Shown in pieces: positions 1-64,000 of a stretch of 64,000 nt of DNA. The position numbers were made by a program, and so were the translations under genes. Positions within the stretch are counted from its first letter, which is position 1; the number at the start of each line of letters is the position of its first letter. A model generated the notes under the pieces. That model had not been told where the DNA came from. It saw only the letters and a list, made by a program, of their open reading frames with translations, and ran no database searches. The stretch covers positions 1 through 64,000 of the forward strand of contig JANQAK010000003.1 of the NCBI GenBank assembly GCA_024707075.1, given 5' to 3'. Origin of the DNA: Afipia sp. (lineage in GTDB: Bacteria; Pseudomonadota; Alphaproteobacteria; Rhizobiales; Xanthobacteraceae).

Positions 1-639
1 GCATGGATATCTCCGCGCGGCAATCTCGCGGCCACCGTCGTCGAAACCATCGACGTGCAGCCCTCCGTCGCAGCGACGCTGGGCTTTGCAGCGGGGCTCG
101 CACTCGAAGCGGCCTTGCAGGCCATCAGTCTGGAATATCGAATGCGATCTGGCGGCACAGCCAACAGCACGTTTCTCTTGAAGTGGCCGAACGACGTTCT
201 GGCGGGCGGCGAGAAGCTGTCCGGCATTTTGCTTGAGGCGGAAACTATCGGCGGCAGTCTCGCGGTTGCCGTCGGCATGGGAACCAACGTGGTTTCCGCG
301 CCGGAAGGCACGCCTTATCCCGCGACGTCGCTGGCGGCGCTGGGGATCACGGCCGGCGCTGAAGACCTGTTCATGGCGCTGTCGGATTCGTGGGCCGAAT
401 ATCGCGGCATCTGGGGCAACGGCAGAGGTTTTCCCGAAATCCGCCGCCTCTGGCTGGAGCGCGCCGCCGGTGTTGGTGAACCGGTCTCGGTTCAGTCGGG
501 CGGATCGAGCGTCGAAGGGGTTTTCGAGACCATCGACGATACCGGTTGTCTCATCATCGCGGGCCGTGACGGCAAGCGCATACCAATTGCCGCCGGCGAC
601 GTGCATTTCGGATCGGCCAAATCGTCTGGAGCTGCGTGA
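1..639 (+). CDS. birA: Biotin--[acetyl-CoA-carboxylase] ligase, 5'-truncated by window edge
   Basis: Frame 1 is open from base 1; the protein contains KWPNDVLAGGEKLSGILLEAE and a C-terminal SH3-like domain typical of BirA. Confidence 0.9.
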   Translation, partial: AWISPRGNLAATVVETIDVQPSVAATLGFAAGLALEAALQAISLEYRMRSGGTANSTFLLKWPNDVLAGGEKLSGILLEAETIGGSLAVAVGMGTNVVSAPEGTPYPATSLAALGITAGAEDLFMALSDSWAEYRGIWGNGRGFPEIRRLWLERAAGVGEPVSVQSGGSSVEGVFETIDDTGCLIIAGRDGKRIPIAAGDVHFGSAKSSGAA

Positions 640-2309
640 TGTCTCGTCCGGATGAGTTGACGTTTGCGCCGCTCGGCGGTGTCGGCGAGATCGGCATGAA
701 CCTGTCGATCTACGGTCTCGGCAACCGCCACCAGCGAAGCTGGCTCGCGGTCGATCTCGGCGTGTCGTTCGGCAACGAGGAGCATCTGCCGGGCATCGAC
801 GTCATCATGCCGGACATCCGCTTCCTGGTGAAGGAGCGCAAGAATCTCATGGGTCTGGTTCTGACCCACGCGCACGAGGATCATTTCGGCGCGATCATCG
901 ATCTGTGGCCGCAGTTGAAGTGTCCGATTTACGCCACGCAATTCAGCGCTTCGCTGTTCGAAGCGAAATGCGCCAGCGAACGCAATCCGCCGAAGATCCC
1001 GGTCACCGTGGTGCCGTCCGGCGGCACGGTGAACATCGGTCCCTTCAACGTCGAGTTCATTCCGGTCGCGCATTCGATCCCCGAATCCCATGCGCTCGCG
1101 ATCAAAACGCCGGTCGGCACGGTGCTGCATACCGGCGACTGGAAGATCGACCCGACGCCGATCATCGGCAAGCCGACCGACGAGAAGCGGCTGCGCGAAC
1201 TTGGCGATGAAGGCGTGCTGGCGCTGGTGGGTGATTCCACCAATGCGGTGCGTGAAGGCCGCTCGCCGTCCGAGCAGGAAGTCGCGAAGAACATCACCGA
1301 ACTGGTGAAGGCCGCACGCGGCCGCGTCGCGGTGACGACGTTCGCATCCAACGTGGCGCGGCTGCGCGCCGTGGCCGATGCCGCGAAAGCCGCTGACCGC
1401 GAAGTCGTGGTTGTGGGGCGCGCGATGGAGCGCGTGGTACAGGTTGCGCGTGAAACCGGCTACCTCGACGGCGTGCAGCCGTTCCGCGGCGCGGATCTCT
1501 ATGGGCATTTCCCGCCGGACAAGGTGCTGGCGCTATGCACTGGCAGCCAGGGCGAGCCGCGCGCGGCGCTGGCGAGGATTGCCAATGACGATCATCCGAT
1601 GGTGACGCTGAACAAGGGCGATACCGTCATCTTCTCGTCGCGCACCATTCCGGGCAACGAAAAAGCCGTCGGCGCGATCATCAACGGCCTTGTCACGCAG
1701 GGCATCGAGATCATCACCGACCGCACCCACATGGTGCATGTTTCGGGTCATCCGCGCCGGGACGAATTGCGCGACATGATCTCCTGGGTTCGTCCGCAAT
1801 TGCTGATCCCGGTTCATGGCGAGGCGCTGCACTTGTCGGAACACGCCAAGCTGGCGCGGGCCTGCGGCGTGCCCAAGGTGCTGATCTGCAAGAACGGCGA
1901 TCTGGTGCGGCTGGGGCCCGGCGATCCCGCGATCATCGAGGAACTGCCGAACGGACGGCTCTACAAGGACGGCAACATTCTTGAGCCCGACAAGGCGCGC
2001 GCCGTTATCGAGCGGCGGCGGCTGGCATTTGCCGGCTGCGCCTTCGTCGCCCTCGCGCTGACGGACAAGGGCGAACTGGCCGACGATCCCGAGGTTGATC
2101 TGGTCGGCATCCCGGAGAAGAATAAGGAAGGCGTGGTGATCGCGGACGACGTGTTCGATGTGGTGGTCTCCACCGTGGAGAGCCTGCCGCGTGCGAAGCG
2201 TCGCGATCCCGACGCGGTTGCCGAATCCGTGCGGCGCGCGGTGCGTGCCGAGATCAACGATCAGTGGGGCAAGAAGACGCTTTGCGTCGTTCATGTGCTC
2301 ATGGTTTGA
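639..2309 (+). CDS. rnj: Ribonuclease J (metallo-beta-lactamase fold)
   Basis: LTHAHEDHFGAI, HTGDWKIDPTP, VHVSGHPRRDEL motifs; start overlaps birA stop (TGATG). Confidence 0.93.
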   Translation: MSRPDELTFAPLGGVGEIGMNLSIYGLGNRHQRSWLAVDLGVSFGNEEHLPGIDVIMPDIRFLVKERKNLMGLVLTHAHEDHFGAIIDLWPQLKCPIYATQFSASLFEAKCASERNPPKIPVTVVPSGGTVNIGPFNVEFIPVAHSIPESHALAIKTPVGTVLHTGDWKIDPTPIIGKPTDEKRLRELGDEGVLALVGDSTNAVREGRSPSEQEVAKNITELVKAARGRVAVTTFASNVARLRAVADAAKAADREVVVVGRAMERVVQVARETGYLDGVQPFRGADLYGHFPPDKVLALCTGSQGEPRAALARIANDDHPMVTLNKGDTVIFSSRTIPGNEKAVGAIINGLVTQGIEIITDRTHMVHVSGHPRRDELRDMISWVRPQLLIPVHGEALHLSEHAKLARACGVPKVLICKNGDLVRLGPGDPAIIEELPNGRLYKDGNILEPDKARAVIERRRLAFAGCAFVALALTDKGELADDPEVDLVGIPEKNKEGVVIADDVFDVVVSTVESLPRAKRRDPDAVAESVRRAVRAEINDQWGKKTLCVVHVLMV

Positions 2310-2340
2310 CTCTCGTTATTGTTTTTGTGCGGAGAGAGAG

Positions 2341-2745
2341 ATGCTGGGCAGGCTCAATCATGTGGCGATCGCGGTGAAGGATGCCGAGAAGGCCGCGAAG
2401 ATTTACGGCACGGCGTTCGGCGCCGAGATCTCCGGCGCGGTGCCGCTGCCGGAGCATGGCGTGATCACGGTGTTCGCGACGCTGCCGAACACCAAGATCG
2501 AGTTCATCCAGCCGTTCGGCGAGGATTCGCCGATCGCGAAGTTCGTCGAGCGCAATCCCGACGGCGGCATTCATCACATCTGCTACGAGGTGCCGGAGAT
2601 CATCGCGGCCCGCGATAAACTGATCGCGGAGGGCGCGCGGGTGCTCGGCGACGGCAATCCGAAGATCGGCGCGCATGGAAAGCCGGTGCTGTTCCTGCAT
2701 CCGAAAGACTTTTCCGGCGCCCTTGTCGAGATCGAGCAGTCGTAG
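2341..2745 (+). CDS. mce: Methylmalonyl-CoA epimerase (VOC superfamily)
   Basis: MLGRLNHVAIAVKD...GGIHHICYEV...FLHPKDFSGALVEIEQ. Confidence 0.92.
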   Translation: MLGRLNHVAIAVKDAEKAAKIYGTAFGAEISGAVPLPEHGVITVFATLPNTKIEFIQPFGEDSPIAKFVERNPDGGIHHICYEVPEIIAARDKLIAEGARVLGDGNPKIGAHGKPVLFLHPKDFSGALVEIEQS

Positions 2746-2766
2746 GGTAAAGTGAATGCTCCACGC

Positions 2767-2846
2767 CGTCATTGCGAGGAGCGCTTGCGACGAAGCAATC
2801 CAGTTTTTTGCAGCTCTGGATTGCTTCGCTTCGCTCGCAATGACGG
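2767..2846. repeat. Dispersed palindromic (REP-like) element, family A copy 1
   Basis: CGTCATTGCGAGGAGCGCTTGCGACGAAGCAATCCAG...CTGGATTGCTTCGCTTCGCTCGCAATGACGG; near-identical copy at 45714-45797. Confidence 0.9.
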
Positions 2847-2894
2847 AATAAACACCACGCTCGATGCGTGCATTTTGGTCTGACGCGAGGATAA

Positions 2895-3170
2895 ATGGCC
2901 TATTCGATTTCAACCGCGCTCGCGATCTACTTCGTACTCTGGTGGGTGGTGCTGTTCGCGGTGCTGCCGTTCGGCGTGCGCAGCCAGATGGAGAGCGGCG
3001 AAGAGATCGCGGGCACTGATCCCGGCGCGCCGAGCGTGCCGCGCATGGCGTGGAAGCTGCTCTGGACCACGGCGATTTCCGCGGTGATCTTCGCCATCGG
3101 CATGGCGGCCTTCAAGGCCGGTTATCTCAACGTCGAACGCTTGACGAAGCTGATGGGCATTCCGCTCTGA
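2895..3170 (+). CDS. DUF1467 family small membrane protein
   Basis: Two predicted TM segments; ...VLWWVVLFAVLPFGVRSQ... Confidence 0.8.
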   Translation: MAYSISTALAIYFVLWWVVLFAVLPFGVRSQMESGEEIAGTDPGAPSVPRMAWKLLWTTAISAVIFAIGMAAFKAGYLNVERLTKLMGIPL

Positions 3171-3282
3171 TCGGGCGGGACCGTGCCGACCCGATCACCA
3201 TCGCTCGATACATCAATGGGTTGCCATATCTTCGGCGGCGTGTTCGGACAGATGTTTCGAACACCGTGGCCAAAATAAAAAA

Positions 3283-3306
3283 AGAGCAGGGCCAAAGCCC
3301 TGCTCT
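3283..3306 (-). terminator. Rho-independent terminator (minus strand)
   Basis: Perfect stem AGAGCAGGGC/GCCCTGCTCT followed on the minus strand by TTTTTTT. Confidence 0.85.
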
Positions 3307-3606
3307 AAAAATTGTGTCGACCCTATTGTCCCCGAAAAGGTTGGATTTATCCTTGATTGAACGGGGCGACGCTGCTTGTGCGCGCCAGGGGCTCCTCCCG
3401 AGACTTGGACCACCAGAATGTGCAAGCTGATTGCCACACTTCTGACCCGGAATTTGTAGCCGAAGGATTCTGTGTTGTCACGTTTTTCAGCATTAAATGT
3501 CTATTTATGTGGCGACGCACAAAATCCTCGATTCCACCGCGATATTCGCTGTTTTCGCGCCGTTGAACTTGCCTGCGGCTGAGCGGATCATATGGGTGGT
3601 GCCAAA

Positions 3607-5766
3607 TTACCATTTGACACGCATCCCGGCGTAGACCGCGCGGCCGGTGCCGGGTTCAAATAGCGGCGACGCCGCGTTCGCCGTCTGCGCAATGCTCGAA
3701 CTGGCGATGTAAGCGGTGTTGGCGATGTTTCTTGCTTCGAGATACATCGAATACGTGCCGTCATCGACGCCGGCCTTGAGTCCCCATATAGCGTAAGCGT
3801 CGGACGTCAGCGTGTTGGCGTTGTCGACGTAATAGGCCTGCGGCACCCATTCGATATTCGGGCCGATGTAGAATCCGTTCGCATGCTTGTAGAGCACTTC
3901 CGCGCGCAGGAAGTGACGCGGCGCTCCGGGAAGCTGGTTGTTGCCGAACGCAGGATCGTTGTCGAAGCGGAAGTCGTTCAGCGTGTAGGCGAGGTTGAGC
4001 CAGATCTTGTCCGCGTCGGGGATGTTCGTGAAGATGTTCTTGAACACCGCGACGCCGAGACCGGCCTCGATGCCCTGATGGATGGTGCGGTCGGCGTTCA
4101 CCACGTTGCATTGTCCCGGTGCTCCGTACATGCATTGCAGTTCGTTCCGGATGTTGGCGCGATAGCCGGTCAGTTCCCATGTCAGGTCGGAACGGCGGCC
4201 GCGCGTGCCGATCTCGTAGGTGGTCGCCGTCTGCGGCCGGATCAGCCAGAACGGGATGGCGGGCGCGCTGGAGCTTTCGCCGAAGCTCGGCACCTCGGCG
4301 CTGCGCGAGATATTCGCGAAGGCCTGCCAGGTGGGATCGATGTCCCACAGCAGGCCGCCTTTCGGACTCCACAGATTGAACTCGGTCGATCCGCTGGCGG
4401 TGGCGCCGAACCGCGCCGTGCGGTCGCGCGTCGCATAGAGGAATTGCGTGCCGCCGATCGCCGCAACATTCGGCAGGAAGTAAAACGAATCTTCCACAAA
4501 GGCCGAGGTGTTTTTGGACTTGTCGAGCGACGACGATAGCAACGCGCCCTTGTAGCCGCCGACATTGGCGTACTGCTTGTTGTCGATGTTGCCATTGATC
4601 ACGTTCACGCCCGCGATCAGGCGATTGCGGAAGCCGCCAATCAGGCGGTCATCGGTCGCTTTCGCAAAGCCGCCATAGTCCCGGTACTGATAGTCGAGCC
4701 ACTGGAAGATCGGATGCATCAGATGGCGGTCCACCGCGAACGCCCCGAATTCCACCGTGGTCGCGTCGAACCGGATCGTCGTCTTGTTGCCAATGCGGAC
4801 CGTATCGATATTGCGCTGCTGATCGTTGATGACGTTGCCCGCCGCCGCTGTTTCGGGCGAGTTGAGCGCGGATGATTTCGTCACCGAGCCGGGAATGCGC
4901 TGCCGCACGTCATTGGCGTTGATGTAGAAGCGCGTCTCGAAGTCCGGCGAGAACTGATAGCCGATGTTGCCGCTGGCGCGCGTCGAGTGGCCGTAGCTGT
5001 GATCGCGGAAACCTTCAGCGCTCTGGTTCGACGCCGTGAAGAATGCATCCCACGGCCCGCTGGCCCCGCCGACGCTGCCCTGAAAGCGGCGATAGCCGAA
5101 TGCGCCCATGTCGATGGCGGCGCTGTTGACCTTGGCGTCGCGGCCGGTCGGCGTGACGAAGTTGATCGCGCCGCCGAGCGAGTTGGCTCCGAACTGCAAC
5201 GCGTTCGCGCCCTTGAAGACCTCGACATACTTGTAGGCGGTGGGGTCGATCTCCTGGAAATCGCCGTAGCCGTCGGAGGTGTTGATCGGGACGCCGTCCA
5301 TGTAGAGCTGGATGCCGCGCAGATGGAAATTGCGCGACAGGCTCGATCCACGAATGGAGAGGCGGGTGTCGTCGCCCCATTTCGGCTGTGCGAAAACGCC
5401 GGGCACGTAGCCCAACACGTCCTTGATTGTGTTCGCGACGGAGCTGCTCTTGTAGTCCTCCGCCGCGACGACGGCGACGCCGCCCGGTGTTTGCTGAATC
5501 TCGCTGCGGGCCTGATCGGCGCTCTTGGTGCCGAGCGGTCCCTGCGGACCTGCCGCCGAGATTGCCGGTGCATTGGAATTGGCGGCCGGGCGCGCGCTTG
5601 ATGGTTCGGCGCGGCGATTTCTCACAGGCCGGTCTTGCTTGTCGGCCTCGACAACAACGGGAGGCAGCGTTTGAGGGGCGGTTTGCGCGCGCGCGAACGA
5701 GACTGTCGCGACAGCAGCGGCGGACGCCAGCAGGATGCTGCGCGTCCGTATGGAAACGGAAAACAT
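3607..5766 (-). CDS. TonB-dependent siderophore/metal receptor
   Basis: Signal peptide, plug domain (SIRGSSLSRNFHLRGIQLYMDGVPIN, GANALQFGANSLGGAINFVTPTG), C-terminal aromatic (KW). Confidence 0.9.
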   Translation of the reverse strand: MFSVSIRTRSILLASAAAVATVSFARAQTAPQTLPPVVVEADKQDRPVRNRRAEPSSARPAANSNAPAISAAGPQGPLGTKSADQARSEIQQTPGGVAVVAAEDYKSSSVANTIKDVLGYVPGVFAQPKWGDDTRLSIRGSSLSRNFHLRGIQLYMDGVPINTSDGYGDFQEIDPTAYKYVEVFKGANALQFGANSLGGAINFVTPTGRDAKVNSAAIDMGAFGYRRFQGSVGGASGPWDAFFTASNQSAEGFRDHSYGHSTRASGNIGYQFSPDFETRFYINANDVRQRIPGSVTKSSALNSPETAAAGNVINDQQRNIDTVRIGNKTTIRFDATTVEFGAFAVDRHLMHPIFQWLDYQYRDYGGFAKATDDRLIGGFRNRLIAGVNVINGNIDNKQYANVGGYKGALLSSSLDKSKNTSAFVEDSFYFLPNVAAIGGTQFLYATRDRTARFGATASGSTEFNLWSPKGGLLWDIDPTWQAFANISRSAEVPSFGESSSAPAIPFWLIRPQTATTYEIGTRGRRSDLTWELTGYRANIRNELQCMYGAPGQCNVVNADRTIHQGIEAGLGVAVFKNIFTNIPDADKIWLNLAYTLNDFRFDNDPAFGNNQLPGAPRHFLRAEVLYKHANGFYIGPNIEWVPQAYYVDNANTLTSDAYAIWGLKAGVDDGTYSMYLEARNIANTAYIASSSIAQTANAASPLFEPGTGRAVYAGMRVKW

Positions 5767-5827
5767 GGTTGAATGTCCACCAAATGAGAATGACGACTGA
5801 ACGGGTGATCAGGAGCGCAGGTCTTGA

Positions 5828-5852
5828 GCGCCGGCTGAAAGCCAGCCGGCGC
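5828..5852. other. GC-rich intergenic hairpin between the two TonB receptor genes
   Basis: GCGCCGGCT-gaaagcc-AGCCGGCGC perfect 9 bp stem; no clear U tract. Confidence 0.6.
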
Positions 5853-5861
5853 ATTTGTTCG

Positions 5862-8079
5862 TTAGAACGTTACCGTAAGTCTGCCGTTGAACGAGCGGCC
5901 GGGTCCAAGGACGCTGTAGCCGTACAGCGCGCCCATCATTCCCGGATAGGTAAGGTCAGCGCCTCCCAGCGGCAGGGCGTAATACTGATTGAACAGGTTA
6001 TCGACCCCGACATCGGCACGTACGTTGCGCCACTGATAACCGGTACGGAGATTCACCAACGCATAGGCGCCGGTCGTAAGCTCGTTATGTACCTGGCTCA
6101 CCTCGTCCTTCGAGCCTACCAATTGCAGTTCGACACTGTTCGTCCAACTGCCCAAGGTGTGGTCGATCGCCAATTTTCCGTTGATCGGCATAATGTGGTA
6201 GAGGTTTATGCCATCAGTGCGTTGTCCCCGGACATAGTTGAGATTGCCGCGCAAGACGCCCAAGCCGTATTCGGCATTATCCCACAGCGCCACCTTACCG
6301 GCGAGATTGACGCCGTAGAGTTCGGCATCGTGATTGGCGAAACGAAGATTCACGAAGCTGTTCTGTGCCGTGAGATTCATCGTCCCGCACGTCATGGACA
6401 TCGCGCCGGTGAAGCAGCGATCCACGTCGATATAGTCCTGGACATACGAGTAGTACGGCGTGACCTTCAGTTCCCAAACCTTCTGGGCCGGATCGTGCCA
6501 TCCGGCCGTGAAGCTGAGCGTATGGGCCTTTTCCGGCTTAAGATCGACATTGCCCACATAGCCATTGCCGTCGCCGAGCCACCCGATCATGTTCATGGCC
6601 ATCATGCCGGTCGACCATGCGTAGCGCTCGTACAGGTTCGGCGAACGGGTCTTGCGCGCAAAGCCCAGTTCATAAGTGCTGAACGGATTTGCGTCGTACC
6701 GGACAAGCGCGGAGCCGTCGATATTCACGTCCGTTTTCGCGCGATTGAGAGCGTTGAAGGCCGCGGCATCAGCGCCGTAGTCCATTGCATTGTAGCCGTG
6801 GACGTTGCCGGTATTCATCCACACCACATCGTTACGCAATCCGAACAGTGTGGTCCATTGACTGTCCCACCTGTGCTCCCATTCCGCGAACGTGCCGAGA
6901 CGGCTGCGCGTGCCGTTGTTGATGTTGATGAACGTGTTCGGACCCATCATCATCGATCCATCGACAGGCTTCCACCAGTCGTCAAGCTGGTTGTGATAAA
7001 ATTCGTTGCCGATGCGAACGATGTCCTGCTGTGTTGCGGCGATGGTCGCCTTGATCGAGTAGCCGGCATCCGAAGCCCTGGTATCCATCGGCATGTCGCC
7101 GGTCTTGTCCGGCGCGATGAAACCCATCGTGTGGCGGACCTTGTGCATGAACGCGCTGGCTTCGAGCTTTCCCCAGTCGAACGCGCCCTCATATCGCCCA
7201 TTCATGAACAGGCTGCGGTTGTAGGTCATGTCCATGTACTGGTTGACGTAGCCCTGGTAGGGAATGAACTGGCCGCCCACCTGGAAGGTGAAAAGGTTGC
7301 CGAAGGTCTGTTTCGAAATGCTCAGCGCGTGGTTTTGCATTTCGTACAGCGTCGATTTGACCTTCGTGCCGTCTGCTGCGCGGTAGTCTTCGGCACGCAC
7401 CCAGCCGCCCGTGTAGGTCACGCTCGTGTCCTTGTTGGCGGAGAGTCGCGGCGGCGTCGATGCCGTAGCTGTTGTTGATGCTCCGGTAGAATCCGGACAG
7501 CAAGACGCTGCTTTGCCAACCCTCGGCAGTCGGCGCGAATTTAGGTGGAGCGACCTCGACGATGATCTTGCCGCCTGTGTAGTCACCTCCCGCGCTTACC
7601 GGCGCTACGCCGAGATAAGCCTGCATCTTGGCGATCATGGCCGGATTGACGAAGGAGAGCGGCGGATTCATCTCGTTCGGGCAGGCCGGGCTGATCAACA
7701 TGCTGTTGATAGCGACCTGTACGCGGTCGGCTCCTTGTCCGTTCAGGGCGGGCAGACTCGAAACTCCGCCCGCGCCCCACGTTGCGCCGCCGGGAATATC
7801 ATTGATGAGAGAGGCGCTGTCGCTGGTGCCCGCAGCGCGCGTGAATATGTCGTTACCTGTCAGCGCGGCGGGGGCCGCTGCGAGGCTTGCGGTCGCGGGC
7901 GAAGCTGCCGTACCAGCCGCGCCGCCAGGGCTTGAGTTGCGTGGAGTATCTCGCAAATCCTCGACGTTGACGGTCGGAAGACTTTGCGACGCAGTCTGGG
8001 CGTGAGCGAGGGACGTGACGGTAAGGATAGATGCGGACGCCAGCATGATGCCGCGCGCCCGTTGTGAAACGGAAAACAT
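5862..8079 (-). pseudogene. TonB-dependent receptor, probably copper/metal related, interrupted by a single frameshift near 7440
   Basis: ORFs 7189-8079 and 5862-7586 (-) are consecutive parts of one receptor: ...YGIDAAATL | SANKDTSVTYTGGWVRAEDY...; C-terminal barrel ends in ...RSFNGRLTVTF. Confidence 0.85.
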
Positions 8080-8135
8080 GGTTGGATTCCACCATAGAGA
8101 ATGACGATTGAACGGATGCGCCGGAGCGCGGGTCG

Positions 8136-8516
8136 TCAGCTCAGGTGGGGAGGGCCGCGGGGCTGGTGGTCCGTGGCCGCAAAGAGCGCGACGCCGTCGT
8201 CGTGCCGCGCCGGTTCGAACAGAACCTGCAACGCGATGCGGATGGCGAGCGCGGGGGATTGCGGCGGCAGGTCGACCGCCGCCACGCCGGAGATGCAGAG
8301 CGGGCAGCGGATGACCGGTTTGGCGTCGTCGTTACTGCCGTCCGTGCCGGGAGACGCCGTACTGGCGTTGAGGCAGAGTTCATGGAGGGCATTGAACTTG
8401 AGTGGAGAGACCGTCGCCAGCAGGGCGCTGGTCAACATCACGTTGAAGACGAGCGCATAGACTGCCGCCCAGGCGGCAAAACGTCCAATTCTCTTGATGC
8501 GCGACGTGAAGATCAC
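8136..8516 (-). CDS. DUF2946-like protein with CPLC motif
   Basis: N-terminal TM, then PVIRCPLCISG; adjacent to TonB receptors. Confidence 0.65.
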   Translation of the reverse strand: MIFTSRIKRIGRFAAWAAVYALVFNVMLTSALLATVSPLKFNALHELCLNASTASPGTDGSNDDAKPVIRCPLCISGVAAVDLPPQSPALAIRIALQVLFEPARHDDGVALFAATDHQPRGPPHLS

Positions 8517-8695
8517 AGCTCAAACCCCACGCCCTGTTAACACGGTCGTGGGAGGTCGAAAAGCCCCTCGATTTCAGTGCGGTCTGCGCTGCTATCTAGC
8601 CTCTTTTGCTTGTATTTTGGCATCCGATCCGCTTTCACTAGCGCCTTCAGGCCTCATTCGATTCCTGACGTTCCCGGCAAACTCCGAGTGTTCCC

Positions 8696-10018
8696 ATGCG
8701 ACTGTCGCGTTTCTTTCTGCCCATCCTCAAGGAGACGCCGAAGGAGGCCGAGATCGTCTCGCATCGCCTGATGCTGCGTGCCGGCATGATGCGGCAGGAG
8801 GCGGCCGGCATCTATGCGTGGCTGCCGCTCGGTTTCCGGGTGCTGAAGAAGATCGAGCAGATCGTGCGCGAGGAGCAGGACCGCGCGGGCGCCATCGAAC
8901 TCCTGATGCCGACGCTCCAGCTTGCGGACCTGTGGCGCGAGAGTGGTCGCTACGATGCCTACGGCCCGGAGATGTTGCGCATTGCCGATCGCCACAATCG
9001 CGAATTGCTGTACGGCCCCACCAACGAGGAAATGATCACCGAGATCTTCCGCGCTTACGTGAAGTCTTACCGGAGCCTGCCGCTCAATCTCTATCATATT
9101 CAATGGAAATTCCGCGACGAGCAGCGTCCGCGTTTCGGCGTGATGCGCGGCCGAGAATTCCTGATGAAGGACGCCTATTCGTTCGATATCGACGAGGCGG
9201 CGGCGCGGCTGTCCTACAACCGGATGTTCGTGGCCTACCTGCGCACCTTCGCGCGGATGGGCCTCAAGGCGATCCCGATGCGCGCCGAGACCGGCCCGAT
9301 CGGCGGCGATCTCAGCCACGAGTTCATCGTGCTGGCGGAGACCGGCGAGTCCGGCGTGTTTTGTAACAAGGATGTGCTCGACCTGCCGGTGCCCGGTGCG
9401 GATGTCGATTACAACGGCGACCTCACCCCGATCATCAGGCAGTGGACGGATCTCTATGCCGCCACCGAGGACGTCCACGACGCCGCGCGCTATGAGAGCG
9501 AAGTGCCGGAAGACAAGCGGGTGCAGACCCGCGGCATCGAGGTCGGACAGATTTTCTATTTCGGCACCAAGTATTCCGACAGCATGAAAGCGCTGGTGTC
9601 CGGGCCGGACGGCGCGGAGAAGCCGATCCACGGCGGCTCCTACGGCGTCGGCGTGTCGCGTCTCGTCGGCGCGATCATCGAGGCCTGCCATGATGAAAAC
9701 GGCATCAAGTGGCCGGAAGAGGTGGCACCTTTCCGCATCGCCATCCTCAACCTCAAGCAGGGCGATGATTTGACCGGCGCGGCGTGCGAGAAACTCTATG
9801 CCGCGCTGACGGCGAAGGGCGTCGATGTGCTCTACGACGACAGCGATCAGCGCCCGGGCGGCAAATTCGCGACCGCCGACCTGATCGGTATTCCCTGGCA
9901 GGTGCTGATCGGCCCGAAGGGGCTCGCCGAAGGCAAGGTCGAAATCAAGCGCCGCAGCGACGGGTCGCGCGAGTTCATGAGCCTGGATGAGGCGATTAAC
10001 CGCTTCACGCAATCATGA
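8696..10018 (+). CDS. proS: Proline--tRNA ligase
   Basis: [54 protein letters not shown]; class II aaRS motifs. Confidence 0.97.
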
Positions 10019-10113
10019 TCGTCCACTGAATAATCTCCAGTGTGGTCGCGGTCGCTGCGGGTCGCGACTAGAATTAGCCCGATTCGTGTGAAAATCCGGA
10101 CCATGGAACAGAC

Positions 10114-11377
10114 ATGAGCGAGCCAGTTCGGACCCCACCTTTCGCGCCATTTGAATGGATGTTGTCGACCCGCTATCTGCGGGCGCGGCGCAAGGAAGGG
10201 TTCATTTCGGTCATCGCCGGCTTCTCGTTCCTCGGCATCATGCTCGGGGTGGCGACGCTCATCATCGTGATGGCGGTGATGAACGGCTTCCGCAAGGAAT
10301 TGCTCGACAAGATTCTCGGCTTGAATGGCCATATCGTTGTGCAGCCGCTGGAATCGCCGCTGACCGACTGGAAAGAAGTGGCCGAGCGCATCAGCAAGGT
10401 TCAGGAATCCGCCTCGCGGCTCCCGTGGTGGACGGGCAGGCGCTGGCGTCGTCGCCGTTCAACGCCGCCGGCGTGTTCGTGCGCGGCATCCGGGCGCAGG
10501 ATCTCAACGGCGTCACGTCGATCACCAAGAACATCAAGCAGGGCACGCTGGAGGGCTTCGACGAAGGGCAAGGGGTTGCCATCGGCCGCCGGCTTGCGGA
10601 TCAACTGTCGCTGCGCGCCGGCGACAGCATTACGCTGGTGGCGCCGCGCGGCGCGGTGACGCCGATGGGCACGACGCCGCGCATCAAGCCGTACAAGGTC
10701 GCTGCTGTGTTCGAGATCGGGATGTCCGAATACGATTCCTCGTTCGTGTTCATGCCGCTGGTCGAGGCGCAGGCCTATTTCAACCGCGCCAATGATGTCA
10801 CCGCCATCGAGATCTACACGACCAACCCGGACAGGATCGACACCTTCCGCAAGTCGGTGACCGAGGCGGCGCAGCGACCGATCTTCCTGGTCGACTGGCG
10901 ACAGCGCAATTCCACGTTCTTCAATGCGCTTCAGGTCGAGCGCAACGTGATGTTCCTGATCCTGACCCTGATCGTGCTGGTGGCGGCGCTGAATATCGTC
11001 TCCGGACTCATCATGCTGGTGAAGGACAAGGGCAGCGACATCGCGATCCTGCGCACCATGGGCGCGTCGCAGGGCTCCGTCATGCGAGTGTTCCTGATCA
11101 CCGGCGCTGCCATCGGCGTGGTCGGGACGCTGGTAGGGTTCCTGCTGGGACTGATCGTCTGTCTCAACATCGAGTCGATCCGGCAGTTCATCTCATGGAT
11201 GACCAACACCGAACTGTTCTCGCCCGAGCTTTACTTCCTGTCCAAGCTCCCGGCTGAGGTCGATGTTGGCGAAACCGCCGCCGTCGTCATCATGGCGCTG
11301 ACGCTGTCGTTTTTGGCGACGCTGTATCCCTCGTGGCGCGCCGCGCGTCTCGATCCCATCGAAGCACTCAGGTACGA

Positions 11378-11381
<4 letters not shown>
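10114..11381 (+). CDS. lolC: Lipoprotein-releasing ABC transporter permease LolC/E, apparently frameshifted near 10400
   Basis: ORF 10114-10659 gives the N-terminus ([44 protein letters not shown]); the frame ending at 11381 gives [18 protein letters not shown]... to ...[10 protein letters not shown]. Confidence 0.9.
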
Positions 11382-12088
<707 letters not shown>

Positions 12089-12124
12089 GCCGTTAGACGT
12101 CAACGGAGCGCGAACTCGGCTCGC

Positions 12125-12394
12125 TTAGCGCAAGCGCCGGCGGGGCGCGTATCCCTGATCGTACCCGTCGTCGTCGGAACCGCCGCTGTAAAAGTAGTTG
12201 CGATCACAGTAGGCACGGGTGCCGGAGGCTGTGGTCTGGCACTGGGCATAGGACCAGTAACGGCAGTCGCCGCGCGAGTTGCCGGAAAATTCCGCTCCGA
12301 TCAGGCACCAAGGGCCTTCGCGCGCCTCGGCCGGAGCGCTGCGGATCGTTGTCAGCGCCGTGAAGGCGGCGAGGGCCAAAAGCAAACTGCGCAT
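12125..12394 (-). CDS. DUF3551-like small secreted protein
   Basis: Signal peptide MRSLLLALAAFTALTTIRSAPAEA followed by a Cys/Trp-rich WCLIGAEFSGNSRGDCRYWSYAQCQ domain. Confidence 0.75.
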   Translation of the reverse strand: MRSLLLALAAFTALTTIRSAPAEAREGPWCLIGAEFSGNSRGDCRYWSYAQCQTTASGTRAYCDRNYFYSGGSDDDGYDQGYAPRRRLR

Positions 12395-12577
12395 TCTGTT
12401 CTCCTGTCGGGTTGTCGCCCGCTTTGCCTGAAGTGTTGATGTAGCCACAGACCGTTGTTCGCGCCGTTCGTCAACTCACGTTCCCGCGTAGCTGTTGATG
12501 GATTTGCGAGCCGTTCCGGCTGTTTACGCTTTGTTAGCAACACTGGTTTGTCGAAATAGGGACTGTAGCTCTCGCCC

Positions 12578-12605
12578 TTGACTTTGAGAACAAATAAGGA
12601 ACAAT
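12578..12605 (+). promoter_or_regulatory. Candidate sigma70-like promoter (TTGACT, ~16 bp, AACAAT) overlapping a LexA box
   Basis: Sequence inspection; -35-like TTGACT at 12578-12583 and -10-like AACAAT at 12600-12605. Confidence 0.5.
12588..12602 (-). promoter_or_regulatory. LexA/SOS box (GAAC-N7-GAAC = GTTC-N7-GTTC on the minus strand)
   Basis: GAACAAATAAGGAAC; matches the alphaproteobacterial LexA consensus GTTCN7GTTC. Confidence 0.75.
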
Positions 12606-12620
12606 GTTCTTATTATGTTC
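12606..12620 (+). promoter_or_regulatory. LexA/SOS box (GTTC-N7-GTTC)
   Basis: GTTCTTATTATGTTC, 3 bp from the first, oppositely oriented box. Confidence 0.75.
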
Positions 12621-12646
12621 TCTTGGAGTGAATGGGAGTGACGATC

Positions 12647-12745
12647 ATGTTGAAGACATTCGTGGAAGAAGCCGCCGCGCTGACCTCGCTCGTGCTTTTC
12701 GTTGGAATGGTCGCGATCTGGGCGCAGGTCATTCCTCAGATGTGA
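12647..12745 (+). CDS. Small (32 aa) single-TM protein, candidate SOS-induced peptide
   Basis: MLKTFVEEAAALTSLVLFVGMVAIWAQVIPQM; RBS-like GGGAGTGA upstream; central hydrophobic helix; below the length cutoff of the supplied ORF track. Confidence 0.65.
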   Translation: MLKTFVEEAAALTSLVLFVGMVAIWAQVIPQM

Positions 12746-12932
12746 GGCCCGGCGTCGGGCAACTCGAGGCTGGGGATAATGATGAGGGACCCGGCATAGA
12801 CCCATGGGTCTGCGTCTTCTGCGTGGACACCTCCTGCGCAAGGCACCACCATCGACTTCTGTGAGTCGCTCTGTCGCCGCAGATGGTTCGTTCCGCCGAC
12901 GAGCCGCTTCTGCGAAGGTTGCCAAGGTCAGC

Positions 12933-15900
12933 ATGTCTAAAACCGCACCGAAATCGGCCGGGTCCGACCCCGGATTCGTTCATCTGCACGTTCATTCGGC
13001 CTATTCGCTGCTGCAAGGCTCGATCACCATCAGCAAGCTGGTGGACCTCGCCAAGGCCGATCATCAGCCCGCGCTGGCGCTGACCGATAACGACAACATG
13101 TTCGGCGCGCTGGAGTTTTCCGACAAGCTGGCCGGCTATGGCATCCAGCCCATCACCGGCTGCGCGATGTCGATCGACTTCGGCGATCAGGACCCCACCG
13201 CGCGCAATGCGCTGGCGCCCGCGCGAATCGTTCTGCTTGCCACGAACGAGGCGGGCTACCGCAGCCTGATGAAGCTGAACTCCCGCGCGTTTCAGGACAC
13301 GCCGACCCATCAGGCGCCGCACATCAAGGTCGAATGGCTGGACGGCGAAACCTCCGGCCTCATTGCATTGACCGGCGGCCCGGAGGGGCCGATCGCGCAG
13401 GCCATCGCCGCCGATCAGCCGGCGCTTGCGCAGGCGCGTTGCGATACGCTGGCGGAACTGTTCGGGGATCGTCTCTACATCGAATTGCAGCGCCACGGGC
13501 TGGACAGCGAGCGGCGCTGCGAATCCACGCTGATCGACATGGCCTATGCCATGGATCTGCCGTTGGTCGCGACCAACCAGCCATACTTCGCCAGCGCCGA
13601 TGACTACGAAGCGCATGACGCGCTGCTCTGCATCGCGGGTGGACGGCTGGTCTCGGAAACCGACCGCCATCAGTTGACGCCGGATCATCGCTTCAAGACC
13701 CGCGCGGAAATGGCCGTGCTGTTCGCCGATCTGCCGGAGGCGCTGGCCTCCACCGTCGAGATCGCGCGGCGCTGCGCGTTCCGCCCGAGGACGCGCAAGC
13801 CGATCCTGCCGCGCTTTGCGGTGGTGGGCAGCGCGAACGCCGCGGATGCGGAAAGCGAGGAATCGGAGGAGTTGCGGCGGCAGGCCGAGGAGGGGCTGGC
13901 GCGGCGGCTGGCAACGCACGGTCTGTCGCAAGGTGTGTCCGAGGAGGACTACCGCGCGCGGCTGGCATTCGAGATCGATGTCATCATCCGGATGAAATAT
14001 CCGGGCTACTTCCTGATCGTGTCGGACTTCATCAAATGGGCGAAGGCCCAGGGCATTCCGGTCGGGCCGGGCCGCGGTTCGGGCGCGGGATCGCTGGTCG
14101 CCTATGCGCTCACCATCACCGATCTCGATCCCATCCGGTTCGGCCTGCTGTTCGAGCGCTTTCTCAATCCCGAGCGCGTCTCGATGCCGGACTTCGATAT
14201 CGATTTTTGTCAGGACCGGCGCGGCGAAGTGATCCGCTACGTTCAGGAACGCTACGGCCGCGATCAGGTCGGCCAGATCATCACCTTCGGTACGTTGCAG
14301 GCGCGCGGCGTGCTGCGCGACGTCGGCCGCGTGCTGCAAATGCCTTATGGCCAGGTGGACCGGCTCACCAAGCTGGTGCCGCAGAATCCCGCAGCCCCCG
14401 TGACGCTGTCGGCCGCGATCGCCAGCGAACCGAAACTGCAAGCCTTCCGTGATGAAGATCCGGTGGTCGCGCGCGCCTTCGACATCGCGCAGCGCCTTGA
14501 AGGACTGACCCGCCACGCCTCGACCCACGCGGCGGGCATCGTGATCGGCGACAGGCCGCTCTCCGAACTCGTGCCGATGTACCGCGATCCGAAATCGGAC
14601 ATGCCGGTCACCCAGTTCAACATGAAGTGGGTTGAGCCTGCGGGCCTCGTGAAGTTCGACTTCCTCGGCCTCAAGACGCTGACGGTGCTCGATGTCGCGG
14701 TGAAGCTGCTCAAGCAGCGCAACATCGATGTCGATCTCGCCACCCTGCCGCTCGACGACAAGCCAAGTTACGAGATGCTGGCGCGTGGCGAAGTGGTCGG
14801 CGTGTTCCAGGTTGAAAGTCAGGGCATGCGGCGCGCGCTGGTCGATATGCGCCCCGACCGCTTCGAGGACATCATCGCGCTGGTCGCGCTCTATCGTCCC
14901 GGTCCGATGGCGAACATCCCGACCTACTGCGCGCGCAAGCACGGCGACGAGGAGCCGGAATACCTGCATCCGATGCTGGAGCCGATTCTCAAGGAAACCT
15001 TCGGCGTCATCATCTATCAGGAACAGGTGATGCAGATCGCGCAGGTCATGGCCGGCTATTCGCTCGGCGACGCCGACCTGCTGCGTCGCGCGATGGGCAA
15101 GAAGATTCGCGCGGAGATGGACAAGCAGCGCGCCGGCTTCGTCGCCGGCGCCGTCAAGAACGGCGTGCCGAAGGGGCAAGCGGAAACCATCTTCGAACTG
15201 CTGGCGAAATTCGCCGACTACGGCTTCAACAAGAGCCACGCCGCGGCCTACGCGCTGGTGTCGTACCAGACCGCCTACATGAAGGCGCACTATCCGGTCG
15301 AATTCATCGCCGCGTCGATGACGCTCGACATGAACAACACCGACAAGCTCTCGGAATTCCGTGCCGAGGCGCAGCGGCTCGGCATCAAGGTCGAAGCACC
15401 GTCGGTCAATCGCTCCGGCGCGACGTTCGAGGTCAACGACAATACGATCTATTATGCGCTGGCGGCGCTGAAAGGTGTCGGCGCGCAGGCGGTCGAACTG
15501 ATCGTGGAAGCGCGCGGAGACCGCGCCTTCACGTCGCTGGCCGATTTTGCCTCGCGCGTGAACCCGCGCGCCATCAACAAGCGCGTGGTGGAAAGCCTCG
15601 CGGCGGCGGGCGCGTTCGATACCATCGACGCCAACCGCGCGCGCGTGTTCGCGGGCGCGGAGGCCATCGTTGCTGCATGCCAGCGCGGTCACGAAGCTGC
15701 CACCAGCGGGCAGAACGATATGTTCGGTGGCATGGCTGATGCACCGAGCATCGTGCTTCCCAATATCGAGCCGTGGCTTCCGGCGGACCGGCTGCGGCGC
15801 GAATACGACGCCATCGGCTTCTTCCTGTCCGGACATCCGCTGGACGATTATGCGACGGCGCTGAAGCGCCTGCGCGTGCAGTCGTGGAGCGAGTTCTCCC

Positions 15901-16463
15901 GCGCGGTGAAAACCGGCGCGACGGCGGGACGTGTGGCCGCGACGGTGGTGTCGCGCATGGAGCGCCGCACCAAGACCGGTAACAAGATGGGCATCATGGG
16001 CCTGTCCGATCCCACCGGCCATTTCGAGGCTGTGCTGTTCTCCGAAGGGCTGGCGCAGTATCGCGATGTGCTCGAACCCGGATCGGCGGTTTTGCTGCAA
16101 CTCGGCGCGGAGCTTCAGGGCGAGGACGTGCGCGCGCGGATTCTGCATGCCGAACCGCTCGACGATGCGGCAGCCAAGACGCAGAAGGGGCTGCGCATCT
16201 TCGTGCGGGACGACAAGCCGCTGGAGTCAATCGCCAAGCGGCTGGAAGGCCAGCAGGCCCCGGCCGGAAACGTCAGCCGGTTCCAGCCGGCAAAGCCCGT
16301 CACCCCGACGCCCGGCGGAAGCGACGGCGAAGTCACCTTGGTGATGATGCTCGATCTCGAAACAGAAGTGGAGATCAAGCTACAGGGCAAGTTCCGCGTG
16401 TCGCCGCAGATTGCCGGCGCGATCAAGGCGGTCTCCGGCGTGGTGGACGTGCAGACGGTGTGA
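12933..16463 (+). CDS. dnaE: DNA polymerase III subunit alpha
   Basis: FVHLHVHSAYSLLQGSI PHP domain, GPGRGSGAGSLVAYAL, PDFDIDFCQDRRGEVIRYVQ polymerase motifs. Confidence 0.97.
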   Translation: MSKTAPKSAGSDPGFVHLHVHSAYSLLQGSITISKLVDLAKADHQPALALTDNDNMFGALEFSDKLAGYGIQPITGCAMSIDFGDQDPTARNALAPARIVLLATNEAGYRSLMKLNSRAFQDTPTHQAPHIKVEWLDGETSGLIALTGGPEGPIAQAIAADQPALAQARCDTLAELFGDRLYIELQRHGLDSERRCESTLIDMAYAMDLPLVATNQPYFASADDYEAHDALLCIAGGRLVSETDRHQLTPDHRFKTRAEMAVLFADLPEALASTVEIARRCAFRPRTRKPILPRFAVVGSANAADAESEESEELRRQAEEGLARRLATHGLSQGVSEEDYRARLAFEIDVIIRMKYPGYFLIVSDFIKWAKAQGIPVGPGRGSGAGSLVAYALTITDLDPIRFGLLFERFLNPERVSMPDFDIDFCQDRRGEVIRYVQERYGRDQVGQIITFGTLQARGVLRDVGRVLQMPYGQVDRLTKLVPQNPAAPVTLSAAIASEPKLQAFRDEDPVVARAFDIAQRLEGLTRHASTHAAGIVIGDRPLSELVPMYRDPKSDMPVTQFNMKWVEPAGLVKFDFLGLKTLTVLDVAVKLLKQRNIDVDLATLPLDDKPSYEMLARGEVVGVFQVESQGMRRALVDMRPDRFEDIIALVALYRPGPMANIPTYCARKHGDEEPEYLHPMLEPILKETFGVIIYQEQVMQIAQVMAGYSLGDADLLRRAMGKKIRAEMDKQRAGFVAGAVKNGVPKGQAETIFELLAKFADYGFNKSHAAAYALVSYQTAYMKAHYPVEFIAASMTLDMNNTDKLSEFRAEAQRLGIKVEAPSVNRSGATFEVNDNTIYYALAALKGVGAQAVELIVEARGDRAFTSLADFASRVNPRAINKRVVESLAAAGAFDTIDANRARVFAGAEAIVAACQRGHEAATSGQNDMFGGMADAPSIVLPNIEPWLPADRLRREYDAIGFFLSGHPLDDYATALKRLRVQSWSEFSRAVKTGATAGRVAATVVSRMERRTKTGNKMGIMGLSDPTGHFEAVLFSEGLAQYRDVLEPGSAVLLQLGAELQGEDVRARILHAEPLDDAAAKTQKGLRIFVRDDKPLESIAKRLEGQQAPAGNVSRFQPAKPVTPTPGGSDGEVTLVMMLDLETEVEIKLQGKFRVSPQIAGAIKAVSGVVDVQTV

Positions 16464-16472
16464 CGCTTGCAC

Positions 16473-16490
16473 GCAGGCATGCATGCCTGC
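16473..16490. other. Perfect 18 bp palindrome downstream of dnaE
   Basis: GCAGGCATGCATGCCTGC, zero-loop palindrome. Confidence 0.7.
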
Positions 16491-16577
16491 TGCCTTATTC
16501 CGACTACCTTTCGTTCAAACAATGTTCATGCGGCGCAGGATTGACTGCGCGTGATGGGCTGAACGGGGACACGTTTC

Positions 16578-18866
16578 ATGCGCGGAATTGCCAGACTCCT
16601 GAATGTCGCGGCGGTATTGCTTGCCGCCGCGTCGATGTCGCCGCTTCACGCGCAGACGCAAACACAGCAACCGCAGGCCCAGCAGAACCGCATCGCGCTG
16701 GTGATCGGCAACGGCAACTATCCGGCAGCACCCCTGGCGACCGCCGCAAACGACGCCGGTCTCATCGCGCAGACATTGCAGGCGGCGGGATTCGATGTGG
16801 TCGGCGCACGCGATCTCGATGGCGAAACGCTGCGCCAGACCTTCCGCGATTTCATTCAGAAGGCGAAGACGGCGGGGCCGGATACCGTCGCGGTGGTTTA
16901 TCTCGCGGGCTACGGCTTGCAGCTTGCGGGCGAGAACTATTTCGCGCCGGTCGATGCCGCCATGGCGCGCGACACCGACGTTCCGGTCGAGGGCCTGCGG
17001 ATCGGCGACTATATCCGGCAACTGTCGGCCTTGCCGCTGAAGGCCAATGTCGTGGTGCTCGACACCGCCTACACTCATCCGTTCGCGAAGGAGGGGCAGC
17101 CGCTCGCGGGCGGCCTCGCGCTGATGGAGCCGGAGCCGAAAGGCCTGATTGCATTCAACGCCGCGCCCGGCACCATTGCTCCGTCGCCGACAGGTAACTA
17201 TGGACCGTATGCGCAGGCGCTGGCGGAGATGATCCGCACCGGCGGCATTTCGCTTCCCGAGATTTTCAATCGCACGCGGCTGCGCGTGAACGACGTCACC
17301 AAGGGCGCTGAGGTGCCGTGGGATGCACAGAAGCTCGAAGGCGATTTCGTGTTCTTCGAGCGCGCCCCGGACGCACCGCAGATCCCGGCAAGTCAGGATG
17401 CGGCCGCACGGTCCAAACCCATTCGCGATATGAGCGCGCAGGAGGCGTACACCGCCGCGCTCGACCGCGACACGATCGCGGATTACGAGAGTTTCCTTGC
17501 CGCCTATCCCGACGATCCGATGGCGAAGCGGGTGAGGGCGATCGTCGCCGCACGCCGCGAGGCGATCACATGGCGGCAGACCTATCGCGCCAACACGCAG
17601 CAGGCTTACTGGTCCTATCTCAAGCGCTATCCGAAGGGACCGCATGCGGCGGACGCACGCCGCCGCCTTGCCAATATTGCCGCAGCACTCGAGCCGCCTC
17701 CATCGTTCGATGCGTATGCTTACGACGTGCCCCCGCCGCCGGAATACGAGTACGAATATGTCGATCGGCCGTATTTGATGTTCGACGATCCGGTGTTCGC
17801 GTTTGCTCCGCCGCCACCGCCGCCGATTTTCTTCCTGCAACCGCCGCCGGACGATTTCGTCGTGCTCGAGCCGCCGATGTACTACGATGATGCCTATTAT
17901 CTGCCGCAGCCGGTGTTCATTCCGATCCCGGTCTTTATCCGGCCGCCGATCTACGTGCGTCCGCCGAGGAACCGTTTCCTGTTCACGAACATCCATAACA
18001 GGGATGTCATCAACACCATCATCAACCGGCGTCCGCCGTCTGCCGATGCTCGTACTGCTCCCGGCGGTCAATTCCGGCCCGGCCGGGCCGGCAGGTTGGA
18101 TAGTGCAGCGACGGTCCGTCCCGCTTTCGCTCCGGGCTTGCCGCCATCGGCTGAACGCAGGGGCAATCTGATCCGCCAGGGCAAAGTGACCGCGCCTGCG
18201 GGTGTGTTGCCGGGCGCCGCCGGTCGCGGCCGCCCCGGACTGGGCCAGACGCCGCAAGGCGTGTCACGGCCGGGCAATCTTCCTGCACCCAATCTGCTGC
18301 CGGGGCAGGCCCCGGGAGGTGGACCCGCTGCCCGTCCGGGCGCTCGTCCGCTGCCCAATGCCTTGCCGGCACCCAGTGCGTCCGGCCCGCAGCCCGGTCA
18401 GGATAGCCGTCCCGGACGATTCGACCGGAGTCCCGGCGGCAGACCCGGCCTTGCGCGGCCATCGGCGCAGCCGGAGACCGCTGCACCGTCTGGACCGGCG
18501 GCAAGGCCCGGCCGTCCGGAACGGCCTGCTGCCCAGTCCCGGCCGCAATTCCAGAGGCCGACGGCTGCGCCGCGGCCCCAGATGGCTCCCCGTCCACAGG
18601 TCCAGCGGCCTCAGTTCCAGCGCCCTGCGGCTGCTCCGCGTCCGCAGATGGCGCCACGGCCACAGCCGCAATTCCAGCGGCCGGCCATGGCTCCTCGGCC
18701 TCAAATGGCTCCCAGACCCCAGATGGCTCCGCGACCGCAAATGGCTCCGAGGCCCCAGATGGTGCCGAGGCCGCAGATGGCCCCGCGTCCGGCTCCGCCG
18801 CCGCGCGCGGCTCCGGCGCCCCGGCCTGCACCGGCGGCGAGACCGGCCAAGCCGCCGCCGGGTTAG
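16578..18866 (+). CDS. Caspase-fold (peptidase C14-like) secreted protein with Pro-rich C-terminus; catalytic residues apparently lost
   Basis: Signal peptide; RIALVIGNGNYPAAPLATAANDAGLIAQTLQAAGFDV; YLAGYGLQ in place of Y-SGHG; VVLDTAYTHP in place of LDACR-NP. Confidence 0.85.
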   Translation: MRGIARLLNVAAVLLAAASMSPLHAQTQTQQPQAQQNRIALVIGNGNYPAAPLATAANDAGLIAQTLQAAGFDVVGARDLDGETLRQTFRDFIQKAKTAGPDTVAVVYLAGYGLQLAGENYFAPVDAAMARDTDVPVEGLRIGDYIRQLSALPLKANVVVLDTAYTHPFAKEGQPLAGGLALMEPEPKGLIAFNAAPGTIAPSPTGNYGPYAQALAEMIRTGGISLPEIFNRTRLRVNDVTKGAEVPWDAQKLEGDFVFFERAPDAPQIPASQDAAARSKPIRDMSAQEAYTAALDRDTIADYESFLAAYPDDPMAKRVRAIVAARREAITWRQTYRANTQQAYWSYLKRYPKGPHAADARRRLANIAAALEPPPSFDAYAYDVPPPPEYEYEYVDRPYLMFDDPVFAFAPPPPPPIFFLQPPPDDFVVLEPPMYYDDAYYLPQPVFIPIPVFIRPPIYVRPPRNRFLFTNIHNRDVINTIINRRPPSADARTAPGGQFRPGRAGRLDSAATVRPAFAPGLPPSAERRGNLIRQGKVTAPAGVLPGAAGRGRPGLGQTPQGVSRPGNLPAPNLLPGQAPGGGPAARPGARPLPNALPAPSASGPQPGQDSRPGRFDRSPGGRPGLARPSAQPETAAPSGPAARPGRPERPAAQSRPQFQRPTAAPRPQMAPRPQVQRPQFQRPAAAPRPQMAPRPQPQFQRPAMAPRPQMAPRPQMAPRPQMAPRPQMVPRPQMAPRPAPPPRAAPAPRPAPAARPAKPPPG
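18541..18840 (+). repeat. Degenerate tandem repeats (~18 bp unit) coding for PRPQMA
   Basis: atggctccgcgaccgcaa-type units encoding MAPRPQMAPRPQMAPRPQ. Confidence 0.85.
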
Positions 18867-18906
18867 AGGATCGCGCCAGTGCGCGGTCCTCACCGAGATC
18901 GGCAGC

Positions 18907-18930
18907 ATCCGGCCGTCAAATCGGCCGGAT
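18907..18930 (+). terminator. Putative terminator after the caspase-like gene
   Basis: ATCCGGCC-gtcaaatc-GGCCGGAT followed by ttgcttgctt. Confidence 0.6.
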
Positions 18931-19088
18931 TTGCTTGCTTAGTCATGGTCGCGTGGGTATAAGCCGCGCATCTCACACGGAAGCATGGCTCTTAAAGGCC
19001 GTCCGGTGGCAACCGGGCCGCAATCCTTTTGGTTTGTAGGCTCGTATTGCTCACACGCTTCCGGAGGAACCAACCGGAGAATAGAACT

Positions 19089-20084
19089 ATGGCGCTACCC
19101 GAATTTTCGATGCGTCAGCTTTTGGAAGCTGGCGTTCACTTTGGTCACCAGTCCCATCGATGGAATCCGAAGATGGCGGATTACATCTTCGGTGCCCGCA
19201 ATAACATTCACATCATCGACCTCGCGCAGACCGTGCCGCTGCTTCATCGCGCGTTGCAGGCTGTCAGCGACACCGTCGCCAAGGGCGGCCGCGTGCTGTT
19301 CGTCGGCACCAAGCGTCAGGCACAGGACGGTGTCGCCGAGGCGGCCAAGCGCTCCGCGCAGTACTTCGTCAATTCGCGCTGGCTCGGCGGCACGCTGACC
19401 AACTGGAAAACCATTTCCGGTTCGATCAAGCGCCTTCGCCATCTCGACGAGATGCTCGGCGCGGGCGAAGCCTCCCAGTACACGAAGAAGGAACGCCTCA
19501 CGCTTCAGCGCGAGCGCGACAAGCTCGACCGTTCGCTCGGCGGCATCAAGGACATGGGCGGCTTGCCCGACCTGATCTTCGTGATCGACACCAACAAGGA
19601 AGACATCGCGATCCAGGAAGCCAACCGCCTCAACATCCCGGTGGCTGCGATCGTCGATACCAATTGCGATCCGAAGGGCATCTCCTACGTGGTCCCCGGC
19701 AACGACGACGCCGGCCGCGCGATCTCGCTGTATTGCGATCTCATCGCGCGCGCGGTGATCGACGGCATTTCGCGGGCGCAGGGCGGTGCGGGCGTCGATA
19801 TCGGCGCGATGGCCAACCCGATTCCCGAGGCGATCGCGCCTGCGAAGTCGGAAGGCTTCCAGGGTCTTGCGGGTCCGCGCGGCGTTGCCGACGACCTCAA
19901 GAAGCTCACCGGCGTGTCCGGCGCGATCGAGAAGAAGTTCAACGATCTCGGCATCTTCCACTACTGGCAGCTCGCCGAACTCGATCACGACACCGCCCAC
20001 AAGATCGGCGAAGAAGTCGGTCTTCCGGCCCGTGCCGATGGCTGGGTCGCCCAGTCGAAGGCGCTGACCGCGGAAGCGGAATAA
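19089..20084 (+). CDS. rpsB: 30S ribosomal protein S2
   Basis: [52 protein letters not shown]. Confidence 0.97.
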
Positions 20085-20100
20085 GCCTCGCACCTTTCTC

Positions 20101-20121
20101 GCGGCCGGTTCATCCGGCCGC
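20101..20121. other. rpsB-tsf intergenic hairpin
   Basis: GCGGCCGG-ttcat-CCGGCCGC perfect 8 bp stem; no U tract. Confidence 0.6.
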
Positions 20122-20215
20122 GACATTCTCCGGCTAACGAAAATCCTGCGCGTCGAATCCGGCTTGCCAGCACACGCTGCGCCGCGCGGCCCGCACAGGC
20201 AAAGGACATTTCACG

Positions 20216-21138
20216 ATGGCAACGATCACAGCAGCAATGGTCAAGGATCTGCGCGAGAAGACCGGCGTAGGCATGATGGATTGCAAGCAGGCGCTCAACG
20301 AGACCAATGGCGACATGGAATCCGCCATCGACTGGCTGCGCAAGAAGGGTCTCTCCAAGGCCGCCAAGAAGGCCGGACGCGTCGCGGCGGAAGGCCTGAT
20401 CGCGGCCATCACGGAGGGCACCAAGGGGGGCTCGTCGAGGTCAACTCCGAGACCGATTTCGTCGCGCGCAATGAGCAGTTCCAGGGTCTGGTCAAGATGA
20501 TCGGACAGGTCGCGCTCAAGGCCGGCACCGATGTTGAGAAGATCAAGGTCGCCAAGGTCGGCGACATCACCGTCGAGCGCGCCATCGCCGACGCGATCGC
20601 CACCATCGGCGAGAACATGACGCTGCGCCGCGCCGCCGAGCTTTCGGTCGGCGATGGCGTTGTCGCGAGCTACATCCACAACGCGGTGTTCGACGGTCTC
20701 GGCAAGATGGGCGTGCTGGTCGCACTGGAATCGACCGGCAAGAAGGACGAACTGGCTGCCCTCGGCCGCCAGATCGCGATGCATGTTGCGTCGTCGAACC
20801 CGCAGGCGCTCGATGCCGCCGGTCTCGATCCGACCGTGATCCAGCGCGAGAAGGACGTGATGGCGGACAAGTACCGCCAGCAGGGCAAGCCGGCTGCGAT
20901 GATCGAAAAGATCCTCGATTCGGGCATCAAGACCTTCTTCAAGGAAGTCACCCTGCTGGAACAGCCCTTCATCTTCGACGACAAGAAGAGCGTCGCTCAG
21001 GCTGTGAAGGAAGCTGAGGGCAAGGTCGGCGCGCCTATCAAGGTTGCCGGGTTTGTGCGCTATGCTCTGGGCGAGGGAATCGAGAAGCAGGAATCCGATT
21101 TCGCCGCTGAAGTCGCCGCCGCTGCCGGGCAGGGGTAA
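20216..21138 (+). CDS. tsf: Elongation factor Ts, apparently frameshifted at a G6 run (20425-20430)
   Basis: N-term [33 protein letters not shown] in one frame; [18 protein letters not shown]... to the end in another. Confidence 0.95.
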
Positions 21139-21168
21139 CGAGCATCTGCGCGCGCCGGTCGAGGTTCT

Positions 21169-21208
21169 GAGCGCATTCAGCAAAGCCGTTTTGCTCGGGA
21201 ATGCGCTC
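21169..21208. other. Long imperfect hairpin in the tsf-pyrH intergenic region
   Basis: GAGCGCATTC AGCAAA gccgt TTTGCT cgg GAATGCGCTC. Confidence 0.7.
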
Positions 21209-21231
21209 AATTCGAAAGAGTGAGCGATCGC

Positions 21232-21948
<717 letters not shown>

Positions 21949-22057
21949 CGGGATGCTGAATTCCGCCGGGTGAAGACTAAAATTCGTTTCCGGACAATAA
22001 GATATGTGATGCAGCCGATGGATTTGGCCGTGTCGGACTTGAAGGGAGTAGCATCGT

Positions 22058-22621
22058 ATGGCTGACGGGAATTTCGATATCAACGACCTCAAGCGCCGGA
22101 TGGAAGGCGCGATCAGTGCGCTCAAGCACGAACTGGGCGGATTGCGCACCGGCCGTGCTGCGATCTCGATGGTCGAGCCCGTTCAGGTCGAAGCCTATGG
22201 CAGCCACATGCCGCTGAATCAGGTCGCAACCGTGAGCGTGCCCGAGCCGCGCCTGTTGTCGGTGCAGGTCTGGGACAAGTCGATGGTCAAGGCGGTTGAG
22301 ACCGCGATCGTCAATTCGAACCTTGGCCTCAGCCCGGCGACGGAAGGCCAGGTCATCCGGCTGCGGATTCCCGAACTCAACGAGGAACGTCGCAAGGAAC
22401 TCGTCAAGGTCGCGCACAAATACGCGGAAGCCGCGCGTGTCGCCGTCCGTCATGTGCGCCGCGATGGACTGGACGTGCTGAAGAAGGCCGAAAAGGACCA
22501 CAAGATTTCCGAGGACGAGCAGGAGCGTTTTTCCAACGACGTTCAGAAGGCGACCGACGCGGCGATTGCCGATGTCGACAAGCTGCTTGGGACCAAGGAA
22601 AAAGAAATTCTCACCGTCTAA
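22058..22621 (+). CDS. frr: Ribosome recycling factor
   Basis: [50 protein letters not shown]. Confidence 0.96.
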
Positions 22622-22632
22622 GAGATCGCACG

Positions 22633-23391
22633 ATGTCGAACGGCGCCATGCCAAAGCCAGAGGTCTCGGATCGTGCCGACGCGCCGCGGCATGTCGCGAT
22701 CATCATGGACGGCAATGGGCGCTGGGCGGCGGCGAGGGGACTGCCTCGCGCCGAGGGACATCGCCGCGGCGTCGAGGCGCTGCGCAAGGTGGTGCGTGCC
22801 TCGCATGAACTCGGGATTTCCTATCTCACGATCTTCTCCTTCAGTTCGGAGAACTGGTCGCGCCCGGCGAGCGAGATCGGCGATCTGTTCGGGCTGCTGC
22901 GCCGCTTCATCCGCAACGACCTTGCCACATTGCATGCCGATGGCGTGCGGGTCCGCGTGATCGGCGAGCGCGGAGGACTCGAATCCGATATCTGCGCGTT
23001 GCTGACCGAAGCCGAGGAACTGACGCGGAATAACACGCGGCTGACCCTCGTCGTCGCGTTCAATTACGGCTCGCGGCAGGAAATCGCCAACGCGGCCCAG
23101 CGGCTGGCGCGCGAAGTGGCCGAGGGCAGGCGCGATCCCGCGACCATCACGCCCGAGGTGCTCGGCAGCTATCTCGATGCGCCGGATATTCCGGACCCCG
23201 ATCTGATTATCCGTACCAGCGGCGAGCAGCGCCTGTCGAACTTCCTGATGTGGCAGGCGGCGTACAGCGAACTGGTGTTTGTCCCGATCCATTGGCCGGA
23301 CTTCGACAAGGCCGCGCTGGAAAGCGCCATTGCCGAATACGCGACCCGCGAACGACGCTTCGGCGGTCTGGTCGCGAAAAACGCATCGTGA
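22633..23391 (+). CDS. uppS: Isoprenyl transferase (undecaprenyl-PP synthase)
   Basis: [41 protein letters not shown]. Confidence 0.95.
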
Positions 23392-24245
23392 GCGGCGTGC
23401 CGCCGGAGAACTCCCCAGCGATACCCGAAACCGGCAAAGGCGCGAGCAATCTGTTCATGCGCGTCGCCGCGGCGCTGGTGCTGGCGCCGCTGACTATTGC
23501 CATCGCGTGGATCGGCGGCTGGCCGTGGATTTGTCTCGTGACGGCGGCGGGCGCGCTGCTTTACGCCGAGTGGCTGATGATCGTCGGCGCCTCGCGCAAT
23601 CGGCTCATCATTGCGGCGGGTCTTTCGGCGCTGGTGATTGCCGGAATACTGATGATGACGGGGCGGACGGATTTTGCCGTCGCAGTCTTGGCTGTGGGAA
23701 CGGTATTGGCCGCGATCCTGGCCTCGGGGCAGCGGCTGTGGGTTGCGGGTGGCATGGTCTATGCGGCGGCGGCCGTCGTCGCCTCTATTCTCGTGCGGCT
23801 CGACGCGAACGCGGGATTTCTCGCGCTGATGTTCGTGCTGCTGATCGTCTGGGTGACCGACATCGGCGGCTATTTCGCCGGACGCGGCATCGGCGGACCG
23901 AAACTCTGGCCGCGCGTCAGCCCGAAAAAGACATGGGCGGGCGCGATCGGGGGACTGGTGCTCAGTCTTGCGGTCGCGGCAGTGTTCGCTCTGCTCGGTT
24001 TCGGCAGGATGCTGCCGCTGCTGCTGCTCGGCACGGTGTTGTCGGTGGTGTCGCAACTCGGCGATCTGTTCGAGTCGGCGGTGAAGCGCCGGTTCGGCGT
24101 CAAGGATTCGAGCCACATCATTCCCGGCCACGGCGGGCTGATGGACCGGCTCGACGGTTTCGTTGCGGCGATTGTTTTCGCCGCGTTTATCGGGTTTATG
24201 CGCGGCGGCCTCGATGGCGTCGGCCGCGGTTTCATGGTTTGGTGA
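23388..24245 (+). CDS. cdsA: Phosphatidate cytidylyltransferase
   Basis: Multi-[14 protein letters not shown]...[36 protein letters not shown] signature; GTG start overlaps uppS stop. Confidence 0.93.
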
Positions 24246-24249
24246 TGCG

Positions 24250-25473
24250 ATGAGTGCAGTTCCGTTGCGTAACAACAAGGCTGCGGCGACCGCTGTCCGC
24301 GGCATCAGCGTTCTCGGTGCGACCGGATCGATCGGCGACAGCACGATGGATCTGCTGCGCGCCTCGCCGGAGCGCTATCGCGTCGAGTCGCTGACCGCCA
24401 ACACCAACGTCGCCGGGCTGGCGAAGCTCGCCAAGGAATTCAACGCGCGGTTCGCGGCGGTGGCCGACGCCTCGCTGCTCGGCGAATTGCGCTCCGCGCT
24501 GGCAGGCACCGGTATCGCCTGCGGCGCAGGCGAAAGCGCGATCATCGAAGCCGCCGAGCGCCCCGCGGACTGGCTGATGGCCGCCGTCAGCGGCGCGGCT
24601 GGATTGAAGCCCGCGCTTGCGGCGGTCGATCGCGGCACCACCATCGCGCTGGCCAACAAGGAATGTCTGGTTTGTGCCGGCGATTTCTTCATGCAGCGCG
24701 CCGCGAAGGCCGGGGCCTGCATCCTGCCGGCGGATTCGGAGCATAACGCGCTGTTTCAGGCGCTGGGGTCCGGCAACCGCGAGGAACTGACCCGTGTCAT
24801 CATCACCGCGTCCGGCGGCCCGTTTCGCACCTGGGCCGCCGCTGACATCGAACAGGCGACACTGGCGCAGGCGCTGAAGCATCCGAACTGGAGCATGGGG
24901 CAGAAGATCACCATCGATTCCGCGTCGATGATGAACAAGGGCCTCGAAGTCATCGAAGCCTCATACCTGTTTGCACTGTCGCCCGACGAAATCGACGTGC
25001 TGGTGCATCCGCAGTCCATCGTTCACGGCATGGTCGAATTTACCGACCGCTCGGTGATGGCGCAGTTGGGGTCCCCCGACATGCGCACGCCGATCGCCCA
25101 TTGCCTTGGGTGGCCGGATCGCATTGCCGGCCCGGCCGCGAAGCTCGATCTTGCGAAAATCGGCCAGTTGACGTTCGAGGCTCCGGACTACGAGCGGTTC
25201 CCGGGGCTGAAACTCGCATACGACGCGCTGCGCACCGGCGACGGCGCGACCACCGTCTACAATGCGGCGAATGAGATCGCGGTCGCGGCCTTCATCGGAC
25301 AGAAAATCAAATTCGGCGCGATCGCGCGTCTGGTCGAGGCGACCATGAACGCGTGGGTGCGGGGCGGCAACCTCGCGCCGCTAAGCTCGGCGGATGACGC
25401 GCTCGCCGTTGACTATAACGCGCGAAAAATAGCTGCCGCCCTCTTGCCTCAAATTGCCTTAAAGGCATCCTAG
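24250..25473 (+). CDS. dxr: 1-deoxy-D-xylulose-5-phosphate reductoisomerase
   Basis: [19 protein letters not shown]...[11 protein letters not shown]...[11 protein letters not shown]. Confidence 0.95.
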
Positions 25474-25519
25474 AGCGTTGGGGACCGGGCCGGGCGGCCC
25501 AGTGGTGAGGGATTGGCTT

Positions 25520-26668
25520 GTGGACTTTTTTCTGAATGGTTTCAATACGTTGAGTCATGGCCTGATCGGCTACATCATTCCCTTTTTGTTTGTTCTCACC
25601 ATCGTCGTTTTCTTCCATGAGCTTGGCCACTTCCTCGTCGCCCGCTGGGCCGGGGTGAAGGTCCTGACGTTCTCCCTCGGCTTCGGACCGGAGCTGTTCG
25701 GATTCAACGACCGTCACGGCACGCGCTGGAAGGTGTCGGCGATTCCGCTCGGCGGTTACGTCAAGTTCTTCGGCGACGAGTCCGAGGCCAGCACGCCGTC
25801 ATCGGAGGCGCTTCATGCGATGACGGAAGAGGAGCGCAAGGTCTCCTTCCACGGCAAGAAGGTCGGTCCGCGCGCGGCCATCGTGGCGGCCGGTCCGATC
25901 GCCAACTTCCTGCTCGCGATCGTCATCTTCGCGACCCTGTTCACGTTCTTCGGCAAGCCGAGCCAGACCGCGCGGGTCGATTCCGTTCAGGAGAACAGCG
26001 CCGCTGCCACCGCCGGGTTCAAGCCCGGGGACATCGTGACCGCCATCGACGGCAGCGCGATCGAGAGTTTCACCGAGATGCAGCGGATCGTGAGCACCAA
26101 GGCGGGAACGCCGCTGGTCTTCACGGTGAAGCGCGGCGATGCGGTCGTTACCCTGAACGGCACGCCTCAACTGCGTGAGATCAAGGACAGCTTCGGCAAC
26201 GCGCACCGGGTCGGCGTGCTCGGGATTACCCGGGCCACCGGGCCGGGGGATACCGTCACCCAACCAGTGAATCCGGCAACCGCTGTTTGGCTGGGCGTGA
26301 AGGAAACCTGGTTCGTCGTTGACCGCACCATCGCCTATATCGGTGGAATCTTCACTGGCCGCGAGAATGCCGATCAGGTCGGCGGTCCGATTCGGATCGC
26401 CCAGATTTCCGGCCAGGTCGCCACCATCGGCCTTTCGGCTTTGATTCACCTCGCCGCGGTACTCTCGGTGTCGATCGGACTGCTCAACCTGTTTCCGGTG
26501 CCGCTTCTCGATGGCGGACACCTTTTGTTCTACGCCGTGGAAGCGATCCGCGGAAAGCCGTTGTCCGAACGTTCGCAGGAACTCGGCTTCCGAGTCGGGC
26601 TGGCTTTGGTGCTGATGTTGATGCTGTTTGCGACCTACAACGACATCCTCCATCTGGCTGCGTCCTGA
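25520..26668 (+). CDS. rseP: RIP metalloprotease RseP (site-2 protease); start approximate
   Basis: VVFFHELGHFLVARW, PDZ domain, LFPVPLLDGGHLLFYAVEAIRGKPLS. Confidence 0.92.
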   Translation: MDFFLNGFNTLSHGLIGYIIPFLFVLTIVVFFHELGHFLVARWAGVKVLTFSLGFGPELFGFNDRHGTRWKVSAIPLGGYVKFFGDESEASTPSSEALHAMTEEERKVSFHGKKVGPRAAIVAAGPIANFLLAIVIFATLFTFFGKPSQTARVDSVQENSAAATAGFKPGDIVTAIDGSAIESFTEMQRIVSTKAGTPLVFTVKRGDAVVTLNGTPQLREIKDSFGNAHRVGVLGITRATGPGDTVTQPVNPATAVWLGVKETWFVVDRTIAYIGGIFTGRENADQVGGPIRIAQISGQVATIGLSALIHLAAVLSVSIGLLNLFPVPLLDGGHLLFYAVEAIRGKPLSERSQELGFRVGLALVLMLMLFATYNDILHLAAS

Positions 26669-26839
26669 TTGAGGTTTTTTACAGGCGTTGCCTATCAGCA
26701 ACGTCTTGTTGGGAAATTGGAATTGCGCGGCGAAAGGACGTTTGCCCACTGGGTAAAATTGGCTACAAGCAGTGCAATATTTGGGGAATCTCCCGGCCCG
26801 GAAACGGATCGGCTTTGGAATGACAAGGGCGCTTGGCGC

Positions 26840-29335
26840 ATGATGGTTCGAATGCGAGTGCTACGGGGCGGCTTGACCGCTGCCCTGATCATGGTTGCTT
26901 TGCCGGTCGCCGCCGTGGCGACGGTGTCGCTCGTGTCGTCTCAAGCCATTGCCCAGACTGCGGCTTCCATTGGCGTTGAAGGTAACCGCCGGATCGAGGC
27001 CGACACCATCCGTTCGTATTTCAAGCCCGGCCCCGACGGCCGTCTGGACAGCGGCCGCATCGATGACGGCCTGAAGGCCCTGATCGAGACCGGACTGTTC
27101 CAGGACGTGAAGATCAACAACGCCGGCGGCCGTCTGGTCGTGGTCGTGGTTGAAAACCCCGTCATTGGACGCGTGGCTTTCGAAGGCAACAAGAAGGTTA
27201 AGGACGAGCAGCTTCAGGCTGAAGTTCAATCGAAGGCGCGCGGAACCCTGTCGCGCGCGATGGTTCAGTCTGATACCGCGCGCATTACCGAGATCTATCG
27301 CCGCAACGGCCGTTACGACGTGAAGGTCGAGCCGAAGATCATCGAGCAGCCGAACAATCGTGTCGATCTGGTCTTCGAAGTCACCGAGGGATCGAAGACC
27401 GTCGTCAAATCCATTGAGTTCGTCGGCAATCAGGCCTTCTCGGCCTATCGCCTCAGGGATCAGATCAAAACCCGCGAGAGCAACTTCCTCAGCTTCCTCG
27501 CCTCCAATGATACGTACGATCCGGATCGCATCGAAGCCGACCGCGATATCCTGCGCCGTTACTATCTGAAGAACGGCTATGCCGACGTTCAGATCGTTGC
27601 GGCACTCACGGAATACGATCCGGCGCGTGGCGGCTTTCTCGTGACCTTCAAGATCGAGGAAGGCCAGCAGTATCGCGTGGGTTCCGTCGAATTCCAGTCG
27701 AGCATCGCGACGCTCGACGCTAACTCGTTCCGTCCGCTTTCCCGCGTCGGCGTCGGCTCGGTCTATAACGCCGAGGCGGTGGAAAAATCCGTCGAGGAAA
27801 TGTCGATCGAGGCCTCGCGCCGCGGTTACGCTTTCGCGACCGTGAAGCCGCGCGGCGACCGCAACTTCGAGGCGCATACTGTTTCGATCGTGTTCGCCAT
27901 CGACGAGGGGCCGCGCACCTATATCGAGCAGATCAATGTTCGCGGAAATACGCGAACCCGCGATTATGTCATTCGCCGCGAGTTCGATATTTCCGAAGGC
28001 GATGCTTACAACCGCGCGCTGGTCGATCGCGCCGAACGCCGCCTCAAGAATCTGGACTACTTCAAGTCCGTGAAGATCGTACCCGAGCCGGGATCGTCGT
28101 CCGATCGCGTGATTCTGAACGTCGATCTCGAAGAGAAATCGACCGGCGACTTCTCGGTATCCGGCGGTTATTCGACGGCCGACGGCCTCCTCGGCGAGGT
28201 CAGCGTCTCGGAGCGAAACCTTCTGGGTCGCGGTCTGTATGCGAAGGCGTCGGTTCAGTATGGACAGCGCACGCAGGGCTATTCGCTGTCGTTCGTCGAG
28301 CCGTATCTACTCGGTTACCGTGTTGCCCTGGGTCTCGATTTTTATCAGCGCAAGCAACTCGCTTCGAGCTACGTGTCCTACGATTCAAAGACGATGGGAT
28401 TCAGCCCGCGCCTCGGCTTCCAGTTGCGCGAGGACTTGAACCTGCAAGTGCGCTACTCGATCTCGCAGCAGGAAATCACGCTGCCATCGTATCTGACGAA
28501 CTGTAATAACAACATCAGCAATACTAGCTTGCCGTTCAATCCAACGCCGGCATATGTTGCTGCCAACCCGGCTGATCCTAATGTGATTGCTGGAGGTTTT
28601 AGCCCACTAATTGGCGGTGTGAATTGCTACAGCGATGGCGAAGCTTCGGTTGCTGTGAAGGAAGGGCTTGCCAGTGGCCCGGTCATCACGTCCGCAGTGG
28701 GATATTCGTTGGCTTACAACACGCTCGACAACAACAAGGACCCAACCAGCGGTATTCTCGCGACCCTTAACCAGGATTTCGCTGGCGTCGGCGGTGACGT
28801 GAGCTACCTCAAGACAACCGGCGACGTGAAGCTCTATACGCCGGTCGTGTCCGACATCATCGGTGTCCTTCGGTTGCAGGGCGGCGTACTGACCGACACC
28901 GGCAAGGGCATCCGCATGATGGATCATTTCCAGATGGGCCCGAACCTCGTCCGAGGCTTCGCACCGGTCGGTATCGGTCCACGCGATATTACCTACGGCA
29001 CGTACAATGACGCTCTCGGCGGCACCAAGTACTGGGGCGCATCGGCTGAGTTGCAGATGCCGTTCTGGTTCCTGCCGAAGGAGGTTGGCCTGAAGGGAGC
29101 GGTCTATGCCGACGCGGGCTCACTGTTCGACTATCAAGGTATAACTTGTCGGACAACGACGCTGGAATGTTTGGCTGTCGGCGCCGACAACGGTCTGATC
29201 CGTACCTCGGTTGGTGTGGGCCTGATCTGGCAGTCGCCGTTTGGACCGCTGCGCTTCGACTACGCGATCCCGCTGACCAAGAGCGTGTATGATCGCACGC
29301 AGGAATTCCGGTTCGGCGGCGGTACTTCATTCTGA
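26840..29335 (+). CDS. bamA: Outer membrane protein assembly factor BamA
   Basis: POTRA repeats, DFSVSGGYSTADGL, QMGPNLVRGF, C-terminal FRFGGGTSF. Confidence 0.95.
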   Translation: MMVRMRVLRGGLTAALIMVALPVAAVATVSLVSSQAIAQTAASIGVEGNRRIEADTIRSYFKPGPDGRLDSGRIDDGLKALIETGLFQDVKINNAGGRLVVVVVENPVIGRVAFEGNKKVKDEQLQAEVQSKARGTLSRAMVQSDTARITEIYRRNGRYDVKVEPKIIEQPNNRVDLVFEVTEGSKTVVKSIEFVGNQAFSAYRLRDQIKTRESNFLSFLASNDTYDPDRIEADRDILRRYYLKNGYADVQIVAALTEYDPARGGFLVTFKIEEGQQYRVGSVEFQSSIATLDANSFRPLSRVGVGSVYNAEAVEKSVEEMSIEASRRGYAFATVKPRGDRNFEAHTVSIVFAIDEGPRTYIEQINVRGNTRTRDYVIRREFDISEGDAYNRALVDRAERRLKNLDYFKSVKIVPEPGSSSDRVILNVDLEEKSTGDFSVSGGYSTADGLLGEVSVSERNLLGRGLYAKASVQYGQRTQGYSLSFVEPYLLGYRVALGLDFYQRKQLASSYVSYDSKTMGFSPRLGFQLREDLNLQVRYSISQQEITLPSYLTNCNNNISNTSLPFNPTPAYVAANPADPNVIAGGFSPLIGGVNCYSDGEASVAVKEGLASGPVITSAVGYSLAYNTLDNNKDPTSGILATLNQDFAGVGGDVSYLKTTGDVKLYTPVVSDIIGVLRLQGGVLTDTGKGIRMMDHFQMGPNLVRGFAPVGIGPRDITYGTYNDALGGTKYWGASAELQMPFWFLPKEVGLKGAVYADAGSLFDYQGITCRTTTLECLAVGADNGLIRTSVGVGLIWQSPFGPLRFDYAIPLTKSVYDRTQEFRFGGGTSF

Positions 29336-29363
29336 GTTCGGGCCGGACTCGCATTTCGCAAAG

Positions 29364-29393
29364 GCGGATACCGGACACACGTTCGGTATCCGC
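29364..29393 (+). terminator. Putative terminator after bamA
   Basis: GCGGATACCG-gacacacgtt-CGGTATCCGC followed by tcgttctttta. Confidence 0.75.
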
Positions 29394-29479
29394 TCGTTCT
29401 TTTAGTTGCAGGCATTTTCCCTCAGCGCGCCGGTGTTCGAGTCGCGGGAAAGTGCATTTCCCTGACCGCGGCGGGTGGC

Positions 29480-30565
29480 ATGGCGCAGCCGACATTCTTT
29501 AAGCGGCCGTCGCCGGTGACGCTGGCGGATCTGGCCACCCTGACCGGGGCGCAGCTTGCCGACGCGTCCTGCGCGGACCGGGTTGTCGCGGGCACCGCGT
29601 CGCTCGACCGGGCGGGGCCGGGTCACCTGACATTCTGCGAAAGCAAGAAATACGCGACCCAGCTCGAACAGACCCACGCCGGCGCGTGCCTGGTGAACGA
29701 GCGGCTCGAAGGCAGCGTTCCCCCCCATGTTGCGGTTCTGCGCGTCGCGGAGCCTTACCGTGCGTTCGTTGCGGCGATGCGCACCCTTTACCCCGACACG
29801 TTGCGGCCGACCTCGTGGTTCGCCAACAGCGGTGTCGCAGCCGGTGCCGTCGTGCACCCGTCCGCGCATCTTGAGGATGGCGTCGTGGTCGATCCGCTCG
29901 CGGTGGTCGGACCGGACGTCGAAATCGGATCCGGAACCGTGATCGGGTCTGGCGCGGTGATCGGGGCAGGGGTCCGGATCGGCCGGGACTGCACTATCGG
30001 CGCGAATGCGTCGGTGCTTTGCGCGCTGATCGGCAACGATGTCATCATCCATCCGGGCTGCCGGATCGGCCAGGACGGGTTCGGCTATATGATGGGGGCA
30101 AAGGGCCACCTGAAGGTGCCGCAGGCCGGGCGGGTCATCATCCAGAACGGGGTGGAGATCGGCGCCGGCACGACGGTCGACCGGGGCGCTCTCAACGACA
30201 CAGTGATCGGCGAGGGCACCAAGATCGACAACCTCGTCCAGATCGGCCACAACGTCACCATCGGGCGCAACTGCATCGTGGTCAGCCAGAGCGGGATCGC
30301 GGGCAGTTCGACGCTCGGCGACGGCGTCATCCTCGGCGCGCGGATTGGCGTCAGCGATCATGCGACGATCGGTGACGGCGCCCAGATCGCGGCGCGAAGC
30401 AGCGTCGTCGGCGAGGTGCCGGCGGGTGCGCGCTGGGGTGGTTCGCCGGCCAAGCCGATCAAGCAGTTCTTTCGCGAGCTGTTTGAGGTCGAACGTCTGG
30501 GCCGGGAAGGCAGCGCGAAATCGAAATCGAAGCCGTCCGGTTCGGGCGGCGAGGAACAGGCATAA
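29480..30565 (+). CDS. lpxD: UDP-3-O-(3-hydroxymyristoyl)glucosamine N-acyltransferase
   Basis: Hexapeptide repeats; [22 protein letters not shown]-like region. Confidence 0.94.
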
Positions 30566-31023
30566 TGGACGAGCAGGCGCCAATCACCATCGAGGCCGTG
30601 GACATCGGGCAGATCCTGAAGACGCTGCCGCATCGCTATCCCATGCTCCTGATCGATCGGGTGATCGACATCCGCAAGGATTTCAGCGGGATCGGCATCA
30701 AGAATGTCTCGGCCAACGAGCCGCAGTTTCAGGGACACTTTCCCAACCGTCCGATTTACCCGGGCGTGCTGATGATCGAGGGGATGGCGCAGACCGCGGG
30801 CGTGATCGGCATGCTGTCGACCGAAACCGACCGGCCGACGGCGGTGTATTTCCTGACCATCGACAAATGCAAGTTCCGCAAGCCGACGGGGCCGGGCGAC
30901 ATCATCCATTATCATATGAAGCTGGTCACGCGGCGGCGGGACATGTGGTGGTTTCACGGTGACGCCAAGGTCAACGGCGAAATCGTCGCCCAGGCCGACG
31001 TCGGCGCAATGCTGGCCGACTGA
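30565..31023 (+). CDS. fabZ: 3-hydroxyacyl-ACP dehydratase FabZ
   Basis: [13 protein letters not shown]...[20 protein letters not shown]. Confidence 0.95.
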
Positions 31024-31184
31024 GTCCGTTTTTGACGATGCGCACGTCATCATGCGTAACAATTCATGACCACATTTGTGCCGCCAATCGCCTAAGCGGT
31101 GGGTGGGGTTGAGTTATAAAATTGTCATGTCATTCGCGGGAGCAGGTTTCCTGCCGCGTGAAGGGAGCTGACACGAGGGGCTGA

Positions 31185-32015
31185 ATGAGCAAGATTGATC
31201 CAACCGCGCGGATAGAGGACGGAGCCGTCATCGGCGAGGACGTCTCGATCGGACCCTACTGCATCGTCGGAGCGAACGTGACGATCGGCCCGGGCTGTAC
31301 GCTGCATGCTCATGTCAACGTCACGGGTCATACCACGCTTGGCGGCGGCTGCACGGTGTTTCCGTTCGCCTCGCTCGGGACCGCGCCACAGGATATCAGT
31401 TACCGCGGCGAGCCGACAACGCTCGAGATCGGCGAAGGCTGTACTATTCGCGAAAGCGTGACCATGAACGTCGGCACCGTCAAGGGCGGCGGCAAGACCC
31501 GCGTCGGCAAGCGCGGTTTCTTCATGGCCTACTCGCATATCGGCCACGACTGCATCGTCGGCAACGACGTGATCTTCGTAAACAACGCGACCCTCGGCGG
31601 TCACTGCGAGATCGGGGATTTTGTCTATGTCGGCGGGCTGTCGGCGGCTCATCAGTTCGTTCGCATCGGACACCAGGCGATGATCGGCGGAGTCTCCGGT
31701 CTGCGGCATGACGTTATTCCGTATGGCCTTGCGAGCGGTCAGTTCGCGCATCTGGAAGGCCTGAACGTCGTTGGCATGCGCCGGCGCGGGTTTACTCACA
31801 AGCGCTTGCAGGTGGTGCGTGACTTCTACCAGCAGCTCTTTCACGGCGGCGGTATCTTCGCCGAGCGGCTCGAGGCGTTGCGGCCGATGGCGAGTGAGGA
31901 TCCCGCAATCTCTGAAATTCTCACCTTCATCGACGGCGGCGACAAACGTCCGATTTGCATGGCGCATAACAATCCCAACAAGTCGACCGAGCGCGCCCAC
32001 CTCGAACACCGATGA
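31185..32015 (+). CDS. lpxA: UDP-N-acetylglucosamine acyltransferase
   Basis: Hexapeptide repeats; IRESVTMNVGTVKGGGKTRVG; MAYSHIGHDCIVGN. Confidence 0.95.
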   Translation: MSKIDPTARIEDGAVIGEDVSIGPYCIVGANVTIGPGCTLHAHVNVTGHTTLGGGCTVFPFASLGTAPQDISYRGEPTTLEIGEGCTIRESVTMNVGTVKGGGKTRVGKRGFFMAYSHIGHDCIVGNDVIFVNNATLGGHCEIGDFVYVGGLSAAHQFVRIGHQAMIGGVSGLRHDVIPYGLASGQFAHLEGLNVVGMRRRGFTHKRLQVVRDFYQQLFHGGGIFAERLEALRPMASEDPAISEILTFIDGGDKRPICMAHNNPNKSTERAHLEHR

Positions 32016-32866
32016 CGACACCTCTCGCAATATCCTCGACGGTCGGCATCATTGCGGGAAGCGGTGTGCTGCCGTTTTCGGTTGCGGAACTGCTGAGAGC
32101 GCGAGGGATCGCGCCATTTCTGTTTGCCGTCCGTGGCTTCTGCGATCCGGTCCGCGTGGCGCAGTTCCCGCACCACTGGGTGGCGCTGGGCCAAGTTGGC
32201 CGGCTGACGCGCCTGATGCGATCCGAAGGCTGCCGCGACATCGTCTTCATCGGCGGGGCGGTGAGGCCTGCGCTGTCCGACATTCGCCTGGACTGGGGCA
32301 CGGTGCGCGCCCTGCCTGCGATTGCCGCGGCACTGCGCGGCGGCGACGATCATCTGCTATTGGGCGTTAGCCGCATTTTCGAGCGGCACGGCTTTCGCGT
32401 TGTCGGCATCCAGGATGTCGCTCCGGAGTTGCTGATGCCGGAAGGCAGCATCACGCGCCTGACGCCTGATGCCGATGCTCTGGCCGACATCGCGAGAGGG
32501 CGTGACCTGATGCGCGCCCTCAGTCCCTTCGACGTCGGCCAGGCGGTGGTCGTCATCGACGGCCATGTGGTCGCGGTCGAGGACATCGAGGGCACCGACG
32601 GGCTTCTGGCGCGGGTCGCGCGGCTGCGTCAGGAGAAGCGAATTCGCGCCAAGCCGGGGCGCGGCGTGCTGGTGAAGATGCCGAAGACCACTCAGGATCT
32701 GCGGTTCGATCTTCCGACGCTCGGCCCGAAGACCATCGAAGGTCTCGTCGCAGCCGGGCTTGCGGGTATCGCCATCGTCGCCGGACATACGCTCGTCGCC
32801 GAGGCGGATGTGATGACCGCGAAGGCCAATCAGGCCGGGCTGTTCGTCACGGGACTGCCGCAGTGA
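32012..32866 (+). CDS. lpxI: LpxI-family UDP-2,3-diacylglucosamine diphosphatase
   Basis: VGIIAGSGVLPFSVAELLRARGI; position between lpxA and lpxB. Confidence 0.9.
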   Translation: MTTPLAISSTVGIIAGSGVLPFSVAELLRARGIAPFLFAVRGFCDPVRVAQFPHHWVALGQVGRLTRLMRSEGCRDIVFIGGAVRPALSDIRLDWGTVRALPAIAAALRGGDDHLLLGVSRIFERHGFRVVGIQDVAPELLMPEGSITRLTPDADALADIARGRDLMRALSPFDVGQAVVVIDGHVVAVEDIEGTDGLLARVARLRQEKRIRAKPGRGVLVKMPKTTQDLRFDLPTLGPKTIEGLVAAGLAGIAIVAGHTLVAEADVMTAKANQAGLFVTGLPQ

Positions 32867-34032
32867 GCGCGCGCGCCGCCGATGCGCCCCGGACGATATT
32901 CTTGATTGCTGCGGAAGAATCCGGCGACCGGCTCGGCGCGGGGCTGATGATCGCCTTGCGCGAACGGCTCGGACCGTCCGTGAAACTGGTCGGCATCGGC
33001 GGCCGTCACATGGCGGAGCAGGGACTCGTGTCGCTGGTTTCGATCGACGAGTTGTCGATCATCGGCTTCATGGCGATCCCAAAGAAATTGCCGTTGATCC
33101 TGCGGCGCATCCGCGAGGCAACCGGCGCGGTGCTGAACGAGCGCCCCGACGTTCTGGTCATTATCGACAGCCCTGATTTCACCCATCGCGTGGCGCGGCG
33201 CGTGCGTGCCCGTGATCCATCGATTCCTGTCGTCAACTATGTGTCTCCGACGGTGTGGGTCTGGCGCGGGGGCCGCGCGAAGAAAATGCGCGCCTATGTC
33301 GACCGGGTTCTCGCGGTATTGCCGTTCGAGCCCGAGGTTCACCGCCGGCTCCGCGGACCACCGTGTACCTATGTCGGTCATCCTCTGCTGGAAGATATCG
33401 ATGCGCTGCGGCCGAATGCGCAGGAACTGGCGCGCAGGACCGCCCCGCCGCCGCTGCTTCTGGTGCTGCCCGGAAGCCGCCGCAGCGAGATCAAGCGCAA
33501 CATGGCGATCTTCGGCGAAACGCTGCGTCTGTTGCGCGATCAGGGCGTGACGTTCGAGCCGGTGCTGCCGACCGTGCCAGATTTGCTGGAGAGCGTCCGC
33601 GCCGCCGCGGAAGGCTGGCCCGTACAGCCGAGGATCGTCGTCAGCGACAGCGACAAGAAGGCCGCGTTCCGGACCGCCCGCGCGGCTCTGGCGAAATCCG
33701 GGACGGTGACGCTTGAACTGGCGCTCGCCGGCGTGCCGATGGTGACGGCCTATCGCGTCACCGGGATCGAGGCGTTTATTGCGCGGCGCGTGATCCAGAC
33801 CTCGTCGATCATCCTTGCCAATCTCATTCTCGGCGAGAACGTGGTGCCGGAATTCCTGCAACAGGATTTCACGGCGGAGAAACTTGCGCCGGCCTTGCGC
33901 GATATTCTCGGCGACACGCCGGCGCGGCAACGGCAGGTGGACGCCTTCGCCCGTCTGGAAGGGATCATGTCCACTCGCGGTAAACGGCCGAGCGAACTTG
34001 CCGCGGATGGTGTGATCGCGACATTGCGCTGA
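32863..34032 (+). CDS. lpxB: Lipid-A-disaccharide synthase
   Basis: FLIAAEESGDRLGAGLM...YVSPTVWVWRGGRAKKM...LPGSRRSEI. Confidence 0.95.
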   Translation: MSARAADAPRTIFLIAAEESGDRLGAGLMIALRERLGPSVKLVGIGGRHMAEQGLVSLVSIDELSIIGFMAIPKKLPLILRRIREATGAVLNERPDVLVIIDSPDFTHRVARRVRARDPSIPVVNYVSPTVWVWRGGRAKKMRAYVDRVLAVLPFEPEVHRRLRGPPCTYVGHPLLEDIDALRPNAQELARRTAPPPLLLVLPGSRRSEIKRNMAIFGETLRLLRDQGVTFEPVLPTVPDLLESVRAAAEGWPVQPRIVVSDSDKKAAFRTARAALAKSGTVTLELALAGVPMVTAYRVTGIEAFIARRVIQTSSIILANLILGENVVPEFLQQDFTAEKLAPALRDILGDTPARQRQVDAFARLEGIMSTRGKRPSELAADGVIATLR

Positions 34033-34069
34033 CGCGTGATGGTTTAGATTGCGCGAGAAGCTCCGCCCA

Positions 34070-34169
34070 TCATCCTGAGGTGCGAGCTCTTGCGAGCCGC
34101 GAAGGATGACGCGTCATATGCCGTCGCCCTTCGAGGCCTCCGCTTCGCTTCGGCACCTCAGGGTGACGG
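34070..34169. repeat. Dispersed palindromic repeat family B, compound copy
   Basis: catcctgaggtgcgagctcttgcgagccgcgaaggatgacg and ccgtcgcccttcgaggc...cacctcagggtgacgg; related element at 58145-58195. Confidence 0.75.
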
Positions 34170-34194
34170 CGCGTTGCGCTTGCCATGCCCAAAC

Positions 34195-34222
34195 AAAAAA
34201 GGCCGGTGCATTGCACCGGCCT
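34195..34222 (-). terminator. gltA Rho-independent terminator
   Basis: GGCCGGTGCA-ttgcaccggcc hairpin with TTTTTT on the minus strand. Confidence 0.9.
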
Positions 34223-34247
34223 CTCTGTTTCTGCGAGCGAAGCGCGC

Positions 34248-35552
34248 TTACTTGCGCTTGTCGATCCCGACGTAATCGCGCGTCGTGGCGCCTGAGTAAA
34301 GCTGGCGTGGACGGCCGATCTTCTGCTGCGGGTCCTGGATCATCTCGCTCCACTGGCTGATCCAGCCCACGGTGCGCGCGACCGCGAACAGCACGGTGAA
34401 CATCGATGTCGGGAAGCCCATCGCCTTGAGCGTAATGCCCGAATAGAAATCGACGTTCGGGTAGAGCTTGCGCTGGATGAAATACTCGTCGCTCAGCGCG
34501 ATCTTCTCAAGCTCAAGCGCGATCGGGAGCAGCGGATCGTTGGCGTGGCCGGTCTCCTTCAGCACCTTGTGGCACATCTGCTGCATGATCTTGGCGCGCG
34601 GATCGTAGTTTTTGTAGACGCGGTGGCCGAATCCCATCAGGCGGACGGTGCTGTTCTTGTCCTTCACCTTGGCGATAAATTCCGGAATCTTGTCGACGCT
34701 GCCGATCTCGGCCAGCATCTGCAACGCGGCTTCGTTGGCGCCGCCGTGCGCCGGTCCCCACAGGCAGGCGATGCCGGCGGCGATACAGGCGAACGGATTG
34801 GCGCCCGACGATCCGGCGATGCGCACCGTCGAAGTCGATGCGTTCTGCTCGTGGTCGGCATGCAGGATAAAGATCTTGTCCAGCGCTTCGGCGAGCACCG
34901 GGTTGATCTTGTAATCCTCGCACGGCACGGCGAAGCACATGTTGAGGAAGTTCGCAGCAAAGCTGAGCGAGTTCTTCGGATACACGAACGGCTGGCCGAC
35001 GTTGTATTTATAGGCCATCGCGGCCAGCGTCGGAATCTTCGCGATCATGCGCATGGAAGCGATCATGCGCTGCGTCGGATCGGAGATGTCGGTAGAGTCG
35101 TTATAGAAAGCGGCCAGCGCGCCGACCGATGCGACCATGACCGCCATCGGATGCGCGTCGCGCCGGAAGCCCTGGAAGAAGCGGGCCATCTGTTCGTGAA
35201 CCATCGTGTGACGGGTCACGCGATCGTCGAAGTCTTGCTTCTGGGCCTTTGTGGGAAGCTCACCGTAGAGAAGCAGATAGCAGGTTTCGAGGAAGTCGCC
35301 TTTCTCGGCGAGCTGTTCGATCGGATAGCCGCGATAAAGAAGAATGCCGGCGTCGCCGTCGATGTAGGTGATCTTGGAGTCGCAACTGCCGGTGGAGGTG
35401 AAGCCCGGATCGTAAGTGAACATCCCGGTCTGGGCATAGAGCTTGCTGATGTCGATGACATCGGGCCCGACGGAGCCGCTCAGGACCGGGAAATCGACGG
35501 TCTTCCCTTCGACCGTCAGCGTGGCTTTTTTGGTGTTGGTCTTTGCATCCAT
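34248..35552 (-). CDS. gltA: Citrate synthase
   Basis: [35 protein letters not shown]...[16 protein letters not shown]. Confidence 0.96.
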
Positions 35553-35722
35553 CGTGAAGTCCCCGGTGAGTGTTGCGCAGGGCAAGAAGCGATGCTTACG
35601 GGCGTCATATAGCGACGTAAGCGTTTTGTTCCAGAAGCGTGGCTCAAATGGGTAGCTTATTGCTGTGTGCGCTGCAAGATAGGCCGTCTCAACCCAAAGT
35701 TGGGGCAGCCTTGCGCTGGCGA

Positions 35723-37162
35723 TTACGCTCCGGACGCCTGATCTTGCAGGCGTTCCAGGCAGGTTTGCCGCCCCAGCACGGCCAGAACGTCGAAGATGCC
35801 GGGCGAGGTGGTCCGGCCGGTCAAAGCGACACGTAACGGCTGCGCGATCGCCCCGAGCTTGAGGTTATTTTGCTCCGCGAAACTGCGCATCGCGGCTTCG
35901 GTGGTGGCAGCGGCCCAGGGCGTGACCGGCTCCAGCGCGGCCCGGAGTTTCCCGATCAGTTGCCGCGTCTCAGGCGTCAGCACCGCCGCCGCTTTCGGTT
36001 CGAGCGCGAGCGGACGCTCGGCAAAAATGAACTGCGCGCTGTCGATCAGTTCGATCAGCGTTTTGGCGCGTTCTTTCAGGCCCGGCATGGCGGCCAGCAG
36101 TTGCGCGCGGTTGGTATCATTTAGCTTGCTGCGGATATCGGCCCCGCCGGGAACGAATTGCAGCACATCCTCGAAGCTCGCCAGCAGCGCCTTGTCGTCG
36201 GCATTGCGGATATAGTGGCCGTTGAGGTTTTCGAGCTTGGCGAAATCGAACCGCGCCGCCGAGCGGCCGATGGCCGGCAGGTCGAATTCCTTAATCATCT
36301 CCTCGGTGGAGAAAATCTCCTGATCGCCGTGGCTCCAGCCGAGCCTCACGAGATAGTTACGCAGCGCCTCGGGCAGGTAGCCCATGGCGCGATAAGCATC
36401 GACGCCAAGGGCGCCGTGGCGCTTCGACAGCTTCGATCCGTCCGGGCCGTGGATCAAAGGAATGTGAGACATCACCGGCACGTCCCAGCCGAGCGCATCG
36501 TAAATATGTTTCTGGCGCGCGGCGTTGATGAGGTGGTCGTCGCCGCGAATGACATGGGTGATCTCCATGTCGTGATCGTCGACCACCACCGCCAGCATGT
36601 AGGTCGGGTTGCCGTCCGAGCGCAGCAGCACGAGGTCGTCGAAGTTCTCGTTTTGCCAGACCACGCGGCCCTGCACCTGATCCTCGATCACGGTCTCGCC
36701 GGTCTGCGGGGCGCGCAGCCGGATCACTGGCTTGACGCCGGGCGGGGCTTCGGACGGATCGCGGTCGCGCCAGCGTCCGTCATAGCGCATGGCGCGGCCT
36801 TCGGCCTTGGCAGCCTCACGCATTTGCGTCAGTTCCTCGGCCGATGCGTAGCAGTAGTAGGCCTTGCCGGCGGCGAGAAGCTGCTCGGCAACCTCCCGGT
36901 GCCGGGCGGCGCGGGTGAACTGATAGACCGTCTCGCCGTCCCATTCGATGCCGAGCCATTTCAGGCCGTCGAGAATGGCGTCGATGGCGGCGTCGGTGGA
37001 GCGCTCGCGATCGGTATCCTCGATCCGCAGCAGCATCTTCCCGCCGCGCCCGCGCGCATAGAGCCAGTTGAACAGGGCGGTGCGCGCCCCGCCGATATGC
37101 AGGAAGCCGGTGGGCGAGGGCGCGAAGCGGGTGACGACGGGTTTGGTCATGGTGGCGGTCAA
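35723..37162 (-). CDS. gltX: Glutamate--tRNA ligase
   Basis: [38 protein letters not shown]. Confidence 0.96.
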
Positions 37163-37383
37163 TGGTCCCGGGATTGTTACCGGCGGGCGTGTATCACAAC
37201 GCTATCGGACTGTCTCAGAACGAATTGAGCAGGGTTATCGCCAGCCTTACGAGCCGGTGGGGGAACCTGCGTTGTCCGGCGGAGGGCGCGGAAGGCTGTT
37301 TTGACCCGGAAGGCGCGCGGCCGGAAAGCGCGCGGTACCCTCGCACAGGTCTTGGCGCGGCCTCTTGGATTTGGCACATAGGC

Positions 37384-37458
37384 CCAGTGTCCTGAATCCG
37401 AAGTTCGCCTCATTTTCCAGCACGTTCGTAGCGAACTTCGGATTCTAAAGGACACTGG
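37384..37458 (-). repeat. Hairpin element 1 (reverse orientation)
   Basis: CCAGTGTCCTGAATCCGAAGTTCGC ... GCGAACTTCGGATTCtaaAGGACACTGG, 25 bp arms, 3 nt bulge, 22 nt loop. Confidence 0.9.
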
Positions 37459-37469
37459 AAGTTGTGATT

Positions 37470-37545
37470 CCAGTGTGGCGTCAGTTCGCAAGTCCGCAAA
37501 GGAACGTGCTGCCAAATGGCGCGGACTTGCGAACTGCCACACTGG
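37470..37545 (+). repeat. Hairpin element 2 (forward orientation), same family as element 1
   Basis: CCAGTGTGGcgtCAGTTCGCAAGTCCGC ... GCGGACTTGCGAACTGCCACACTGG, 25 bp arms, 3 nt bulge, 23 nt loop. Confidence 0.9.
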
Positions 37546-37560
37546 CTTGAAAGGGTGAAA

Positions 37561-39235
<1,675 letters not shown>

Positions 39236-39329
39236 AGATATAGCCACGCATTCTGCATCCGTTCTGCTGTTCCTCCCGCTGTGCCCTCAGTAGCATTCAA
39301 GCACTGGGACGCGCGGGTGGGGCGGCGCG

Positions 39330-41609
39330 ATGGCCAATCGGGACAGCAACCGGCGGCGGACAAGCGGTAAGGTCAGCACCTGGCCGCCGCGCGATGCGGT
39401 GCGCGCCGGGTCTTCCGCCGACACCGGCGTAAGTGTCTGGTCGTCGTGGGTCGAAACTCTCACAAGCTGGCTGCGCGCCGAAGCCGGGCCGGGCCGATTG
39501 CTGCCCTGGGTGCCGGTCGCATTCGGCACCGGCATCGCGTTGTATTTCGCGGCGGAGCGCGAGCCGGTGGCGTCCGTTGCAGCAGGAACAGCGGCTGTGC
39601 TCTGCATCACCGCCTTTCTGGCGCGGCGGCATCCGGCCTTTCCAGTGGTGGTGATGCTGGCTGCGTTGTCTGCTGGCTTCGCGACGGCTGCGCTCAAGAC
39701 TGCACGCGTCGCCCACGGCGTGCTGGCGCGGCCGATGTTCTCCGTTGCCATGAAGGGGTTTGTCGAAACCCATGAGGAGCGCGAGCGCACCGACCGCTTT
39801 GTGTTGCGCGTGGAGGAGATGGACACGCCGCAGGGCCTCGCCAAACTCGACCGCGTTCGGCTCTCGGTCAGGAAAGGCACCGCGCCCACGGTCGGCAGTT
39901 TTGTCGAGTTGAAAGCGCGATTGCAGCCGCCGCTGTCGCCGCTGCGTCCAGGAAGTTACGACTTCGGCCGCGACATGTACTTTCAGGGCATCGGCGCGTC
40001 GGGCTTCGCGATGGGCGCGATCAGGACGATCGACGCGCCGCGACCCGGCGGCGCGTATCTGCGTTACGTCGCGACGATGCAGGCCATGCGCGACGCCATC
40101 GATGCGCGCATCCGCACCGTGCTCAGCGGAGATTCCCGCGCCATCGCAACCGCATTATTGACGGGACGTCGCGACGCGATCTCGGCGCCGGTCAACGACG
40201 CTATGTTCATCTCGGGGCTTGGCCATGTGCTGTCGATCTCCGGCTATCACATGGCGGTGGTGGCGGGCGTGGTGTTCTTCGCGGTGCGGGCATTGCTGGC
40301 GCTGTTTCCCGCGCTGACGGTGACGTTCCCGATCAAGAAATGGTCGGCGGCGGCGGCTTTCGTCGCAGCCGCCTTCTATCTGCTGCTGTCGGGCGCGGAG
40401 GTCGCGACCCAGCGCTCGTTCTTCATGACGGCAGTGGTGTTGATCGCGGTGATGGCGGACCGCCGCGCCATCACGTTCCGCACCCTCGCGGTGGCCGCGA
40501 TGATCGTGCTGCTGATTGCGCCGGAGGCGCTGGTGCACCCGAGTTTCCAGATGTCGTTCGCGGCCACGCTCGGGCTTGTCGCGCTGGTGCAACTCGGGAT
40601 GCCGAACCTGTTTGCATCCCCGGACAATTCGCAGGTGGCGCGCGCCGCGCTGTGGGGCGGGCGGGAAGTCGTCATGCTGGCGCTGGCCTCGCTGGTCGCG
40701 GGCCTCGCGACCATGCCTTACGCGGCGTTTCATTTTCATCGCGTGACGCCCTACGGCGTGCTGGCGAACCTTGCGGCGATGCCGGTGGTCTCGGTGCTGG
40801 TGATGCCCGCAGGCTTGCTCGGGCTGCTCGCCATGCCGTTCGGTTTCGACGGCGTGTTCTGGCGGCTGATGGACCTTGGCATCGGCTGGATGGTCGCGGT
40901 GTCGCAATGGGTCGCGGCGCTACCCGGCGCCATCGGGCGGCTGGCGGCGTTCGGCGCCGGGCCGCTGACGGCGATGAGCCTCGGCATCATCGCGCTCGGT
41001 CTGCTACGGACGCCGCTGCGCTGGGCCGGAGCAGGGCTGATCGCGCTCGCCACGCTGTGGGCGCTCACGACGCCGCAGCCGGACATTCTGGTGGCGGGTG
41101 ACGGACACACGGTTGGTGTTCGCGGCAGGGATGGCAAGCTCCGCCTGATGCGCACCGCGAAAGATGCGTTCCTGTCGCGGGAATGGCTCGCGGCGGATGC
41201 CGACACGCGCATCGCGACCGATCCGTCGCTGACCGATGGCGTCTCATGCGACGATTCAGGTTGCGTGGTACAGGCCTCCGACGGTGCGACGATTGCTCTC
41301 ACGCTGAAACCCGAAGCCTTCGCGGACGATTGCGCGCGGGCCGCCGTGATCGTGACGTCGCGGCAGCCGCCGTCCGATTGCGCGGCGCTGGTGCTGGATC
41401 AGGACACACTGAGCAGGCGAGGGACGCTCGCCTTGCGCAAGACGGCGGAGGGTTACGCCATTACGGCGATCCGGCCGCGCGGCGCCGATCGCCCGTGGTC
41501 ACCGGCGATTGCAGAGGATGAACCGCAGACGCCTGTGGCCAGGCCGAATGTCCCGGCGCCCCCCGTCGATGTCACGCCCACTGAGAGCGATCTTCAGTTG
41601 GACGATTAA
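39330..41609 (+). CDS. comEC: ComEC/Rec2 family competence-like protein
   Basis: Multi-TM; ALLTGRRDAIS...LGHVLSISGYHMAVVAG; DUF4131-like N-terminus. Confidence 0.9.
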   Translation: MANRDSNRRRTSGKVSTWPPRDAVRAGSSADTGVSVWSSWVETLTSWLRAEAGPGRLLPWVPVAFGTGIALYFAAEREPVASVAAGTAAVLCITAFLARRHPAFPVVVMLAALSAGFATAALKTARVAHGVLARPMFSVAMKGFVETHEERERTDRFVLRVEEMDTPQGLAKLDRVRLSVRKGTAPTVGSFVELKARLQPPLSPLRPGSYDFGRDMYFQGIGASGFAMGAIRTIDAPRPGGAYLRYVATMQAMRDAIDARIRTVLSGDSRAIATALLTGRRDAISAPVNDAMFISGLGHVLSISGYHMAVVAGVVFFAVRALLALFPALTVTFPIKKWSAAAAFVAAAFYLLLSGAEVATQRSFFMTAVVLIAVMADRRAITFRTLAVAAMIVLLIAPEALVHPSFQMSFAATLGLVALVQLGMPNLFASPDNSQVARAALWGGREVVMLALASLVAGLATMPYAAFHFHRVTPYGVLANLAAMPVVSVLVMPAGLLGLLAMPFGFDGVFWRLMDLGIGWMVAVSQWVAALPGAIGRLAAFGAGPLTAMSLGIIALGLLRTPLRWAGAGLIALATLWALTTPQPDILVAGDGHTVGVRGRDGKLRLMRTAKDAFLSREWLAADADTRIATDPSLTDGVSCDDSGCVVQASDGATIALTLKPEAFADDCARAAVIVTSRQPPSDCAALVLDQDTLSRRGTLALRKTAEGYAITAIRPRGADRPWSPAIAEDEPQTPVARPNVPAPPVDVTPTESDLQLDD

Positions 41610-41643
41610 TTCATTGCCCTATGGCTGAGGAGTCCACGGGAAC

Positions 41644-41756
41644 GTCATTCCGGACATCGCGCCCTTCGCGCGATGATCCGGAATCCCGAAGAGTTCATCG
41701 GAAGCAACCGCGAGATTCCGGGTTCGCTCGCAACCACTCGCGCCCCGGAATGACGG
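41644..41756. repeat. Dispersed inverted-repeat element family C
   Basis: CGTCATTCCGG...CCGGAATGACGG termini flanking internal complementary segments. Confidence 0.75.
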
Positions 41757-41808
41757 TGCTTTTTCAATCGCAGGTTAGATCGGGTTTTCAACGTCCAGGG
41801 CAGTCCGA

Positions 41809-42513
41809 TCAATACTTCCGCACCAGCCCGACCAGCTTGCCCTGAATCCGCACGCGGTTGGGCGGCAGGATGCGAACTTCATAGGCTGAGTTGGCAGGCT
41901 CCAGCGCGATGGACGCGCCGCGCCGCCGGAAGCGTTTCAGGGTGGCCTCTTCCTCGTCGATCAGCGCCACCACGATGTCGCCGGTGTCGGCGCTGTCGTT
42001 GCGCTGGATCAGCACGGTGTCGCCGTCGAGGATGCCCGCTTCCATCATGGAGTCGCCGCGCACTTCGAGAGCATAATGCTCGCCGGAGCCGAGCATGTCG
42101 GGCGGCACGCTGATGGTGTGGCTGCGGGTTTGCAGGGCCTCGATCGGCGTACCTGCCGCAATCCGGCCCATCATCGGCACCGAGACCGGGAAGCTCGCAT
42201 CCTCATCGGGACCGGCAGACGGGTTCGAGCGGACCTTGCCGAGATTGCCCTCGATGACGCTCGGCGTGAAGCCGCGGCGTGCGCCGCCGGGATTGACGCC
42301 CAGTTCGGGGAGCTTGATGACCTCGATGGCGCGGGCGCGGTTGGCGAGCCTGCGGATGAAGCCGCGCTCCTCGAGCGCGGTAATCAGCCGGTGGATGCCG
42401 GACTTGGAGCGCAGGTCCAGCGCGTCCTTCATCTCGTCGAACGAGGGCGGAACGCCAGCTTCCTTCAGCCGCTCGTTGATGAAGCGAAGAAGCTCGTACT
42501 GTTTGCGTGTCAG
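41809..42513 (-). CDS. lexA: LexA repressor
   Basis: [61 protein letters not shown] cleavage site region. Confidence 0.97.
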
Positions 42514-42632
42514 CATCTGAATGGGTCCCCGGTCTTTCGTTGATCCGGTGCTGTCGCTTTCTGAACGTGCCTGTTGAGCGGGCAATCAGAAGGAACGAGT
42601 CACTCGAAACAAATCATGAACGAACACTATCT

Positions 42633-42647
42633 GTTCCATATGTGTTC
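42633..42647 (+). promoter_or_regulatory. LexA box upstream of lexA
   Basis: GTTCCATATGTGTTC = GTTC-N7-GTTC, 120 bp upstream of the lexA start. Confidence 0.85.
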
Positions 42648-42656
42648 CGCAACCCC

Positions 42657-43580
42657 TTAATTTCGCGTCAACGGCGGAGAGGTTCTGCTGACGCGCGCAT
42701 ACCGGCTCGGAGGCTGGCCCACGTACCGGCTGAATGCGGTGCTGAAGGTGCTCGCCGAGCCGTAACCGACGCGTTCGGCGACCTCGCCGAGCCCATAGTC
42801 GTGGCGGCGGAGGAGATCCTTGGCGACGGCCATACGCCAAGCGAGCAGGTATTCCATCGGCGGGAGGCCCACGGTGCGTGTGAAGCGCTCGAAGAACGCC
42901 GAGCGCGACAGTGCGGCCTTCTTCGCGAGTTGGGCCATCGTCCACGAGCGTGCGAGCTGGCCGTGCATCTGCTGCATCGCTGGCGCCAGTCGCGCATCGG
43001 CGAGCCCGCGCAGAAGCCCGGGCGGCGCGTCTTCACCCGACGTCGACCGGAGGGCCTCGATGAGCAGGATCTCCACCAGGCGCTTGAGCACGAGGTCGCG
43101 GCCTGGCTTCCGTTCGCTCGATTCCGCTCCGACGAGTTGCACCAGCACCGAGAGCCGCTCGGCGCCGCGCACGTGAATCAGCCCCGGCAGCAGCGAGACA
43201 GGCAACGCCGCATCGGGCGAGTCGAAAACGAAATAGCCGCCGAGCAACCGGACATCGGGCTTTCCGCCGCGCGTGCCGTGGCGGACTTCACCCGTGGGCG
43301 CGGGCGTCACCTTCGGATCGATGCGCTCGGGCCTCACCGGCTCGAACCCCGAGATGGTGAAGCCCGGCGTCGCCGGAAGGAGCACGAAGTCGCCCGCTTC
43401 GAGCGTAAGGGCCGGGTGGCCGTCGACGGCGAGACGGCAGCGGCCTTCGAGCACGGCGCAGAAGCTCGGCTGACCGAAGTCCGAATAGCGGACACCCCAG
43501 CGCCCGGCGCCGCTGATGCGCTTCGCGAACACGGTCCGCGGCTGAAGCAGCGCGATGATTTCCGAGAGGGGGTCGCTCAC
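42657..43580 (-). CDS. AraC family transcriptional regulator (cupin N-terminus)
   Basis: C-terminal AraC HTH: LSRSAFFERFTRTVGLPPMEYLLAWRMAVAKDLLRR...VGYGSASTFSTAFSRYVGQPPSRY. Confidence 0.92.
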   Translation of the reverse strand: MSDPLSEIIALLQPRTVFAKRISGAGRWGVRYSDFGQPSFCAVLEGRCRLAVDGHPALTLEAGDFVLLPATPGFTISGFEPVRPERIDPKVTPAPTGEVRHGTRGGKPDVRLLGGYFVFDSPDAALPVSLLPGLIHVRGAERLSVLVQLVGAESSERKPGRDLVLKRLVEILLIEALRSTSGEDAPPGLLRGLADARLAPAMQQMHGQLARSWTMAQLAKKAALSRSAFFERFTRTVGLPPMEYLLAWRMAVAKDLLRRHDYGLGEVAERVGYGSASTFSTAFSRYVGQPPSRYARVSRTSPPLTRN

Positions 43581-43678
43581 AACTGGACGATCACAAATGA
43601 ATTATGGACTTTACATTATAGATCGTCCGGCAAGTGACGGCCATAACAATCGGCATCAAAACCACCGGGAAGATCATC

Positions 43679-44422
43679 ATGAAAACTGTCCTCATTACGG
43701 GTTGCTCCTCCGGCTATGGCCTTCAGACCGCCCGACACTTCCATGCGCAGGGCTGGAACGTGGTCGCCACCATGCGCGCGCCGCGCGAAGACGTGTTGCC
43801 GCGATCGGACCGGGTCCGTGTGCTGGCGCTCGACGTGACCAGCCCCCAGAGCATCGCGGCTGCACTGGCGGCGAGCGGGCCGATCGACGTGCTGGTCAAC
43901 AACGCCGGCATTGGGCTTTTCGGCGCGGTCGAGGCCACGCCGATGGCCACGGTGCGCGAGGTATTCGAGACCAACACCTTTGGCGTGATGGCGATGACGC
44001 AGGCGGTGCTGCCGCAGTTCCGTGCGCGTAAGTCGGGCGTGGTGGTGAACGTGACCTCGAGCGCCACGCTGGCGCCGATGCCATTGGTTGCCGTGTATAC
44101 CGCGAGCAAGATGGCCATCGAAGGGTTCACCGCATCGCTTGCGCACGAGCTTGAGGGGTTCGGCGTGCGTGTGAAACTGGTTGAGCCGGGCTACGGCCCG
44201 ACGACGAGTTTTACCAGCAACTCGGGGACGCGCATGGACGGGCTGATCCCCGAGGCCTACGCGCCCTTCGCCCAGCAGGTTTTCGCATCATTCAGCGAGC
44301 CGGCCGCGGTGACGACCGAGGCCGACGTGGCCGAAGGCGTGTGGCGGGCTGCAAACGATATCTCCGGGCAGCTTCGGTTTCCAGCGGGGGCTGACGCCGT
44401 GGCATTGGCTCAGGCGGAATAA
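43679..44422 (+). CDS. SDR family oxidoreductase
   Basis: MKTVLITGCSSGYGLQTARHF, NNAGIG, YTASKMAIEG. Confidence 0.92.
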   Translation: MKTVLITGCSSGYGLQTARHFHAQGWNVVATMRAPREDVLPRSDRVRVLALDVTSPQSIAAALAASGPIDVLVNNAGIGLFGAVEATPMATVREVFETNTFGVMAMTQAVLPQFRARKSGVVVNVTSSATLAPMPLVAVYTASKMAIEGFTASLAHELEGFGVRVKLVEPGYGPTTSFTSNSGTRMDGLIPEAYAPFAQQVFASFSEPAAVTTEADVAEGVWRAANDISGQLRFPAGADAVALAQAE

Positions 44423-44447
44423 CCGGCGGGATCGCTGCTGCGCTCGG

Positions 44448-45656
44448 TTACGCCGGCAGCCGCAGGATCGTGCAGGGCGAGCCGGCGGCGGCGGCGGGTG
44501 CGAAGGGCGGCCGGACGATCAGGGCGTTCGCCGCCGCCAGATTAGCCACCAGGGAACTGTCCTGCGCGCCCACCGAGGCCGCGACGGGCATGCCATCGGA
44601 GCCAACCTCGACCCGCGCGCGCAGGTAGTCCTGCCGCTTGTCGTTGGCGGGCAGGTCGTGCCCGAGCACGGCATGTTCGAACACATGATCGACGGCGGTG
44701 CGCCCGGACAGCGCGCGGATCAGCGGCACCAGAAACAGGAAGGCGCAGATGTAGGACGACACCGGATTGCCCGGCAGGCCGAGCACGCGCATCGAATTGA
44801 GCCGTCCGTGCATCATCGGCTTGCCGGGGCGCAGCGCGATCTTCCAGAACGCCATGTCGACGCCTTCGGCCTTCAACGCCTCCTGAACGAAATCATGATC
44901 GCCGACCGACGCGCCGCCGGTGGTGATAAGGACATCGACGCCGAGATCGCGCGCGCGCCGGATGCTGCTGGACGTTGCCTCGAGCGTATCGCGCGCGACG
45001 CCAAGGTCGATCGCTTCCCCGCCCTCGCTGCGGACCAGCGCGGCCAGCGCGAAGACGTTGCTGAAAATGATCTGGCCGGGGGCGGGCGCAGCACCCGGCG
45101 CAACCAGTTCGTCGCCGGTGGCGAGGATTGCCACGCGCGGACGGCGATGCACCGGAAGCTGCGGATGGTTCATTCCGGCCGCCAGCGCAACGGAACGGTC
45201 GGACAGCAGCGTGCCGCGTGGCAGCAGCACATCGCCCTCGCGGAAGTCGATGCCGGCCGCGCGGATATTCTTTCCCGCCTTGATGGCTTCGTTGACGATC
45301 ACGGTGTCGCCGTCGCGCGTGGCGTCTTCCTGGATGACGATGGCATCGGCGCCATCGGGGACGACACCGCCGGTGAAAATGCGCGCGGCCTGCCCGGCGT
45401 GAACGGTTTCATTGAACGGGCGGCCGGCAGCGACTTCGCCGATCACCTTCAACCGTGCGCCCGGCACGGCGTCGGCGGCGCGCACCGCGTAACCGTCCAT
45501 CGCCGACATCGCGGCGGGCGGCTGGGTGCGCAGTGCTGCGATGTCGCGCGATAGCGTGCGATGATAGGCGTCGTTGAGCGCGACCGTCTCTTCGGGCAGC
45601 GCTTCGGCGTCCTTGAGAACGGCGGCATAGGCCTCGGCGACCGGCATCAGCGCCAT
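44448..45656 (-). CDS. moeA: Molybdopterin molybdenumtransferase
   Basis: PPAAMSAMDGYAVRAAD...ATGDELV...TTGGASVGDHDFV. Confidence 0.95.
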   Translation of the reverse strand: MALMPVAEAYAAVLKDAEALPEETVALNDAYHRTLSRDIAALRTQPPAAMSAMDGYAVRAADAVPGARLKVIGEVAAGRPFNETVHAGQAARIFTGGVVPDGADAIVIQEDATRDGDTVIVNEAIKAGKNIRAAGIDFREGDVLLPRGTLLSDRSVALAAGMNHPQLPVHRRPRVAILATGDELVAPGAAPAPGQIIFSNVFALAALVRSEGGEAIDLGVARDTLEATSSSIRRARDLGVDVLITTGGASVGDHDFVQEALKAEGVDMAFWKIALRPGKPMMHGRLNSMRVLGLPGNPVSSYICAFLFLVPLIRALSGRTAVDHVFEHAVLGHDLPANDKRQDYLRARVEVGSDGMPVAASVGAQDSSLVANLAAANALIVRPPFAPAAAAGSPCTILRLPA

Positions 45657-45713
45657 GGTGCGATCCTTAGAGTCTGATCGAAAAAGGAGCGAGTGAACAC
45701 AGGGATTTTACTT

Positions 45714-45797
45714 CGTCATTGCGAGGAGCACTTGCGACGAAGCAATCCAGTGCTGCTTTTTTAAGAGTGGATTGCTTCGCTTCGCTCGCAATGACGG
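45714..45797. repeat. Dispersed palindromic (REP-like) element, family A copy 2
   Basis: CGTCATTGCGAGGAGCACTTGCGACGAAGCAATCCAG...TGGATTGCTTCGCTTCGCTCGCAATGACGG. Confidence 0.9.
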
Positions 45798-45835
45798 TTT
45801 GCACCCTATTGTTCCGATAACCCGCATTTTCGATC

Positions 45836-46344
45836 TTAATAATCGGCGAGATAATGGCCGGACTTTCCGCCCTTCTTCTCGACCAGACGGACGCCTTCGA
45901 TGTGAATGCCGCGCTCGACGGCTTTCACCATGTCGTAGATGGTGAGGCACGCCATCGACACGGCGGTCAGCGCCTCCATCTCGACGCCGGTTGGGCCTTT
46001 CACCTTCACCGTGGCGCGGACACGGCAGCCGGGCAGCTTGGCGTCAGGAGTAATGTCGATCGTGACTTTCGACAGCGCCAGTGGATGACAGAGCGGAATG
46101 AGATCGGAGGTGCGCTTCGCCGCCATGATCCCGGCGACGCGCGCGGTGCCGAGCACATCGCCCTTGGCGGCGTTGCCCTTCACAATCAGATCAAGAGTCT
46201 TGCGGGTCATGACGACATGACCTTCGGCCACGGCCACCCGCTCGGTATCCGGCTTGGCGGAGACGTCCACCATGCGCGCCTCGCCCTTGGCGTCGATGTG
46301 GGTGAGGGCAACGCCCGCTTTCTTTTTGATTTCTGTTTGGCCAC
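45836..46344 (-). CDS. moaC: Cyclic pyranopterin monophosphate synthase MoaC, apparent frameshift at an A5 run near the N-terminus
   Basis: [22 protein letters not shown]...[13 protein letters not shown]; upstream codons in frame read [18 protein letters not shown] but the GTG start (MAKQKS) is one base out of frame. Confidence 0.93.
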
Positions 46345-46347
46345 GGC

Positions 46348-47190
46348 TCAGCGTGTCCCAGCGGCGCGTTGCGCGTCTTTGTGCGCGAGCAGTGTGCGGG
46401 TGGCCGCTGTCACATCGGCCTGCCGCATCAGGCTTTCGCCGACGAGGAAGGTGTTCATGCCGACCTTGGCGAGGCGCGCAAGATCGGCCGAGGCGAAGAT
46501 GCCGCTTTCCCCGACGCTGATGCGATCCTTCGGAATCAGCGGCGCAAGTTCCTCGCTGGTGGCGAGCGTGGTCTCGAAGGTGCGCAGGTTGCGGTTGTTC
46601 ACGCCGAGCAGGGGCGAGCGCAGCTTCAGGGCGCGATCGAGTTCCTCACGGTTATGAACTTCGAGCAGCACGTCCATGCCATGCGCGAAGGCGGCATCCT
46701 CGATGTCCTTGGCCGCGGCGTCGTCGAGCGCCGCCATGATGATGAGGACGCAGTCGGCGCCGTGCGCGCGGGCTTCCGCCACCTGATAGGTGTCGTACAT
46801 GAAATCCTTGCGCAGCACCGGCAGCGACACCGCCGCGCGCGCAGCCACCATGAATGCGAGCGAGCCCTGGAACGATGGCGTATCCGTCAGCACCGAAAGA
46901 CACGCCGCGCCGCCGGCCTCATAGGCTTTCGCCAGCGCGGGCGGATCGAAGTCGGCGCGGATCAGTCCCTTGGACGGCGACGCCTTCTTGATCTCGGCGA
47001 TCAGCGCGTAGTCACCACGCGCGTGCTTCGCCCGGATGGCGTTGACGAAACCGCGCGGGGCAGGCGCGGCCTTGGCGCGCGCCTCGATCTCGCTGAGCGG
47101 ATGCGCGCGCTTGGCGGCGGCGATTTCCTCGCGCTTGTAGGTTTCGATCTTGGTGAGGATGTCCGACAAGGGAAGCTGCTCCTCAAGCAT
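46348..47190 (-). CDS. trpC: Indole-3-glycerol phosphate synthase
   Basis: [21 protein letters not shown]...[21 protein letters not shown]...[10 protein letters not shown]. Confidence 0.96.
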
Positions 47191-48196
47191 TGGAGACGGC
47201 GACGAGGCGCGTCAGCCGGTCGGTCGCAGCGCCAGTGTCCAGCGCCCTGGTGCCGAGCGCAACGCCTTCCTTGAGGTCTTTCGCCTGACCTGCAACCACC
47301 AGCGCAGCGGCGGCATTGATCAGCGCGACGTTGCGATACGCGCCCGGCTTGCCGTCCAGCACGTCGCGCAGCGCGCCGGCGTTGGCCTCGGCATCGCCGC
47401 CCTTGAGGTCCGCGCTGGTGGCACGCGGCAGCCCGGCATCCTCGGGCGTGACCTCGAAGGTGCGGATGTTGCCCTTTTCGAGCGCCGCGACATAGGTCGG
47501 GCCGGTGAGGGTGATCTCGTCGAGGCCGTCGGAGCCATGCACGACCCAGATCGATTCCGCGCCGAGGTTCTTCAGTACCTGCGCCAGCGGCTCGACCCAG
47601 TGCTTGGAGAACACGCCGACCATCTGCCGCTTGACGCCGGCGGGATTGGACAGCGGCCCGAGTAGGTTGAAGATGGTGCGGGTGGCGAGTTCGACGCGGG
47701 TGGGGCCGACGTTCTTCATCGCCGGATGATGTGTCGGCGCGAACATGAAGCCGATGCCGGCTTCCGCGATGCAGCGGCCGACGTCGTCGGGCGTGATGTT
47801 GATGTTGACACCGAGCGCGGCCAGCGCGTCGGCGGCGCCGGATTTCGACGACAGGGCGCGGTTGCCGTGCTTGGCGACCGGCACGCCGGTGCCTGCGAGA
47901 ATGAACGACGCGCAGGTCGAGACGTTGACCGAGCCGGAGCCGTCGCCGCCGGTGCCGACGATGTCGACCGCATCGGGCGGGGCTTTTACGGTCAGCATCT
48001 TGGCGCGCATGGCGGAGACCGCGCCGGTGATTTCATCGACCGTTTCGCCGCGCACGCGCAGCGCCATCAAGAGGCCGCCCATCTGTGACGGCGTCGCTTC
48101 GCCGGACATCATGCGATCGAATGCGGCGGCGGCCTCGTGGCGCGACAACACCGCGCCGGTGGCGACTTTTCCGATGATGGCTTTCAGATCGTCCAT
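47183..48196 (-). CDS. trpD: Anthranilate phosphoribosyltransferase
   Basis: [47 protein letters not shown]. Confidence 0.96.
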
Positions 48197-48215
48197 GATT
48201 TTGCTTTGCGTGAGG

Positions 48216-50120
48216 TCACTGGGCGGAGGCCGCGCCGGTCGCCACGGCAAATGCATTCTGGTTGATGGTGACGCCGATCTCGGTTTCGAGCCTGGTCACG
48301 TAAGCGGCGATCTGCTCTTCGGTCTCCGCCTGGCGAAGATTGTCCTTCAGTTTCTTAACGTCGTCGGAGGCGAGATCGACCGGCGGCACCACGATGTCCG
48401 TGACCTTGAACACGAGCCAGTCGCTTCCGCCTGGGCCTTCAACCTGACCGTTGCCGTCCTTCGGCGCGCGAAATGCCGCCGCCACCAGCCGCTCGGGTAG
48501 GCCCTTGGGGTCCGCGTCGCGCTTGAACAGTGCGGCGGTTTCAACCTTGACGCCGGCCGCTGCGGCCTCGGCGTCGAACTTGGCGCCCTTGTTCAGCTTC
48601 TCGACGATCTCGGCGGACTTGGAGCGAAGCCGGGTCGAGACCTGTTCGTCTCGCCAGCGCGCCTCGACCTGCGCCTTCACTTCGTCGAGCGGACGTTCAC
48701 GCGAAGGGGTGATGCCGAGCACGTCGAACCAGACCTCGCCGCCATTGACCTGCGCGGGTTCGTTCTCGACGCCGATGTTGCTGGCGAAGGCGGGGGCCAC
48801 GATGTCGATGCCCTGCGGCAGCCCCGCCACCGGCTGGCCGTCGGGGCCGCGGCCGGACCGGTCGACAGCTTCGATCGTGACGGCGTTGAGGCCGAGCTTC
48901 TGCGCGGCTTCGGCGATGTTCGATCCGCCGCCGCGCTCGTCCTCGATCTTGTTGTGCAGGTCCTGCAACTGCGCCCGCGCGCGCTCGACCGCGATCTCGC
49001 GCTTGATCTGCGGGGCGAGGCTTTCATAGGTGGGGTTGGTGCCCGGCTCGACCTTGGTGACCTTGAGCAGCGCCGTGACCAGAGCGCCCTTGACCGGCGG
49101 ACTGACGCTGCCTGGCGCCAGCGCGAAGGCGGCATCCCCAAGCGCGGTATCCATGGCGTTCTTCGTGATGTTGCCGAGATCGATGTCGCTCGGAGTGAGG
49201 TTGCGCTCCTTGGCGATGTCCTCGAACGAGGTCCCGGCAGCGATGCGGTCGCTGGCGGCTTTCGCTTCGTCGGGATTCTGGAACGGGATCTGGAAGACCT
49301 GACGGCGCTCCGGCGTCGCGTAGCGCTCGCGGCGCTGCTCGAACACCTTCTTTGCGTCGTCGTCGGAGACGTCGATCTTCTTGGCGAGTTCGTCGGGCGT
49401 CAGCGCCAGCACCGCGATCTTGCGGTATTCCGGCGCGCGGAACAGTTGCTTGCGGTCCTCGAAATAGGTCGCCAGCGCTTCGGGCGAGGGCGCGTCGATG
49501 GTCCCTGCCTGTGCGGCGGTCAGCCGGAGGTATTCGGCCGAGCGCTGTTCGTTCTGGAAGCGGACCAGCGCTTCGAGCTGGGTCTTCGGCGGCTCGAGTC
49601 CGGCGATGATCGTCCCGGTGATCTGGGCGCGCAGCGACCGGCGGCGCTGCTCGGCGATGTAGCGCTGCTCGGTGTAGCCGAACTGGCGGATCGTCTGCAC
49701 GAACCGGTCGTGATCGAACCGGCCGTCGAGGCCCTTGAAGTTCGGATCGTTGGAAATCACCCGCACCACGTCGGCGTCCGATTGTCCGAGACCGAGGCGG
49801 CGCGCGTTCTCGTCGAGGGCGGCGTCCGCGATGACTTCCTGAAGTACCTGGCGGTCGAGACCGAACTGGCGCGCCTGCTCCATCGTCAGCGGCCGGCCGA
49901 AACGGCGGCCGATCTGCTGGAGCTTGTCGGTGAACAGGTTGCGGAACTGCTCGGTGGAAATTTCGGTGTTGCCGATCTTGGCGAGCGACGACTGTCCGAA
50001 TCCCTTGAAGATGTCGGCGATGCCCCACACGCCGAAACTGACGATCAGAACGCCGAACAGGACGGACATCACCGTCTTGCCGAGCCAGTTCGATGAGGCT
50101 TTGCGCATTCCTCGGAGCAT
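48216..50120 (-). CDS. Peptidylprolyl isomerase / SurA-PpiD N-terminal domain protein
   Basis: [38 protein letters not shown] membrane anchor; parvulin-like central region. Confidence 0.9.
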
Positions 50121-50325
50121 GGGTCCAACTTGATGTTTAAGGAGGAGGGGCGGTTCGCCGCAGTGGCGTTACCGCGTTGTTTCGCCGACATATAAAGGGG
50201 TGCCGGTTCCCTAGCAACCTTGCTGAGGGCGACGCTTCAGCGCGGTTAACAACCAACCTATGGAACTGGCGTCCGCTGATGCCCTCTGCTAGCGCAAATC
50301 CATCAATTTGCATGTGAGATCGATG

Positions 50326-51081
50326 ATGACCGACAAGCGCCGCCCCTTGATCGCCGGGAACTGGAAAATGAACGGCCTGAAAGCCGCGATGACCGAGCTG
50401 GCGTCGATCTGGCAGGGCGCCGGGGAGTTGAAGGACAAGGCCGATCTTCTGATCTGCCCGCCCGCGACGCTGCTGTTCACCGCCGTCTCATTGGTCTCCG
50501 GGTCTAAGGTCGCGATCGGCGCGCAGGACTGCCACCCCGCACCCTCCGGCGCTCACACGGGCGATATTTCGGCGGAAATGGTCGCCGATACGGGTGCCAC
50601 GGCGATCATCGTCGGCCATTCCGAACGCCGCGCCGATCACGGCGAAACCGATGCGGTGGTGCGGGCCAAGGCCGAGGCGGCGTGGCGGGCCAAACTGGTT
50701 GCGATCGTCTGCGTCGGCGAGACGCAGGCCGAACGCGACGCCGGACAGACGCTCGATGTCGTCGGACGCCAGTTGGCCGGATCGGTGCCCGACGGTGCGA
50801 CTGCCGCCAATCTGGTGGTCGCCTATGAGCCGGTCTGGGCGATTGGAACCGGACGCACCCCGACGATCAAGGATGTCGAGGAAGTTCATGGGTTTATCAG
50901 GGGCAAGCTCACCGAGCGCTTGAGCAAGGAGGGGGCCGGTGTGCAGATCCTCTATGGCGGCTCGGTCAAGCCGTCGAATGCAGCCGAACTGATGGCTGTG
51001 CCGAATGTCGACGGCGCGCTGGTCGGCGGGGCCAGCCTGAAAGCGGCTGATTTCCTTGCGATTGCGGCTGCGTGTCCCTAA
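50326..51081 (+). CDS. tpiA: Triosephosphate isomerase
   Basis: [12 protein letters not shown]...VGHSERR...[11 protein letters not shown]...[10 protein letters not shown]. Confidence 0.96.
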
Positions 51082-51217
51082 ATCCCCCGCGAGACAATGC
51101 GGTCTGCCGGGGGTGACAATGACCCCTGCAATCGTGTACAGACCGCGCAACTTCAACCCCCGCAGGCATCAGTGCGGCCGGCTGCCCGGCGCTAGAGGCT
51201 TGTGACGGAAGGTCACG

Positions 51218-51586
51218 ATGCAGACTGTCATTATCGTCATCCACCTCATGATCGTCGCGACCCTGATCGGGGTCGTGCTGCTGCAACGGTCCGAAGGCGG
51301 CGGCCTGGGTGTCGGCGGCGGCGGAGGTGGCGGTTTCATGTCCAGCCGCGGCACCACCAACCTGCTGACGCGCACCACGGCCATTCTGGCGGCGGGCTTC
51401 TTCATCACCAGCCTGTTCCTGTCGTGGCTCGCGAGCTACGAGCGCAAGCCGGCATCGATCATCAACACCAGCCCGGCACCGATCTCGCAGCCCGGCGCTC
51501 CGGCGGCCCCTGCGGGCGGCCTGCTGGATTCGCTTCCGAAGGCTCCGGCAGCGCCGTCGGCTCCGCAAGCACCGCAGTCGAAGTAG
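51218..51586 (+). CDS. secG: Preprotein translocase subunit SecG
   Basis: Small two-TM protein; LIGVVLLQRSEGGGLG...LLTRTTAILAAGFFITSL. Confidence 0.92.
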   Translation: MQTVIIVIHLMIVATLIGVVLLQRSEGGGLGVGGGGGGGFMSSRGTTNLLTRTTAILAAGFFITSLFLSWLASYERKPASIINTSPAPISQPGAPAAPAGGLLDSLPKAPAAPSAPQAPQSK

Positions 51587-51754
51587 CGCCGGTGTCGCGT
51601 CAAGTCTTGCAGTCATGCGTGAGTTGCTTGCCTGCACGTCTCAGAATTGCCTTTCAAGTACCTGACTGAACTTACATATCCAAGTCACCCACAGCGCAAC
51701 GATTTATCGGCATGCGCGTGGGTTTCGTTTTGCGAATCGCAGCGGCGGAGTTAA

Positions 51755-53398
<1,644 letters not shown>

Positions 53399-53474
53399 CC
53401 GTTCGAACTTTCATTGAATGAATGTCATCGCTGGTTAAGCTGCCGCCGGGCGTATCCTGGCTACCGGACTGACC

Positions 53475-54296
53475 ATGACTCCTAAAATAAAACCGCCATC
53501 GCTTCGGACGGCAAACGATCCGGCGCGGCCATGGGGGGAGCCTCCGGCTGAGCGGCAGCCGGATGTGCCGAACGATCAACCGCCCCGCATGGCTGGACAT
53601 CGTTGGCTTGGCCGCAATTCGTTGCTGTCTATCCTGTTCGCGGTCATGATCGTTGGCCTGTGGGGCGGCCGCGCCTATCAGGATCTGTCGTCGCCGTCGG
53701 CCTGGGCCTACTGGAAGGACCTGTATTTTTCGCCCGCTCTGAAGTCGTCGGTCGTCCAGATCGAAATGAAGGGACGATCAATTCGCGCGCTCGCCATCAA
53801 GGGCGAGATTGGTGCCGCCGCCGCGAGCTGGTTTCGCGATCGGCTCGACGAAGCCAAGTTTGTTTCAGGCGACATCGTCCTGATGTCTTCGCCGGGCGGG
53901 CGTCTCGATCAGGCTCTCATCATGGGCGAGGTCATTCGATCGCGCGGGCTGACGACAATGGTCGGGACGGCCGACGCGGACGGACGCGTGCGCCCGTCCT
54001 ATTGCGCCAGCGCCTGCGTGTTCGCCTATGCCGGCGGAAAAGTTCGCGAAGCCTTTCCCGGTTCGGCTTTGGGCGTTCACCAGTTCACCACCGAAGCACC
54101 AAAGAGCGCAGATGCGGGCCGCGATGTTGTCGCCGACACGCAAAGGACGACGGGAATCATTCTGGAATACATGACGCGAATGGGCATTTCGTCGTCCGTC
54201 TTGCAGGCGATGTCCGCCACCAGAGACATTCGCTGGCTGAATGAGAAGGAAGCCTTCGATCTCAAGCTCGCAACGGATCGCTACGCCGGAAGTTAA
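53475..54296 (+). CDS. Membrane-anchored periplasmic ClpP/crotonase-fold protein (COG3904-like)
   Basis: N-terminal TM; VLMSSPGGRLDQALIMGEVIRSRGLTTMVG; YCASACVFAYAGGKVREAFPGSALGVHQF. Confidence 0.7.
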   Translation: MTPKIKPPSLRTANDPARPWGEPPAERQPDVPNDQPPRMAGHRWLGRNSLLSILFAVMIVGLWGGRAYQDLSSPSAWAYWKDLYFSPALKSSVVQIEMKGRSIRALAIKGEIGAAAASWFRDRLDEAKFVSGDIVLMSSPGGRLDQALIMGEVIRSRGLTTMVGTADADGRVRPSYCASACVFAYAGGKVREAFPGSALGVHQFTTEAPKSADAGRDVVADTQRTTGIILEYMTRMGISSSVLQAMSATRDIRWLNEKEAFDLKLATDRYAGS

Positions 54297-54312
54297 GCGC
54301 AGGGAGTTGCCC

Positions 54313-54645
54313 TTATTTCGGACATCCCGAGGTCTGGTCGCCGCTGCGGGCGGCCGGCTTGCCATTGATGGTGATGCCGCCAGCGCCGCCGACGACCACT
54401 CCGCCGCAGCCGGTTCTGCCGCTGAGCACAGCCGCCGGCTTGCCGTTGATAAAGACGTTGGGTGAGCCCTCGACAATCGCACTGCCGTCGCTGGTTGCGT
54501 CGCCCTGACGTGCCGCGGGCTTTCCGTTGAAGGTCACGCCATCCGCGCCGCCGGTGATGACGCCGGGCGCGCCCGGCGATTGCGCGACCACGGACGTCGA
54601 GAGAACCGCCGTGACAGCGATCTGGCAAAACAACATGGTTCGCAT
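54313..54645 (-). CDS. Secreted PAAR-motif protein
   Basis: Signal peptide MRTMLFCQIAVTAVLSTSVVAQ; FNGKPAARQGDATSDG, INGKPAARSGDQTSGCP repeats. Confidence 0.8.
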   Translation of the reverse strand: MRTMLFCQIAVTAVLSTSVVAQSPGAPGVITGGADGVTFNGKPAARQGDATSDGSAIVEGSPNVFINGKPAAVLSGRTGCGGVVVGGAGGITINGKPAARSGDQTSGCPK

Positions 54646-54773
54646 GACAAGCCTCTGCTCAGCGGGGAAGCGCTTGATAACCGTTCGCGCAGGCCACTAT
54701 ATGCCGGACCGGGAGAGCCTGCATAACAACAGTCGGTGCCGCCCATGCGCCGGTTCAAACAAGAAGAGGTCAA

Positions 54774-55106
54774 ATGAGCAAGATCTACGAGATGCGCGTG
54801 TATCGCTGCCTTCCGGGGCGTCTTCCCAATCTGCTGAAGCGGTTCGAGACCACCACGCTGGAGCTTTGGAAGAAGCACGGCATTCGTCAGGCCGGTTTTT
54901 TCACCACGGCGGTCGGCGAGTCCAATATGGAGCTGACCTATTTCCTCGAATGGGACTCGATGGCGGATCGTGAAACGAAATGGACCGCATTCATGTCCGA
55001 TCCGGCATGGATTTCCGCCCGCGCTGAATCTGAAAAGGACGGACCGATCGTCGGCAACATCGTCAACCAGTTCCTGGTGCCGACGGCCTTCTCGTCGGTG
55101 AAGTGA
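54774..55106 (+). CDS. NIPSNAP family protein
   Basis: SKIYEMRVYRCLPGRLPNLLKRFETTTLELWKKHGIRQAGFFTTAVGESNMELTYFLEWDS. Confidence 0.88.
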   Translation: MSKIYEMRVYRCLPGRLPNLLKRFETTTLELWKKHGIRQAGFFTTAVGESNMELTYFLEWDSMADRETKWTAFMSDPAWISARAESEKDGPIVGNIVNQFLVPTAFSSVK

Positions 55107-55129
55107 AGGGCGCTCATCGCGCAAACGTC

Positions 55130-56005
55130 ATGCCCCGCGGTCTCGATCACATCGTCCACGCCGTTGCCGATCTGGATGCGGCGGCGGATGTCTACCGGCG
55201 CGCCGGCTTCAAGGTCGGCGCGCGCAACCGGCATCCGTGGGGCACGCACAACCACGTCGTTCAGTTTCCCGGCTTCTTCATTGAAATTCTGACGGTGGCC
55301 GAACCGGACAAGCTCGGCGACGATGGCCTGTCGAAGCACTTCGGCAGTCCCAATCGCGAGGCGATCGCGCGCGGCGACGAAGGCTTCTCGATGCTGGTGC
55401 TGGAAAGCACGGACAGCGATGCCGACGTGGCCGATTTCGCGCAAAGCGGGATCGGCATCTCGGACGCATTGCCGTTTTCCCGCGAGGCGAAACTGCCGGA
55501 TGGCAGTTCAACGACCGTCGGCTTTTCGCTCGTCTTCGCGCGTGACGCGCTGTCGCCGCACACCGGCTTTTTCACCTGCCGCCAGCACAATCCGGCGGCG
55601 TTCTGGAAGCCGGACTATCAGCAACATGCCAACGGCGCGCGCGGTGTCCTCGGCGTGGTTCTCGCCGCTGAAAATCCCGCCGACCACCACATTTTCCTCA
55701 AAGCCTTCACTGGCGTCAGCGATCTGCACGTAAGCTCCATCGGTGTCGCGGCGCATGCGCCGCGCGGCGACGTCGAGATCATGGAGCCGGTGGCGTTCCG
55801 CGATCAGTTCGGTGTGACGCCGAAACTGGACGGCGAGGGCGCATTGCTGAAAGGGTTGCGGCTGTCGGTGCCGGACATCGAGGCCGCCGAACGCGTGCTC
55901 AAGAGCGGCGGGATTGCTGCCTACCGTCATCCGGGACGGCTCGTTGTCCCGCCGGAGGCCGCCTTCGGCGCAACCCTGATATTCGAGGCTCCCGGCAGGA
56001 TTTGA
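55130..56005 (+). CDS. VOC family / glyoxalase-like domain protein
   Basis: MPRGLDHIVHAVADLDAAADVYRRAGFKVGARNRHPWGTHNHVVQFPGFFIEIL. Confidence 0.88.
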   Translation: MPRGLDHIVHAVADLDAAADVYRRAGFKVGARNRHPWGTHNHVVQFPGFFIEILTVAEPDKLGDDGLSKHFGSPNREAIARGDEGFSMLVLESTDSDADVADFAQSGIGISDALPFSREAKLPDGSSTTVGFSLVFARDALSPHTGFFTCRQHNPAAFWKPDYQQHANGARGVLGVVLAAENPADHHIFLKAFTGVSDLHVSSIGVAAHAPRGDVEIMEPVAFRDQFGVTPKLDGEGALLKGLRLSVPDIEAAERVLKSGGIAAYRHPGRLVVPPEAAFGATLIFEAPGRI

Positions 56006-56072
56006 CCGGCCGCCCTTGATCGATTCATCCCGGGTCGGCATGGTCAATCCGGTTTTCTGAAAAGGATATGCC

Positions 56073-56924
56073 TTGAACGCCAAGATCTCCGCGGCCCCGG
56101 TGGTGTCCGCAGGCAACGTCAAGTTCGGCAACGGGCTGCCTCTGGCGGTGATCGCTGGCCCCTGCCAGTTGGAAAGCCGTGCCCATGCGCTCGAAACCGC
56201 ATCGGCGCTGAAGGAGATCGCGGCGCGTCTCGGCATCGGCCTCGTCTACAAGACCTCGTTCGACAAGGCCAACCGCACCAGCGCGTCCGCCGCGCGCGGT
56301 ATCGGCCTTGAGACTGCGCTGCCGATCTTTGCTGAAATTCGTTCCTCGCTCGGACTTCCGGTGCTGACCGACGTGCACGAGATCGATCAATGCGCTCGCG
56401 TCGCGGAAGCGGTGGACGTGTTGCAGATTCCGGCGTTCCTCTGCCGCCAGACCGACCTGCTGCTGGCGGCAGCGGCCACCGGCAAGGTCGTCAACGTCAA
56501 GAAGGGGCAGTTCCTGGCACCTTGGGACATGGCCAATGTCGTCGCCAAGATCACCGGCGCGGGCAACGCCAATGTGCTGGTCACCGAGCGCGGCGCGTCG
56601 TTCGGCTACAACACGCTCGTCTCCGACATGCGGGCGCTGCCGATTCTCGCGCGCACCACCGGCGCGCCGGTGATCTTCGATGCGACCCATTCGGTGCAGC
56701 AGCCGGGCGGCAAGGGCACCTCATCGGGCGGCGAGCGCGAATTCGTGCCGGTGCTGGCGCGGGCGGCAGTCGCCGTCGGCGTTGCGGGCGTGTTCATCGA
56801 AACCCATCCAGATCCGGACAACGCGCCCTCCGACGGCCCCAACATGGTGCCGCTGAAGGATTTCGAGGCACTGGTGAAGACTCTCATGGCATTTGACACG
56901 CTTGCAAAGAGCGGGACGCGCTAA
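56073..56924 (+). CDS. kdsA: 3-deoxy-8-phosphooctulonate synthase
   Basis: [16 protein letters not shown]...[12 protein letters not shown]...[12 protein letters not shown]. Confidence 0.96.
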
Positions 56925-56968
56925 AGCCAACCGGCCGGCGCGGCGTTAAAGGAACGAATGAAGTCCTG

Positions 56969-58144
56969 ATGCTGCCGATCCTCAACGTCATCGCCGCGAC
57001 AACGTTCGCGGCTGCCCTGTCATCGCGCTCGATGGAACCGGTGTTGCCGCTGGTGGCGGGCGACTTCGGCGTCACCGTCGCGACCGCAGCCAGCCTGTCG
57101 GCCATCGTCGCCCTCACGTTCGCCGTCGTGCAGCCGATCATCGGCGCCGCCGCCGATATGTTCGGCAAGCCGCGGTTGATGATCGGCTGCCTCGCGCTGC
57201 TGGGCGCCGCCAACATCGTTGGCGCGCTCGCGACCTCGTTCGAGATGCTGTTTCTCTCCCGCGTGCTGTGCGGCATCGCTGCCGGCGGCACCTTTCCCCT
57301 CGCCATGGGGCTGACCAGCGATTTGGTTCCGACTGCGCAGCGGCAGATCGCGCTCAGCCGTGTGCTGGCCGGCGCGATGACGGGCAATCTGCTGGGCTCG
57401 TCCGCCGCCGGCGTGATCGGCGATCTTCTCGGATGGCGCGGCGTTCTCTCCGTGCTCGGCGTTTTGATGATTATCGCCTCGATCGTGGTGCTGACCGGAT
57501 TTCGCCGCGGCGGCATCGTCAGTTCGCGCAGCGGCGTGAGCTTTGCCACGCTGCGTCACGGCTATCGCACGATCATGGCCAACCCGAATGCGCGTGTCTG
57601 CTTCACGGCGGTGTTCATCGAGGGACTTTGCGTTCTCGGGCTGTTTCCGTTCGTCGCCGCGTTCCTGTTCGAGCTTGGCGAGACCCGCGCGTCGATCCCG
57701 GGCGTGGTGATCGCGGCCTTCGCGGTCGGCGGACTGTTCTACACCATGAGCGTGTCGCGGCTGTTGCCGCGCTTCGGCGTCAACGGACTGATGATCGGCG
57801 GTGCTGCGATGGTGGCGGTGCAGTTCATCGCCGTCGCACTCGGCCCGCGCTGGGAAATCCAGGCGCTTTGCTTTCTGCTGATGGGCTGGGGCTTCTACAG
57901 CCTGCACGGATCGTTGCAGGTGTTTTCGAGCGACCTCGCGCCCGAGGCGCGCGCGTCCGCGCTGTCGCTTCACTCGTTCTTCTTTTTCATGGGGCAGGCG
58001 GTCGGGCCCATCGTCTATGGCTTCGCGCTGCCACATTTCGGCAAGCTCGCGACATTGATGCTCAGCGCCACCGCCATTCTGGTGCTGGGAATTGTCGCCG
58101 CGCGGCTGCTCAATCAGAAGCCGGCGGAAATGACGGATATCTAG
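56969..58144 (+). CDS. MFS transporter
   Basis: 12-TM-like hydrophobic pattern; FGVTVATAASLSAIVALTFAVVQPIIGAAADMFGKPRLM. Confidence 0.88.
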   Translation: MLPILNVIAATTFAAALSSRSMEPVLPLVAGDFGVTVATAASLSAIVALTFAVVQPIIGAAADMFGKPRLMIGCLALLGAANIVGALATSFEMLFLSRVLCGIAAGGTFPLAMGLTSDLVPTAQRQIALSRVLAGAMTGNLLGSSAAGVIGDLLGWRGVLSVLGVLMIIASIVVLTGFRRGGIVSSRSGVSFATLRHGYRTIMANPNARVCFTAVFIEGLCVLGLFPFVAAFLFELGETRASIPGVVIAAFAVGGLFYTMSVSRLLPRFGVNGLMIGGAAMVAVQFIAVALGPRWEIQALCFLLMGWGFYSLHGSLQVFSSDLAPEARASALSLHSFFFFMGQAVGPIVYGFALPHFGKLATLMLSATAILVLGIVAARLLNQKPAEMTDI

Positions 58145-58195
58145 CGTCATCCTTCGAGGCTCGCCGCAAACGCGGCTCGCACCTCAGGATGACGG
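58145..58195. repeat. Dispersed palindromic repeat family B
   Basis: CGTCATCCTTCGAGGCTCGCCGCAAACGCGGCTCGCACCTCAGGATGACGG. Confidence 0.8.
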
Positions 58196-58199
58196 TCTT

Positions 58200-58676
58200 T
58201 CAGCCCCGCCCGCGATACGGCGCGACGCCCTGATCGGGCACCCAGACGCCGCCAGGCAGTTTTCCGGTCTGCCAGAACACATCGATGGGAATGCCGCCGC
58301 GCGGATACCAGTAGCCGCCGATCCGCAGCCAGCGCGGCTTGATCTCCTTCACCAGCCGCTTGCCGATCGAGATGGTGCAATCCTCATGAAAGCCGCCATG
58401 GTTGCGGAAACTGGTCAGATACAGTTTCAGCGCCTTGGACTCCACCAGCCACTGGCCGGGCACGTAATCCATCACGAGATGCGCGAAGTCGGGCTGGCCG
58501 GTGATCGGGCACAGCGTCGTGAATTCGGGCGCCACGAAGCGCACCAGATAGTCCGTGCCGGGATGCGGATTGGGCACGCGGTCGAGCTGCGCCTTGTCGG
58601 GCGAGGCGGGCGTCTTCACCTGATGGCCGAGTTGCAGTTTGGCCGACTTCGAGGGACTGCGAGGGGTCTTTGACAT
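58200..58676 (-). CDS. queF: NADPH-dependent 7-cyano-7-deazaguanine reductase
   Basis: [49 protein letters not shown]. Confidence 0.95.
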
Positions 58677-58773
58677 TGGGATCTCCGTTGCGCCCTCTTA
58701 GCCAAACCCGGAGCACAGGTCACGTGGGCCGGAGCCGCCTGTTGCGCGGGCTGCCACGTTCGCCGGTTCTGGC

Positions 58774-59547
58774 TCAGGAGTTGATGGGAGGACTGAGTTT
58801 CTGCAACTGTCGCTCGGCGGCGCGGAGGCGGATTTGATCGGAGGCGATTTCCGCCAGCGCAGACAGCGCGGTGCGCTCGTCGTCCTTCAGGACACGCGGC
58901 TTGTAGTCGATCACGCACATTGCGCCCAGCGCATATCCTTCGGGATCGATGACGGGTGCGCCGGCGTAAAACCGGAAATAGGGAGCGCCAACCACGGCAG
59001 GGTTTTCCGCGAACTCCTGGTCGAGCATCAGGTCTTCGATGGTGAACACGTCGCGCTGAAGAATGGTGCGATTGCAGAACGACCAGTCGCGCGGGGTCTC
59101 GGTCATCTCAAGGCCCTGACGGGACTTGAACCATTGACGGGTCGAGGTGAGGAGCGTGACCAGTGAGACGGGCATATGCAGCGTGTTGCTTGCGAGCCAG
59201 GTCAGACGGTCAAACGATCGCTCGGGCGCGCTGTCCACAAGTCCGGAGCGTTCGAGAGCAAGCAGGCGCTGCGTCTCGTCGGTGGCGGTGAGGGTCTGTG
59301 CCCCGGGGCGAGCGGCAAATTCCGGAAGGGCGGCCGATGCTGGCGGCGCAGGGTGTGACCGGTTGATCAGCGCCATGACGTCAGAGCGATAAACGCGACG
59401 GTGGCCACCCGGCGTTTTCCACGACCGGAGCGAACCGCTTTCGATCCAAAGCTGCGCTGTGCGGACGGAAATACCCAGCAGTTTGGCGGCCTGCGATGTG
59501 GTCAGGACGTCCGCGCTTGCGTCTTCTTTCATCGTTTGATTGCGCAC
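58774..59547 (-). CDS. MerR/excisionase-type HTH fused to a GAF domain
   Basis: LTTSQAAKLLGISVRTAQLWIESGSLRSWKTPGGHRRVYRSDV; GAF region VSLVTLLTSTRQWFKSRQGL...GAPVIDPEGYALGAMCVID. Confidence 0.85.
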   Translation of the reverse strand: MRNQTMKEDASADVLTTSQAAKLLGISVRTAQLWIESGSLRSWKTPGGHRRVYRSDVMALINRSHPAPPASAALPEFAARPGAQTLTATDETQRLLALERSGLVDSAPERSFDRLTWLASNTLHMPVSLVTLLTSTRQWFKSRQGLEMTETPRDWSFCNRTILQRDVFTIEDLMLDQEFAENPAVVGAPYFRFYAGAPVIDPEGYALGAMCVIDYKPRVLKDDERTALSALAEIASDQIRLRAAERQLQKLSPPINS

Positions 59548-59720
59548 CGGACTGGGTGCTCCTTGATTTTTTTCGTTGTTTCAAGGCGATAGCACATAGC
59601 GAGTGCCGACCGTTGCACAATACCTTTACGCCAAAGTTCGTTCGGCATCAAGATTAAGTGATGTAATTGCTAAATTTGATAGATTTGATAATGAGGACGA
59701 TATCAACCGGAGGTCGTCCC

Positions 59721-62794
<3,074 letters not shown>

Positions 62795-62799
62795 TCTTT

Positions 62800-62935
62800 C
62801 CCTCTCCCCTTGTGGGAGAGGGTGCCTGAGCGAAGCGAAGGCGGGTGAGGGGTCCGCAGGTTAACGTGAGACCGTAACCCCTCACCCGGTTTCTCGCTGA
62901 CGCTCGAAACCACCCTCTTCCACAAGGGGAGAGGG
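62800..62935. repeat. Dispersed inverted-repeat element family D
   Basis: CCCTCTCCCCTTGTGGGAGAGGGT...GGGTGAGGGG...CCCCTCACCC...ACCCTCTTCCACAAGGGGAGAGGG. Confidence 0.85.
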
Positions 62936-63121
62936 TTGCAATCGCGCGCTTCAGTTTCTTGGAGTGAAAGAAGCATAGCCGCGGGATGTCCTTCTCGTAT
63001 TCCATTCGCGCAGAGGCTTATGCAGCGGTGCGCATCCGGCTTGCCATTCGGTGTCAACAACGTGACAGTTCCCGGCAACCCGGCGGATGATCGGGAAGAC
63101 CGAAGACTAAGGAGATTGCCC

Positions 63122-64000
63122 ATGCAGGGTCCGCTCGCCGGAATTAAAGTCATCGAGATCGGACAGGCGCTCGCCGGGCCGCTGGCCGGCGCAATCATGG
63201 CGGACATGGGCGCCGACGTGATCAAGATCGAGAAGCCCGACGGCGGCGACGATGCGCGCGGCTGGGGGCCTCCGTTTATCGAGGAGGCCTCGATCATGTT
63301 CCACATCACCAACCGCAACAAGCGCTCGGTGACCATCGACATGAAGGATGCCGCCGGCATCGAGAAGCTCAAGACCCTGGTGCGGGGCGCCGACATCCTG
63401 ATCCAGAATCTGCGCTCCGGCGTGGTCAACGATCTCGGCATCGGCCCCGACGACATGCGCGCGCTCAATCCGCGGCTGATCTATTGCTCGATCTGGGCGT
63501 TCGGGCCGAAGGGGCCGTTGTCGAAAGCGCCGGGCTTCGATCCGCTGTTGCAGGCGTTCGGCGGCGTGATGATGCAGACCGGCCGTCACGAAGACCCGCC
63601 GACCTTCTGCGCGCCCGCCATCAACGACAAGGCCACTGCGCAGTGGTGCGTGATCGGCGCGCTTGCGGCGCTTCAGCAGCGCCACGTCACCGGCCAAGGA
63701 TGCGTGATCGATACCTCGCTGCTTGATAGCGCCGCGTCATGGGTGGATTCGTCGCTGGCGACCTATCATGTCACCGGCGAACTCTCCCAGCGGACGGGAG
63801 CGGCGACGCCGACCATCGTGCCGTATCAGGTGTTCGATACCGCCGACCATCCGCTGGTCATCGCCGCCGGCTATGATCGCTTGTTCCACAAGCTGGCGGC
63901 GGCGCTCGGATGTCCGGAATGGGCCACCGATCCAAGGTTCGCGCGGGGCAGGGACCGCTTCGTGCATCGCGAGGCTCTGCTCGGACTGATGAAGCCGGTG
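63122..64000 (+). CDS. Family III CoA-transferase (CaiB/BaiF), 3'-truncated by window edge
   Basis: MQGPLAGIKVIEIGQALAGPLAGAIMADMGADVIKIEKPDGGDDARGWGPPF; frame open to the end of the window (absent from the ORF track because no stop is present). Confidence 0.93.
   Translation, partial: MQGPLAGIKVIEIGQALAGPLAGAIMADMGADVIKIEKPDGGDDARGWGPPFIEEASIMFHITNRNKRSVTIDMKDAAGIEKLKTLVRGADILIQNLRSGVVNDLGIGPDDMRALNPRLIYCSIWAFGPKGPLSKAPGFDPLLQAFGGVMMQTGRHEDPPTFCAPAINDKATAQWCVIGALAALQQRHVTGQGCVIDTSLLDSAASWVDSSLATYHVTGELSQRTGAATPTIVPYQVFDTADHPLVIAAGYDRLFHKLAAALGCPEWATDPRFARGRDRFVHREALLGLMKPV

Follow-up and report, generated by a model that had tools for sequence, protein, structure and literature searches.

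The window analysed here is a stretch of 64,000 nucleotides at the start of an Afipia sp. contig (JANQAK010000003.1), and the locus of interest within it is a 32-codon open reading frame (ORF) that lies between lolD and dnaE, is read in the same direction as both, and stands behind two opposed LexA boxes. The features on which the analysis draws are as follows.

11333-12088, plus strand: lolD (ABC transporter ATPase), which flanks the conserved slot upstream; its true start may be internal to the ORF
12578-12583, plus strand: -35 hexamer TTGACT, inside a conserved cTTGAC (TTGAC is kept 5' of box 1 across the family)
12588-12602, minus strand: LexA box 1, GTTCCTTATTTGTTC, an exact motif in the -35/-10 spacer
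12600-12605, plus strand: -10 hexamer AACAAT from a promoter scan, taking in the 3-bp gap and the adjoining end of box 1
12606-12620, plus strand: LexA box 2, GTTCTTATTATGTTC, an exact motif 3' of the -10 hexamer and over the presumed start-site region
12634-12638, plus strand: Shine-Dalgarno sequence GGGAG, 8 nt 5' of the ATG
12647-12745, plus strand: single-helix peptide of 32 aa, MLKTFVEEAAALTSLVLFVGMVAIWAQVIPQM, proposed as an orthologue of sidA (from conservation, selection on the frame, profile links and helix prediction)
12933-16463, plus strand: dnaE (DNA polymerase III alpha), the downstream flank of the conserved slot
41809-42516, minus strand: lexA, 235 aa, presumed repressor, with its start at 42516
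42633-42647, plus strand: LexA box 5' of lexA, an exact motif that serves as a positive control for the consensus

Operators, promoter and peptide

Positions 12588-12620 read GAAC-AAATAAG-GAAC-AAT-GTTC-TTATTAT-GTTC, that is, an exact GAAC-N7-GAAC and an exact GTTC-N7-GTTC separated by 3 bp. The sigma-70-like arrangement TTGACT-16-AACAAT (12578-12605) is the sole promoter-like site in 12400-13000; box 1 lies between the two hexamers and extends into the -10, and box 2 follows the -10. An earlier note on this DNA had described two perfect inverted boxes 3 bp apart, the first in the spacer of a plausible promoter, followed by a 32-aa ORF with a good ribosome-binding site, and had used the box upstream of lexA as an internal control; each of these statements was borne out. 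The GGGAG lies 8 nt before the ATG at 12647, and lexA starts at 42516 on the minus strand. The GTTCN7GTTC operator thus overlaps the promoter of the ORF and the same motif precedes the lexA gene of the window, as is characteristic of the alphaproteobacterial LexA regulon. Occupation of a single promoter by two LexA dimers, as this layout suggests, would give tight repression, apt for a peptide that is harmful when leaky.

Single GTTCN7GTTC boxes are common in this genome, with 93+84 (177) matches compared with 71+57 (128) for a reversed control pattern, so that a single box is weak evidence when taken alone. The exact 33-bp double-box pattern, a palindrome counted on both strands, is found once in the window and once in the whole genome of 5,300,980 bases, where its reversed control has 0 occurrences. 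When any gap of 1-31 bp is allowed between the opposed boxes there is still one occurrence in 5.3 Mb and none of the reversed control.

The window holds two further exact boxes that the earlier note had not listed. One, at 42439-42453, falls within the coding region of lexA and probably arose by chance. The other, GTTCAAACAATGTTC at 16513-16527, is located directly downstream of dnaE, 50 bp 5' of a gene for a 762-aa exported protein (16578-18866) with a caspase domain (PF00656, 111 bits), and it is conserved in 5 of 6 relatives examined from the same genus and in one further genome. By eye, the His and Cys motifs expected for catalysis look replaced in this caspase-fold protein (YLAGYG; LDTAYTH), which may therefore be an SOS-controlled pseudo-caspase.

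The peptide itself is modelled by AlphaFold, with single-sequence input, as one helix spanning residues 2-31 (pLDDT 93), which agrees with the single-helix, 29-32-aa form of SidA, and it would be expected to insert into the membrane as one helix. With a start at the in-frame ATG of 12632 it would have 37 aa, but relatives align from the methionine at 12647. A search for a conserved face of the helix gave no significant moment (p 0.11, 0.36).

Conservation within the Xanthobacteraceae

The peptide was searched for in 150 genomes of the window's family, and relatives were found in 112 of them at E<=1 and in about 105 at E<=1e-3 (a hand count from the table). Ninety loci were taken for inspection, and nearly all true matches among them have lolD and dnaE as their neighbours and, in front, the same opposed box pair, which ends some tens of bases 5' of the ATG. 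The exact pair with its 3-bp gap is retained in 63 of 80 distinct family loci; most of the others carry the pair with 1-2 substitutions, or with a 1-, 8- or 31-bp gap. Across these 80 loci there is little constraint on 5' positions other than the boxes and the cTTGAC of the -35.

The region 5' of dnaE was also scored in its own right. Among 101 distinct family loci, 76 have both box and ORF, one has the box only, none has the ORF only and 24 have neither; shuffled controls yielded 0.0 linked box-ORF pairs. As about 24/101 loci have neither box nor ORF, the gene is dispensable in some genera. Genera g2, g7, g14, g16, g19, g24, g32 and g41 have neither 5' of dnaE, and nearly all of their genomes are also devoid of the opposed box pair genome-wide.

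Pooled dN/dS was 0.25 in frame (1859 pairs), and pN/pS was 1.04 and 2.07 in the other two frames; selection therefore acts on the amino acids, and on this pattern of substitution the reading frame is under purifying selection as a protein. In an ungapped comparison of same-genus loci the ORF is 82% identical, whereas the 90 bp after its stop are 28% identical. M1 and W25 are invariant in the family alignment, and E8, L12, S14, L17, F18 and A26 are nearly so. Lack of conservation or of a coding signature in relatives had been named beforehand as grounds for rejecting the candidate; relatives in about 105 of the 150 family genomes and the in-frame dN/dS leave it standing. Four loci (L076, L077, L081, L082) encode 30-33-aa family-like peptides away from dnaE and have no LexA boxes; these are possibly paralogues or chance helices, and they were left out of the family membership counts.

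The slot upstream of dnaE and the link to SidA

A sequence-only search of the class with the window-family profile gave no clear matches beyond the family itself, and for this reason the region upstream of dnaE was examined elsewhere. Of 81 loci from other families, 18 combine a LexA box with a linked single-helix ORF of 30-47 aa that has a ribosome-binding site. Of 80 named Caulobacteraceae or related loci taken for the same comparison, 79 have a 29-32-aa helix ORF just 5' of dnaE, most behind a LexA box, and the linked box-ORF arrangement is present in 58/79 distinct loci. Many of the Brevundimonas sidA counterparts have two same-orientation LexA boxes, 18 bp start to start; such double boxes were seen in loci of Brevundimonas and related Caulobacterales (L208, L212, L213, L224 and L226), and they show that the double operator of this gene has more than one arrangement.

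The identity of the Caulobacter slot ORF was provided by a curated model. In C. vibrioides OR37 a 29-aa ORF 5' of dnaE, behind GAACATCTTGTGAAC, matches NCBIfam NF033228 (cell division inhibitor SidA, div_inhib_SidA) over all 29 positions with 72.7 bits (cut-off 35), and SidA itself therefore resides in the dnaE slot. Caulobacter crescentus/vibrioides SidA is CCNA_02004; a direct published statement that this gene adjoins dnaE (CC1926) was not found, and it was the NF033228 match that settled the placement. The slot immediately 5' of dnaE is thus common to the window's family and the Caulobacteraceae.

The same model does not reach the window peptide, which matched nothing in Pfam or NCBIfam, NF033228 included (no match at E<=1), and is accordingly outside the cut-off of that model. 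Of 33 family members only one gave a weak match to NF033228 (E 0.067), and the cut-off was exceeded in 0/236 genomes of the class; among the controls only Caulobacter vibrioides matched. A Brevundimonas counterpart scored 20.5 bits against the cut-off of 35, so that the model is too narrow even for the Caulobacteraceae.

The window-family profile scored 18.3 against the Caulobacteraceae SidA profile (E ~1e-4), whilst permutation of the columns of the latter, with composition kept, gave a mean of 8.5 (sd 1.9) and 0/300 as good; when permutation was limited to the membrane segment, 3/200 reached the direct score, so that the direct link is modest. A bridging set of 16 ORFs from about 11 other families was also compared. 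Its members were chosen by position, ribosome-binding site and possession of one hydrophobic helix, with similarity playing no part; all but L151 have a LexA box (15 of 16). Independently aligned, the bridging profile scored 33.4 against the window family (E 7e-9) and 33.8 against SidA (E 5e-9), each with a permuted mean of ~8 and 0/200 as high; the test was also done with a joint alignment, and its weak point is that the profile rests on 16 short sequences. Profile homology to SidA is thus seen both directly and via intermediate families, and on these comparisons we conclude that the window ORF and sidA have a common ancestor and occupy the same locus. The likeness to SidA, which had been put forward as an analogy, has in this way gained strong support from the shared lolD-dnaE slot of the curated C. 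vibrioides SidA, and from size, promoter logic, residue pattern and the profile link through intermediate families.

A candidate SOS checkpoint and its alternatives

In Caulobacter, SidA is a 29-aa, LexA-controlled inner-membrane protein that interacts with FtsW, and mutations in ftsW/ftsI suppress it (PMC4211646). The window peptide, at 32 aa, resembles it in forming one predicted helix with a basic residue and an E near the N-terminus, in the common pattern E--AL-S---F--M, and in having a LexA box 5' and the slot immediately 5' of dnaE. It differs in its two inverted LexA boxes, where most Caulobacter loci have one box and many Brevundimonas loci two of the same orientation, in having G20-M21 where SidA has W19-M20, and in falling outside NF033228; its binding to the divisome is proposed by analogy. 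TisB and DinQ of E. coli are also SOS-induced single-helix inner-membrane peptides, but are distinguished by toxin-type action and antisense RNA control, whilst YneA of Bacillus subtilis and SosA of Staphylococcus are LexA-controlled small single-pass division inhibitors. To our knowledge TisB and DinQ have no locus or sequence link to the window peptide, and we know of no sequence relation to it for the Gram-positive YneA and SosA. YneA is reported to act on FtsW (PMC13396833). DidA of Caulobacter is likewise a small single-helix, damage-induced division inhibitor that acts on FtsW/I/N, but it has 71 aa, is SOS-independent (DriD-activated) and is found at another locus (PMC4211646).

The best explanation, to which we give a probability of roughly 80%, is that ORF 12647-12745 is a sidA orthologue that is repressed by LexA, derepressed by damage and delays septation via late divisome proteins. 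Its parts differ in strength. Orthology with sidA and control by LexA are well supported by the comparative evidence, the operators being present at the ORF and conserved in the family; binding of LexA and induction by damage in this genome would be expected from those operators, and inhibition of division through a divisome target is inferred by analogy with SidA. In undamaged cells, LexA would sit on the two opposed boxes that bracket the -10 and keep the promoter shut. DNA damage would lead to RecA-driven cleavage of LexA and opening of the promoter; the peptide would then enter the inner membrane as one helix and hold the late divisome (FtsW/FtsI/FtsN; the septal synthase complex) inactive by binding FtsW/FtsN, so that septation waits for repair.

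The most serious competitor, though an improbable one, is a LexA-controlled membrane peptide that has its locus and ancestry in common with SidA but has drifted to another job, depolarising or dormancy-inducing in the manner of TisB or DinQ. SOS single-helix peptides of similar size do include such toxins (DinQ, PMC3567139), the similarity of the window peptide to SidA is limited, and a functional test outside Caulobacter was not found in the literature searched; set against this are the linkage to SidA via intermediate families and the same slot and regulation, and, incidentally, no antisense or antitoxin RNA came to notice. We regard it as decidedly unlikely that the ORF is a short leader linking dnaE expression to SOS induction, with the peptide sequence secondary. 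Readthrough into dnaE is possible, since dnaE follows in the same direction after 187 bp with no terminator-like site found, yet the in-frame dN/dS points to selection on amino acids, dnaE is 0.9-1.2 kb further on in some relatives, another ORF intervenes in several relatives, on the opposite strand in L042 and L059, shuffled versions of the 193 nt in between fold just as well (z -0.5), and in Caulobacter the counterpart is known to work as a protein (PMC4211646). A chance pairing of LexA-like boxes with a spurious ORF, for which the abundance of single boxes might speak, is ruled out by the unique exact pair, its conservation in tens of genera, the purifying selection and the empty shuffles.

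The window peptide is thus best regarded, on sequence and locus evidence and despite failing the current curated model, as a sidA orthologue whose function would follow by analogy. More broadly, it is likely, if a little less so than the reading of the window ORF, that SidA is an ancient alphaproteobacterial checkpoint gene and not a Caulobacter speciality, with a settled place between lolD and dnaE in a dozen or more groups of family rank; in the window's family it is marked out by a double LexA operator whose opposed boxes span the -10. Neither SidA outside Caulobacter nor a tie of SidA to the dnaE slot was found in the literature searched, which took in few subscription papers; at about 30 codons and fast-evolving, the gene would be easily overlooked elsewhere, and such slot ORFs escape the curated SidA model, whose scope is too narrow. 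Proteins that inhibit division in the SOS response show little conservation, and in most bacteria none is known. With a position rule, between lolD and dnaE and behind a LexA box, the probable inhibitor can be found in many alphaproteobacteria, among them the large group to which the window is related; the rule makes the checkpoint testable there and gives a deep set of natural variation for the SidA-FtsW interface.

Follow-up and report, generated by a model that had tools for sequence, protein, structure and literature searches.

A dispersed 162-bp element of two inverted, bulged hairpins upstream of glnS in Afipia is probably a non-autonomous mobile DNA element

We analysed a window of 64,000 nucleotides from Afipia sp. 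(contig JANQAK010000003.1, forward strand), in which two hairpins of 75 and 76 nt lie 11 nt apart between the divergent genes gltX and glnS. Positions, folding and Pfam all agreed with this arrangement, which had been described in an initial annotation made from the sequence alone. The limits of the whole element were set by a full-length covariance model match (168.1 bits), alignment boundaries and empty sites, those of the hairpins by sequence, fold and pair counts, and that of the spacer by sequence. GltX was assigned by Pfam, and glnS by Pfam (tRNA-synt_1c at 37652-39235) together with the sequence of relatives. The features are as follows:

35723..37162, minus strand: gltX, the divergent neighbour
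37384..37545, plus strand: whole element (hairpin 1, 11-nt spacer, hairpin 2)
37384..37387, plus strand: left outer tetramer CCAG (family consensus CTAG)
37384..37458, plus strand: hairpin 1 (75 nt)
37384-37393/37449-37458: hairpin 1 outer stem
37394-37408/37431-37445: hairpin 1 inner stem
37409-37430: hairpin 1 loop
37446-37448: hairpin 1 bulge, TAA, in the 3' arm
37459..37469, plus strand: AT-rich spacer AAGTTGTGATT (11 nt)
37470..37545, plus strand: hairpin 2 (76 nt)
37470-37479/37536-37545: hairpin 2 outer stem
about 37480-37482: hairpin 2 bulge of 3 nt, GTC (or CGT), in the 5' arm
up to 37497, pairing with 37521-37536: hairpin 2 inner stem
37498-37520: hairpin 2 loop
37542..37545, plus strand: right outer tetramer CTGG (family consensus CTAG)
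37561..39235, plus strand: glnS

Both hairpins were found to be parts of one repeated element of 162 bp, short and without coding capacity, which is more than a reading of the single window could reveal. The hairpins are related to each other at about 70% as inverted copies, perfect identity of the two ends being limited to CTAGTGT, and their inner stems are without mismatch over 15 bp in one hairpin and 16 bp in the other. The inverted relation of the hairpins and the perfect pairing of their arms had been claimed in the initial annotation, as had the 3-nt bulges and the loop motif GAACGTGCTG..AAATG shared by both hairpins, and all were confirmed. The minimum free energy of 37370-37560 was -96.3, against a mean of -58.1 for shuffled sequences (z = -8.4), and none of 200 shuffles folded as well. 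In the family consensus hairpin 1 reads CTAGTGTCCYGAATCCGAAGTTCGC-loop-GCGAACTTCGGATTC-RAA-AGGACACTAG and is followed, after the AT-rich spacer, by hairpin 2 as CTAGTGTGGT-TTT-GGTTCGCAAGTCCGC-loop-and back. The spacer was also present in the aligned full copies, a GCNGC core was retained in both loops and the bulges were kept in most copies, while the sequence of hairpin 2 varied among subfamilies with its shape constant.

The ATG of glnS lies 15 nt downstream of the element. An extra A near 37570 (ATGACTGACAGAATCGG, compared with ATGACTGACGAATCGG in relatives) puts the ATG at 37561 out of frame with the body of the gene, and represents either a sequencing error or a shifted start. Of the 25 aligned genomes, just 4 had the element upstream of glnS; another, from a more distant congener (G044, locus L205), carried a different array there, with several such hairpins in tandem. 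The empty tetramer at this site in relatives was CCAA or CCAG, matching the left end, CCAG.

We found the element to be widespread in many related soil bacteria. BLAST with the 162-bp stretch gave 38 places in its own genome, and a covariance model built from 94 copies gave about 60 distinct copies there, most of them matched on both strands because the element is nearly an inverted repeat. All 25 genomes searched from the window's own genus contained it by BLAST, which at its sensitivity gave no match in 16 genomes of other families (0/16). With the covariance model, the kind of search that the initial annotation had called for, we obtained matches in 31 genomes out of 199 from the order, representing 17 of 96 genera, and many of the positive genomes had at least 14 scored copies each. 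Records of the hairpin 1 stem came, among others, from Afipia, Bradyrhizobium, Nitrobacter, Rhodopseudomonas, Pseudorhodoplanes, Rhodoplanes and Aestuariivirga; a search with the exact spacer pattern gave no match in the genome collection. Bradyrhizobium sp. LHD-71 contained a near-identical, young burst of one subfamily (loci L062, L075, L136, L137, L153, L167, L169 and others), with CTAG at nearly all outer ends.

Aligned copies had sharp ends at CTAG-type tetramers, with TGT..ACA next to them, and their flanks were unrelated. The copies adjoined unrelated genes, and we detected no flanking preference and no duplication of the flanks beyond the 4 bp. Empty sites in relatives, which the initial annotation had proposed to look for, were frequent: in 42 of 61 clean comparisons both flanks were kept at the unoccupied orthologous site, with exactly 4 bp between them in place of the element. 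Over 14 sites the empty tetramer matched CTAG at a mean of 2.29 of 4 positions, compared with a mean of 0.99 and a maximum of 1.5 at 64 control offsets. At two loci the empty sites of relatives read CTAG (5/5) and CTAG or TTAG (6/6). At a third they read CTGG (5/5), and CTGG also stands at either end of the copy at this locus, with CCAG in both inner arms. At other loci the empty tetramer matched one side only, or neither. Left and right tetramers often differed, and the z for their direct identity was only 3.1. The simplest reading is that a 4-bp target duplication would have drifted later, unless homogenisation with the inner arms altered it. At the L042 site one genome (G005, locus L372) has a remnant of 48 bp whose outer ends are intact; it represents an internal deletion, showing that the element was formerly present at that site.

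The inner arms also matched unusual outer tetramers (CTGA/TCAG, CCAA/TTGG, CTGG/CCAG, CGAG/CTCG). Because copies with CTGG, CCAA, CTGA or TCAG outside carry the matching complement inside, we considered that the hairpin feet might read the target, the inner arm pairing with the 4-bp flank so as to choose the site, or the tetramer being copied into the arm after insertion. On present evidence we regard this as improbable.

Covariation was examined in 94 copies against a structure named in advance. Of the stem cells, 96.6% paired, and 329 carried double changes, compared with 75.5 in shuffles; when partners were shifted in slide controls, just 27-39% paired. Pairing within each hairpin is thus kept across subfamilies at the level of DNA. 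The invariance of the inner stem of hairpin 1 is partly inflated by ascertainment, since exact stems were used as the search query. The loops of hairpins 1 and 2 did not covary (mean z -0.07), so a kissing-loop coupling between them was rejected, and the outer arms of the two hairpins showed at most weak coupling, at two positions. The initial annotation would have been undermined by a lack of further copies or by arms diverging without compensation; copies were abundant, and across the family the arms covaried.

Resident copies behaved differently from the family as a whole. In 15 comparisons of orthologous copies, some sharing a sequence, we counted 52 single uncompensated stem changes and 8 compensated double changes. 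The family structure therefore appears to be kept by mobility or by arm-to-arm copying rather than by local function. Covariation had been put forward in the initial annotation as a sign of selection on structure; the arms do covary across the family, but this does not serve as proof of such selection at the glnS locus, given these counts and the alternative of template switching (PMC8794818). Stems changed slightly less than loops in 11 non-overlapping pairs (4.3% versus 6.5%, p = 0.04), and there may thus be some constraint at the local level.

In a tree of 168 elements, the copies found at glnS in four species grouped together as a clade with no other member (support 0.91), and sites L036 and L034 behaved in the same way; sites L021, L024, L039 and L040 gave no clean clades. 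On a species tree based on one locus, a single gain would require 9 losses at glnS, 5 at L036 and 7 at L034, the minimum numbers of changes of any kind being 3, 4 and 2, respectively. Patchy occupancy despite the single glnS clade implies that copies are often excised precisely, or that recombination often replaces the locus, and with loss so frequent some empty tetramers may be excised sites. Most likely the glnS copy is an old insertion of a mobile sequence rather than a switch for the gene.

We looked for the mobilising enzyme beside the copies and in the host genomes. No recurrent transposase was recognised among the neighbours, the clusters corresponding to the surroundings of glnS and to further ORF families that recur. 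The IS200/RAYT-like transposase suggested in the initial annotation was mostly absent: Y1_Tnp (PF01797) occurred in just 3 of the 25 genomes of the genus, the other 22 lacking it, was found in 2 of 4 further host genomes (one of them already among the 3), and was missing from all 12 copy-rich genomes of other families. None of the fetched Y1 loci carried the element. In the genome of the window a Y1_Tnp gene of IS200/RAYT type (G000:C5:178906-179265; L170, L178, L180) is in three pieces, apparently frame-broken, and unlinked to the element. In Bradyrhizobium sp. LHD-71 an intact IS481 transposase gene (L385, 1197-2422) with CTAG on both sides adjoins a full copy of the element. As a general partner IS481 was rejected: true IS481 scored above the cut-off in a single genome of the 10 tested, and there was no match in the copy-rich genome G112. 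By inspection, the ends of the element have little in common with those of the LHD-71 IS481 beyond TGT, and no autonomous parent with matching ends was found among the neighbours or the Y1 and IS481 loci.

Taken together, the element is dispersed, has sharp ends and sits at a CTAG-like site of 4 bp, and many orthologous sites lack it. We conclude, with a probability of about 0.86, that it is a non-autonomous mobile DNA element of the MITE/REPIN-like kind, approximately 162 bp long, in which two bulged hairpins of 75 bp are inverted relative to each other. A non-autonomous mobile hairpin had been one of the possibilities named in the initial annotation, and it is supported by the dispersal and sharp ends of the copies, by the empty sites and by the covariation. 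Against it stand the failure to find a mobilising enzyme or an autonomous relative, and the fact that no transposition event was observed. An enzyme supplied in trans may recognise the hairpin ends (the bulge and the GCNGC loop cores) as a cruciform or as single-stranded DNA. Insertion would take place at CTAG-like tetramers, probably duplicating them, and spread would be limited to well-folded copies. Template switching may also homogenise the arms, and copies could be lost precisely, for example by slippage between the flanking tetramers.

Several other explanations were weighed against these data. A structured RNA, or a regulatory leader or attenuator of glnS or gltX, would account for the position 15 nt upstream of glnS and for the very stable fold, but copies lie beside unrelated genes, only the 4 genomes mentioned above have this element at glnS, and orthologues change mostly without compensation. 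Among mismatches G-T (46) and A-C (60) were equally rare; G-T being no commoner than A-C, no strand is favoured, the opposite of what a one-strand RNA helix would give, and Rfam had no match for the element. The RNA element offered by the initial annotation is therefore hardly credible. A REPIN, that is two inverted REP hairpins moved by a RAYT (Y1 HUH) transposase of the same genome, has the same layout of two bulged inverted hairpins and a spacer, many diverged copies per genome, and sites depleted within long open frames, as found here (20/31 versus 0.87 in controls). The distribution of PF01797, Y1 loci devoid of the element, hairpins of 75 bp instead of 20-40 and CTAG in place of GTAG or CGTC all speak against it, and we consider it very unlikely.

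Closer to the data is a classical MITE of a DDE insertion sequence (IS481- or IS5-like), with a 4-bp CTAG-like duplication and terminal repeats that are palindromic only incidentally. The CTAG-like site, the adjoining TGT..ACA, the inverted halves and the intact CTAG-bounded IS481 gene in the young-burst genome all fit, and this is a real possibility, if at somewhat less than even odds; the rarity of IS481 among the genomes and the dissimilar ends count against it, as does a structure that spans the whole element and not its ends alone. Within the reading as a mobile element, covariation might come mainly from mutation, by template switching between the arms, and not from selection for foldable mobile DNA. 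Such switching is documented as a source of compensated changes between hairpin arms (PMC8794818, PMC7202029). Inner arms that match unusual outer tetramers and the rarity of G-T intermediates are in keeping with it, but if it were the main source, compensated changes should be frequent in resident copies, where 52 of 60 were single, and it would erase the bulges that most copies retain. We think this rather unlikely as the main source.

Covariation across the family combined with decay in place separates a structure needed to move from one useful where it sits, and the orthologous filled and empty sites make the source of hairpin covariation directly testable. Covariation of a DNA hairpin alone is no evidence for a functional RNA. 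The burst in LHD-71 is the best place to look for an active mover.

We compared the element with known systems. The RIME of Rhizobium/Sinorhizobium, reportedly described by Osteras et al. in 1995, is said to be an intergenic repeat of about 108 bp with two large palindromes, found in Hyphomicrobiales; compared by description only, it is alike as an intergenic palindromic repeat of this order and differs in length. REPINs and BIMEs with RAYT (TnpA-REP) are also short, gene-less repeats with two bulged inverted hairpins and many diverged copies, but here the hairpins are of 75 bp, the ends are of CTAG type, the occupied site is 4 bp and most hosts have no Y1 transposase. REPs are defined as repeats of 20-40 bp with a GTAG or CGTC tag (PMC3733652); the element has neither this size and tag nor a RAYT linked to it, and, with no Y1/RAYT in the 12 copy-rich genomes, its assignment to the REPINs is not established. 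Elsewhere in the window, 2767-2846 and 45714-45797 are near-identical copies of a CGTCATTGCGAGGAGC...GCGACGAAGCAATCCAG repeat that resembles a REP of the CGTC type. Br-REP1 and Br-REP2 of Bradyrhizobium are palindromic intergenic repeats from the same families of hosts, and a larger element that includes Br-REP2 extends to Nitrobacter, Oligotropha and Afipia (PMC5082802). Identity with them was rejected by inspection, as the printed consensus sequences (CCGGAATCTCGAGATTCCGG; CGAGATTCCGGGTTCGG...) are unlike the stems of the element (PMC5082802). Rfam at E up to 1 returned only a chance match to mir-2240, and the full stem sequence was not found in the open-access literature searched; provisionally, the element is apparently undescribed. 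IS481 and IS5 elements habitually target a CTAG-like 4-bp site. MITEs of this type resemble the element in being non-autonomous, in that site and in their inverted halves; unlike them, it has no parent IS with matching ends among those found, and its whole body is hairpin. It is short, non-coding, dispersed and sharp-ended as MITEs are and, with its parent missing, a MITE is the best fit among the known systems.
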